IMG/VR virus record: IMGVR_UViG_3300025133_000369 | Location: 1-33,960 of that record | Reading direction: 5' to 3' (one strand) | Source of the DNA: a virus | Length of the DNA stretch: 33,960 nucleotides | Shown: positions 1 to 33,960 of the stretch, in pieces | Position numbering within the stretch: position 1 is the stretch's first letter | Layout of the letters: each line of letters begins with the position of its first letter | Made by a program: the position numbers and the translations under genes | The notes under the pieces: generated by a model | Database searches by the model: none | Told to the model about the DNA's origin: nothing | Seen by the model: only the letters and a program-made list of their open reading frames with translations

Positions 1-763
1 GATAGCCATGTTCATCAACGACAAAAGAAGCTTTTGCTTTCGGGCGTGTCAGCCAAATGCGCAAAGAATAAGCATAGATCATAGCTTTTCCGCCGGGCGT
101 CATATATGGCGTAGTCATCGCTTCAGATGGCGAACGAGTGATATTCGTTTTTAACTGATTGAGCACTAAAAATGCTGATTGACTATTAGCTAAAGGAATG
201 GTCAACTTGGACATCGCCTTTGCTAAAATTCTTGGCTTTACAGCCATTGATGATTGCGGGTTAAAGTCACCTTCCAAATCTGAAACAGAAGGAGTGAGAG
301 CCAAGCTGTCCCAAATAAACAAAAACTGACTGTCCGTAGACTTTAGTAGTTCTTCCATTGTCTCCATGACAAATTCTACTGATGTCGCTTGGATATAAAG
401 AATTTTTGATGCGTCGCAACCGGCCTTCTCTAAAAAAGTAAAGTCTAGCGAGGATTCTGAATCAAAATAAACTACGTCAATACCCATTTTTTGAGCATTT
501 CCAGCTATTTGGGCAGCCATATACGATTTACCACTAGCTTCAAGGCCAGCGATTTCGGTTACTTTTCCCACTGGGATTCCAGCTACTTTGCCTCTACAAA
601 CTATACTATCTAGCCAGCGTGAGCCTGTAGGTATCCATTGTTTAACTATAGTTGGATTGTTTTCATTGGCTAAGTCAACTGCTACTTGTTGCCCAGCTTT
701 TTTATTTATTAGTTTTCTCATCTGATCGATCGATAGGCGACCGGCTTTTTCTTTTTTAGCCAT
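1..763 (-). CDS. uvsX: RecA/UvsX-like recombinase, 3' end outside window
   Basis: Strand-exchange ATPase for homologous recombination and recombination-dependent replication. The visible 254 residues have Walker A GLEASGKS (about 73-80), a catalytic-glutamate region YFDSES (E103), Walker B FLFIWDS (147-153) and the switch segment LNQLKTNI (201-208), equivalent to the glutamine-containing INQIR-type motif of RecA. These motifs look closer to bacterial RecA than to T4 UvsX, although the context is T4-like. The ATG at 761-763 overlaps the stop of the upstream gene by 8 nt, and an AAGGAG lies about 11 nt before it inside that gene. The reading frame is open to base 1, so the C-terminal part, including part of the DNA-binding region, is missing here. 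It works with the gp32-like protein and the polymerase encoded just upstream. Confidence 0.93.
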   Translation of the reverse strand, partial: MAKKEKAGRLSIDQMRKLINKKAGQQVAVDLANENNPTIVKQWIPTGSRWLDSIVCRGKVAGIPVGKVTEIAGLEASGKSYMAAQIAGNAQKMGIDVVYFDSESSLDFTFLEKAGCDASKILYIQATSVEFVMETMEELLKSTDSQFLFIWDSLALTPSVSDLEGDFNPQSSMAVKPRILAKAMSKLTIPLANSQSAFLVLNQLKTNITRSPSEAMTTPYMTPGGKAMIYAYSLRIWLTRPKAKASFVVDEHGY

Positions 764-1073
764 CTAATTTACTACTCCTTGAAACTTTAAATGCATGACA
801 GCAGCTTCTAAATCCTTTTTTGTCCATTTTGATTCCTACTGTTTCCTCGTAATCATCGAGTTGCAAAATATAATCACTACTTCTAGCAATTATATTTGCG
901 ATATCGCTATTATCAGACCAAAACCAGACAAAGCCTTGTTTTAGATCTCCTTTGTTTGAATTCACGGCTGATTCGCTTTCGGGGCCGCCGCCTAGGCCTT
1001 TGAAGCGGTTGGCTACGGCTCGGATGTTTTCTAAAAATCTTGCCTCTCCGCGTTTATAAGTTTTTCTTGTCAT
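756..1073 (-). CDS. Small protein of unknown function
   Basis: A 105-residue protein I do not recognise. The N-terminus is basic (MTRKTYKRGEARFLENIRAVA) and is followed by a Gly/Pro/Ser-rich segment (FKGLGGGPESESAVNSN), probably a flexible linker. A compact second half contains FVWFWSDNSDIANIIARSS. It ends with two cysteines (SCCHAFKV) close to the stop. The ATG has a strong AAAGGAG about 5 nt upstream. The gene overlaps the recombinase start by 8 nt, so translation of the two is probably coupled, and its position between the gp32-like and RecA-like genes suggests, without proving, an accessory role in replication or recombination. Confidence 0.7.
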   Translation of the reverse strand: MTRKTYKRGEARFLENIRAVANRFKGLGGGPESESAVNSNKGDLKQGFVWFWSDNSDIANIIARSSDYILQLDDYEETVGIKMDKKGFRSCCHAFKVSRSSKLDG

Positions 1074-1084
1074 TTTTCTCCTTT

Positions 1085-1411
1085 TTACTGTACGTGGGAT
1101 TGTTGTGGATCCCCCTTGATTAAGCCATATCGATCACTCATTGAATGCCAATCCTCATAAAGAGTGTGTATGCTGACATGAACGTTTGTCTTTTTAATTT
1201 CATAAGCGGTGCCTGGGGCAGTATTGTATTTAAAGTGTTGTTGGCCTCCTGAAACAACGATACGTCCACATTCGCACTCTCTCACATCTTCGTGTGCGCG
1301 CGAATAAACAGCGACGTTGCACTCTTTGCACTCAACTATAGTAATTAACACATTTTTTCCTTTCGAGATATCTCGTTTGTAGATAAAAAATTGAGGCATC
1401 TGTAAACCCAT
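1085..1411 (-). CDS. Small zinc-binding-like protein (CxxC...CxCG motif)
   Basis: A 108-residue protein with CKEC (about 28-31) followed by a second cluster, RECECGRIVVSGG (about 44-56). The order CxxC, then a His/Arg stretch, then CxCGxIxxxGG matches a family of small phage proteins of unknown function that I recall as DUF7695-like. The cysteine spacing suggests a zinc ribbon. Function unknown. The start is uncertain. A GGGAGG lies only one base before the first ATG (1411). A second in-frame ATG (residue 5, MPQFFIY) sits about 13 nt from it. The gene lies in the replication cluster, 10-20 nt from each neighbour. Confidence 0.72.
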   Translation of the reverse strand: MGLQMPQFFIYKRDISKGKNVLITIVECKECNVAVYSRAHEDVRECECGRIVVSGGQQHFKYNTAPGTAYEIKKTNVHVSIHTLYEDWHSMSDRYGLIKGDPQQSHVQ

Positions 1412-1432
1412 GCCTCCCTGCGGTTTATCTTT

Positions 1433-2182
1433 TTAACCTAGCAGTTCAGAAAAAGCTTTATCAACCGGACTTTCGTTCGTATTTGTTGATGTAGCAGAAT
1501 CTACGCTAGTCGTAAAAGATGCCTCTTCGGAATTCAAGAAATTATCTAAAATTTCCTTAACTTCCACTGAAGTTTTCCGGGAAGAAGAGAATACTTCGTC
1601 AAAGTCAGGGACCGAGCCCATCATTGACGCAGCAGTGGCACTATCCTTGTGAAGAGGAGAAGACTTACGGCGAGGCGTAATCTTCGTCTCCGGAAAGGAT
1701 GCACCGGCTGGCTTTGTATAAGTGACAACCAAATCCGTACCGGTTTCAGCATCAGTAATGTCTCCGTATTCAGGATTCAAAACCAACCCCAGAAGCGTTT
1801 CATAAGCACGTTTACCGAAGCCCCAGACTTTTACGCCTTCATCTTCGCGGCCACGTACCACTACTGGCGCGAAAAAACGCTGTTTTGCGCTCAACTTACG
1901 AGCCATACGCTTCGATTCCTCTGAACCGTCCTTCCACAATGCGCGGACGTACGTATCTAGAGGACAATCTTCTCCAAAATTGCGTTTTGGGGAAAGAAAG
2001 CCCGAGGCGCCGCCAACATCGTAATGGAACCAAAAATCCTTGAAAGGATCGCCATCAGCGGGTAGTACCAAACGTACAGTTTGTTCTCCCTCTTCAGGCT
2101 TCCAAAAGTTGTTGCTCGACTTGTCGCCGCGGGTCTTAAGGGTCTCCATGCGCGAACGCATTTTATTCATATCAATAGCCAT
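1433..2182 (-). CDS. gp32: gp32-like single-stranded DNA-binding protein
   Basis: Binds and protects single-stranded DNA during replication, recombination and repair, and coordinates polymerase and recombinase. At 249 residues it is a little shorter than T4 gp32 (301). The core carries the family pattern: FWKPEEGEQTVRLVLP (about 26-41), DFWFHYDVGG (49-58), SPKRNFGEDCPL (64-75) and KVWGFGKRAYETLL (118-131), followed by an OB-fold segment with DLVVTYTKPAG. The C-terminus is a Ser/Thr-rich, mildly acidic tail ending in DKAFSELLG, as expected for a protein-interaction tail. T4 gp32 holds zinc with His64 and three cysteines; here only one cysteine (C73) is present, so the zinc ribbon appears to be lost. 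AAAGGAG lies about 7 nt before the ATG. Confidence 0.88.
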   Translation of the reverse strand: MAIDMNKMRSRMETLKTRGDKSSNNFWKPEEGEQTVRLVLPADGDPFKDFWFHYDVGGASGFLSPKRNFGEDCPLDTYVRALWKDGSEESKRMARKLSAKQRFFAPVVVRGREDEGVKVWGFGKRAYETLLGLVLNPEYGDITDAETGTDLVVTYTKPAGASFPETKITPRRKSSPLHKDSATAASMMGSVPDFDEVFSSSRKTSVEVKEILDNFLNSEEASFTTSVDSATSTNTNESPVDKAFSELLG

Positions 2183-2231
2183 AATTTTCTCCTTTTTGTT
2201 TTGTTATGGTTAAAGTCACTCTATTGGTCTA

Positions 2232-3080
2232 TTAGAGTGCTAGTTGTTGTATCAAAGTACTACTTTTTTCACAATAAGCAATTAGCTCATCGTAATCGGT
2301 TGAAAAAACCGAATAGGTTATTTTCATTCTATCATGTTCAATATTAGATTTTAAGTTTAATTGTATTGCCTCCATCAATGTTTCATCTTCCTCTAATCTT
2401 TTTTTTGGAACTCCATAATAATAATTTTTTTCTCTTGGAATGTCAAGAGAAAAGAACAATTTTTCTTCATTATTTTCCACATCCAATATGCCTAGTGTAC
2501 TAACGCGAGCAGTAGGGTACCTATTAGTCGTCGTCGTGAGAACCGGTTTTGAATGGTCAAATACATTAATCATGTGGTATGTGGAAGTTATCAATGTGTT
2601 TAAAGAATCTTTGTGTTTCATTATTGGTACTGGGCCTATTATATCAGAAATCTTTTGATTGTCAAGTAAATAAACTCTTTTAAATAAGCCGGAGCGCGCG
2701 TATTCTTGGAACACGTTGAAAAGCAAGTTGTTTTGATATGCTTTGTCTCCAACTAACTCTATTCTTTCTGGAATAATATATATGACTGTAATGTTAGTGT
2801 GGTCTTTGATTTTAGATAAAATAGATAAAGCAGCGCCAGACACCATGCCACAACTGGTGATAAATAATGTTTCGGACATCACCCCCTCTTGCAAATACTT
2901 TACTATGCCACGTGGCAAGTTTTCTTCATACAGTTCTGGGGATGCCTGACGCTTAAGACCAAAAGAAGTCTTGGTCTTTTTTAATCCTTCATCTAACTTA
3001 ATTATTTTATATTGTGGATATTGTTTAAATTGGTCAGCAATATTACATCCTGCTTGACCTAAACCTATTACGGTTTGCAT
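2232..3080 (-). CDS. Divergent tubulin/FtsZ-like GTPase-fold protein
   Basis: A 282-residue protein that reads as a divergent tubulin/FtsZ superfamily member. The N-terminus VIGLGQAGCNIADQF (4-18) matches the first beta strand and T1 loop of FtsZ (IIGVGGAGCNAV-like). FITSCGMVSGAALSI (73-87) sits where FtsZ and tubulin have the GGGTGSG signature loop and keeps only part of it. It is followed by VIYIIPERIELVGDKAYQN (99-117), similar to the FtsZ segment after the signature loop, and VYLLDNQKIS (136-145), like the strand and Asn-containing loop near the nucleotide. The long H7-like helix (159-174) is followed by no clear NxDxxD/E T7 catalytic motif, so GTP hydrolysis may be weak or absent. It starts 10 nt after the polymerase stop with GAGGA as ribosome binding site. 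Homology is inferred by eye; I am fairly confident of the fold, less of filament formation. Confidence 0.72.
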   Translation of the reverse strand: MQTVIGLGQAGCNIADQFKQYPQYKIIKLDEGLKKTKTSFGLKRQASPELYEENLPRGIVKYLQEGVMSETLFITSCGMVSGAALSILSKIKDHTNITVIYIIPERIELVGDKAYQNNLLFNVFQEYARSGLFKRVYLLDNQKISDIIGPVPIMKHKDSLNTLITSTYHMINVFDHSKPVLTTTTNRYPTARVSTLGILDVENNEEKLFFSLDIPREKNYYYGVPKKRLEEDETLMEAIQLNLKSNIEHDRMKITYSVFSTDYDELIAYCEKSSTLIQQLAL

Positions 3081-3090
3081 ATTTTCCTCG

Positions 3091-4278
3091 TTATTTGATA
3101 TATAGGCTTTTCATATCTGCCCAGTTTTTACCGCCGAGACAATTAACCTTAAATTTTCCAAATCTAGTATTACTAAATAGCTCTTTAATCTCATTAAACT
3201 CATATTCTTGTTCGGTGTGCAAATCAATCATTATACTGTCATGATTGCAAAATTTAATAAAACTTTTTTTATCTTGAAGGTAATTCCACACCTTATACAT
3301 TTGCTCAAATACTAAATCGGCTGCTGTTGATTGTACGAGATAGTTTACAGCATGATCTTCATCACACTCTATTTCTCGTCCATATGGGGTAATTACTTTA
3401 TTTTGCTTATAATACAAAGTTTTGAGTTTTTCCCGGTCGTAAATCTTACTAACGTTGTCATCCTTGTTGTTGGGGTTGTAAAGCCATGCAAATATACGTT
3501 TTTTAGCATTATCGCGTGATTTTGCCCTAGTAAAGACATGTTTGAGGTTCCAATCATGGAGATCTTCTTCTGGCTGCTCTTGTCCTAGGAGCGCTAGCGC
3601 TGTGCGTAACTCGCATGCGTTATAGTCCATTTCAAAAAGCCATCTGTTTGTCGGCGTTAATACATTCCTATATTTTTTAGCCAATGTCATGATAGGGAAA
3701 GAACCTTTTTTTGTGCTTAAGCGTCCTGTAACAGTTTTATTTATGCTATAATCGATTGTTAAGTTGTTTTTGCTAAGAGTCCTGTAGATGTTTTTGTCCT
3801 GCACCGTAAGGCGTGGGCAATTATCTAAATTGATTGATAGTCTGTGTTGTTTTATATCAGCGGCAACCTTTGTAATTTTCAAAAGCTGTTCGTAATTGTC
3901 TGGTTTGTTGTAATTCTGAAATATATTCTCGCAAATCGTATTTTTTATTTCGGCCCACTGCTTGAGGAGATGCCTAGGCATAAGATCATATATACATATC
4001 TCCTCTAGATTCAAACCCACGTTTTGTGAACTCTTTAAAACTGCTTTAATTCTTTTTTGAATTGATTCGAATTCCGATTTTTTTCCAACGGGACACAATT
4101 CGGATAACGTCTGCTGTGAAGATAGCGCGTAGATTGATGCATATTCAATGTCTTTGCCTCTTAAGTGGTTGGCGTACGCCCAGGTTTTTGTGCAGCCCGG
4201 GCTGACGGAATCATAAAATCTACCATTTTTATAAACCATGGTACATATTTCTTTGTCATCAAACGTCTGAAAGATCAT
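3091..4278 (-). CDS. Short family A DNA polymerase without exonuclease domain
   Basis: DNA polymerase of the PolI/T7 type. TGRLS (184-188), motif A LFEMDYNACELRTAL (214-228, catalytic D218), motif B RxxxKxxxFxxxY (R255, K259, F263, Y267, then N instead of the usual G), QSTAADLV (316-323) and motif C CNHDSIMI (344-351, catalytic D347) appear in the correct order. Motif C has HDS instead of HDE. At 395 residues it is much shorter than PolI or T7 gp5. The first 130 residues show no DEDD 3'-5' exonuclease motifs, so proofreading, if any, must come from another protein. T4-like phages normally encode a family B polymerase (gp43), so this is unusual. The ATG overlaps the stop of the preceding structural gene as ATGA. 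Confidence 0.87.
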   Translation of the reverse strand: MIFQTFDDKEICTMVYKNGRFYDSVSPGCTKTWAYANHLRGKDIEYASIYALSSQQTLSELCPVGKKSEFESIQKRIKAVLKSSQNVGLNLEEICIYDLMPRHLLKQWAEIKNTICENIFQNYNKPDNYEQLLKITKVAADIKQHRLSINLDNCPRLTVQDKNIYRTLSKNNLTIDYSINKTVTGRLSTKKGSFPIMTLAKKYRNVLTPTNRWLFEMDYNACELRTALALLGQEQPEEDLHDWNLKHVFTRAKSRDNAKKRIFAWLYNPNNKDDNVSKIYDREKLKTLYYKQNKVITPYGREIECDEDHAVNYLVQSTAADLVFEQMYKVWNYLQDKKSFIKFCNHDSIMIDLHTEQEYEFNEIKELFSNTRFGKFKVNCLGGKNWADMKSLYIK

Positions 4279-5705
4279 TTAAACCCTGTGTAAAATTCTG
4301 ATACTGATTTTGCATATTTATATTGTTGGTTCTTTTTTTCATCAGCAGTTGGCTGAGTCTTTTCATATAACAGTTTATTAAAAATATCTTTTTCTGTCAA
4401 GTCTTTATTGTGGGAAGTCTGCCATAGCGGCAGACCTGTGGCGGGGTCGACGATTCTAGAAGGAGAATAGAAGGTTTCAAGCTTTGTTAAAGCATGGAAT
4501 GTCTGATTCTCTTTTTTCTTCAATAAATCATATCTCTTTCGAAATCGCCTGTATTTAGAATCGCAGTCTGCAGCAAATTCATATTTAAGAATCTTCTCCA
4601 TTATTGTTAGAAAATATTCGTTTACGTAATGAGATGGTATATTAATTTCTTTTTGCAATGCAATATTAATATTTGGATCTCTGGTTAAGGATGCAGTGGT
4701 AATTGATTTGAAACTACCAATTTTTATAATTGGATCCGGCGTATATACAATATTCTTTTTGTCATTTACGTATTCTTGCCATCCATAGACTAATACCGTT
4801 TTTAAAAGGGAATATGACCATATTATAGCTTTATCATAATACTTTTCAAAAAGATACTCCAGATTGGGAACGTTGGGATTATTGCCGGTTGGTATCGCAT
4901 ATTGTGATAAATAGCCTTCTAATATGACTTCTTTTCCAGATTTAAGCTTCGAAACAAAGCCGCGCATTGGTTTAGAATTCAAATCCGCTATCAATTGCCA
5001 TGGCGCGTTGAGATTGACTCTAAACCCAAAGTTAGCAGCTGCTTGGGCATAATGCACAAAAGAAGAATCTGTGTACTGTACCCATTTTAAGTAATCGGCA
5101 TCGTGATTTGACTTCATAAACTCAAAGGATAGGCCACTCGTCATAATATTGGTTTTTTTATCTGTATAAAAAGAATAAAATGATATATTCTGATGCGCTA
5201 ATTCGCTCATATCAATAAAACCTTGAACCCAAGACTTTATATCTGCAATAATATTTTCAGATTGTAATAACGTTGAATTGTAATTTTTAATCATATTGGA
5301 AATGTAATCAACATATGATTGCAAACTGTTAGTATATCCAGTGGCGACCTTGAAATCTGCAAATAAGTTTGCAGGAGTGTTCTTTCCTGCGGCGGTGGCC
5401 TTATTCATAAAAAATTGAAAATCTCTGAGCGCGTCGTATACAAAATCAAAAGCGATTGCCTTGTCGCCCAAAGCGAACTTCATTTTTGTTGGCTTGGGGA
5501 CATAAAATATTCCAGATTGATTTGTTTTGCCATAGAAAGGAGTGTCGTACCATAAATCAATATAGTTTTTATTATCAGCCGCATAATGATAAGGCGCTGA
5601 ATATTTAAAATTCGCTCTTTGGTGATATATTGCACTAGTAACTAGCGAGCTATTTGCAACATATGGGATTGGTGAATATATAGGCTGTTCTGAGTTTGTC
5701 GCCAT
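4275..5705 (-). CDS. Putative virion structural protein (baseplate region)
   Basis: A 476-residue protein, rich in aromatic residues, Asn and Lys, without signal peptide or membrane segment. The segment FGFRVNLNAPWQLIADLNSKP (about 231-251) resembles a conserved block I associate with structural proteins of large myoviruses. I cannot assign a T4 counterpart. It follows the 1099-residue structural gene and ends the tail module, so a baseplate or virion-associated role is inferred from position. The ATG has no clear Shine-Dalgarno sequence; instead an ACTAATTA box lies 6 nt upstream. Its stop overlaps the polymerase start by 4 nt. Confidence 0.72.
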   Translation of the reverse strand: MATNSEQPIYSPIPYVANSSLVTSAIYHQRANFKYSAPYHYAADNKNYIDLWYDTPFYGKTNQSGIFYVPKPTKMKFALGDKAIAFDFVYDALRDFQFFMNKATAAGKNTPANLFADFKVATGYTNSLQSYVDYISNMIKNYNSTLLQSENIIADIKSWVQGFIDMSELAHQNISFYSFYTDKKTNIMTSGLSFEFMKSNHDADYLKWVQYTDSSFVHYAQAAANFGFRVNLNAPWQLIADLNSKPMRGFVSKLKSGKEVILEGYLSQYAIPTGNNPNVPNLEYLFEKYYDKAIIWSYSLLKTVLVYGWQEYVNDKKNIVYTPDPIIKIGSFKSITTASLTRDPNINIALQKEINIPSHYVNEYFLTIMEKILKYEFAADCDSKYRRFRKRYDLLKKKENQTFHALTKLETFYSPSRIVDPATGLPLWQTSHNKDLTEKDIFNKLLYEKTQPTADEKKNQQYKYAKSVSEFYTGFK

Positions 5706-5711
5706 AATAAT

Positions 5712-5719
5712 TAATTAGT
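5712..5719 (-). promoter_or_regulatory. ACTAATTA box upstream of the 476-aa structural gene
   Basis: Minus-strand ACTAATTA ends 6 nt before the ATG at 5705 in a gap of 34 nt. The same octamer recurs in five other intergenic gaps of this window. It is a candidate phage late promoter element or other regulatory site. No AAGGAG-type ribosome binding site is visible between it and the ATG. Confidence 0.3.
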
Positions 5720-5739
5720 TCCAAAAAGACTTTTTCATG

Positions 5740-8700
5740 TCAGGTAGGCGGAAGTAACGAGCCACTATTAATAGCATCAACCAATTTTTCTGCCTCTTCG
5801 ACAGTTGTTTCGCGGAGCGTTTCATATGACTTCATCGTGGTTTTCACGGCATCTATTCTTGTTCTAATCATTTCAAGTGTAATTACTGATGCGCCTCCAG
5901 TCGATACAGTGTGAACAGGGCTGCCGCCAGCGGCATTGAGCGCTGCTACATCTGAGTCTGAGAGTTGAATTATAGATTCAATATTTGTAGTAAATTTTTC
6001 CGCTGACCAATTATAGGATATTTTTTTAATTCCATAATACCCGTTTGCGGCGAACTGTCGCGAATTTTGGTGCTCGGCCGTCACAAAAGGTCGCAAATCT
6101 ACATATATTAGATTACCCAACTCAAACATTGGATATCCTAGAGTTTCGATATTAGCTTGAAAAATTACTGGCGCCCAACTACCTTGGTTTTCAGCGTTAC
6201 CTTCGGCATTTGCTCTTTCTGACGATCTACCAGCATTAAAATAGACCGCGGTTTTTGTAGAAGGATCAGCAATATCTATCACTTTCACTTTCATTGTCAT
6301 GCCGCGGCTTAATCCGCCTAAATAAAAATGATATATTCCATGCATCATATTAGCATCGTATGTTCCGGAGCGAGAGGCGCCAGCGCTATTGGTTGTGATT
6401 TCCTCCTGTGCTAAATCGCTAGCTACGTTTTTTGAACCATAAATAAAAATATGTGTACTTCCCGGGAAGGTATCAGTGGGTTCATCTTCGTATAAGGCCA
6501 TCCTTATTTTTGGAGAGACAAAATCCTGCATATGAGCTTCGCGGGAACACGAAGTAAATGAATTATCAAAAAATTTGCGTATTAAACCTTGGCAAAGGTC
6601 CAAATAAGAATAAAACGATCTTTCTTTACCGATAACTTCCCTAGCAAAAAAGTCGTTTAATCGCTTCAGGGATATCGGATAATAATATAATCGAAGATCC
6701 TTAACTGGTAGGTTTGTGAACGGCGTATTGTAACTTAAGAATCCTAAATCAGTATAAAAGCGCCGATTGTTGTTTGATTTAATGATGCGATCGATAACAG
6801 TATCATTGGGAATCGTGCTAGCGGTATTGGCGGGATCGGCTAGGGGGCGCAAATCTGCCGGAATGGTTAATACTGCAGTGAGCAAGTCCCCTAAGAAAAT
6901 AAACGGTATTATTTGATATTCTTCTAAATCTTTGTCTGTAAATTGCTTTGCTTCTTCGTATTTACCAGCAGACAGACGGCGCGTGTCACCCGCAATATCG
7001 ACCCACTTCTCTTTTATTTTAGATGGTGTTTTGACGTTTAAATAATCGTTGGGCTTCATACCGTTTATTAAACTAAGCATTCGGGTTTTATTTGGATCGA
7101 TTGAAGCTTCTTTAATATCGACTCGCTTGCTCTTTTCAATATATATGTTGTAAACTTTCATTTTTGTTAATAGTTGCTTAGCTATAAATTTTAAGCTTTG
7201 ATATCTGGCAGTATACGCTGCCTTCATTGCAGTAGATACGGCTCCCCTATAAACATTAGTTAAAGAGTCTTCTAATGCTTTAAGATCAGCTGCTTGTTTG
7301 TCTACGACGGCCTTGTTTTGTGCGGCGAAGTCGCCCACGGCTGTTCCCCCAGAAGATAAATAATCAGTGTATTCGTTGAACGTAGCTTTCAAATCGCGAA
7401 AAAAATTGTGTTGGCGCATGATGTCATGCGCAGAGCTAGTTGTAACGTGCGGGAACAGGTTGCCGACGGGTTGGTTCATTTGGGCGGCGCCGCTCGGTGA
7501 GCCGCCGGGGGTGACTGAGGTACGTATGATTTGGTTCATTCCTACATTACTGACGCCGGTGCCATCAAAGAATCCTGCCAACTTGAGCCTAAACTGTGCT
7601 GTCGCGTCGTTCTTTTCAGATATTGACATACTAGTGGCCGCGATTCTGGCCAGAAATTCGCTCTCAAACTGGGTTCTTAAGGTGGTTAATCGGTTCGTTG
7701 CCACTTGAGCGCTCATAATCTGGTATGGGAGCATGGGGCTGACGGGCCCGCCGTGGCCCGGGACATGCGGTGGATAGACGCGTCCGCCGACCGGTATTTC
7801 TTTTAGCGGAAACATTGCGCTGCCTGCGATCCAGCCGGTCGTCACCTTCGCGAAGAATTGATTCGACTCCGCTAAAAGAAGTTCACGAAAGATATTTGTA
7901 GCTAAATTTTTAGCCAATTGCTCCTTTATTACGGCATGCAGCCTATCGGCGCGCTGTCTCGCCGTTGCGTTTATGCTTCCTGTGTTGTGCTTTATTTCTT
8001 CAAATACTGACTTTGCTAGCTGTAATATGTTTGAATTTGCGTTGTTAGCCATATCCACAATATGGCCGCGGTATTGTGCGTTAACTATTATAGAGCCATC
8101 ATCTTTTAAGTCAAACGTATATTTAATCAAATTGGTTTTTACGCGCATTCTAAGTCTATCCAAATTTAGTCTCCCTTTGAGATCTGGATTAGAAGTGTCC
8201 CAACCTAAGTTGAATTCAATGTATCTATAAAGTTTAGAAGCAGCGAGATAATTGCCAACTTGCAAAAGCTGTGTATATGGCTCTTCTACTAGTTTACGTA
8301 AATCTTGAAATATATATGTCGCATTCACCAAAACCATATTTCTAGTTAGTGAATCTACACCTTCGTGAGTTATCGTTACTGTTTGTAAACCCGCCAAATT
8401 TTTAATAGCTGCTGGTTTTGTCAAATAACTTAAGTCGTTCTCATTCTGATTAAATGGGATTGTTTGCGAATATGGTGTGGTCGGGTCGTCCCCTGCTTCT
8501 TGTTCTTTGAGTTTGCCGTTTTCTTGATAATATGCAACGCCCACATCGCAAAAATGAGATATTTGAGCTTTTTCTGCGGGAGTAATTTCGAAAAAAGGAT
8601 GAAAGTAATTGATATCTTCTACCTTCGGCCGCGTGTTATGTCCAGCGCCTGGGATGGAAGGAGAACGCATGCTTGATGTCCAATCGCCTTTCCAGTTTAC

Positions 8701-9039
8701 CCAACCGCCAAAAGATTGTAATTTGATATATTCAAAATTGCTTTGCAGCTGCCACATGGTACCCCACATACTGTTGTCCGTTGCATTGTTAATATTTCCA
8801 TACGTCCATCTACCATCTTTATAGGACGCATACGTAAAAATTGCGGAGGTGCCGTCGCCGCCTACTTGTCTGACTATTTTTTTCTTAGTAAAATAAGAAT
8901 CTTGCATAAATTGAGCATTATTATTGGATTGGATGAAGTAATCATATATTTCCTTAGCTTTTTCTATTAAAAAGCACTGATCGGAAACCATTGGATTCAT
9001 GAGCGATTCGTTATTTCTTACAGCTTGCGGTGTTGTCAT
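5740..9039 (-). CDS. Large virion protein, probable baseplate hub/structural protein
   Basis: A 1099-residue structural protein. The C-terminal part reads LGYPMFELGNLIYVDLRPF (about 970-990) and then ANGYYGIKKISYNWSAEKFTT (about 1010-1030), a pattern of beta strands seen in phage tail hub (gpD/gp27-like) modules and in large marine myovirus structural proteins. A central block with YYYPISLKRLNDFFAREVIGK (about 795-815) and FFDNSF also looks conserved in such proteins. The middle (about 570-650) is predicted helical and Ala/Lys-rich. There is no membrane segment. AAAGGT precedes the ATG at 9039. It sits between the gp53-like wedge gene and the 476-aa gene, which supports a baseplate role. I cannot say whether it contains a lysozyme-like domain; I see none. 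Confidence 0.75.
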   Translation of the reverse strand: MTTPQAVRNNESLMNPMVSDQCFLIEKAKEIYDYFIQSNNNAQFMQDSYFTKKKIVRQVGGDGTSAIFTYASYKDGRWTYGNINNATDNSMWGTMWQLQSNFEYIKLQSFGGWVNWKGDWTSSMRSPSIPGAGHNTRPKVEDINYFHPFFEITPAEKAQISHFCDVGVAYYQENGKLKEQEAGDDPTTPYSQTIPFNQNENDLSYLTKPAAIKNLAGLQTVTITHEGVDSLTRNMVLVNATYIFQDLRKLVEEPYTQLLQVGNYLAASKLYRYIEFNLGWDTSNPDLKGRLNLDRLRMRVKTNLIKYTFDLKDDGSIIVNAQYRGHIVDMANNANSNILQLAKSVFEEIKHNTGSINATARQRADRLHAVIKEQLAKNLATNIFRELLLAESNQFFAKVTTGWIAGSAMFPLKEIPVGGRVYPPHVPGHGGPVSPMLPYQIMSAQVATNRLTTLRTQFESEFLARIAATSMSISEKNDATAQFRLKLAGFFDGTGVSNVGMNQIIRTSVTPGGSPSGAAQMNQPVGNLFPHVTTSSAHDIMRQHNFFRDLKATFNEYTDYLSSGGTAVGDFAAQNKAVVDKQAADLKALEDSLTNVYRGAVSTAMKAAYTARYQSLKFIAKQLLTKMKVYNIYIEKSKRVDIKEASIDPNKTRMLSLINGMKPNDYLNVKTPSKIKEKWVDIAGDTRRLSAGKYEEAKQFTDKDLEEYQIIPFIFLGDLLTAVLTIPADLRPLADPANTASTIPNDTVIDRIIKSNNNRRFYTDLGFLSYNTPFTNLPVKDLRLYYYPISLKRLNDFFAREVIGKERSFYSYLDLCQGLIRKFFDNSFTSCSREAHMQDFVSPKIRMALYEDEPTDTFPGSTHIFIYGSKNVASDLAQEEITTNSAGASRSGTYDANMMHGIYHFYLGGLSRGMTMKVKVIDIADPSTKTAVYFNAGRSSERANAEGNAENQGSWAPVIFQANIETLGYPMFELGNLIYVDLRPFVTAEHQNSRQFAANGYYGIKKISYNWSAEKFTTNIESIIQLSDSDVAALNAAGGSPVHTVSTGGASVITLEMIRTRIDAVKTTMKSYETLRETTVEEAEKLVDAINSGSLLPPT

Positions 9040-9071
9040 GTATAGACCTTTCGAGTTAAATTAATTTAATA

Positions 9072-9425
9072 TTATAGATTATAATTCATATATCTTAAAA
9101 CGTTTTCTAATGGCGTAGGAACCATTATGATGTCCCCGGGGCGATTATTTGATTCCAACGGCTTTAAATTGAAAAAAGCGATAATCCACCAATATTCAGA
9201 ATCATTATAATATTTATCAGCTAAATTATAATATTTTGTGCCAACTCCCCAAATAATACGGTTTAAAGTCAACTTTGTTATTTGCGCGGGTGAAGGATAT
9301 GTCAAATTTAAGGTACTGTAATGAGTAATCTGACCTTTACCTCTACGCTGAAATATGTCAGAATAAACGTATGCATATGAATTATTTTTTATTATGCCAC
9401 TCTTACTATTCCTTGAAATTGACAA
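9072..9425 (-). CDS. gp53: gp53-like baseplate wedge protein
   Basis: A 117-residue protein with the pattern of baseplate wedge gp53 and related LysM-like tail proteins: a GVGTKYYNLADKYYNDSEYWW block (about 61-81) followed by IIAFFNLKP and a closing PGDIIMVPTP (about 96-105). In T4, gp53 joins the baseplate wedge and is needed to assemble the hexameric baseplate. The start codon is TTG at 9425; there is no ATG nearby, and GGAG lies 11 nt upstream in AAAGGAGTAAATTT, which supports this choice. It is 30 nt downstream of the 272-aa tail gene and 32 nt upstream of the 1099-aa gene. Confidence 0.78.
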   Translation of the reverse strand: MSISRNSKSGIIKNNSYAYVYSDIFQRRGKGQITHYSTLNLTYPSPAQITKLTLNRIIWGVGTKYYNLADKYYNDSEYWWIIAFFNLKPLESNNRPGDIIMVPTPLENVLRYMNYNL

Positions 9426-9455
9426 AATTAAATTTACTCCTTTTTAAAAATGAAC

Positions 9456-10274
9456 TTAAGTTTGTGATTTAAGCACATCATTCAGATTATCAAGCACTTG
9501 AGCATCTACCAAGCTTTTCTTGCGCTCTTGACTCTTAATTAAATAGTTCAATTCAGAAATTGTTGGTGCCGTCAATGGATCGTTCAAAGTTTCCATGGTT
9601 GGCGGTGCAACTGGTGACGACCCGGCGGCCGTGGTTGTGACTGTAGTTGCGGACGTATATGGAGCCTCATAAGGATATTTTCCATCAGTAAACATAGCTT
9701 GTGCGTCGGTAGTGGCTTCTGCAAATCCTATGAGTTCTTCGTGCATTACTTGGATTTTTAAAGCAATTTTGACGTCAGAAAAGTATATTTTTTTGCTTGT
9801 GCCGACGCCGGAGAAATATTGAGTTTGAGCTTTAGATTGAAAGCCGGGATTAATATTGATTGGTCCATTAATGTATCCTTGCAGTTCTTTGCTACCTCCA
9901 ACTATATTCAAAAATTTAAAACTAAAGTATGGGGGAGATTTTAAGCGTTTTGTTTTTTGCGAGGCTGCCATTCCAACTGGAGTTGTATAAGAAGGATATT
10001 GAGCTTGTATAAGCGAAGAAATTCGCTGCATGTTCTTGGAGGCCTCGGCGGTGGAGTCAGATATTACTCTAAACCCTAAAGTAAGTTGTCTAGAAGTGCC
10101 TTGAAAAAATGGCATTGGATCATTACGGCCATAAACATTAGTGGCTGACCATTTTGGAGACCATGTATCAGAAAATTCTGTTATTATCGGTGAAAATAAT
10201 ATCGGGGCGACGCCTTGTATATGTGTTGGCTTGATAATTATCTTAACACTATGGCTGGATTTAGCTACTGGCAT
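9456..10274 (-). CDS. Tail/baseplate protein downstream of tape measure
   Basis: A 272-residue protein. The N-terminal region reads FSDTWSPKWSATNVYGRNDPM (about 34-54) followed by FFQGTSRQLTLGF (about 56-68). A 'W..VYGR.DP...YQGT.R' pattern is common in phage tail proteins encoded just after the tape measure, close to baseplate-tube junction genes. The C-terminus is Thr/Ala/Pro-rich and then helical. A specific T4 equivalent (gp48 or gp54) is possible but not proven. The ATG at 10274 has no recognisable Shine-Dalgarno; an ACTAATTA box ends 4 nt before it. It begins 14 nt after the tape measure stop. Confidence 0.75.
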   Translation of the reverse strand: MPVAKSSHSVKIIIKPTHIQGVAPILFSPIITEFSDTWSPKWSATNVYGRNDPMPFFQGTSRQLTLGFRVISDSTAEASKNMQRISSLIQAQYPSYTTPVGMAASQKTKRLKSPPYFSFKFLNIVGGSKELQGYINGPININPGFQSKAQTQYFSGVGTSKKIYFSDVKIALKIQVMHEELIGFAEATTDAQAMFTDGKYPYEAPYTSATTVTTTAAGSSPVAPPTMETLNDPLTAPTISELNYLIKSQERKKSLVDAQVLDNLNDVLKSQT

Positions 10275-10278
10275 ACTA

Positions 10279-10286
10279 TAATTAGT
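10279..10286 (-). promoter_or_regulatory. ACTAATTA box between tape measure and 272-aa tail gene
   Basis: Minus-strand ACTAATTA ends 4 nt before the ATG at 10274, filling most of a 14-nt gap that has no purine-rich ribosome binding site. If the box is a promoter element, a transcript from it would be leaderless or nearly so. Confidence 0.28.
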
Positions 10287-10288
10287 GA

Positions 10289-12940
10289 CTAGCCATAAAT
10301 TAAATTAAGTTTTTCGTCTAAGGCAGCGTTAACTGCAGTGCGAATTGTACCTTCTTCCGGCGTTAGCGTTTTATTTATATTGTGAGAGCTATAAGTTTTC
10401 CCGTCTTGAGCCTGTAAATTAACTGTAAGATACATCTCAGATGCGTTGCTGCTTTGGCCGACTATTGGAGTCACACCATTTCCGGCGCCGAGTGCTCGTT
10501 TGCCTCTGTTCACTATTGCTTCATCATTTGGCCCTTCGCCCATGAGTGCGCTGTGTGGTTTACTGGCGAAATTGAGGCCCGACGACAATCTTGCGCCAGT
10601 GTTAACGTCATACATTCCAGCGGAATCGTTCATGTACCAATCATTGTCAGTGATAGCTTCAATGGATGATTTTGCCAAGCCACCTATGGCGCCGATGGCT
10701 GCACCGGGGGCGCCGCCTACCATGGCTCCATAACCCGCATATTCCATTGTAGTGCCTGCTATGTTCCAACCCGTCCCTCCTTGCTCGCGCATCATGCTGC
10801 CGCCCATGGTTGCGGCTAATCCTGCAATGCCTATTCCCATGCCGCCCATCATTTTGCCTAGGCCGCCGAGCTTGCCCATGAATCCAGTGGCCTTTTGGTT
10901 TGCGATTTGAGTCTCGTTACCCAATATTTTGATTTGGCCGCTACTTACTACTGCCTTCGAGCCCATTGAATAGATTCCTAGTCCAGCACCTTGCATTTTG
11001 GTGCCCATAACAGAAACGCTGGTGCCTGTCGTTGTTACAGATGTTCCTAATTTTGCTACATTGACAGCTGCCGGGGCCATTGCCGCGGCAAATCCGCCGA
11101 AAAGGAACCTAAAAGCCTTAAACTTAAAAATCATTAAGCCTAAACCAACTAATATTGGACCTGTAGAAACAAAAATTGATGTTAGTATTTTCCCAAGAGG
11201 GCCCATTCTGATTACAAAATCCGCGACCCATGCTTTTGCATCGCGGAACCATCCAACAACACTAGACATCGATTGGGCCAGAGTATCTGTTGCCTTTGTT
11301 AATTTTTCTGTAGGTGTTAGCATGTTTTCTGCATCGCCCGAGGCCTTTCTGGCCGCATCGGACATTGCCATGAATGGCTCTTCGTTCGCTATTTTAGCCA
11401 ATTCTTCTACTGAAACGTTACCTAATTGTTTAAGTTCTTGAGCCGTGAGGCCTAATTCTTGTTGCAAGACTCTAAATTGGGCATAATTCATATGATCGAT
11501 CTGCATACCGCTGGCAACCATTTGTTCTCTCAACTTAACAAAACCCTTTAAAGGGCCTTCTTCCATTGTCACATGCATTAGCTCCATGCCGTCTATTGTC
11601 GAGCCAAATACAGCATTAAGCTTAGAGGCGGCGCCGAGAGCGCCTTCAAATGTGGTAAAACGGTCCATTGTTGAGATAATTTTACCCATAGAAACGCTAG
11701 TTTGCTCTTGTACCTTAGCTAATCTATAGAACTGATTTCCCAGGTCTGGGAGTCCAAATCTAGCTAGATCGTTTGCATGAGCACCCAAATCAGCAAAAGC
11801 TTTATTGACATCCATTTTTAACGTGCGGGCGGTCAAAGCGAATTGAGCAGTAAATTTCTGAGCTTCTGGTATCGTACGGCCAAAAGTTAAAGTAAGTTCT
11901 TGAACAGTTTTGGCGGTTTGAGCCAAGCTGACGCCCATGGTCATTTCCAAGTTCTTCGCTAAACCTATACTAGCCTGCTTTTGAGCTTCAGTTGAAGCTC
12001 TAAATGTCTCAGAAGCTTTAAAAAGCGGCGCATAAGCAGCTGTTGCTTGTTGTTGAGTATAAATTGTGCTTGCTGCGACACTAGTGATGGTATCTTTATA
12101 TGCTGCGAAGGCAGTCGTCGATGTCTGCGCTGTTTCTCTTGCGCGTATCTGGAATTCATCTAATGCTTCATATTCTGTTTGCCATACAGCCGTCAAACCA
12201 AAGTTTTCAGTCGCGAATGCTTTAAGTTTCTGTAAACCAGCTTTAACTAGTTCAAACATTTTTTCGAAGGCTGCTCCGGCGAGGGACGTAGAAGTAATTG
12301 ACTTGAGCATTCCAGCGCTAATTAATTTTACGGCGCCTCCAACTCCCTTTTCGCCTAAAGCTTCGCCAATCTCTTCGGCTCTTTTACCGACGCCTAATAA
12401 AGATTGAGCCCAGTTTTCCCCCATAAATGTAAGACTTTTAGTTTTCTGGAGAATTTTGTCGGCGGCTGCTGAAGTTTTTTCGGACTCTTTGGCCGCGAGC
12501 TTCAAGGTTGTAACATTTTTCCCTAAAGCTTCAAGGCGCGCAATTTCTAATAATAAAATAGCTCGCGCTTTTTTGATTTGCTCTTCTTGCGCAGCGGACA
12601 TGTCCGCATTTCCCTTTACCCAAGTGTCCAATTGAGCTTGTTGTTGTTTGACGATTGCCTCTTGTTGGGCGATTTCTTCGTTTGTTTCTTTTATTTTTTC
12701 TTTTTGTTTGTCCGCCATCTCTGCTTCCAGAAAAGCCCTTTTTTCTGTAGCTGAGAGCACATCATTGTATTTTCTAAGATATTCGTTTTGATTGGCGAGG
12801 CCTGTGGCAATTTCTTTTCTGATATTGCCCCATTGTTCAGTAAACTTTTGGGATATCGAGTCGGCTTTGGCCTCGACGTCGGCTAAAAGCCGCTTAAGTT
12901 TTTCTGTTTCATGTTGTGAGGGTGTTTTTTTAGTAGCCAT
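10289..12940 (-). CDS. Tail tape measure protein
   Basis: At 883 residues this is the typical long Ala/Gln/Lys-rich protein that sets tail length and is carried inside the tail tube. The first 170 residues are coiled-coil (KKTPSQHETEKLKRLLADVEA and following heptads). The middle is Ala/Thr-rich helix. Residues about 578-615 form a strongly hydrophobic segment (ILTSIFVSTGPILVGLGLMI), followed by a Gly/Met-rich stretch (GGLGKMMGGMGIGIAGLAAT) as in other tape measures that later enter the host membrane. The C-terminus has MGEGPNDEAIV, a motif that recurs at tape measure C-termini. Its place after the tail tube, gp26-like and small chaperone-position genes agrees. The start is supported by TTAAGGTAAA about 10 nt upstream. 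Confidence 0.9.
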   Translation of the reverse strand: MATKKTPSQHETEKLKRLLADVEAKADSISQKFTEQWGNIRKEIATGLANQNEYLRKYNDVLSATEKRAFLEAEMADKQKEKIKETNEEIAQQEAIVKQQQAQLDTWVKGNADMSAAQEEQIKKARAILLLEIARLEALGKNVTTLKLAAKESEKTSAAADKILQKTKSLTFMGENWAQSLLGVGKRAEEIGEALGEKGVGGAVKLISAGMLKSITSTSLAGAAFEKMFELVKAGLQKLKAFATENFGLTAVWQTEYEALDEFQIRARETAQTSTTAFAAYKDTITSVAASTIYTQQQATAAYAPLFKASETFRASTEAQKQASIGLAKNLEMTMGVSLAQTAKTVQELTLTFGRTIPEAQKFTAQFALTARTLKMDVNKAFADLGAHANDLARFGLPDLGNQFYRLAKVQEQTSVSMGKIISTMDRFTTFEGALGAASKLNAVFGSTIDGMELMHVTMEEGPLKGFVKLREQMVASGMQIDHMNYAQFRVLQQELGLTAQELKQLGNVSVEELAKIANEEPFMAMSDAARKASGDAENMLTPTEKLTKATDTLAQSMSSVVGWFRDAKAWVADFVIRMGPLGKILTSIFVSTGPILVGLGLMIFKFKAFRFLFGGFAAAMAPAAVNVAKLGTSVTTTGTSVSVMGTKMQGAGLGIYSMGSKAVVSSGQIKILGNETQIANQKATGFMGKLGGLGKMMGGMGIGIAGLAATMGGSMMREQGGTGWNIAGTTMEYAGYGAMVGGAPGAAIGAIGGLAKSSIEAITDNDWYMNDSAGMYDVNTGARLSSGLNFASKPHSALMGEGPNDEAIVNRGKRALGAGNGVTPIVGQSSNASEMYLTVNLQAQDGKTYSSHNINKTLTPEEGTIRTAVNAALDEKLNLIYG

Positions 12941-12949
12941 TATTCAGAT

Positions 12950-13276
12950 TTACCTTAATGGCCATTTTAAGCCGGTATCTCTTTCAAACTTAAATATTGA
13001 ACTTTCTAGCTTCCATTTATTGTTGGTAACTCTAGGATCTCCCAAGCCGTGCTTGAGATAAGCATCCATATATTTCTTTTCGCTAGCTAATAGCGAGCTT
13101 AATCTTTTAAGGTCTGATTTTTTACCGGTAACGCTGATACTAGGTTTTGAGGATGTAGCGGGAGCCTGCAGGTGCCACAAAAGATATTCAATATCAGCAG
13201 CAAATTGAGCAACATAGGATTCATTAATCTTATTTGACTTGAGGTCTTCTAAGTTGATTTTAATAGCTTTTAACAC
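12950..13276 (-). CDS. Conserved small tail-module protein of unknown function
   Basis: A 108-residue protein just before the tape measure gene. It contains INESYVAQFAADIEYLLWHLQ (about 17-37) and SEKKYMDAYLKHGLGDPR (about 65-82), and ends DTGLKWPLR; I associate this pattern with small phage proteins encoded near the tape measure. It is mostly helical. The start is GTG at 13276, chosen because GGAGGAG lies 7 nt upstream and no ATG is available. A tail-assembly or tape-measure chaperone role is an inference from position only. Confidence 0.75.
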   Translation of the reverse strand: MLKAIKINLEDLKSNKINESYVAQFAADIEYLLWHLQAPATSSKPSISVTGKKSDLKRLSSLLASEKKYMDAYLKHGLGDPRVTNNKWKLESSIFKFERDTGLKWPLR

Positions 13277-13368
13277 CTAAACTCCTCCATTACTAGTATA
13301 AATAGTATTTAAAAAAGTAAATTTCTATATGTATGTTGCTTTGGCGGATGGATATATTATCCTCTTAC
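13277..13368 (-). promoter_or_regulatory. AT-rich intergenic spacer with possible promoter
   Basis: A 92-nt non-coding gap. On the minus strand it holds TTTACT and TATACT separated by 15 nt, a weak sigma70-like pair with a spacer slightly too short, then ACTAGTAA (two mismatches to the ACTAATTA box) and GGAGGAG before the GTG start. GGATAATATATCC forms a small inverted repeat further upstream. The evidence for a promoter is weak. Confidence 0.22.
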
Positions 13369-13617
13369 TTAATTCGAACTATGTGCTTTTTCTCTAGCTT
13401 CGATTTCATCTTCCTTTTGTTTAATGGTTTTTTCAACAAACCATCGACGAAGACCAACCGGTAGATTATATAATTCAGTCAAAGACCAATTACCAGTATA
13501 ATTCATAAAAAACATTTGCTCGTATACATCTTTAATATAGTTAGAAGTTAGGCCAAAAAAAGTTCGCATCAAGCGGAACCCCCATTTCGGAAATTTCTCC
13601 GCATAAGGTGCATTCAA
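13369..13617 (-). CDS. Small tail-module protein overlapping the gp26-like gene
   Basis: An 82-residue reading frame whose first third overlaps the 3' end of the gp26-like gene in another frame. The conserved-looking part is NYTGNWSLTELYNLPVGLRRW (about 39-59) followed by FVEKTIKQKEDEIEAREK. A 'G..S..E.YNLPV.LRRW' pattern is typical of small proteins found right after gp26-like genes in myoviruses, in the position of tail assembly chaperones. The start is unclear: ATG at 13617 gives a 77-nt overlap and ATG at 13566 (MRTFFG) gives a 26-nt overlap; neither has a strong ribosome binding site. Expression by frameshifting from the upstream gene is an alternative. Confidence 0.7.
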   Translation of the reverse strand: MNAPYAEKFPKWGFRLMRTFFGLTSNYIKDVYEQMFFMNYTGNWSLTELYNLPVGLRRWFVEKTIKQKEDEIEAREKAHSSN

Positions 13618-14377
13618 CTTCTTGTGACATGTCGATATCCGGCATTGTTTTTGCGTACGCCTTTTTTAAGATAGAAGTATCTAGAATAGGCATTGATTGA
13701 AGTGCGTTGTTGACATACATTCTGTCAGTCTGTTCGTTAATCGAAAGAATCACTCTTTTCAATAAACCCAAAGAGCCTCCGGCTTTCTTCTTAGAGAGTT
13801 CTTTCTCGTCTTTAGAAGTAAGAAGTCTGAATTCCACAACCATCCCACTTTTTGGAAGATCGATAACAAAAGTGTTTTGTTCTGTTCTCTCTACAGATTT
13901 TGGTAATTCTAGTTCTTTTGATTCTAATTCGCTTAAATCAAAAGTATAATTTTGTTGTCCATCGCAAGAAGGACAAACAACTGTTGTTTCATAATCGGCG
14001 CCGTACCCAAAAATCCGCGATTGTACCAATAAAGCGTTCTTATCTCCCAAAAGCAGGCTATCAACTGTGATATTTTTATCAATTATAACACTTTGTAGCA
14101 TTTTATCGATAGCTAGACCTTTTTTAAGTAACGATGTAGAAGATAAAATATCCTCTTCTTTTGCGGTCATATGTTTAATCTCTATATTGTCAACATTGTG
14201 CAAAGGGTGCTCTTCTGCGTAAAACTCTCCTTTGCTGGGGATTTCTACTATTTCTGTTGGCACTATAAAATCGAATGGGCCCGCGGGTTGGGGTTTGCTC
14301 ATTTGTGGGGTTTCTTTTTCTTCTTTACTTTTAGCTTTGGGTTTGTTGCTAAAAGCTCTACTTTGGTTTCTGGACAT
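13541..14377 (-). CDS. gp26: gp26-like baseplate hub protein
   Basis: A 278-residue member of the T4 gp26-like baseplate hub family. Residues 34-60 (PFDFIVPTEIVEIPSKGEFY onward) match the family's N-terminal 'P.eiVeLPSkG..Y' pattern. Two cysteine pairs, CPSC (135-138) and CTLC (256-259), likely bind zinc. The C-terminus ends VPLDANFFWPNF, the usual family ending, so the protein looks complete and does not need a frameshift to finish. T4 gp26 is far smaller in role and sequence, but the family is found in most T4-like phages of aquatic origin. It lies between the tube genes and the tape measure. The ribosome binding site is AGAGGT. Confidence 0.8.
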   Translation of the reverse strand: MSRNQSRAFSNKPKAKSKEEKETPQMSKPQPAGPFDFIVPTEIVEIPSKGEFYAEEHPLHNVDNIEIKHMTAKEEDILSSTSLLKKGLAIDKMLQSVIIDKNITVDSLLLGDKNALLVQSRIFGYGADYETTVVCPSCDGQQNYTFDLSELESKELELPKSVERTEQNTFVIDLPKSGMVVEFRLLTSKDEKELSKKKAGGSLGLLKRVILSINEQTDRMYVNNALQSMPILDTSILKKAYAKTMPDIDMSQEVECTLCGEISEMGVPLDANFFWPNF

Positions 14378-14467
14378 ATTTAACCTCTTTCTTATACAAT
14401 ATTTAGTTTATAATAATTTAAATAATATTTAATAAAATTTTATGAATTAGTCTTATTAGACTGTCGT
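14378..14467 (-). promoter_or_regulatory. AT-rich gap with small hairpin and ACTAATTA-like box
   Basis: A 90-nt non-coding gap between the second tube gene and the gp26-like gene. On the minus strand it opens with AGTCT-AATA-AGACT (14449-14462), a 5-bp hairpin without a following T run, overlapped by ACTAATTC, one mismatch from the recurring ACTAATTA box. It continues as almost pure A/T, including ACTAAATATT, before AAAGAGGT and the start codon. It may hold a promoter; no strong terminator is visible. Confidence 0.25.
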
Positions 14468-15031
14468 CTATGATAATGTAGCTGAATCATAGCGAATGGT
14501 CATTGATAGCGTGAGAATCTCATCTAAAGTGTAATTTCCGGCGCCGAAGTTAATATTGGTAATAAATGGGTTATGAATTTTCCAAGTCTCTATTGTCTTG
14601 CCGTCGGCATCAATTTGATAAAACATAATATCGCCGCCTAAAGCGCTCGACATTTTCTTTTTTTCTATAGAGGATTCTGGTGTCGTGGCATTTCTCCATT
14701 TATAGCCAGAAGCTTTAATCATCTTAAATATTTTATTACTATTGCTGTTGCTAGCTTCATTGTCAGTTATAGTGATTTCAATCGGGTTCCATGTAAGAAG
14801 GCCCGGGTGGAAATTAACATCATTGACCATTATATATTCTGAAACAGCTATTTCAAACGAAGGTTTTTGGAAAGATCTTAAAAAATAAGTTTCAATTGCG
14901 TTGGAGCTACCGCCGAAAGTACACCACCATCTAAATACCCTTTTGGGTTCAACGGCCGCGGATGACCAAAAAGTGTTACTATTAGTTACCACCGCCTCTA
15001 TTATCCGGATTTTGTCTGGGTGGGTGCCCAT
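14468..15031 (-). CDS. gp19: Tail tube protein paralog 2 (gp19-like)
   Basis: A 187-residue gp19-like tail tube protein. EPKRVFRWWCTFGG (about 28-41), FQKPSFEIAVSEY (about 54-66), FHPGLLTWNPIEITITDNE (about 74-92) and a C-terminal NINFGAGNYTLDEILTLSMTI (about 158-178) all align by eye with the adjacent paralog. Its first 31 nt overlap the end of that gene in another frame; the only Met is the first residue, and no strong Shine-Dalgarno is visible, so translation is probably coupled to the upstream gene. One copy may form the tube and the other a tube variant or baseplate/terminator ring. Confidence 0.87.
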   Translation of the reverse strand: MGTHPDKIRIIEAVVTNSNTFWSSAAVEPKRVFRWWCTFGGSSNAIETYFLRSFQKPSFEIAVSEYIMVNDVNFHPGLLTWNPIEITITDNEASNSNSNKIFKMIKASGYKWRNATTPESSIEKKKMSSALGGDIMFYQIDADGKTIETWKIHNPFITNINFGAGNYTLDEILTLSMTIRYDSATLS

Positions 15032-15555
15032 GTTGCATAATCATAGCGAAGGGTCATGCTGTTTATCACTAGTTCCTCGGAAGCGTAGTCCAAGGTGCCG
15101 AAATCAACATTAGTGGGAAAACAGTTCACCATGGTCCAACAATCTATAATAACATTCGCGTGGTCGATTTGATTAATTTCTACATCACCTAATGCGTTCG
15201 CAAATTTGCTTTTAGAAAAGGACACTCGCGCGGTGTCGGCGTCTGTTGGCGCGTGGTACCCGCCCTCCTTGAGTATTTCCACTAGGGCGGCGGTCGTGTT
15301 GCCAGTCGAATCGCCGGTGCCAGACGGGTCGACAAAAGTTAGTTCTATCGGCTGCCAAATAATGCGGCCGGGGAAATGGAAGGTGTGCGCAACATATTGA
15401 TGCGGGGTCTCAGTAACTTGATATGATGGTTTTTTGGCTGTCTTAAGTTGCCAGGTGTTTATCACACTCTTCGGGGTGGACGCCATCCCGCCGATGGTCA
15501 TAAACCATCGAAACTGTCGTTTGGGGTCCGAATTCACGTTCCAGAAATCTGCCAT
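15001..15555 (-). CDS. gp19: Tail tube protein paralog 1 (gp19-like)
   Basis: A 184-residue tail tube protein that polymerises as hexameric rings inside the sheath. SDPKRQFRWFMTIGG (about 9-23), AKKPSYQVTETPHQYVAHTF (about 40-59), FPGRIIWQPIELTFVDPSG (about 61-79) and VDFGTLDYASEELVINSMTL (about 149-168) follow the gp19 fold pattern of T4-like phages. It directly follows the sheath gene, the usual T4 order. AAGGAG lies about 12 nt before the ATG, and ACTAGTTA, one mismatch from the recurring ACTAATTA box, lies further upstream. Given the better ribosome binding site, this copy may be the main tube subunit. Confidence 0.9.
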   Translation of the reverse strand: MADFWNVNSDPKRQFRWFMTIGGMASTPKSVINTWQLKTAKKPSYQVTETPHQYVAHTFHFPGRIIWQPIELTFVDPSGTGDSTGNTTAALVEILKEGGYHAPTDADTARVSFSKSKFANALGDVEINQIDHANVIIDCWTMVNCFPTNVDFGTLDYASEELVINSMTLRYDYATWAPTQTKSG

Positions 15556-15597
15556 AATAAAATTATCTCCTTGTATAACTAGTTAGCTATCTTATTT

Positions 15598-18500
15598 TTA
15601 GTCTTCAAATGCTGCGCCGGAATCTGTTAGAATGAAGTCAATAGCTATATATTCAATGGCCCGGGCAGGCTTAATATAAATTTTTGCATATACAATGTTT
15701 CTATCTACTAAATCTGGAGTGGTAGTTGTCTCATCCAAAATTAATTTGAAGTCTGTAATCCCCATACCTGCCTGAACGGCGCGCAAGAAGGGCGCTACTT
15801 GTCCAGAAAATCTACTCCAAGTTACTTGAACATTCTGGTCAAACAACACAGTTGCTGCAAATCGGGAGATTTGCCTCTTAAGATAAATCAACAACCGTCG
15901 AATATTGATTCGATCTAATGCTGATTCTGATATCTGCATTGTCTTTTGGCCAAAAATTACAATTCCTTCAGCCGGAAACTGTGCAATTGGGTTGATGTTG
16001 GCCTCATATAAGCGATCTCTCTCTTTGGAGGTTAATCTTTGTCGCACGGAAACAATTGGTAGTCCCGCGCGGCCATCAGATAGGCCACCTCTAGTGAAAC
16101 CGGCAGGTGCGAACCAAACGTTACTCGTACGCTGGCTATAAGACATAGCGCCCAATGCGGCTATCGATGGGGGTGCCCATATTGCTTGGCCGCTATTTTG
16201 ATCTCTTATTTGTACCCATGGGTAATATGAAGCTGCGTAGCTAGAATTAATAATTAACTCATCTTTGAGATTGTTAATCGTAGTATCAATACTGCCTTTT
16301 CTATCTTCACTTGACCGAGTATCTTCGTAACGTGACACATAACCTCCTTTGAGGTCAACAATTGCCAAGGCATCACCTCTATTCTCACACAAGTCAATCA
16401 AAGACTGATTAAGAGAATTGTTGATAATTCCAGGCATGCATGCCAAATCATATTCGACTTCTTCTTTGTCTCTCAAAGAATCTATTGCAATTTGCACAGA
16501 GTTAAAAACATAGTTGGCTGTGGCTGAATTTGTGGCGCCGTCTTTGTTAACAATTCTTAAAGGCTCTGACTCTTTAATATTTAAGCCGTCGAAGCCGCCA
16601 AAGAAAACAGTTGTAAATCGGTCAACGCCGTTATCTAGAACCGTATTATAAGCGTTGGAGCCGCGGAGATACTGCAAATCAGTGCCTTCTACATTTCCAG
16701 AAGCGTCTTTTGCGCTCAATCTAGAGCCTGCGCGATAGACAAAGTTTTTATTGGCTATGGCGCCGGTGTGGCACATATCATCCAAAGTAAAGCGCCATGA
16801 CACTGCTGAAACGCTATCAGCACTATCATCCGAGAAGTTGGCCACGTTTGATGGCCTTATTTTGAGATGATCGCGTACGCTGGAGTTGAGTCTTGATGTG
16901 TTAAAAGTCGTATCAACTCCATAATAAGCACTAGTGGGATCAGTTGGCGTTCCTTGAGATGCTGATGCTCTGAGTCTCAAAGTCGGGAATCCAAATTCGA
17001 TATCTCCGTTCGTGGCGCCTTCGATAAACGTTGTTACTGTTTCTCCAAAGCTACCTAGGTTACCGGAAACGGCTGAATCGGCCACTTGTGTATGAGTTGT
17101 AAGATCCTTCCATGAATTATAGATCATTGGACCTTCAGTGCCCCATGGGAGATATCTAGGATCAGTATCGCCCATCATCACTTCGGAATCTATTTCAACG
17201 CGAATGTATTTCGAGCGATTTTGATAGTCGCCGAATCTCTCATAGCGATGGTCTGCGTCGTTCCAAGTTTGTTTCATATCGCCAATCTTTCGGCCAATAT
17301 AGTTAGCGGATCCAGGGTTAAGGTTACAATTGTTAAATTGTTCAATAACGGAAATTCTATTGTCTGTATCGCTAATTTGCCGTATTACAACGCTGAAGCT
17401 ACCATACGGATCCACTTCATCGTTTTGAGAAGCTCTTAAGTCTTTGATTGAAACCTTAAGATTTCGAGCGGCCCAATCTCCACTATTTTGTGCGACAAGT
17501 CTAAATAGCTTCTGTTGATTGGCGACAACAAAGCTGCCAGTTGCACTGGAGCCAAGATTTAAATCCTGGCCGAAGAACCAGCCGGTTTTGGCGTCTTGAT
17601 AAGTCTTTCTGGTTTTTCCGCCAAATATGTCTTGAGTGAGGTTCATCAAAGGCATTATTACGCCAAGTTGCGCAGTAGAATTAGCGCCAAGCTCTTCTTT
17701 TAGGGCGCCTTCGTAACTTTCGCCCAACCAATATGGAGTTGTGTCCGAAACTGCATCGGAATTAGTGAGGATTGGATTCGTGTTATAGATTCGTCTAATG
17801 AATTTATCACTAGTAGGTGTAAAGTTAAAGCTACTATCCGAGATAACACCATCAGAAGAATGGCTTATTTGTAGTTTAAATTCCTGATTCGCTGTAGAAT
17901 CGATGTATTTGCATAATCCTAAGTCGCTAGCTCCACTAGTTGAGTTTGTTCCAGATAGTCCAATATTGCAGCCTTCGTCAATATACCATACTGCGGCTAG
18001 CGTGCCGGTTGCAGGCGCGTAAGAAGCCGACATGGTTCCAGTGAGCGCCTTAACTAGAGCAACACCGCCAATTGATACTGCAGTAAAGGAGGCGGTGCCT
18101 ATGTTGTCGACAGCGGTGCCGCTATGCCATGCCATATCTGTACCAAGATTTAAACTTCCTAGTAAACCAGTAGAAGCGTTTGATGTGATAGTGACAACGT
18201 TGCTGAGCGCGGTAGCGTTAGCATAAGATGTTAAACTTATTACTGCGGCTAAGTTGGTTGCAGTTGTGGCTGCGGTCTGTGAGGCAGAGAACGACATTGT
18301 TGACGCTAACGTTGTCGAAGTCGTCGAACCGGTTCTAAACGTGGCGGGTACGCCGTTTGCGGTGAGAAATAAGTGGGTATTTTCCATCGTGCCAGTTGGA
18401 CAGGTAATCGCCGCCGTCAAGACAGTTGCTGTGGGTCTTTCGGCTACAAATAAGCCAAAGGCGCCGCCGTTGTCCGTTGCCGCGGCTGCCGGGACAGTTT

Positions 18501-18870
18501 TGGTTGTTTGCCAGCCAGCTTCTCCATCTCCAGTCGTTAAAGCGTCCAGATTTTGTTTTCCGCCTAGGCGTACAAACGTAATTGTTGGGTTGTTGCGTAG
18601 CCATGCTTGTGCGGCGTACGCTGCATAAGTCGGAGAAGTATAATTTCCATTTCTTACAATATCACCTCCTCTGCCGCCAGCGATTGGCGCCCCGAATACA
18701 TCAACAAACTGAGAAAATGAATCAACACGTGTTGGTTTTAATATTGGTCCCTTTTCGCTTCGACCAATTATGACGGGGCCTATTGTTCCCGCAGTAGCAT
18801 TTCTACCGGTGTTGTCTATTTCGCTAACAAAAATTCCGGGCGAAATAAATTTGTACTTATCAACTGACAT
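15598..18870 (-). CDS. gp18: Contractile tail sheath protein (gp18-like), enlarged
   Basis: Forms the contractile sheath around the tube. The N-terminus FISPGIFVSEIDNTGRN (about 8-24) and GPVIIGRSEKGP (about 31-42) and the C-terminal domain (LLIYLKRQISRFAATVLFDQ; then FLRAVQAGMGITDFKLILDE; then IYIKPARAIEYIAIDFILT) match the sheath family. At 1090 residues it is much longer than T4 gp18 (659). A Thr/Ala/Ser-rich, beta-prone region at roughly 130-290, ahead of the conserved central domains, looks like an inserted, surface-exposed domain. AAGGAG precedes the ATG by 9 nt. Tube genes follow immediately. Confidence 0.93.
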   Translation of the reverse strand: MSVDKYKFISPGIFVSEIDNTGRNATAGTIGPVIIGRSEKGPILKPTRVDSFSQFVDVFGAPIAGGRGGDIVRNGNYTSPTYAAYAAQAWLRNNPTITFVRLGGKQNLDALTTGDGEAGWQTTKTVPAAAATDNGGAFGLFVAERPTATVLTAAITCPTGTMENTHLFLTANGVPATFRTGSTTSTTLASTMSFSASQTAATTATNLAAVISLTSYANATALSNVVTITSNASTGLLGSLNLGTDMAWHSGTAVDNIGTASFTAVSIGGVALVKALTGTMSASYAPATGTLAAVWYIDEGCNIGLSGTNSTSGASDLGLCKYIDSTANQEFKLQISHSSDGVISDSSFNFTPTSDKFIRRIYNTNPILTNSDAVSDTTPYWLGESYEGALKEELGANSTAQLGVIMPLMNLTQDIFGGKTRKTYQDAKTGWFFGQDLNLGSSATGSFVVANQQKLFRLVAQNSGDWAARNLKVSIKDLRASQNDEVDPYGSFSVVIRQISDTDNRISVIEQFNNCNLNPGSANYIGRKIGDMKQTWNDADHRYERFGDYQNRSKYIRVEIDSEVMMGDTDPRYLPWGTEGPMIYNSWKDLTTHTQVADSAVSGNLGSFGETVTTFIEGATNGDIEFGFPTLRLRASASQGTPTDPTSAYYGVDTTFNTSRLNSSVRDHLKIRPSNVANFSDDSADSVSAVSWRFTLDDMCHTGAIANKNFVYRAGSRLSAKDASGNVEGTDLQYLRGSNAYNTVLDNGVDRFTTVFFGGFDGLNIKESEPLRIVNKDGATNSATANYVFNSVQIAIDSLRDKEEVEYDLACMPGIINNSLNQSLIDLCENRGDALAIVDLKGGYVSRYEDTRSSEDRKGSIDTTINNLKDELIINSSYAASYYPWVQIRDQNSGQAIWAPPSIAALGAMSYSQRTSNVWFAPAGFTRGGLSDGRAGLPIVSVRQRLTSKERDRLYEANINPIAQFPAEGIVIFGQKTMQISESALDRINIRRLLIYLKRQISRFAATVLFDQNVQVTWSRFSGQVAPFLRAVQAGMGITDFKLILDETTTTPDLVDRNIVYAKIYIKPARAIEYIAIDFILTDSGAAFED

Positions 18871-18906
18871 GGATATATCTCCTTATAAACTCAAAAGTTC
18901 TCTTAT

Positions 18907-18914
18907 TAATTAGT
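18907..18914 (-). promoter_or_regulatory. ACTAATTA box upstream of sheath gene
   Basis: Minus-strand ACTAATTA lies 36 nt upstream of the sheath ATG, just after the stop of the preceding neck gene, and is followed by a TATAAGGAGATATATCC leader. A late promoter driving the highly expressed sheath and tube genes would be expected in this position. Confidence 0.35.
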
Positions 18915-18916
18915 TA

Positions 18917-19783
18917 TTATTCTCGGTAAAATCCCTTCCCCTTATTATATGGTGGAATATCTCCTAAAATAACGCGCTCTCTGGGTATTTTTACTTCTAC
19001 TGCATTTTGCCATTTAATAGCCTTGGGGCGGTCTCCATTTGGACCTTCTCCTATGATATACCCCAAAACCTCGAAATTAAAAACTGTTTCGTAAGTTCTT
19101 TCATTTTCACCCATATTTGAAATATTATTTCCGTATGAAAAATCAGATCGCAGAAACGTTTCATATGAATGTTCGCCTTTTTTAATCAAAAAAGAATTAA
19201 TGTGACCACCAAGAGTGGCAAAAGGGGTTGTAAGTTCATTCATTTGTTGAACATATTCGGTCCTCACTGTCACCGCATAATCAATGCTTAAATATACTGG
19301 TGCTGGGATTGAAATTGATTCATAAACTACTTTTTTATTATCTTTAATCGGATAATAGGCTTGGCCGTTTGGCGTACGCTTTGTATCGTTACCTAGGTTT
19401 TTAATGTTATCCGCAATTGCAAAATTATTTGTTTTATCGCTTACAATGCGGCGTGATATGGTAATGCGGCCGCCTCTCAACGGGTCGCTATGCAAAACTG
19501 GATTGCCATAATAGGCTCCTTTTCGATTTAAATCTTTTTTTGTTGATGTGCGCTCTATAGAAATCAATGGAAACTTGAGTGTTCCATCTGCATCTATAAT
19601 ATCTTTTTTGTCTTTAGAGAGAAAAGACCTTTCGGCGGTTGCCCACAATATAGTTACCTTTTCTCTTCCTTCGTTTTTTGCTACATGTAGATTCATTTTA
19701 TCATTAATAAAATCATAAAACGCATAGTCTATAGTTTCCAATGTAGATGGTTCTATTTCATATATTTCTTTATCATTCGGCAT
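18917..19783 (-). CDS. Neck / tail sheath terminator protein (gp15-like)
   Basis: About 288 residues. It begins MPNDKEIYEIEPSTLETIDY and contains MNLHVAKNEGREKVTILWATA and LKFPLISIERTSTKKD, a combination typical of T4-like proximal tail sheath stabilisation/terminator proteins encoded just before the sheath. T4 gp15 is 272 residues and caps the tail for joining to the head. I chose the ATG at 19783, which overlaps the upstream gene by 11 nt; the frame is also open to a GTG at 19798. The assignment to gp15 is by size, order and pattern. It might instead be another head-tail joining protein. Confidence 0.72.
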   Translation of the reverse strand: MPNDKEIYEIEPSTLETIDYAFYDFINDKMNLHVAKNEGREKVTILWATAERSFLSKDKKDIIDADGTLKFPLISIERTSTKKDLNRKGAYYGNPVLHSDPLRGGRITISRRIVSDKTNNFAIADNIKNLGNDTKRTPNGQAYYPIKDNKKVVYESISIPAPVYLSIDYAVTVRTEYVQQMNELTTPFATLGGHINSFLIKKGEHSYETFLRSDFSYGNNISNMGENERTYETVFNFEVLGYIIGEGPNGDRPKAIKWQNAVEVKIPRERVILGDIPPYNKGKGFYRE

Positions 19784-20264
19784 TGAATACACCCGCACGT
19801 GCTTTAATACACTTTGCTTCTATTTCGATTTTATGGTCAACTTGGCCAAAAATCTGTTTTGGTTCATTTAAAGTTACAATCTGGTAGAAAGTGTTTCCAT
19901 ATTTTACGAAATCTCCTTCTCTGACAAATAGATCTTGATCTTCTGTTAACCTTCTTTTGTGAAAATGCACAACAATGGAAGGCCTCTTGTCAATTCCTAA
20001 TTTTGTTGTTTCGGTAACAAAACCTTCCCACATAATTAAAGCATAAACTCTCACTGGCGGTAAAAATGTTTTTTCCATCGCTTCTCCATAAAGAGAATGA
20101 AAGTTGGTATGTTCTATACTAATGGGATAATAATGTATGCCTTGGCCTATAACCCTCTCAATTAGCTCATCATTGACTTGCTTGACTAAATTTCGCTCTT
20201 TTTCGCCTAAAAACAAAGGCGGTGGTGGCGCGGCGGGTTGTGACCATTTGTTATCATCAGACAT
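19773..20264 (-). CDS. Neck / head-closure protein
   Basis: A 163-residue protein. It starts with a Pro-rich linker (SQPAAPPPPLFLGEKERNL), followed by LVKQVNDELIERVIGQGIHYY (about 26-46) and RRLTEDQDLFVREGDFVKYG (about 108-127). This matches small neck or head-completion proteins that sit between the gp13-like adaptor and the gp15-like terminator in T4-like environmental phages. It probably helps close the filled head and attach the tail (gp14-like role), but is shorter than T4 gp14 (256). The ATG follows an AGGAT sequence that ends the upstream gene; the 3' end overlaps the next gene. Confidence 0.72.
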   Translation of the reverse strand: MSDDNKWSQPAAPPPPLFLGEKERNLVKQVNDELIERVIGQGIHYYPISIEHTNFHSLYGEAMEKTFLPPVRVYALIMWEGFVTETTKLGIDKRPSIVVHFHKRRLTEDQDLFVREGDFVKYGNTFYQIVTLNEPKQIFGQVDHKIEIEAKCIKARAGVFNAE

Positions 20265-20271
20265 TCATTTG

Positions 20272-21534
20272 TTATCCTGTGTATATCGTCATTGGGATTT
20301 TTTCTTGAATTTTGTTTATTGCCTCCGATAATTCACTATCTTCTTGTGCAATCTTTGCATATGTAAGTTCGCTGAATATCGTTTTTAATTCTTCGCGAAG
20401 CTTCTCTTGCTCAGTTTGACTTTGACTGATTAACGCGGGGCCGTCCAATGTAACGCTGTCGCCAGGGATTGGGATAGAGCCAAACTTAGAACGAATGTTG
20501 CCTAGCATTTCTTTGCAAAGAGCTAATGCAAATCGCCGGATCCACTGTTTGCCTATAGAATTAATCTTTTGATAGGGGGTGTTTTCGAAAGGCAAAGAAT
20601 TAATATTATTAATTCCATCAACGCCGTGACTCGGGCCGTCAGCGTCCTCTTTCCATGGAGTGTCTCCGTCAACAAAAAACTCAATGTACATTTTTGTTGG
20701 ACTAACGTTAACGGTCTCTGGAAAAATACGTAATCTATTATTCTTAATTTCAAAGCTATAATGGCTGTTTCTGGTATATATCGCATCTTCAAATGCCATG
20801 GCTTGTGCTTTATTTTGCCAAGTTGGAATCAATTGGAAGGTGCTATCGTCAGCATATTGGCCGTAACTTGACATGTCTCCTACGGTATTCAAGCCGCCGT
20901 AATATCCATAAAATCGCCACATTGCTTGCGGAGTTTTGTAATACACCTTTGTAACATTAATTCTATTATTTCCCACTTTGCCAGAATAAAGCTGGCCTGC
21001 GGCTGCTGCAGATGAAGAAACAATTGATTGCAAGTCGTAATCTTGTTCATCAGTATTAGTTACGAAACTAGCGGAATATATTGGCGTTGTACCGCCGAAG
21101 CCTGCTTCTGTTGAATATCCATGCGCCACTCTTCTAGCGTATTCAAACTTGAATTTAGGGAATTTTAATGCTACGTCTTTAAAATTTGTATCATCTTGTA
21201 ACTGGCCCTCTTCATTAAAAGAACCGGTTGCCGCGCCGAGAAGGTCGCCGATTGAGTTCTTTGCCTGATGTATATTTAAAAGATAAGAATATTCTAATAC
21301 AGATTCTTGATATGCTGTAAAAACTTGTTCTTTTGTCAACTCAACGTCTAGTACATCGCCGCCAAGCTTTTTATATGTATATGCAACTTGGTCGGCGGCG
21401 CCTGATAAGAAATAAGAATCACTAGTGTATACAGCAAAAGGTAGCGTTGCGGCAGCCACTTCTGCGGCCGTGCTTCCAGAAGGCAACGTTATAGCACTAG
21501 TTTGAGATGATGGTGTAAGTACAGGTAAAGCCAA
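20272..21534 (-). CDS. Neck / head-tail adaptor protein (gp13-like)
   Basis: A 420-residue protein. After a Ser/Thr/Ala-rich N-terminus, it has YKKLGGDVLDVELTKEQVFTA (about 54-74) and YQESVLEYSYLLNIHQAKN, a helical signature of head-tail connector proteins that dock on the portal. A long beta-rich middle and a helical C-terminal part (KEMLGNIRSKFGSIPIPGDSV, then EQEKLREELKTIFSEL) follow. The start is TTG at 21534: no ATG is present, the frame opens just there, and GGAGGAG is 10 nt upstream. Equivalence with T4 gp13 (309 residues) is inferred from position between capsid and sheath genes. Confidence 0.77.
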   Translation of the reverse strand: MALPVLTPSSQTSAITLPSGSTAAEVAAATLPFAVYTSDSYFLSGAADQVAYTYKKLGGDVLDVELTKEQVFTAYQESVLEYSYLLNIHQAKNSIGDLLGAATGSFNEEGQLQDDTNFKDVALKFPKFKFEYARRVAHGYSTEAGFGGTTPIYSASFVTNTDEQDYDLQSIVSSSAAAAGQLYSGKVGNNRINVTKVYYKTPQAMWRFYGYYGGLNTVGDMSSYGQYADDSTFQLIPTWQNKAQAMAFEDAIYTRNSHYSFEIKNNRLRIFPETVNVSPTKMYIEFFVDGDTPWKEDADGPSHGVDGINNINSLPFENTPYQKINSIGKQWIRRFALALCKEMLGNIRSKFGSIPIPGDSVTLDGPALISQSQTEQEKLREELKTIFSELTYAKIAQEDSELSEAINKIQEKIPMTIYTG

Positions 21535-21553
21535 TTTACTATTCTCCTCCTAA

Positions 21554-21561
21554 TAATTAGT
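21554..21561 (-). promoter_or_regulatory. ACTAATTA box upstream of gp13-like gene
   Basis: Minus-strand ACTAATTA lies 19 nt upstream of the TTG start, immediately before AGGAGGAG, within a 49-nt gap. TTGACTAATTATTAG also gives a partial -35-like TTGACT, but without a matching -10. Confidence 0.3.
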
Positions 21562-21583
21562 CAAGAGTATACTAAATAGTAAA

Positions 21584-21985
21584 CTAGATTTTCTTAGAAT
21601 CAGTTTTCTTTCGACTACGCTGCTTAACACGGCGTTTCGAGCTAGCAGTGGCAGCTTTTCGCTTGGAATTTTGTGAAGATGTTGGAATCGGTGTCATTTT
21701 GGCATCTTTTTGAGATTTTTTTACAGTAGACGTTGATTTCTTCTTAGTGTTGCCCGTAGACTCAACTTGTGTGTTTTCTTCTTTCTTGATGTCTTCGCTA
21801 AAGCTTACAACGTTTTCTAAAGTTTCAAAATTTTCTTTGGGTGTTTCTACAATTTCAACTTGCAAAGTGCTGGCTGGTGTAGCTTCTACAATATTTTCGT
21901 CTGATGAACCTAAAAGTCCTTTACGCATTGCAGCACATTTTACTGCGTATTTGGGACTACGCATTTTTCTTTTTCTTTTTCCCAT
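21584..21985 (-). CDS. Small, very basic disordered protein
   Basis: 133 residues, dominated by Lys, Arg, Ser and Thr. The N-terminus MGKRKRKMRSPKYAVKCAAMR resembles a short basic motif I associate with small proteins encoded near phage capsid genes. The middle is acidic and Thr/Val-rich (about 35-75). The C-terminal 50 residues are Lys/Ser/Thr repeats (KKKSTSTVKKSQKD, SKRRVKQRSRKKTDSKK) and likely disordered. It could bind packaged DNA inside the head, but this is inferred from charge and position only. AAGGAG lies 11 nt before the ATG, with an ACTAATTA box further upstream. Confidence 0.68.
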   Translation of the reverse strand: MGKRKRKMRSPKYAVKCAAMRKGLLGSSDENIVEATPASTLQVEIVETPKENFETLENVVSFSEDIKKEENTQVESTGNTKKKSTSTVKKSQKDAKMTPIPTSSQNSKRKAATASSKRRVKQRSRKKTDSKKI

Positions 21986-22013
21986 AACAAAACAACTCCT
22001 TAAAATTATATTA

Positions 22014-22021
22014 TAATTAGT
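22014..22021 (-). promoter_or_regulatory. ACTAATTA box just after terminator, upstream of basic protein gene
   Basis: Minus-strand ACTAATTA begins about 9 nt after the T run of the 22028-22064 terminator and ends 28 nt upstream of the ATG at 21985. A gene that follows a terminator directly needs its own promoter, which makes this copy the best positional argument for the box being promoter-linked. Confidence 0.4.
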
Positions 22022-22027
22022 TTTTAA

Positions 22028-22064
22028 ACAAAAAAGCCCCCAACCCGTGAAGGAAGGGGGGTTT
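22028..22064 (-). terminator. Rho-independent terminator after 148-aa virion gene
   Basis: Minus strand: a C-run (CCCCCC, 22061-22056), a 14-nt interior, GGGGG (22041-22037), then C and TTTTTT (22035-22030). The A/T flanks (AAA before, TTT after) extend the stem. It lies 30 nt after the stop of the preceding gene. Confidence 0.8.
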
Positions 22065-22093
22065 AAAATATAAAGATATATTTTAGTTAAAGC

Positions 22094-22540
22094 TTATGAA
22101 TTTGCTCCAAGAATCCCATTAGTTGCACCGCTCCAAGCGTTACACCACCAACTCGTACCATCATTGTAGAGATGTATCACATCCCCAATAACGGCATCGC
22201 CGGATACGAATTTAACCAGATTGTTGTCAACAGCGTTGATGCCCGTGGTCGGATCAAATGCCCAGCCCTTGACCGCATTGCTGCCGCCACCATCAATCTT
22301 TACATCATTGCTGTCAGCTTCAGTAAGAAGGAATTTAAAATTAGCTCCCGCCGCATCTGACGGCAATGTAATAGTGAATGCTGCGCCCTGATCAATGGTG
22401 ATCAACTTGCCAGAGTCTTCCATCGTAAGCGTCGTTTCTGCTGACACATTCATAACAACTTCTTTCTGCATCTGCAGATTATTTGTATTTTCGTTAATCA
22501 GGCTACGAATTCGTGCCCAACCTACTCTTTTAGTTCCCAT
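22094..22540 (-). CDS. Small beta-rich virion protein, possible capsid decoration
   Basis: 148 residues. The N-terminus GTKRVGWARIRSLINENTNNL is helical and resembles the start of small proteins encoded next to phage capsid genes. The rest is beta-rich with LITIDQGAAFTITLPSDAAG, FKFLLTEADSNDVKIDGGG and a final DVIHLYNDGTSWWCNAW, like small virion beta-barrels. It is transcribed separately: a strong terminator precedes it (after the major capsid gene) and another follows it, which suits a protein made in its own large amount, such as a decoration or head fibre protein. AAAGGAG lies about 10 nt before the ATG. Confidence 0.7.
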   Translation of the reverse strand: MGTKRVGWARIRSLINENTNNLQMQKEVVMNVSAETTLTMEDSGKLITIDQGAAFTITLPSDAAGANFKFLLTEADSNDVKIDGGGSNAVKGWAFDPTTGINAVDNNLVKFVSGDAVIGDVIHLYNDGTSWWCNAWSGATNGILGANS

Positions 22541-22688
22541 AATATGTTTCTCCTTTTATTATATTAGGTCAATTAACGAAAGGTATTTCTCCTTTCCATT
22601 GTAAGTAGTATAATGATTTCTAAATCTCAAAAAATAGGGGCCGCTAAATTTCAACAGCATCTCTTTTTTAAAGCGAGTTTATCTTTGC
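22541..22688 (-). promoter_or_regulatory. Leader region of the 148-aa virion gene
   Basis: 148 nt between the capsid terminator and the ATG. Since a strong terminator precedes it, a promoter is expected. TATACT at about 22616 (minus strand, in CATTATACTACTT) is the best -10-like sequence, with only a poor -35 (TTTTTT, 16 nt away). Downstream, GAAAGG/CCTTTC (22596-22591 with 22583-22578) forms a 6-bp hairpin that encloses an AAGGAG and an 8-codon frame starting ATGGAAAGG. The real ribosome binding site AAAGGAG follows it. Confidence 0.35.
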
Positions 22689-22722
22689 AAAAAAAACCCC
22701 GGTTTCTCGAAAGAAACCGGGG
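22689..22722 (-). terminator. Strong rho-independent terminator after major capsid gene
   Basis: Minus strand: CCCCGGTTTCT, loop TTCG, AGAAACCGGGG, then eight T. The 11-bp stem is perfect, the loop is a UUCG tetraloop and the T run is long, so it is a textbook intrinsic terminator. It ends the major capsid transcript 28 nt after the stop codon. Confidence 0.95.
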
Positions 22723-22750
22723 CTTAATTCAAACTAAATTAGTTTATTTC

Positions 22751-24520
22751 TTAGCTTGTCGCGCCTGCCTCACCTAAGAGACCACGAACAACGACTACAC
22801 CATACATATCAGGTCGAACCATCTTCTTAGCGTAGCGAGTCATGACACCCTTGCGTGGCACAAAGTCCTCTACACCAAAGATGGTGGGAGTAACTTGCAA
22901 TGGCACATAAGGAGCGTATACATAACCGCTCTCTAGGAAGCTGTTACCCTTACGACCGACCAATATAAGATTGCGCGGGAAATAAGGATCAACATATACA
23001 TCATAGCGCTTGCTGAGTGTACCAACCTTTTCGGCTCCTGCAGTGCCCTTTGCCTCGTCACTAGTGACATTGGCGCGGAATCCAGCAGTGAACTCAAGAA
23101 TGTTGGCAACCTCTGGCGAGGTAACTAGGAAGTTAGCTCCACCGCGAAGAGTCTTACGGTGAATCTGTGCGGAAACATCATTGATGGTTTCGCCAAGAGT
23201 CTCGTACCACTCCGAAACGGTACCTGTGAAGTCCGGTGCCGCAGATGAGGCGCCAAGCTCCTTGCCTGTTTTTCTCTCAACGAAAAGGCCCGGTGAGCGT
23301 GCCCAGTAGTATGTACCGGCAGTTGCACCTTTAACCAAATCTTCAACGATCTCGCGATCGATTTCAAGAGCGATTTGCTCCGAAAGAATCGAAGTAAGCT
23401 CAACCTCTGCGTCAAGGTTATGATAAGCATTAAGATCCTGACCGAGTTCCGGCGTCCACTTAGCTTTGAGCTTCTTGGTTTGCGCTGTGACCGACAGAGA
23501 ATCAACTTTGAGATTAATCTCTGGAATCTCAGACTGGCCCTCTAGGCCCCAATCTTCCTTGCCGACAACAGATCCTTGAGCCGTTGAGCCAGAAAAGACG
23601 TCGACTTTCGGGTAAGAAAGAGGTGCTGTGCTAAATGCATTGCCTGTAGTAGCACTAGTTTCCCCAGAATCGCCAACAACAACAAAGCGAACAGCTGTGG
23701 AACTAGTAGTAGCTCCGTCGGCGCTTTTGCTGAGCTGTGTTAAACGACGAACAAGCGTACCAACGGACGCTGTTGTTGAACAAGCAGCGAGGTCATCAAA
23801 ATTGAAAACGTCGCCAGCGCTAGTAGCAGTACTCATATCGATTTCAGCAATAACAAATGCGCGTCCTTCGGTAAGATCCTGGTCGAAACGCAAAATAGTA
23901 TTAACAACATCAGTCGTCAATGCCGCATCAGACACAGTACCAAGCGCACTGGCCTTGCCGTTGGCGCCAAGCGTACCAGAAACCACAACAACGTGGCCCG
24001 GCGTGATGGATCCAGTGGGTGAAGAATATCCGTTAGTCAAGTTGAAAAACTGACCGGCGGCAGTTCCTTCTTCACCATCCAAATTCAGACCATCAGCAAT
24101 TCCACTAGCGACCTGTCCACCGCCATATAGCGACTCTGAAACAGCAAAGCCTAGGCGACTGGTTGTGTCTCCATCAGTTCCACCGAACGTGAAATCTAGG
24201 AAGAAAATGAGACCACTAGGTAGACTCATTGGCTGAACACTAACAAGATCGTTAGCGATCAGGCCGCCGAATACACGACGGACGATGGGAAATGCGACGG
24301 CTGCAAAACCTTCAACATCGCCACCAGACATGCTAGTAGACGACTCTTTAAGCAGCTGCTTAGCTTGGTTCTCTAGAAGACGAGCCATACCATTTTTGGC
24401 ACTTTCGCTTCCGAGACCTTCAAGAAGACCTGTTTTCTCCCACTTATCGAGGAGAGCAGCACCTTCCTTACGCATATCGCGATTTACGATACCTTCTGTA
24501 AGTTTATTTAAAATAGACAT
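22751..24520 (-). CDS. gp23: Major capsid protein (gp23-like)
   Basis: Forms the capsid shell. The 589-residue protein has the T4-like layout: a helical propeptide (first 60 residues, LLDKWEKTGLLEGLGSES, then LLENQAKQLLKESS), then AAVAFPIVRRVFGGLIANDLV (about 73-93) and VQPMSLPSGLIFFLDFTFG (about 95-113), which are family hallmarks, and a C-terminal FVPRKGVMTRYAKKMVRPDMYG region. LLKE (56-59) followed by SS fits the [LI]xE cleavage consensus of the gp21-type protease; T4 cuts at residue 65. Residues about 157-305 are Thr/Ser/Gly-rich and look like an inserted surface domain. AAGGAG precedes the ATG. It lies after the scaffold gene and is followed by a strong terminator. Confidence 0.95.
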   Translation of the reverse strand: MSILNKLTEGIVNRDMRKEGAALLDKWEKTGLLEGLGSESAKNGMARLLENQAKQLLKESSTSMSGGDVEGFAAVAFPIVRRVFGGLIANDLVSVQPMSLPSGLIFFLDFTFGGTDGDTTSRLGFAVSESLYGGGQVASGIADGLNLDGEEGTAAGQFFNLTNGYSSPTGSITPGHVVVVSGTLGANGKASALGTVSDAALTTDVVNTILRFDQDLTEGRAFVIAEIDMSTATSAGDVFNFDDLAACSTTASVGTLVRRLTQLSKSADGATTSSTAVRFVVVGDSGETSATTGNAFSTAPLSYPKVDVFSGSTAQGSVVGKEDWGLEGQSEIPEINLKVDSLSVTAQTKKLKAKWTPELGQDLNAYHNLDAEVELTSILSEQIALEIDREIVEDLVKGATAGTYYWARSPGLFVERKTGKELGASSAAPDFTGTVSEWYETLGETINDVSAQIHRKTLRGGANFLVTSPEVANILEFTAGFRANVTSDEAKGTAGAEKVGTLSKRYDVYVDPYFPRNLILVGRKGNSFLESGYVYAPYVPLQVTPTIFGVEDFVPRKGVMTRYAKKMVRPDMYGVVVVRGLLGEAGATS

Positions 24521-24543
24521 TTTAATTTATCTCCTTATATTGT

Positions 24544-25632
24544 TTATTTTAATCCTGCGAGAATTTTCATTCTCTCTGAAAAAGCGTTATTATTCGCTTT
24601 AGATTTTGCCTCTTTACGAGGAATAAACGCTGAAGAGCTACGTGTTACAACTTCGTTCAGTGATTCCGGACTCCTTCTCTTTTTGGAGACCCCCACCGCA
24701 CTTTGAAGAGTTTCAAAAATAATTTTTGCTTCTTCAACCGTAGTTGCATTTGAGATAGCTTCGACAATTTGATCTTTTTGTCGCTCATTCAAGGAGACGC
24801 TATTTAAAATGCGATTTTGATATAACAACTTGGCGTTAGTCAAGTTGCCTTCATTAAGCTTATCTTTAAGCTTTTTAATGACTGTGCCATACTTATCTAC
24901 TTTTTCTTTCAATAGTTGGACTTTTTTATCTGTTCTTGTTTGTTCTCTTAAAAGAGAATTATTTTTTCTAGTGAGAAGTCGAGATTCTTTTTGTAATTCT
25001 GTAAAGGGTGTTTGGCCAACTTCTCTGCCTAAATCTGTCGGCGAAGCTGGGACGCAATTGCCGTTAACTTCTTTTTCACCATCTGCGCAAGGGGATTCCG
25101 CTTCTTCGACGACTTCTTCTGTTTCTTCTTCGACGATTTCAAGATCACCGCCGAGCATTTCAGCAATAATAGAAGTTAAATCGTTTTCGTCTATTGTAAC
25201 GTCATCAGCTATGGCTAGTTCTTCTAACTCTTCTTCTGAGATTTCAACTTCTTCGTCGATTTTATCTTCAATTTTTTCAGCTAAGTCTTCGCGAGATGCC
25301 ATTTCGTCAACATTTAAGCCGCCGTTTTCTAGCTCTTCTTCCATCATTTCTTCCAATTTGTTAAGATCAATATTGATAACTTCATCTTCTTCGGATAACT
25401 GTGCAGAAGGGAGTTCGTCAACTAAATCTAAGTGCTCGCCTTCTCCGTCGGAAATCAGCGCTGCGTCCTCTTCCATGTCGAGTTCGTCTAGTTCATCTTG
25501 CTCTAAAATCTTTTCTACAGCTTCCTTGATTTCTATCTGATATTTTTCGATTACTGCCTCTTCGGCTGTTTGTTTTGCTGTTTCTTTTAATTGTTCAGCA
25601 TCAATAATAGCTTGTTCTAACATGGAAGACAT
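24544..25632 (-). CDS. gp22: Prohead core scaffolding protein (gp22-like)
   Basis: A 362-residue, strongly acidic helical protein, the usual character of T4-like prohead scaffolds, which fill the prohead and are degraded by the protease. The N-terminus LEQAIIDAEQLKETAKQTAEE and the ending FSERMKILAGLK match scaffolds of aquatic T4-like phages. Residues 45-170 are Glu/Asp-rich. A short Cys-bounded loop (CADGEKEVNGNC, about 182-193) is followed by a long Lys/Glu coiled-coil. Several LxE/IxE sites are available for the protease. AAGGAG precedes the ATG at 25632; a second in-frame ATG is residue 4. It lies between bS21 and the capsid gene. Confidence 0.88.
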   Translation of the reverse strand: MSSMLEQAIIDAEQLKETAKQTAEEAVIEKYQIEIKEAVEKILEQDELDELDMEEDAALISDGEGEHLDLVDELPSAQLSEEDEVINIDLNKLEEMMEEELENGGLNVDEMASREDLAEKIEDKIDEEVEISEEELEELAIADDVTIDENDLTSIIAEMLGGDLEIVEEETEEVVEEAESPCADGEKEVNGNCVPASPTDLGREVGQTPFTELQKESRLLTRKNNSLLREQTRTDKKVQLLKEKVDKYGTVIKKLKDKLNEGNLTNAKLLYQNRILNSVSLNERQKDQIVEAISNATTVEEAKIIFETLQSAVGVSKKRRSPESLNEVVTRSSSAFIPRKEAKSKANNNAFSERMKILAGLK

Positions 25633-25657
25633 AGAATAACTCCTTATTTACTATCAC

Positions 25658-25665
25658 TAATTAGT
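25658..25665 (-). promoter_or_regulatory. ACTAATTAGT palindrome upstream of scaffold gene
   Basis: The recurring ACTAATTA box here extends to a perfect 10-bp palindrome ACTAATTAGT, and overlaps an adjacent inverted repeat GTACTT-T-AAGTAC. It lies 25 nt upstream of the scaffold ATG in a 64-nt gap. A promoter for the abundant scaffold and capsid proteins is plausible here. Confidence 0.35.
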
Positions 25666-25696
25666 ACTTAAAGTACAGAAATACCTTATATAGCGT

Positions 25697-25927
25697 TTAG
25701 TCTTTTGATACACTCTTTTCTTTATGCAATTTTTCTAAAACTTTTTTTCGTCTTTTTAGCTCTTTTCTTCTCTTTTCCGAAGGCTTCGTATAAGTTTGCT
25801 TTTCAAACCAACTCTCAATAATTTTTTCTTTTTTAACTTTTTTAGAAAAACGTTTAATCATTCGCTCAATTGATTCGTTTGGAAATTTAGGTTTGACTTC
25901 TGCTAATATTGGTGTTTTTTTGCCCAT
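25697..25927 (-). CDS. rpsU: Phage-encoded ribosomal protein bS21 homolog
   Basis: 76 residues, close to bacterial bS21 (about 70). EVKPKFPNESIERMIKRFSKK (about 10-30) corresponds to the 'v..nEp.e.alRRFKr' core and FEKQTYTKPSEKRRKELKRRK (about 41-61) to the 'r.yyekPs.krrrk' part, followed by a basic helix. bS21 is a small subunit protein near the mRNA exit/anti-SD site. Phage copies are known from marine and other environmental phages and may replace the host protein to favour phage translation. Here it lies between a head-associated gene and the scaffold gene. A GGAG ribosome binding site precedes the ATG by 7 nt. Confidence 0.85.
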   Translation of the reverse strand: MGKKTPILAEVKPKFPNESIERMIKRFSKKVKKEKIIESWFEKQTYTKPSEKRRKELKRRKKVLEKLHKEKSVSKD

Positions 25928-25937
25928 GTATACTCCG

Positions 25938-26372
25938 TTAAATCATCTTTCGCCATTGTTTGCCACCGAGAGCCATGATTCCAGAGATATCAACACCCGA
26001 ATCATCAGGGGCGACTCCAGACAGGGCGCCCGCATTTGGCTCCCCGGGTTCTTGCGCGGTTGTGATGCCGCCTTGTATTGGGCTTGTACCTGCGAAAACA
26101 TCAGTATCGAACCCGGCGGCGTCTAATAGTTTTCTTTTTTGTTCTTTTAAAGATCTTTGTTGTTCGGCTAGCGCTTCCATTCTTTTTATCTCAACTTCTT
26201 TTTGATTAACTTGAGAAATAGGCTGCTTGGCTTCAACAATAGTTTGAATGGGCTGTAAACCTTTGACCACTTCAGAGATGATATTAGAGAGAAGCCCTTG
26301 CTCTATAAGAGCTTCATTAATACATTCTTTTATGATAGGTTTAAGTAGTTGTTTTAATTGGGATTTTTTCAT
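25938..26372 (-). CDS. Small head-module protein of unknown function
   Basis: 144 residues. The N-terminus MKKSQLKQLLKPIIKECINEA followed by LIEQGLLSNIISEVVKGLQ is helical and typical of small proteins encoded between protease and scaffold in environmental T4-like phages. A Gln/Glu/Lys-rich coiled coil (about 58-85) and a Gly/Pro/Ala/Asp-rich flexible region (about 90-130) follow, ending GGKQWRKMI. It may be an internal head or core protein; position is the only support. GAGGT lies 5 nt before the ATG. Confidence 0.7.
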   Translation of the reverse strand: MKKSQLKQLLKPIIKECINEALIEQGLLSNIISEVVKGLQPIQTIVEAKQPISQVNQKEVEIKRMEALAEQQRSLKEQKRKLLDAAGFDTDVFAGTSPIQGGITTAQEPGEPNAGALSGVAPDDSGVDISGIMALGGKQWRKMI

Positions 26373-26380
26373 TTTACCTC

Positions 26381-27046
26381 TTATTTACTCTTCGTTCCTT
26401 TTCTTAGAACTTCATTTAACGCACGATTAATCCTGTCGCCTTTTGTGAACATTTGATTTAAGCGCTTGGTACCTTCAGCGACATTGAGCTTCATTTGATC
26501 GTAATGTGGTTCTAAATAATAGGCTTCCGGAGATGAAGGCTCCGAAACAGCATCAAAACAAATAAGCTGTAAATCATCTTGTACGATTTGTATCGGACCT
26601 TGATCATCCTGGCTTTCCTGCAAAGAACCCATCGCTCTTGAAGAAAATCCAAAAAGGACGCCGCTCTCATAGAGACCTCGGAGGATGTCTCCGGATGGTG
26701 TTTTTAATACTTTAATTGTTCCAAGAACACTATCGCCATCCCACCAGACACGTGTAATAATATGAGAAGCGTTTTTTAAATTTATAACTGAATCGTCCGG
26801 ATGATCGCATTCTCCAATTGCTCTGTTTTCTCTTACAAGTTTCTGATAGTTTTCAATTTCGCGTTCCAATACATCACGTGGATAAGTTCTGCCATTTCCA
26901 TTTCTCACATTACATTGTTGTAATTTTGCTGGAAATATAGTGAACCCTTCATTGATCATCTTTTTTTCGCCTTCTGTAAGAAGATCTTGACATCCGCGTT
27001 CATCGCATTTTAATTCAAAAAATTCTCTTAAAAGTACTTTAGACAT
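26381..27046 (-). CDS. gp21: Prohead core protease (gp21-like)
   Basis: Serine protease that matures the prohead by degrading the scaffold and trimming the capsid and other core proteins. In 221 residues (T4 gp21 has 212) it shows RNGNGRTYPRDVL (48-60), the catalytic-His motif GECDHP (H82), GFSSRAMGS (133-141, catalytic Ser at 135/136) and FDAVSEPSSPEA (164-175), equivalent to the Asp-containing 'fDiV..PS' segment. The ATG has AAGGAA 9-10 nt upstream. Two GC-rich hairpins and a tiny ORF lie just before it. It lies upstream of the scaffold and capsid genes that encode its substrates. Confidence 0.93.
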   Translation of the reverse strand: MSKVLLREFFELKCDERGCQDLLTEGEKKMINEGFTIFPAKLQQCNVRNGNGRTYPRDVLEREIENYQKLVRENRAIGECDHPDDSVINLKNASHIITRVWWDGDSVLGTIKVLKTPSGDILRGLYESGVLFGFSSRAMGSLQESQDDQGPIQIVQDDLQLICFDAVSEPSSPEAYYLEPHYDQMKLNVAEGTKRLNQMFTKGDRINRALNEVLRKGTKSK

Positions 27047-27144
27047 ATTTCAAAATTCCTTGGCGCGGTCACAAACCGCGTGATACTAGAGCCGCTGCAA
27101 CAGCGGCGGACTGGTTGTAGCTTCCACTTTTTGTTTGCTTTCAT
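27028..27144 (-). CDS. Possible 38-aa ORF between membrane protein and protease genes
   Basis: A short frame that would encode 38 residues (MKANKKWKLQPVRRCC to EICLKYF). Support: GGAGG lies 9 nt before the ATG, the ATG overlaps the stop of the membrane protein gene as ATGA, and the frame fills the whole gap and runs 19 nt into the protease gene. Against: it contains both GC-rich hairpins, is rich in rare-looking Arg/Cys/Ser codons and resembles no family I know. It may be a real microprotein, a leader peptide that opens the hairpins, or chance. Confidence 0.35.
   Translation of the reverse strand: MKANKKWKLQPVRRCCSGSSITRFVTAPRNFEICLKYF
27064..27107 (-). promoter_or_regulatory. Tandem GC-rich hairpins before protease gene
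   Basis: Two perfect hairpins: GCCGCTG-TTG-CAGCGGC (7 bp, 27107-27091) and CGCGGT-TTGTG-ACCGCG (6 bp, 27080-27064). They are much richer in GC than the surrounding DNA. The second ends a few nt before the AAGGAA of the protease gene. No T run follows, so they are not intrinsic terminators. Roles as mRNA processing, stability or translation-control elements are possible. Confidence 0.6.
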
Positions 27145-27464
27145 GATAAATCGCCTCCATTAATATGAAAGATTTTAAAACCAAAATCGTTTATCAAAGC
27201 ACTTAACATATAACAAGTTGCAGAACTTATGCAGCTTAATATGAGTGCATTTGCAAAATTATATTCAAATGTAAATAGTTCAGTGAAGCCGTTTATTCCA
27301 AACAAAAAGGCGCCGGACCAGAATCCCATGCACATTGGACAATGAAAAAGTTTTCCTAATCCTTTTAGCCATTCGGTTGGCGGCCTTATATTATTGAATA
27401 TGGTACCGTATACTAAAATTTGCGTGAGGCCATGGGCGGCTAAAATAAAATATAATAAATCCAT
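27141..27464 (-). CDS. Small membrane protein with CPMCMGFW motif (DUF1360-like)
   Basis: 107 residues with about three hydrophobic segments: LLYFILAAHGLTQILVYG (3-20), MGFWSGAFLFGINGF (about 46-60) and ANALILSCISSATCYMLSALI (about 72-92). The HCPMCMGFWSGAF motif between the first two resembles DUF1360-type small membrane proteins found in bacteria and some phages. Function unknown. It is unusual in a head assembly cluster; it might anchor the prohead initiation site to the membrane, as T4 proheads assemble on the membrane, but this is an inference. The gene starts directly after the preceding stop (TAAATG). Confidence 0.7.
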   Translation of the reverse strand: MDLLYFILAAHGLTQILVYGTIFNNIRPPTEWLKGLGKLFHCPMCMGFWSGAFLFGINGFTELFTFEYNFANALILSCISSATCYMLSALINDFGFKIFHINGGDLS

Positions 27465-28010
27465 TTATTCCTCGTAATGGTAACCAACCATACCATACGC
27501 CGCAGTAGAGCCGGGATATGTATTGTTAGTGCCTTTGCGTGGCTCGTGAGAGATTTTTCCTAATGCTGTTGTTTCTTCTTCATCAGGCTCTGTTAAAACT
27601 TTATCAAATTCTTCTTCATATTCACGATATCCTTTAACTGCGGGCGCCTCTTCTTCTAGGAACCTAGCGATAGAGTATATCGCGATGTGCAGCGCGTCGA
27701 CATTCTCTTTTTGGGCATCTTCTGCTATCAATACGGGGGCTTCTAGAGAACCAAAAATGTTACCGGCCCTTATTAAAGAAGCATCGACAATTCCCCTTTT
27801 GGATAAATACTCGAACATTCTAGATTGGACCGCGTAAACATGGTCGCCAAACTCTTTTTTTGCTAAAGCAAAAACTTTATTTTCTCTAGGGGATACTACA
27901 ATGTCAATTTGAGGATGATCATATATGATAACGTCGCCCGCAATTGTTTTTTTTGCTTTTAGATGTACCGTTGCGTCTGGATTGTCTACTTCTAATTTAA
28001 ATTTTATCAT
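27465..28010 (-). CDS. Conserved head-module protein of unknown function
   Basis: 181 residues. IDIVVSPRENKVFALAKKEFG (about 35-55), then VYAVQSRMFEYLSKRGIVDAS and IRAGNIFGSLEAPVL (about 81-95) and an IYSIARFLEEEAPAVKGYREY segment. This pattern recurs in proteins I associate with environmental T4-like phages in the portal-protease interval. No T4 counterpart is clear. The C-terminal 45 residues are acidic, then Gly/Tyr-rich and probably disordered. The ATG overlaps the previous stop as TAATG. Confidence 0.72.
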   Translation of the reverse strand: MIKFKLEVDNPDATVHLKAKKTIAGDVIIYDHPQIDIVVSPRENKVFALAKKEFGDHVYAVQSRMFEYLSKRGIVDASLIRAGNIFGSLEAPVLIAEDAQKENVDALHIAIYSIARFLEEEAPAVKGYREYEEEFDKVLTEPDEEETTALGKISHEPRKGTNNTYPGSTAAYGMVGYHYEE

Positions 28011-28822
28011 TAGCTTTGTAACTCTTTTGCTAGGTTCTGGATTTCCATAACTTTAAGAATCAGTTGCCTGTCGACAGTTCTATTCTTGAAATCATTTAGA
28101 ATATCTGATACTTCGGTCAACATTGTTTTTAAGTTTTTATCTTCCTTTGTTTCTTCCAAATCAAAAGATTTTTGTACTGTCTTCTTAAGGCGGTGGATTT
28201 CCTCATTTAAGTAAAATTTGAATTCCGTCCCGCCATCTTCGAAAGAAGAGATAAACTTGGATAAAAGATTTTTTTGTTCTTGTAGTAAATCGCCATACGT
28301 TTCGTTAAAACGTTTTGTAAAGGTATTGATAACCAAACTTGAATGTTTTTTGGCACCATGGGCCTGTTGTTTTTTTTCCGTCAGGTCATTTATGAGCTTG
28401 CTTTCTAAAAGCACTTTAGCCTTTGGACTGTCAATGTCCCCAAATATCTGAGCTATTGTTGCCAAGCTCTTATAATTTGGCACAAAGTTGTTAAAAACAG
28501 ATTTGCATATATTTTTATTAATTTTAGAAATTACAAAACTTTGTTCTTTAAAAAGCTGCTTTTGATTGATATTCTTATGTTGCTTAACCACTTCCATTAA
28601 AAGTTTTTCAGCGATTTTTTCATTTAAATTTTTTGTCTCTAAAAGGGTTTTATATAAAACTAATTCTTTTCTCAATTCTGAAGTTGTAGAAAAGGATTCT
28701 TTGATAATCGCAATGGTAACGTCTCGTTTTGTTTCATTTTTATCAATAGACTGTTTTACTACTTCTCTAACTAACGCTTCATAAATGAAAGCAGTATTTC
28801 TTTTTTTATTATGTTTAATCAT
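28010..28822 (-). CDS. Helical head-module protein, possible prohead core component
   Basis: About 270 residues, Lys/Glu/Leu-rich and almost wholly helical. RNTAFIYEALVREVVKQSID (about 8-27) and ELVLYKTLLETKNLNEKIAEK mark a family I associate with the gene after portal in environmental T4-like phages. The ATG at 28822 overlaps the portal stop as TGATG with GGAG 8 nt upstream; a TTG one codon earlier is less likely. A role as internal prohead core protein (compare T4 gp67/gp68) is suggested by position and coiled-coil content only. Confidence 0.75.
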   Translation of the reverse strand: MIKHNKKRNTAFIYEALVREVVKQSIDKNETKRDVTIAIIKESFSTTSELRKELVLYKTLLETKNLNEKIAEKLLMEVVKQHKNINQKQLFKEQSFVISKINKNICKSVFNNFVPNYKSLATIAQIFGDIDSPKAKVLLESKLINDLTEKKQQAHGAKKHSSLVINTFTKRFNETYGDLLQEQKNLLSKFISSFEDGGTEFKFYLNEEIHRLKKTVQKSFDLEETKEDKNLKTMLTEVSDILNDFKNRTVDRQLILKVMEIQNLAKELQS

Positions 28823-30807
28823 CAAATCCGCTCCAAATCTTCAAAAATTCTTTTAATTTCGTCTTTTACTTCGAATATCTGTTTTTCTTCTTTATCATCA
28901 TAATTAGTCTCTTTGTTCTCAAAAATTCCTTTACCTAGCCCTAACAATTCTTTTGCGCCAGCTGGCAAGTTCATTCTTATTTGCCGCGGCGGCATTCTCG
29001 CCATTTCATGAGAACCCAAAGATTTCATCTGCTGTGACCTAGGTCCGCTGGTTTTGCGTTTGTCATGTTGAACCGGCCGGTACATTTTATGCTTGGAATC
29101 TCTTGTAGTAGTTCTGCCTTCTTTATCCATCCAAACATCTGGCTTGTTCCAGCCTACTTTATCATCGCGCTTTCCTGCTGGTAATTCCGTTTCGTCCGAG
29201 CCGGGTTCTGCCAAGAGGGTTTCTTCTTCGCCTTCGCCTTCAGCGCCTAGGCTTTCATCTTCTAAGCCTGGCCCTGCTTCATCATCGAAGCCCTCTCCGG
29301 ATCCTAGGCCAAGGTCTTCGTCGGCGCCTAGGCCTCCGCCGCCGCCTAGGCCTCCTACGACTTCTTCGGCGACCTGATCGAGTTGAGCGGATATCCTTCT
29401 ATCAAAGAATAGCTCGCGTTGGTTTCTTAAGAATTCTTCATCGGAAACATCAAATAAATGTTCAGCGATCCATCTCTTGCTAAAATAGCCTTCCACGGCA
29501 GCGCTTGCTACATCAAACTTTGTTCTCCATGTTTCAAGTTCTTGAAGCTCTGATATCTTCGAGGGATTGTTCAATCTTAAAGTGTAACTAATAAGATCGT
29601 CGCCTCGGAAGCCCAAAAGATACAAGTGAACTGATGCTATTTTTTCCAATTCAGCTACTATAGAGCGCTGTAAACGCTGAATAGTTCGAGCAAAGCGAAG
29701 ATCTTTTTGAGCTAAAGCTCCCTTGTCTTCAGCTTCGCCGTCGCCGCTGATGAGATACGACTGTGGGATTTTAATTGCTGCAAATACTTTTTCGCGAAGG
29801 TATTTTACGTCGTCGATATCTCCTGTAAAAGTACCGCCGGGAAGGCTTACGATCTCTGTCTTCGTGCCGCCGCGAGTAGGAATAAAATAATCTTCTTCAA
29901 CTGACATTGGATTGTAACGAAGGTCTACTCGCCCGGTGTCGGGGTCAACAATCTGATTTCTTTTCATTGAAGTTATGAACCGATTCATAAATTGTTCAAC
30001 ATCTTGAGGGGGAATATTTCCTACATCTACATAAAAAACTCTTCTCTCTGGAGAGCGAACGATGCGATATGCCATCATTGCATCTTCTAATAATGTTAGT
30101 TGTCTCCATATTCTTCTAGAAGAATCTAATACAGAGGTGCCATATGGCGCGAACTTATCATTGCCGAGAACTCTAAAATGAGCCACTTGCCAATTTTCAA
30201 ATGTAACTCCAGCGCTGTTCCACTGGTATTGAATGTAATTTGGATTATTTTTGTCTTGACCTTCCATTCTTTCAAGCTCGCGGGACGGGAGACCAATTAC
30301 GTTTTTAATTCCCATTTCGGTATCGATATCCAAGTACAAGTAAAAATCGCCATATTTACACATAGTTCGGGCCCAACCAAAAAGATTGAACTCTAAGTTT
30401 AAAACTTTATAAAATAACGTTTCTAGTATCTGTTTAATTTCTTCGTCCGGACATTGAATGCGCAACATTTTATTATAAGCATTAAATGTCGTCATCTCAT
30501 CAGCATAAATATCCAATGCGGATGCTAGTTCTGGCATGTATTCCATTTGATCGAAATCTGCATATCTCGTTAGCCGTGCCTGAGTATCCATATTATAAGA
30601 GGAAAAGTTGTCTAGCGGATTATATCCGAGCCTTTCAAACTTTTGACCCGCAACATCATTGAAAGTTCTAGCGTATTTGTCTAGCCTCCTTCTGCGTAAC
30701 TTTCTTGTATTCTGTGTTCTATAGTTTATTATAGGTCCAGAAAAAAGACGTGTTAATCTCTTAAAAAGAGGAGATTCGGGGTTTTTTGTGTTTTTGTTAT
30801 CAGCCAT
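28822..30807 (-). CDS. gp20: Portal protein (gp20-like) with acidic/Gly-rich insert
   Basis: Forms the dodecameric vertex through which DNA is packaged. The 661-residue protein has the T4-like core: MEYMPELASALDIYADEMTT (about 89-108), FNLFGWARTMCKYGDFYLYLD (about 139-159), RIVRSPERRVFYVDVGNIPP (about 247-266) and YLREKVFAAIKIPQSYLISGD (about 336-356). T4 gp20 has 524 residues; the excess is C-terminal. Residues about 479-540 are Gly/Glu/Asp-rich low complexity, followed by a basic stretch (WMDKEGRTTTRDSKHKMYRP) and a charged helical end. AAAGGAT precedes the ATG. It follows the terminase gene by 3 nt. Confidence 0.93.
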   Translation of the reverse strand: MADNKNTKNPESPLFKRLTRLFSGPIINYRTQNTRKLRRRRLDKYARTFNDVAGQKFERLGYNPLDNFSSYNMDTQARLTRYADFDQMEYMPELASALDIYADEMTTFNAYNKMLRIQCPDEEIKQILETLFYKVLNLEFNLFGWARTMCKYGDFYLYLDIDTEMGIKNVIGLPSRELERMEGQDKNNPNYIQYQWNSAGVTFENWQVAHFRVLGNDKFAPYGTSVLDSSRRIWRQLTLLEDAMMAYRIVRSPERRVFYVDVGNIPPQDVEQFMNRFITSMKRNQIVDPDTGRVDLRYNPMSVEEDYFIPTRGGTKTEIVSLPGGTFTGDIDDVKYLREKVFAAIKIPQSYLISGDGEAEDKGALAQKDLRFARTIQRLQRSIVAELEKIASVHLYLLGFRGDDLISYTLRLNNPSKISELQELETWRTKFDVASAAVEGYFSKRWIAEHLFDVSDEEFLRNQRELFFDRRISAQLDQVAEEVVGGLGGGGGLGADEDLGLGSGEGFDDEAGPGLEDESLGAEGEGEEETLLAEPGSDETELPAGKRDDKVGWNKPDVWMDKEGRTTTRDSKHKMYRPVQHDKRKTSGPRSQQMKSLGSHEMARMPPRQIRMNLPAGAKELLGLGKGIFENKETNYDDKEEKQIFEVKDEIKRIFEDLERI

Positions 30808-30810
30808 TAT

Positions 30811-32388
30811 CTATCCTTTAAAAATCCATGCGAATTCTTTCATTTTGTTTTGCTCATCAGTTAGTTTTTCGCTTAAATTTCTTTTTCTTTGCCCGGGTAC
30901 TGTGGTGTCTAAAGTAGTGTGACTAGTAACCATGGCATTTAAAAATGCTTTTTTGTATTGAATATCTCTTTGATTCTCAATAATTGCAGTATCCCTCACC
31001 CAACAGCCAATAGAAGCTGCCATTACCAAGTCATCGTTATAACTTCTTTGGGCTTCTGGGCGACCATTTCTCCAAATAAAAGTATCTAGTTCATTCGCCA
31101 AACGTTTAGAATAAATAGTTAATACTTTATTTCTTATAAATTCCTCAAATTTGGCAATAATCAAAGGTCTAGTTTTATGGGAAGTTGTGAAGCCGGGGAC
31201 AATAGAAGAATTGCCTTCTGCAGCATACTGTTCTACGTACTCATGTGTACCTTTTTTAGAAAAATAAATGTTTGTATATCCTCGATCTTTAAGCTTATCT
31301 AAAACATGATAGCCAACGGAGTTGTTTTCAATAACTACCATTGCATTATTATATTGTAACCCAGTTGTATTAATAATTTCAGCAAAAATATCAGGAGTTG
31401 GTTTTCCTTTATATTCGCATATTATTTCCATCGTTTCTAATTTGAAAACATGAAATGTGCTAGAGTCAGCACCGTCACCTCTGGCCACGTCAGCAGCCAA
31501 TAGATAGTTGTTTTCATTTTTTGGTTCCTCCCAGATCCATGTATTGCGATCGAACCCAACACGATGTACAGGCTCGCGTATCATACTTTTAATTCTCAAT
31601 ATGTCATCCGAATGTATTACAGTTTCGCCAGAAGTATTGAAATTGCATTCATATTCTTGAGCAATTTGGCGCTTGCTCATATTTTTTGTTTCTACTTCAA
31701 ACCAATTGGCATCGCGATCAGGGTGCTCCGGCCATGGCAGACTAATAGGGAAAAATTCGTTTTCGCCGCTTTCGGCTCCGACGTACGTTTCATGAAACCA
31801 ATCACCTACGCCATTTGGAGTAGAAATTGCTATACAACGCCCACCAGTAGAAATCGTAGGATATAAACCGGTCCAGAGTTCATCTAAACCGTCGATGTGT
31901 GCAGCTTCATCGATAACAAGAAGAGACAATGCTTCTGAGCGGCCTGCATCGCCAGAAGTTGATGATGCTTTTACTTGACTGCCGTTGAACAACTCAATAC
32001 TATTTTTGTTATCAACTGAGAATTTAGATATACAAATCCATTCCGGAAGATTTTTAAGAATAGTTTTTACTTTTTTTACCATGTTTGCTGCAGTGGTGAG
32101 CTTTGTTGCAACAATAAGAACATTTTTATCCCTGTGGAACAAAATTAGCCATGCTATATAGGCTGCTGTAATCGTTGATATTCCTAATTGGCGGGCTTTT
32201 AAGACAACTATAAAACGATGTAATGCTAGGTCTTCAACTAGTTCAGATTGAAAATCATATGTTTTAAAAGGAATTAAGCCCTTGCCAGGGTGGGGAATTT
32301 TACAGTAAGTGTTTATAAAGTAAACCGGATCTTTGCCGGATTTTACTATCTCTTTTACTATTTTTTCTTTGGTAAGTTTGTACGTCAT
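30811..32388 (-). CDS. terL: Terminase large subunit (gp17-like)
   Basis: DNA-packaging ATPase and nuclease. Walker A is KARQLGIST (64-72), with the RQ typical of the T4 type. Walker B is LLVIDEAAH (156-164, catalytic E161). The coupling motif is AISTPNG (187-193). The nuclease domain has LAADVARGDGAD (D300), VIENNS (E354) and YNDDLVMA (D452/D453). Length 525 is shorter than T4 gp17 (610). The start overlaps the previous stop (ATGATTAATG). A small terminase subunit is not evident in the window; it may be the 181-aa gene upstream or lie outside. Confidence 0.95.
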   Translation of the reverse strand: MTYKLTKEKIVKEIVKSGKDPVYFINTYCKIPHPGKGLIPFKTYDFQSELVEDLALHRFIVVLKARQLGISTITAAYIAWLILFHRDKNVLIVATKLTTAANMVKKVKTILKNLPEWICISKFSVDNKNSIELFNGSQVKASSTSGDAGRSEALSLLVIDEAAHIDGLDELWTGLYPTISTGGRCIAISTPNGVGDWFHETYVGAESGENEFFPISLPWPEHPDRDANWFEVETKNMSKRQIAQEYECNFNTSGETVIHSDDILRIKSMIREPVHRVGFDRNTWIWEEPKNENNYLLAADVARGDGADSSTFHVFKLETMEIICEYKGKPTPDIFAEIINTTGLQYNNAMVVIENNSVGYHVLDKLKDRGYTNIYFSKKGTHEYVEQYAAEGNSSIVPGFTTSHKTRPLIIAKFEEFIRNKVLTIYSKRLANELDTFIWRNGRPEAQRSYNDDLVMAASIGCWVRDTAIIENQRDIQYKKAFLNAMVTSHTTLDTTVPGQRKRNLSEKLTDEQNKMKEFAWIFKG

Positions 32389-32933
32389 TAATCATTTTTT
32401 CTAGTTACATTCTTTGGTTTTTTATCCGTACTTAACTCAAGAAACTTACGGAAACTTTCCTCATGGGTTGCATCTTTAAAGGGATTATCAACTGGAACAA
32501 CGTCTTTCATGTTGCCAACTGTGTAAACCTTAGTACCTTGGACCCATGTTCGAAGTTTTGACATGTTTTGGAGTAATATATCGCAAGGACCGTCAGGCGA
32601 CAATGTTAATGCTTCATCGGTTAAAGATTTATATTCTTTTTTTAAGAATTTAGCAATGTCTGCATATATTTGTTCTATTTCATCGTGCAGTTTTGTATTG
32701 TGAAAAGAAGACATTGGCATCTCAGACTGATAGGTTACAATCAACTTTGGGCCACTCATTCGAACTTTAAAGCCGTCAATGACTCTAGAATCATTGATTG
32801 CGCAGCCTTGTTCTCTTTTAAGGCCAATGACTTTTTCATCATCTTCTTCCACAAATCTCTTATCATGGGAACCATCATATGCGTTTGCAGCTGCCTGATT
32901 GATTCCTTTTACTATATCATATACTGTAGCCAT
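32388..32933 (-). CDS. Conserved protein of unknown function upstream of terminase
   Basis: 181 residues. The N-terminus VYDIVKGINQAAANAYDGSHD is followed by IGLKREQGCAINDSRVIDGFK (about 36-56), VRMSGPKLIVTYQSEM and DEIEQIYADIAKFLKKEYKSL (about 84-104). I recognise it as a recurrent neighbour of terminase in environmental T4-like phages but not its function. The C-terminus is polar and likely flexible. A virion or tail-completion role is possible, and a small terminase role cannot be excluded. AAGGAG lies within the end of the upstream gene. Confidence 0.72.
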   Translation of the reverse strand: MATVYDIVKGINQAAANAYDGSHDKRFVEEDDEKVIGLKREQGCAINDSRVIDGFKVRMSGPKLIVTYQSEMPMSSFHNTKLHDEIEQIYADIAKFLKKEYKSLTDEALTLSPDGPCDILLQNMSKLRTWVQGTKVYTVGNMKDVVPVDNPFKDATHEESFRKFLELSTDKKPKNVTRKND

Positions 32934-33323
32934 TTATTTTTGCTCCTTGTTGTTTGGTCTCCACCCGGTTAACCATCTTTCTTCGCGATCCTCTACCCAT
33001 TGAATATAGCATTTCCAGCAACATTCAAATTTATTCATATAAAGATCGTCTTTTAAATTAAAAGAATATTCTCCACATACAGGACATATTCTCTTACTTT
33101 CTCTACTAATTAGATTTTTACACAACAAAAAGCCATATTGATTAACTTTCTCAGTATTATCGTTTTTGTTGTCGCAAGTCGAATAAAATTCTTTCAGTTG
33201 ATTTAAATATTCTTTTTCTTTTTTATCGTTCCATTTCGATTTTGGATTGACTATGGCATCTTCACCAAACTTTTTTGCAATTGCCTTTTCTATTCTAGCT
33301 ATGCTGTTCAAATCTTTTTTCAT
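32934..33323 (-). CDS. Zinc-ribbon protein of unknown function
   Basis: 129 residues. The C-terminal half contains CPVCGEYSFNLKDDLYMNK (about 80-98) and then CCWKC (about 101-105), so CxxC and CxxC about 20 residues apart likely bind one zinc. It ends VEDREERWLTGWRP, a tail I associate with small proteins near phage terminase genes. The N-terminal half is helical and Lys/Glu-rich. It might be a DNA- or terminase-binding protein, but no function is established. It starts 6 nt after the tail-fibre gene stop, and its 3' end adjoins the 181-aa gene. Confidence 0.75.
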   Translation of the reverse strand: MKKDLNSIARIEKAIAKKFGEDAIVNPKSKWNDKKEKEYLNQLKEFYSTCDNKNDNTEKVNQYGFLLCKNLISRESKRICPVCGEYSFNLKDDLYMNKFECCWKCYIQWVEDREERWLTGWRPNNKEQK

Positions 33324-33329
33324 GATATT

Positions 33330-33960
33330 TTATTGTTCAAAAGAAATAGTTTGCCATTCTCCATCTGCTACAATCTTTAATCGATGGGTGTCTGATTCAT
33401 AAAGCATCAAGCCATTGAGCGCGGAAGTTGCCGTAGGTTTGGCTGCGCTTTGGACTCTTGGCAACATAAGCCCTTGATCGCTTGATGATAATTCTAAGAT
33501 CGCGTCTTCATCGGGTTCAGTCGTGCCTATACCAACCTCACCAGTATCGGTGATAGCCATCTTAGGAGTTGCACTAGCGTAGCGACCGTTGGTTGATGTT
33601 GAAAATACCATATTAATCGCGGAGGCTATGTGAAGGTCATTGTTAGATGGTGATGTCGCATGATATATAGCAGAGTCTACGAGTCCTCCGTCTTGTCTGA
33701 GAATAATAATTGGATTGTCGCCTTCGTTGTTGTTGTCTGTGTCGGCCTCTACGATAAGAGTGGCGTCAGTTGTTGATGTGCTGATGTGTAGAAGGCCGTC
33801 TGGTGATGAATTACCAATGCCTACTCTGTTATTCCCTGCATCGACGTGCAGCACCACATTTCCGTTATCAGCCATAACTTGTGTATCACGGTCTCTATTG
33901 GCGTTATTTATTTTAATAGTCCCATCATACTTCAAGAAAGAATATCCGTTAGCAACTAGA
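33330..33960 (-). CDS. Tail-fibre-like virion protein, 5' end outside window
   Basis: At least 210 residues; the frame is open to the window edge with no in-frame ATG (a TTG at 33935 is the only internal start candidate), so this is probably the 3' end of a longer gene. Two repeats, NRVGIGNSSPDGLLHI and GEVGIGTTEPDEDAILEL, are the 'VGIGT..P...L.i' units found in phage tail fibres and other trimeric beta-structured appendages. Asp/Asn/Thr/Ser-rich beta stretches lie between them, and the C-terminus (NGLMLYESDTHRLKIVADGEW) is a typical fibre ending. It would act in host recognition. Confidence 0.8.
   Translation of the reverse strand, partial: LVANGYSFLKYDGTIKINNANRDRDTQVMADNGNVVLHVDAGNNRVGIGNSSPDGLLHISTSTTDATLIVEADTDNNNEGDNPIIILRQDGGLVDSAIYHATSPSNNDLHIASAINMVFSTSTNGRYASATPKMAITDTGEVGIGTTEPDEDAILELSSSDQGLMLPRVQSAAKPTATSALNGLMLYESDTHRLKIVADGEWQTISFEQ

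Follow-up and report, generated by a model that had tools for sequence, protein, structure and literature searches.

We describe a phage protein, here called TUB, that is a diverged tubulin/FtsZ homolog turned into a fixed part of the replication operon in one large clade of T4-like phages. Its predicted structure is unambiguously of the tubulin/FtsZ fold, and its gene is a marker of that uncultured clade. Conserved pocket residues suggest that TUB binds guanine nucleotide, and the loss of the T7 loop and helix H8 argues against its turnover by the canonical GTPase mechanism.

A conserved gene in a phage replication operon

The window, by which we mean the whole 33,960-base stretch of DNA analyzed, is a fragment of a virus record (IMGVR_UViG_3300025133_000369) that includes a block of T4-like structural genes. 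The large terminase shares 44% identity with its counterpart in Flavobacterium phage immuto and 43% with the one in Microcystis phage Mel-JY01. A 1,090-aa protein encoded at 15598-18870 is related to the product of an RM378 gene whose annotation notes a similarity to tail sheath (phmmer, E 3e-37). Every gene discussed below is encoded on the minus strand, and in the direction of transcription the left end of the window encodes a 476-aa protein, a family A DNA polymerase (polA), TUB, a gp32-like single-strand DNA-binding protein (SSB), proteins of 108 and 105 aa, and a UvsX recombinase cut by the window edge (Table 1). The TUB reading frame delimited in a preliminary description of this DNA proved exact, with an ATG start and 282 codons on the minus strand, and its placement inside a T4-like replication cluster, between a polymerase (PF00476) and an SSB (PF08804), was borne out. 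In the loci that were read, polA adjoins TUB on the upstream side, and only in the near clade does the operon include genes for the 108-aa (DUF7695) and 105-aa proteins.

A search of INPHARED at E 1e-5 gave no match to the window polymerase. In relatives, the region downstream encodes a DnaB-like helicase along with a 5'-3' exonuclease as a separate protein (locus L036), and near the replication operon lie genes for a B12-dependent-type ribonucleotide reductase (RNR), for ThyX, and for a phosphomannomutase-like protein of eukaryotic type (E 3e-34).

Table 1. Features of TUB, its operon, and related loci; positions are those of the window unless a locus is named.
Feature	Position	Strand	Basis
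TUB, predicted tubulin/FtsZ-fold protein, 282 aa	2232..3080	-	ORF, ATG start
T1 loop, residues 6-13, GLGQAGCN	3042..3065	-	Aligns with FtsZ GVGGGGGN
T3-like segment, residues 47-52, SPELYE	2925..2942	-	hhalign pairing with FtsZ NPEVG
Rebuilt T4 loop, residues 76-82, SCGMVSG	2835..2855	-	Paired with FtsZ GGGTGTG, 3-residue deletion
N141, first residue past strand S6, at the FtsZ guanine-contact Asn position	2658..2660	-	Aligned with N of the FtsZ IPND motif
Central helix H7, residues 153-175	2556..2624	-	AF2 secondary structure, both models
H7 residues 157-161 (aromatic position 157 and N161)	2598..2612	-	In register with FtsZ guanine contacts
Loop 176-192, replacing FtsZ T7 and helix H8	2505..2555	-	AF2 models and alignment
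C-terminal domain, residues 193-274 (S7, hairpin, S8, H10, S9, S10)	2259..2504	-	AF2 secondary structure
Family A DNA polymerase, 395 aa, polymerase part only	3091..4278	-	PF00476 E 7.8e-14; phrog_17 E 1.6e-18
gp32-like single-strand DNA-binding protein	1433..2182	-	PF08804 E 3.3e-13; phrog_1192 E 1.6e-22; directly downstream of TUB
108-aa zinc-ribbon-like protein (DUF7695)	1085..1411	-	PF24749 E 2.3e-8; position across loci
105-aa protein, no family assigned	756..1073	-	Position across loci
UvsX/RecA-like recombinase, truncated by window edge	2..763	-	Synteny with annotated RecA/RadA recombinases of Mel-JY01 and immuto
A8 protein, examples (the third is immuto gene 2) and relatives	L298:3487-3897, L310:2485-2883, L162:1346-1801		
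Genes near the replication operon of relatives (RNR, ThyX, phosphomannomutase-like set)	L036:16771-18633, L036:19571-20299, L100:17258-17896		

TUB is a real gene under purifying selection rather than a chance reading frame, because at least 555 of 600 candidate stretches from IMG/VR encode relatives (at least 554 of 600 with a second query) and dN/dS against near relatives is ~0.1. E values in this related-locus search are relative to its own candidate set. The closest relatives are 86% identical to the window protein and the most distant 37%; 81 distinct members make up the family alignment, and each of seven large contigs (95 to 190 kb) has a single copy. No TUB was found by tblastn among the 50,697 phage records of INPHARED or by a pattern scan of GTDB genomes. 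Scans against PHROGs gave no convincing family, and a search of PDB sequences with hmmsearch returned chance matches only, such as SirA.

Predicted fold

The likeness of TUB to FtsZ is suggestive at the level of sequence. The Pfam Tubulin family matches the window protein weakly (E 0.006; 17.4 bits, below the curated cutoff of 33 bits for PF00091), and 14 of 21 members gave such weak matches, the best at E 0.0013. Alignment with an FtsZ profile by hhalign scored 27.1 over 170 collinear columns; 200 column shuffles run as a control had a mean score of 14.8 (SD 2.8). Since the best shuffle reached 27.6 and the shuffles averaged ~24 columns, the claim for the fold is carried by structure.

An AlphaFold2 (AF2) model of the window protein, built with 81 relatives, had a pLDDT of 94.3 and a pTM of 0.91, and when a deep member of the family (L140) served as the lead sequence of another run, the values were 91.5 and 0.90 and the order of structural elements was unchanged. 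Both models have the two-domain tubulin/FtsZ architecture, consisting of a Rossmann GTPase domain, the central helix H7, and a C-terminal domain. In Foldseek searches of the PDB, FtsZ was the best match to the window model (E 1.3e-12; TM 0.70 by query), followed by TubZ, and came first for the L140 model (E 6.7e-12), followed by TubZ and tubulin; with both models, the matches had E values of ~1e-11 to 1e-12 and TM scores of 0.6 to 0.7 by query, and they aligned the whole chain at 12-13% identity. The best match in the viral structure library BFVD was A0A6J5RW92 (TM 0.77 by query), which comes from an uncultured Caudovirales phage and is annotated as an FtsZ cell division GTPase; it differs from TUB in its length of 452 aa and is 14% identical to it. 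The two models and their matches to FtsZ and TubZ thus place the entire protein in the tubulin/FtsZ fold, as the preliminary description had supposed.

Nucleotide pocket

The loop GLGQAGCN, likened to the first loop of FtsZ when only the letters had been read, aligns with T1 and is nearly invariant, with G6, G8, A10, and G11 present in all 81 members and C12 in 80. The T3-like segment is similarly conserved (E49, 80/81; Y51, 79/81; E52, 81/81). The signature loop SCGMVSG had been called altered, and it does correspond to a T4 that is rebuilt and shortened relative to GGGTGTG of FtsZ. The canonical GGGTG(S/T)G is replaced by SCGxVSG in most members and by GGSGxxSG/A, which reads as an intermediate form, in the deep ones; G78 and S81 are each kept in 80 of 81.

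In FtsZ, guanine is contacted by an Asn after strand S6, by a Phe of H7 that stacks on it, and by an Asn or Asp of the same helix. TUB has counterparts of all three in the register given by the FtsZ alignment. Position 141 is Asn in 80 of the 81 members; position 157, which matches the stacking Phe, is W, Y, F, or H in 76, although it is K in the window protein itself; and N161, four residues on and matching the contact Asn/Asp, is present in 80. Because these pocket residues are conserved, TUB most likely binds guanine nucleotide in the standard pocket, through T1, the T3-like segment, N141, aromatic residue 157, and N161, with some uncertainty introduced by the alteration of T4, the main phosphate-binding loop.

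Loss of the T7 loop and helix H8

In tubulin-type hydrolysis, a subunit uses its T7 loop and helix H8 to complete the active site of its neighbor. Both AF2 models instead show a confident loop from H7 to S7, with no H8, and the catalytic acid of T7 (NxDFxD in FtsZ, Glu in tubulin) has no conserved counterpart, no position among residues 172-195 being acidic in more than 53% of members. The canonical T7 loop is therefore absent, as first suspected; R192, in the same segment, is kept in 80 of 81 members. An hhalign match of INVF to NVDFADV, the T7 motif of FtsZ, was rejected because it needs a 10-residue gap inside H7, which is continuous in both models. TUB also has no helix H9 in the AF2 secondary structure, and its chain ends ~8 residues past S10. 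Because the T7 loop and H8 are missing, we infer that standard tubulin-type hydrolysis would not be possible in TUB. PhuZ, tubulin, and FtsZ build their protofilament interface from T7, the base of H8, and other surface loops (PMC3678025), so that a standard dynamic protofilament would be unexpected of a protein without H8 and the T7 acids.

Further conserved residues are found at the C-terminal ends of H5 (Q125, R129, and S130) and H7 (H169 and N172) and at R192. Judged from the topology, these would lie at the face opposite the nucleotide and would fit a head-to-tail or partner interface; the conserved ends of H5 and H7 may alternatively reflect packing of the core.

Distribution among T4-like phages

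Wherever the contigs reach, in loci down to 37% identity, the 476-aa gene, polA, TUB, gp32, and then UvsX follow one another on one strand, and all loci long enough to include both flanks of TUB have the order polA-TUB-gp32, with the three genes in one orientation. Pairwise identities of TUB and polA across 51 loci were correlated (r 0.894), with TUB slightly more conserved.

TUB was present in 66 of 66 gp32 loci of the window's clade having upstream DNA and in 0 of 83 from a neighboring clade, where polA, gp32, and UvsX keep their order, and these counts are of loci and not of independent events, several contigs being present under more than one locus id. The former were among 70 newly fetched loci, in the other four of which TUB is unseen because the contig starts at gp32 or within ~130 bases of it, too near to hold the gene. 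The latter comprised 80 IMG/VR loci together with Mel-JY01, immuto, and LR756508, picked by gp32 similarity. The complete records of Mel-JY01, immuto, and RM378 and the 484-kb LR756508 record had no TUB match. In a UvsX tree made with a quick method, the sets with and without TUB fall on opposite sides of one fully supported, very long, and saturated branch, so that a single gain or loss of TUB suffices. TUB is a clade marker in uncultured T4-like phages.

Upstream of gp32, often directly, 66 of the 83 neighboring-clade loci encode a conserved protein of ~130 aa (profile A8; motif IHRKKETNTLYTINALN). Found in four of five TUB-less records and in none of six large TUB contigs, it did not occur together with TUB in any record tested. 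This is consistent with, although not proof of, a swap of one replication-operon protein for another. A relationship between A8 and TUB was rejected (hhalign score 15.6 over nine columns), and immuto genes 2 and 3, considered as a split TUB, were unrelated to it on inspection.

Proposed role and alternative readings

The reading that we prefer, tentatively and at somewhat short of an even chance, is that TUB is a static scaffold or cap associated with the replisome, liganded by guanine nucleotide and dead as a canonical GTPase. The protein would hold the nucleotide in the standard pocket without canonical turnover and would act as a stable, nucleotide-liganded scaffold, either a short head-to-tail assembly or a cap and not a dynamic spindle, turnover-driven dynamics being disfavored because T7 and H8 are missing. 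Such a scaffold would hold or regulate a complex of the phage polymerase, SSB, and recombinase. The clade distribution, the fixed place in the operon between polymerase and SSB, and a rate of change close to that of the polymerase speak for a core part in replication and against an accessory function directed at the host, although the neighborhood of TUB, polA, and gp32 in an operon does not prove physical interaction. Possible, and given less weight, is the more specific proposal that TUB is an integral, non-hydrolyzing replisome scaffold or guanine nucleotide sensor in a slot held by the unrelated ~130-aa protein in relatives.

The preliminary description had proposed either a filament or ring that positions replicating phage DNA or interference with host FtsZ, and neither function is preferred here. 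We favor the static scaffold or cap over a cytomotive filament with a noncanonical active site, which seems unlikely. Such a protein would resemble PhuZ or TubZ and position replicating genomes or capsids, and TUB shares its fold with both (for TubZ, TM ~0.6-0.7 by query), is likewise phage encoded, as is PhuZ, and has conserved patches on both ends. The T4 loop of PhuZ is also altered (SMGGASGS), yet PhuZ is reported to be active (PMC3678025). However, H8 and a conserved T7 acid, which are absent from TUB, belong to regions that take part in protofilament contacts (PMC3678025), TUB has no C-terminal extension like H11 of PhuZ, and the hhalign match to PhuZ (P 0.08) covers the N-terminal part only, beyond which no sequence relation is detectable. 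TUB phages are T4-like, and the phiKZ shell protein (chimallin) had no match in four contigs of 185 to 190 kb in a search that had no positive control. TubZ differs in length (~400 residues in solved chains versus 282) and in having the T7 acid; no TubR- or TubY-like neighbor of TUB was identified and the tubRZ(Y) partition locus is absent, as judged from the adjoining genes, polA and gp32.

The static scaffold or cap is also favored over a mimic that would co-assemble with host FtsZ or cap it and so block division during infection, a role that we regard as improbable. FtsZ is the closest solved structure, sharing with TUB the fold, T1, the PE of the T3-like segment, and the guanine-contact positions, and a subunit that lacks T7 might conceivably act as a cap at one end of an FtsZ filament. 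Small phage proteins that block FtsZ provide a precedent: Hdi of T5 (PMC10714956), Kil of lambda (PMC3961180), and Icd of P1 (PMC11897509). An identity to FtsZ of only 12-13%, however, makes a shared interface probably small; TUB differs from FtsZ, moreover, in its T4 loop, in the missing NxDxxD of T7, H8, H9, and C-terminal tail, and in its setting. Unlike the short accessory inhibitors Hdi, Kil, and Icd, it is fixed in a replication operon and changes at a polymerase-like rate.

Canonical FtsZ, complete in T4 (GGGTGTG) and T7 (DFAD) and ~50% identical to bacterial FtsZ, was found with the FtsZ alignment in 49 contigs classed as viral in IMG/VR (L166-L214, up to 101 kb). These loci have no detectable gene in common with the window. 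A scan of viral contigs with an E. coli FtsZ pattern found none.

That TUB might be a Rossmann-type dinucleotide-binding or enzyme domain with a superficial likeness to FtsZ, as the resemblance of T1 (GxGxAG) to NAD-binding motifs and matches to TrkA_N (E 0.17 for the window protein, 0.005 at best among members) could suggest, is highly improbable and already refuted at the level of the predicted fold, because the full-length match includes the C-terminal domain and a check for a better-fitting Rossmann family found only FtsZ and TubZ among the 50 best PDB matches of the window model and only FtsZ, TubZ, and tubulin among those of the second.

Implications

To our knowledge, the phage tubulins characterized to date form dynamic filaments that serve in positioning, in jumbo phages and in plasmid-like prophages. 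The tubulin homolog described here is locked in an operon with polymerase, SSB, and recombinase genes in a large uncultured clade of T4-like phages. Its guanine pocket is apparently kept and the part that gives dynamics is lost, which points to the rebuilding of a cytoskeleton-type protein into a fixed component of the DNA replication system of a virus. The gene can also serve to diagnose this clade, of which the collection searched (INPHARED) contains no isolate. If TUB is part of the replisome, as in the scaffold or cap that we prefer, core replication would be a new kind of function for the tubulin superfamily, and the role of a T7-less tubulin could be tested with one small protein.

What the first reader, a model, noticed from the sequence alone, without database searches (positions are those of the whole stretch)
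3091..4278. Minimal family A DNA polymerase with no exonuclease domain and altered motifs
All palm and finger motifs of PolI are present in 395 residues, but motif B ends in YN, motif C is HDS instead of HDE, and no DEDD exonuclease residues are visible. T4-like phages normally use the family B gp43. This phage may have swapped its replicase, or the gene may be an auxiliary polymerase. The neighbouring gp32-like and RecA-like genes suggest true replication use.
Basis: partly seen in the sequence, partly recalled or inferred. Interest (0 to 1): 0.72.

Follow-up and report, generated by a model that had tools for sequence, protein, structure and literature searches.

The report
Trimmed auxiliary polymerase in marine T4-like phages
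A large, mostly uncultured group of marine T4-like phages carries a stripped-down DNA polymerase that has lost its proofreading part, and it carries it together with a second, bacterial-type replicase, so this small enzyme is most likely a helper rather than the phage's main copying machine.

Summary
The ORF is real: minus strand, 395 aa, family A (PF00476 E 8e-14). All catalytic residues are retained (KF R668, D705, E710, R754, K758, F762, Y766, Q849, H881, D882). Motif B does read YN, motif C does read HDS, and there are no DEDD residues. It is no assembly artefact: about 110 IMG/VR loci encode the same full-length ~395-aa protein under purifying selection (dN/dS 0.05-0.13 where measurable). 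AlphaFold2 (pLDDT 91) gives palm, thumb, fingers and a rudimentary exonuclease domain. No gp43 occurs in 24 related records. All 10 records of at least 50 kb, and the window's nearest relatives, encode a family C DnaE 12-16 kb downstream, with an intact PHP exonuclease site. A separate FEN, DnaB, gp32-like SSB and UvsX complete a conserved module. The phage therefore swapped its replicase, but for DnaE; this gene is an accessory polymerase. It matches divPolA1 (Yutin et al. 2024) in context and architecture, but is a distinct, large, DnaE-linked branch that keeps canonical active-site residues lost in the cultured examples tested. HDS is common in phage PolA. Unexpected: the next gene encodes a divergent FtsZ/tubulin-fold protein. 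Most likely role (inferred): gap filling or Okazaki/D-loop extension beside DnaE.

The parts
3091..4278 (-). Mini family A DNA polymerase, 395 aa (divPolA1-like)
4099..4278 (-). Residues 1-60: rudiment of the 3'-5' exonuclease domain, no catalytic residues; starts with the near-invariant MIFQTFDDK (boundary approximate)
   Evidence: VIA alignment puts model residue 1 on Bst Pol I residue 316, inside its exonuclease-like domain; conservation
3718..3729 (-). TGRL motif (R186 = KF R668)
3610..3627 (-). Motif A, D218..E223 (KF D705, E710 steric gate)
3475..3516 (-). Motif B, R255-K259-F263-Y267-N268 (ends YN instead of YG)
3235..3243 (-). Motif C, H346-D347-S348 (HDS)
2232..3080 (-). Downstream neighbour, 282 aa, divergent FtsZ/tubulin fold; directly downstream of polA in nearly all loci that reach it
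1433..2182 (-). gp32-like single-strand DNA binding protein
2..763 (-). UvsX/RecA-like recombinase, cut by the contig end
4275..5705 (-). Upstream 476-aa protein of unknown function in the late/tail run; its TGA overlaps the polA ATG (ATGA), suggesting translational coupling

Best explanation
The gene encodes an active, exonuclease-less, minimal Pol I-type DNA polymerase of the divPolA1 type that works as an accessory polymerase in a phage whose main replicase is its own family C DnaE. Shown here by sequence: intact polymerase active site, atrophied exonuclease domain, fixed place in a replication module (polA - FtsZ-like - gp32-like SSB - UvsX - FEN - DnaB - RNR ... DnaE), invariable co-occurrence with DnaE where the contig is long enough, strong purifying selection. 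Inferred: DnaE copies the bulk of the genome and proofreads through its PHP domain; the mini-PolA together with the separate FEN nuclease acts like a Pol I split into two genes, filling the short gaps left after FEN removes primers or flaps, and/or extending 3' ends paired by UvsX in D-loops, on gp32-coated template. It would not need its own proofreading for such short patches.
For: Family A sequence and fold (model pLDDT 91, pTM 0.88; VIA Z 24-25 over 350-372 residues to Bst/Taq Pol I). All catalytic residues kept in 43 homologues, E710 steric gate included, so a DNA rather than RNA polymerase. Purifying selection, dN/dS 0.05-0.13 in pairs where dS is not saturated. DnaE with NTPase, fingers, PHP and HhH domains, found in 10/10 records of at least 50 kb and in the nearest relatives L002, L003, L010; its N-terminus also lies at the end of G010. 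DnaE catalytic Asp triad and PHP metal ligands all present, where E. coli has lost several PHP ligands; this fits the 'active' PHP motif HHDHEH[C/H]DH of PMC12926913. FEN in 21/24 records. Same order in 110 loci as far as each reaches. Yutin et al. 2024 reach the same 'additional DNAP, likely involved in replication' conclusion for divPolA1 (PMC11348598).
Against: No biochemistry. The window's own contig ends 3 kb downstream of polA, so its DnaE is inferred from relatives. The mini-PolA sits in the tightest replication cluster while DnaE lies farther off, which could equally mean the PolA is at the fork. No ATP-dependent ligase (PF01068) or DnaN-type clamp (PF00712) was found in 7 records, so the Okazaki picture needs host ligase and clamp; NAD ligase and T4-type clamp were not searched. 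G767->N is untested for activity.
Confidence: 0.62

Rival explanations
1. The mini-PolA is the main replicase and DnaE is the repair or auxiliary enzyme.
For: polA is embedded in the gp32-UvsX-FEN-DnaB cluster; phage PolA is often the replicase (PMC9069017); Yutin et al. [quoted passage not shown]
Against: DnaE is full length and more conserved (88% vs 67% between G001 and G002) and has a full PHP site; the PolA has no proofreading and a reduced fold for a genome of about 190 kb. In divPolA1 phages the 'regular' DNAP may be A, B or C while divPolA1 stays, as expected for an auxiliary enzyme plus an exchangeable replicase.
Confidence: 0.13
2. Division of labour at the fork: the mini-PolA makes one strand (for example the lagging strand) or hands primers over to DnaE.
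For: Obligate pairing with DnaE and vicinity of DnaB, SSB and FEN; jumbo phages of group 2.2 carry PolB plus a split PolIII for which strand sharing was proposed (PMC7824862).
Against: No direct evidence; a polymerase without proofreading would make one strand mutation-prone.
Confidence: 0.13
3. It is a specialised translesion, error-prone or recombination (D-loop) polymerase used in repair or recombination-dependent replication only.
For: Next to UvsX and gp32 homologues; loss of the exonuclease suits lesion bypass; Pol I with dead exonuclease takes part in error-prone repair in some bacteria (PMC12926913).
Against: No damage-response context seen; presence in every genome long enough to judge suggests a core function.
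Confidence: 0.09
4. It is an RNA polymerase or primase, as HDS is also the motif C of T7 RNA polymerase.
For: T7 RNAP has HDS at 811-813; RNAP function was considered for divPolA2.
Against: E710 steric gate and F762 are kept in all 43 homologues; HDS is common in ordinary phage DNA PolA.
Confidence: 0.03

Closest known systems
divPolA1 (Yutin et al. 2024, Virol J, PMC11348598): Flavobacterium phage immuto_3-5A gene 1 (MW353176) and, found here, Microcystis phage Mel-JY01 (PP395634)
   Same: Divergent PolA with dead or missing exonuclease, encoded in addition to a regular DNAP in phages of 155-190 kb; same gene order polA - SSB - RecA - 5'-3' exonuclease - DnaB - RNR; GroEL in the genome.
   Different: The window clade keeps E710, R754 and H881 where immuto and Mel-JY01 have H, Y, Y (and A for 883); it has N/D for G767; in all long records tested it is paired with DnaE (immuto pairs with a 777-aa PolA); an FtsZ-like gene follows polA, not detected at that place in immuto or Mel-JY01. 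The GOV_bin records of that paper may belong to the window clade; they are not held, so untested.
Klenow-type Pol I (E. coli, Bst, Taq)
   Same: Palm, thumb, fingers and all main catalytic residues; Z 24-25 to Bst and Taq.
   Different: About 190 residues shorter than the Bst large fragment; exonuclease domain reduced to about 60 residues; no 5' nuclease domain (a separate FEN gene instead).
Rhodothermus phage RM378 split polymerase
   Same: T4-like virion relative with polymerase and exonuclease on separate genes.
   Different: The annotated RM378 DNAP genes are family B-type (DxxSLYPSI, DTDS; exonuclease DIET) by inspection and do not match the mini-PolA profile.
Jumbo-phage group 2.2 with PolB plus split minimal PolIII (PMC7824862)
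   Same: T4-type phages with two DNA polymerases of different families.
   Different: Here no PolB; full-length DnaE with PHP plus mini-PolA.

Membership tests
Family A DNA polymerase | Palm/fingers motifs A, B, C with catalytic Asp pair and R/K/F/Y of motif B | tested here: met
   PF00476 above cut-off; D705, D882, R754, K758, F762, Y766 conserved in all 43 homologues; Pol I fold
Family A DNA polymerase | Template-directed dNTP incorporation | not testable with these tools
   needs enzymology
Proofreading (Klenow-type) Pol I | DEDD 3'-5' exonuclease residues | tested here: not met
   no counterparts of D355/E357/D424/Y497/D501; open frame too short upstream in 105 loci
divPolA1 | Divergent PolA with conserved main catalytic residues and lost exonuclease | tested here: met
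divPolA1 | Encoded besides a regular DNAP of family A, B or C | tested here: met
   DnaE in 10/10 records of at least 50 kb and in the nearest relatives; in the window itself the contig ends too early
divPolA1 | Conserved replication genes downstream (SSB, RecA, FEN, DnaB, RNR) | tested here: met
divPolA1 | Common descent with the described members | tested here: inconclusive
   mini profile hits immuto gene 1 at E 2.6e-16 (regular PolA 1e-6) and Mel-JY01 at 1e-11; grouping 95/92 but with long branches meeting and an unsettled bootstrap
T4 gp43 / family B replicase | DNA_pol_B domain in the genome | tested here: not met
   no PF00136 in the window or in 24 records
T7-type single-subunit RNA polymerase | No Glu steric gate (motif A Gly) together with HDS | tested here: not met
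   E223 invariant; T7 RNAP motif A DGSCSG and HDS
FtsZ/tubulin (neighbour gene) | FtsZ/tubulin fold | tested here: met
   pLDDT 94; Foldseek E 3e-13 to FtsZ, VIA Z 25 to CetZ over 258 residues
FtsZ/tubulin (neighbour gene) | GGGTGxG loop, GTP hydrolysis and polymerisation | tested here: inconclusive
   G-rich first loop kept, second loop reads SCGxxSG (consensus); activity not testable

The most novel reading that the evidence does not exclude
A T4-like phage lineage has rebuilt the bacterial Pol III + Pol I division of labour within its own genome: a DnaE replicase proofreading by its PHP domain, and a Pol I split into a minimal polymerase and a separate flap nuclease, the polymerase being coupled to a phage FtsZ/tubulin-like protein that organises the replication site.
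Probability: 0.15. Interest if true: 0.75.

Novelty: new member of a known kind. Interest (0 to 1): 0.42.

Why it matters
The enzyme class was described in 14 genomes in 2024. It shows that a T4-type phage can discard gp43 altogether, and it gives a natural minimal DNA polymerase of 395 aa with an intact active site that can be expressed and tested. The conserved FtsZ-fold neighbour raises the question whether these phages organise replication with a cytoskeletal protein.

Tried and rejected
RM378 as precedent for a split family A polymerase (my recollection): rejected, its annotated DNAP genes are family B-type by inspection and do not match the profile. Search of PDB sequences by phmmer: no hit. 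Host from genome collection: one hit in a WOR-3 MAG (CP070664, L149), but only about 5 kb of phage genes with an N-run at the island's upstream edge and cut-short UvsX among bacterial genes, so probably a chimeric scaffold, not used. LR796625, MK892584 and MK892766 of the divPolA1 paper are not held. Chance or spurious ORF: rejected. Assembly truncation: rejected. RNA polymerase reading of HDS: rejected as main reading. Literature searches for T4-like phages with DnaE plus PolA or with FtsZ gave little beyond the papers cited.

Full report
What is there. The ORF at 3091-4278 is read on the minus strand and gives 395 aa. It scores as a family A DNA polymerase in Pfam and PHROGs. Its start codon overlaps the stop of the upstream 476-aa gene (ATGA), and the next gene downstream starts 10 bases after its stop. 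The window is a 33,960-base IMG/VR virus record with T4-type structural genes: terminase, gp20 portal, gp23 head protein, gp21 protease, sheath and tube.

It is not an artefact. Of 110 loci examined, 105 have both frame ends inside the locus and the open frame between stops is 392-447 codons, so there is no hidden exonuclease domain upstream. dN/dS is 0.05-0.13 in pairs where dS is not saturated. No cultured phage in 50,697 records matches better than about 25-27%.

Anatomy. Aligned with E. coli Pol I, the residues R668, D705, E710, R754, K758, F762, Y766, Q849, H881 and D882 are kept in all 43 homologues; G767 is N and E883 is S (A in two); exonuclease residues have no counterpart. The AlphaFold2 model is confident (pLDDT 91, pTM 0.88), and VIA aligns its residues 1-390 with Bst Pol I 316-876 (350-372 residues, Z 24-25). 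So the first 60 or so residues most likely are the rudiment of the exonuclease domain (inference), with a near-invariant MIFQTFDDK start. HDS is found in five of the fourteen other family A polymerases that I aligned over this motif (HMO-2011, Jasmine, Molly_3, PaBG, fHe-Yen9-02); a residue other than G at 767 is rarer. The clade is monophyletic at 100/100 with a long stem.

The rest of the replisome. Two collinear records of 185.6 and 190.6 kb (G001, G002), plus smaller ones, were searched. No family B polymerase: none in the window or in 24 records. No PF01612 in 6 records and no PF00929 in 26. Instead each of the ten records of at least 50 kb has one DnaE (in G030 cut by the contig edge), and shorter records have it when they reach far enough, the nearest relatives L002 and L003 (72-73% identical polA) included; G010 ends inside its dnaE. 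DnaE has the PolIII NTPase, fingers, PHP and HhH domains. Its catalytic Asp triad is intact, and the PHP ligands H11, H13, D21, H46, E76, H131, D256 and H258 are conserved, with the SACLGG cysteine, where E. coli has R10, F44, D69 and R203. By the published motif HHDHEH[C/H]DH this PHP site counts as active (PMC12926913). A separate 5'-3' exonuclease (FEN) occurs in 21 of 24 records. The gene order polA - FtsZ-like - gp32-like - UvsX - FEN - DnaB - RNR is constant across 110 loci as far as each contig reaches. No DnaN-type clamp and no ATP-dependent ligase were found in 7 records; NAD-dependent ligase and gp45-type clamps were not searched.

Function. Because the lineage keeps a full DnaE with its own proofreading site and a trimmed PolA with none, the simplest reading is that DnaE is the replicase and the PolA is auxiliary: a Pol I split into a polymerase gene and a FEN gene. 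Which of its possible substrates is real (Okazaki gaps, D-loops, lesions) is inference from neighbours only.

Comparison with what is known. Yutin et al. 2024 (PMC11348598) describe divPolA1: a divergent PolA with a dead exonuclease, encoded in addition to a regular DNAP of family A, B or C in 14 phages of 155-190 kb, next to replication genes, and judged likely to take part in replication. I tested this against Flavobacterium phage immuto_3-5A: its gene 1 (441 aa) matches the mini-PolA profile at 2.6e-16, the gene order is the same, and its regular PolA lies beside GroES/GroEL. Microcystis phage Mel-JY01 has the same arrangement. Both of these carry H710, Y754, Y881 and A883, whereas the window clade keeps E, R and H and has S. 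The tree joins immuto to the clade at 95/92, but with a long-branch warning. I therefore place the gene as a new branch of the divPolA1 kind by architecture, context and profile similarity, with common descent probable and not proven. Whether the GOV_bin phages in that paper already belong to this branch could not be tested.

Side finding. The 282-aa gene after polA has an FtsZ/tubulin fold (pLDDT 94; Foldseek E 3e-13 to FtsZ, VIA Z 25 to CetZ). It was recovered in full from 102 loci, has no match in the phage collection, and its second nucleotide loop is degenerate (consensus). It was not detected at the same place in immuto or Mel-JY01.

Noticed in passing
window 2232-3080 (-): Divergent FtsZ/tubulin-fold protein directly downstream of polA in nearly all loci that reach it, more conserved than polA among the nearest relatives; no match in the cultured phage collection; GGGTGxG-like loop degenerate.
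   Followed up: partly
L149 8704-14063 (CP070664, WOR-3 bacterium bin77 chromosome): A roughly 5-kb island of these phage genes (orf4275, polA, FtsZ-like, SSB, cut-short UvsX) with an N-run at its upstream edge inside a bacterial MAG chromosome; looks like a chimeric scaffold.
   Followed up: partly
G001 140453-143878 and G002 121885-125319: Phage DnaE with all PHP metal ligands, about 30% identical to E. coli DnaE and no obvious canonical clamp-binding motif at the E. coli position.
   Followed up: partly
G001 159321-161734: Pair of an AAA (MoxR-like by sequence) ATPase, 92% conserved between the two large genomes, and a protein that looks VWA/metallopeptidase-like.
   Followed up: no
G001 139579-140463: 294-aa conserved protein overlapping the start of dnaE, no Pfam or PHROG match.
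   Followed up: no
window 4275-5705 and 5740-9039 (-): Fast-evolving proteins of unknown function upstream of polA, only about 21-26% identical to their syntenic counterparts in G001/G002.
   Followed up: no

Follow-up and report, generated by a model that had tools for sequence, protein, structure and literature searches.

A ribosomal protein bS21 homologue encoded among the head genes of a group of T4-like phages

The viral sequence analysed here (IMG/VR record IMGVR_UViG_3300025133_000369, positions 1 to 33,960; the whole 33,960-nucleotide stretch is referred to as the window) raises the question of what a gene for a ribosomal protein does among the genes that build a phage head. A first-pass annotation had placed a bS21 gene at 25697-25927, where the open reading frame begins with ATG. 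The features around it are as follows.

22694-22725, minus strand: strong intrinsic-terminator-like hairpin (14-pair stem) with a T run, after the capsid gene
22751-24520, minus strand: major capsid protein gp23 (PF07068, 3.5e-75)
24544-25632, minus strand: probable prohead scaffold in the gp22 position, 362 amino acids, recognised by its position before gp23 and by homologues that occupy the equivalent place
25658-25665, minus strand: ACTAATTA element, situated 33 nt ahead of the scaffold start; a candidate regulatory element, perhaps a late promoter
25697-25927, minus strand: bS21 (rpsU-like) gene, 76 amino acids, recognised by its PF01165 match, a profile match to E. coli bS21 and the helices of its AlphaFold2 model
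25933-25936, minus strand: GGAG Shine-Dalgarno (SD) site of bS21, 5 nt upstream of the start codon, of ordinary strength (−6.1 kcal/mol)
25938-26372, minus strand: g144, a conserved 144-amino-acid gene and the constant upstream partner of bS21, found with it in 27 of 27 records
26381-27046, minus strand: prohead protease, T4 gp21-like, Peptidase_S77 (PF03420, 2e-29)

The bS21 identity claimed in the first-pass annotation is borne out. The HMM search proposed beforehand as a check on it matched residues 16-62 to PF01165 (Ribosomal_S21) at 7.8e-11 and 42 bits, above the curated cut-off of 27, and a family profile built from 23 phage relatives matched E. coli bS21 at 1.8e-12 and solved bS21 chains, including that of E. 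coli, at 1e-12 to 1e-13. The match to the PHROGs S21 family is weak (0.0046). The product is rich in lysine and arginine and follows the bS21 core pattern RF.kk.kk...e......Y.KPS..kR, with F27, K30, Y46, K48 and S50 conserved. Its AlphaFold2 model (mean pLDDT 85) has three helices (residues 20-33, 36-44 and 49-75), and the nine Foldseek matches to this model are individually non-significant (best E = 0.96) but are ribosome entries throughout, several of them being bS21 chains by the names obtained in the profile search. As judged from its sequence, the open reading frame is a member of the bS21 family.

The surrounding late block is T4-like and runs terminase, portal, three small genes, prohead protease, g144, bS21, probable scaffold and gp23 capsid; the flanking Peptidase_S77 protease and Gp23 capsid genes are confirmed, and bS21 does lie among head genes. 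The probable scaffold gave no Pfam match over the cut-off. g144 has helices at its N-terminus and a conserved DPGVDISGIMALGG motif at its C-terminus, and its AlphaFold2 model is of low confidence (pLDDT 66). Elsewhere in the window, a gene at 2232-3080 adjoining those for a short family A DNA polymerase and a gp32-like SSB encodes a 282-amino-acid protein that starts MQTVIGLGQAGCNI and has a weak, below-cut-off match to Tubulin/FtsZ.

Relatives were fetched from IMG/VR by their capsid protein, a few by bS21 itself, and 48 longer records were searched. bS21 and g144 occur in an identical set of 27 records, bS21 is present in 26 of the 26 records with the protease, and it lies downstream of g144 on the same strand in 27 of 27, directly after it in about 20; these records are fragments, two with an identical region, and the counts are not independent events. 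Records that lack bS21 do not show its loss because the protease and g144 are absent from them too. Absence or breakage in close relatives had been named in advance as evidence against the gene; it is intact in every record that reaches the region, and the requested comparison of its position reveals a conserved slot. The slot tolerates insertions on both sides: between g144 and bS21 they measure 0.4 to 3.6 kb in seven records, and the interval between bS21 and the scaffold takes them likewise. Individual examples of ∼0.4-4.6 kb are seen between g144 and bS21 in records L003, L006, L018, L024 and L066, and between bS21 and the scaffold in L016, L019, L030, L058 and L090. Within close pairs the dN/dS of bS21 is 0.08-0.12, and pN is below pS in 105 of 105 pairs. 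These values indicate that the gene is under purifying selection and selectively maintained rather than a chance or stray reading frame, and the distribution identifies it as a fixed core gene of its T4-like phage group.

The first-pass annotation further held that bS21 would be made together with the scaffold and capsid proteins. The head-gene neighbourhood on which this rested stands, but a promoter-like element that lies between bS21 and the scaffold makes a shared main transcript improbable. A CTANTTA motif, mostly ACTATTTA or ACTAATTA, is found in the 80 nt ahead of the scaffold start at 60 of the 69 distinct loci of relatives, about 40 nt from the ATG, compared with 1 of 23 for bS21, 0 of 21 for g144, 1 of 19 for the protease, 1 of 81 for the capsid gene and 4% of random 80-mers. 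The motif was picked post hoc from the data and the start-calling rule was altered once; under the first, cruder rule the figures were 37 of 75 for the scaffold, 1 of 23 for bS21 and 1 of 81 for the capsid gene. Its strand bias in the group is 516 versus 52 overall, and 221 versus 4 for ACTATTTA. Of the 16 ACTANTTA sites on the minus strand of the window, 10 fall in the 80 nt preceding a gene; the scaffold, sheath and tail tube genes are among those so preceded. Minus-strand sites include those at 25665, 22021, 21561, 18914, 15583 and 13306, and the sequence also occurs in relatives (L002-L090). The T4-type late promoter TATAAATA was considered and rejected, with 22 occurrences on the coding strand of relatives versus 43 on the other strand and no enrichment.

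The geometry of the ACTANTTA element makes it a candidate late promoter of the phage group, although it could be another kind of leader element. Should it prove to be a promoter, bS21 would close the portal-protease-g144 block, and the scaffold and capsid genes would begin a new unit. Because of this promoter-like element, bS21 is probably off the main scaffold-capsid transcript. Such a split agrees with the report of Chen et al. 2022 that the corresponding region of their phages is not one operon (PMC9723584).

Phages with bS21 beside head genes were already described in 2019-2022, and the window is a further case; in the literature considered we found no description of the universal g144-bS21 pair or of the scaffold-upstream element. 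Among 900 published phages, protease (310) and capsid (154) genes are often within ten genes of bS21 (PMC9723584), as both are in the window. The Bacteroidetes jumbo phages of that study also carry bS21 within the TerL-portal-protease-capsid region, although there it is on the reverse strand whereas in the window it is on the same strand. The closest cultivated counterpart is the Microcystis phage Mel-JY01 (PP395634), whose annotated RpsU (WWT39311) occupies the same slot in a T4-like head block with the same order and strand: protease, a 154-amino-acid gene, bS21, scaffold-position genes and capsid. It differs in having three further genes between RpsU and the capsid gene, and the two capsid proteins are 38% identical. 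Homology between g144 and the middle gene of Mel-JY01 is not supported (probability 2%), with no detectable relation. Since tblastn with the window bS21 gave no match in phage records at E 0.01, the bS21 sequences of a relative and of Mel-JY01 were used as queries instead. A weak bS21-like open reading frame precedes the capsid gene of an uncultured 484-kb phage by 2 kb. Flavobacterium phage immuto, the nearest terminase relative, has no bS21 in the slot seen in the window, and its gp069 was rejected as a bS21 on sequence.

Other phages separate bS21 from the head genes. S21 is a core gene of pelagimyophages (PMC7029224), and the Pelagibacter phages HTVC008M and Mosig carry PF01165 proteins that the bS21 tree places beside the window clade; unlike in the window, their genes are near CobS/AAA and clamp genes, in HTVC008M ∼16 kb past the capsid gene. 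In Vibrio phage 2.275.O, bS21 is also away from the head genes, between IF-3 and an L7/L12-like gene (L129, 7406-8637). The head position is not needed for bS21 function, because pelagiphages keep the gene far from it. This bears on the idea that bS21 doubles as a head assembly factor, such as a basic prohead core protein, or travels in the particle and enters the cell along with the DNA. The fixed protease-scaffold position in 27 of 27 records and in Mel-JY01 would suit such a role, and Chen et al. likewise considered packaging (PMC9723584), but the bS21 core is conserved and pelagiphages and a Vibrio phage manage with the gene elsewhere; we regard this idea as highly improbable. Hardly better placed, in our judgement, is the proposal that bS21 is no optional aid to translation but an obligatory part of the head block with g144 as its dedicated partner, where it would either contribute to head morphogenesis or, from its place just ahead of the scaffold-capsid promoter, serve as a timed switch.

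We consider it probable that the gene encodes a working phage bS21 homologue that replaces or tops up host bS21 on the 30S subunit late in infection and keeps or redirects initiation. It would be produced at the same time as the head proteins or shortly before them; late production is plausible by analogy with published metatranscriptomes of other bS21 phages, with bS21 co-expressed with structural genes in the Bacteroidetes jumbo phages and in lake phages (PMC9723584). The protein would then join 30S subunits that lack or have lost host bS21, or displace the host protein, and maintain or redirect translation initiation during bulk synthesis of virion proteins. The side-by-side IF-3, bS21 and L7/L12-like genes of the Vibrio phage point to initiation as the target. 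The bS21 of HTVC008M, the sole phage bS21 for which incorporation has been shown, enters E. coli 70S ribosomes, but in the one functional assay found such ribosomes had ∼5% activity in an E. coli system (PMC6375957), which counts against our explanation, as does the distance of bS21 from the head genes in pelagiphages.

A narrower form of this explanation, to which we give somewhat less than an even chance, is that phage bS21 simply tops up bS21-depleted ribosomes with no preference for phage mRNAs. bS21 is loosely bound and exchangeable (PMC6375957), in keeping with such an activity, and in its share of strong SD sites the window phage is not clearly distinct from T4. Weighing on the other side, the phage proteins have a divergent N-terminal stretch and form their own clade, which could mean a changed function but is not decisive. 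In the bS21 tree, of a short protein with nine PDB stretches as its cellular set, the window group makes up a single clade (95/90), with pelagiphage bS21 adjacent and the sampled cellular proteins separate from it. The phylogeny, suggested in the first-pass annotation as a route to the host, names none, given the shortness of the protein and the small cellular set. A scan for host genes in the genome gave one 22-residue match, which is spurious.

Tuning of ribosomes towards late mRNAs with strong AAGGAG sites, said in the first-pass annotation to be most of them, finds less agreement with the data. Exact AAGGAG is upstream of 10 of 34 tested window starts, so that its prevalence had been overstated, although SD pairing below −6 kcal/mol is found at 18 of the 34 (53%) compared with 8% of control ATGs. 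Strong sites also precede replication-type genes such as ssb. By the same measure the strong-SD fraction is 39% in HTVC008M, 50% in Mel-JY01, 32% in T4, 17% in Synechococcus phage S-WAM1 and 3% in immuto, a set of few phages beyond whose reach a link between bS21 and SD strength lies; it simply separates phages of SD-using hosts from the Flavobacterium phage. T4 has no known bS21, and its strong sites leave the tuning claim unsupported. Several window genes without an SD site (TerL, tail tube 2 and g82) overlap the gene before, and translational coupling is therefore the simpler explanation for them.

Strong SD sites are used more in Flavobacterium when bS21 is lost or mutated (PMC9976891), a precedent for a shift in ribosome choice. 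However, Bacteroidia have an aromatic residue at the position of F. johnsoniae Tyr54 (PMC9976891), which blocks the anti-SD, and the phages of Chen et al. keep it (PMC9723584), whereas the window protein, by ungapped offset from KPS, has Lys62 there together with heavy SD use. Anti-SD release of the Bacteroidia type was rejected on these two grounds. Such frequent use of SD sites speaks against a Bacteroidia host, and because 53% of its starts have strong SD sites the phage probably infects an SD-using host outside that class. Selection of AAGGAG-bearing late mRNAs by phage bS21 is, on this evidence, an unlikely account.

In this widespread, SD-using group of T4-like phages bS21 appears as a fixed core gene, and this extends the best-studied case, that of Bacteroidetes phages with hosts that seldom rely on SD sites. 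With the same arrangement present in cultivated Mel-JY01, tests of ribosome incorporation and of late translation are directly possible.
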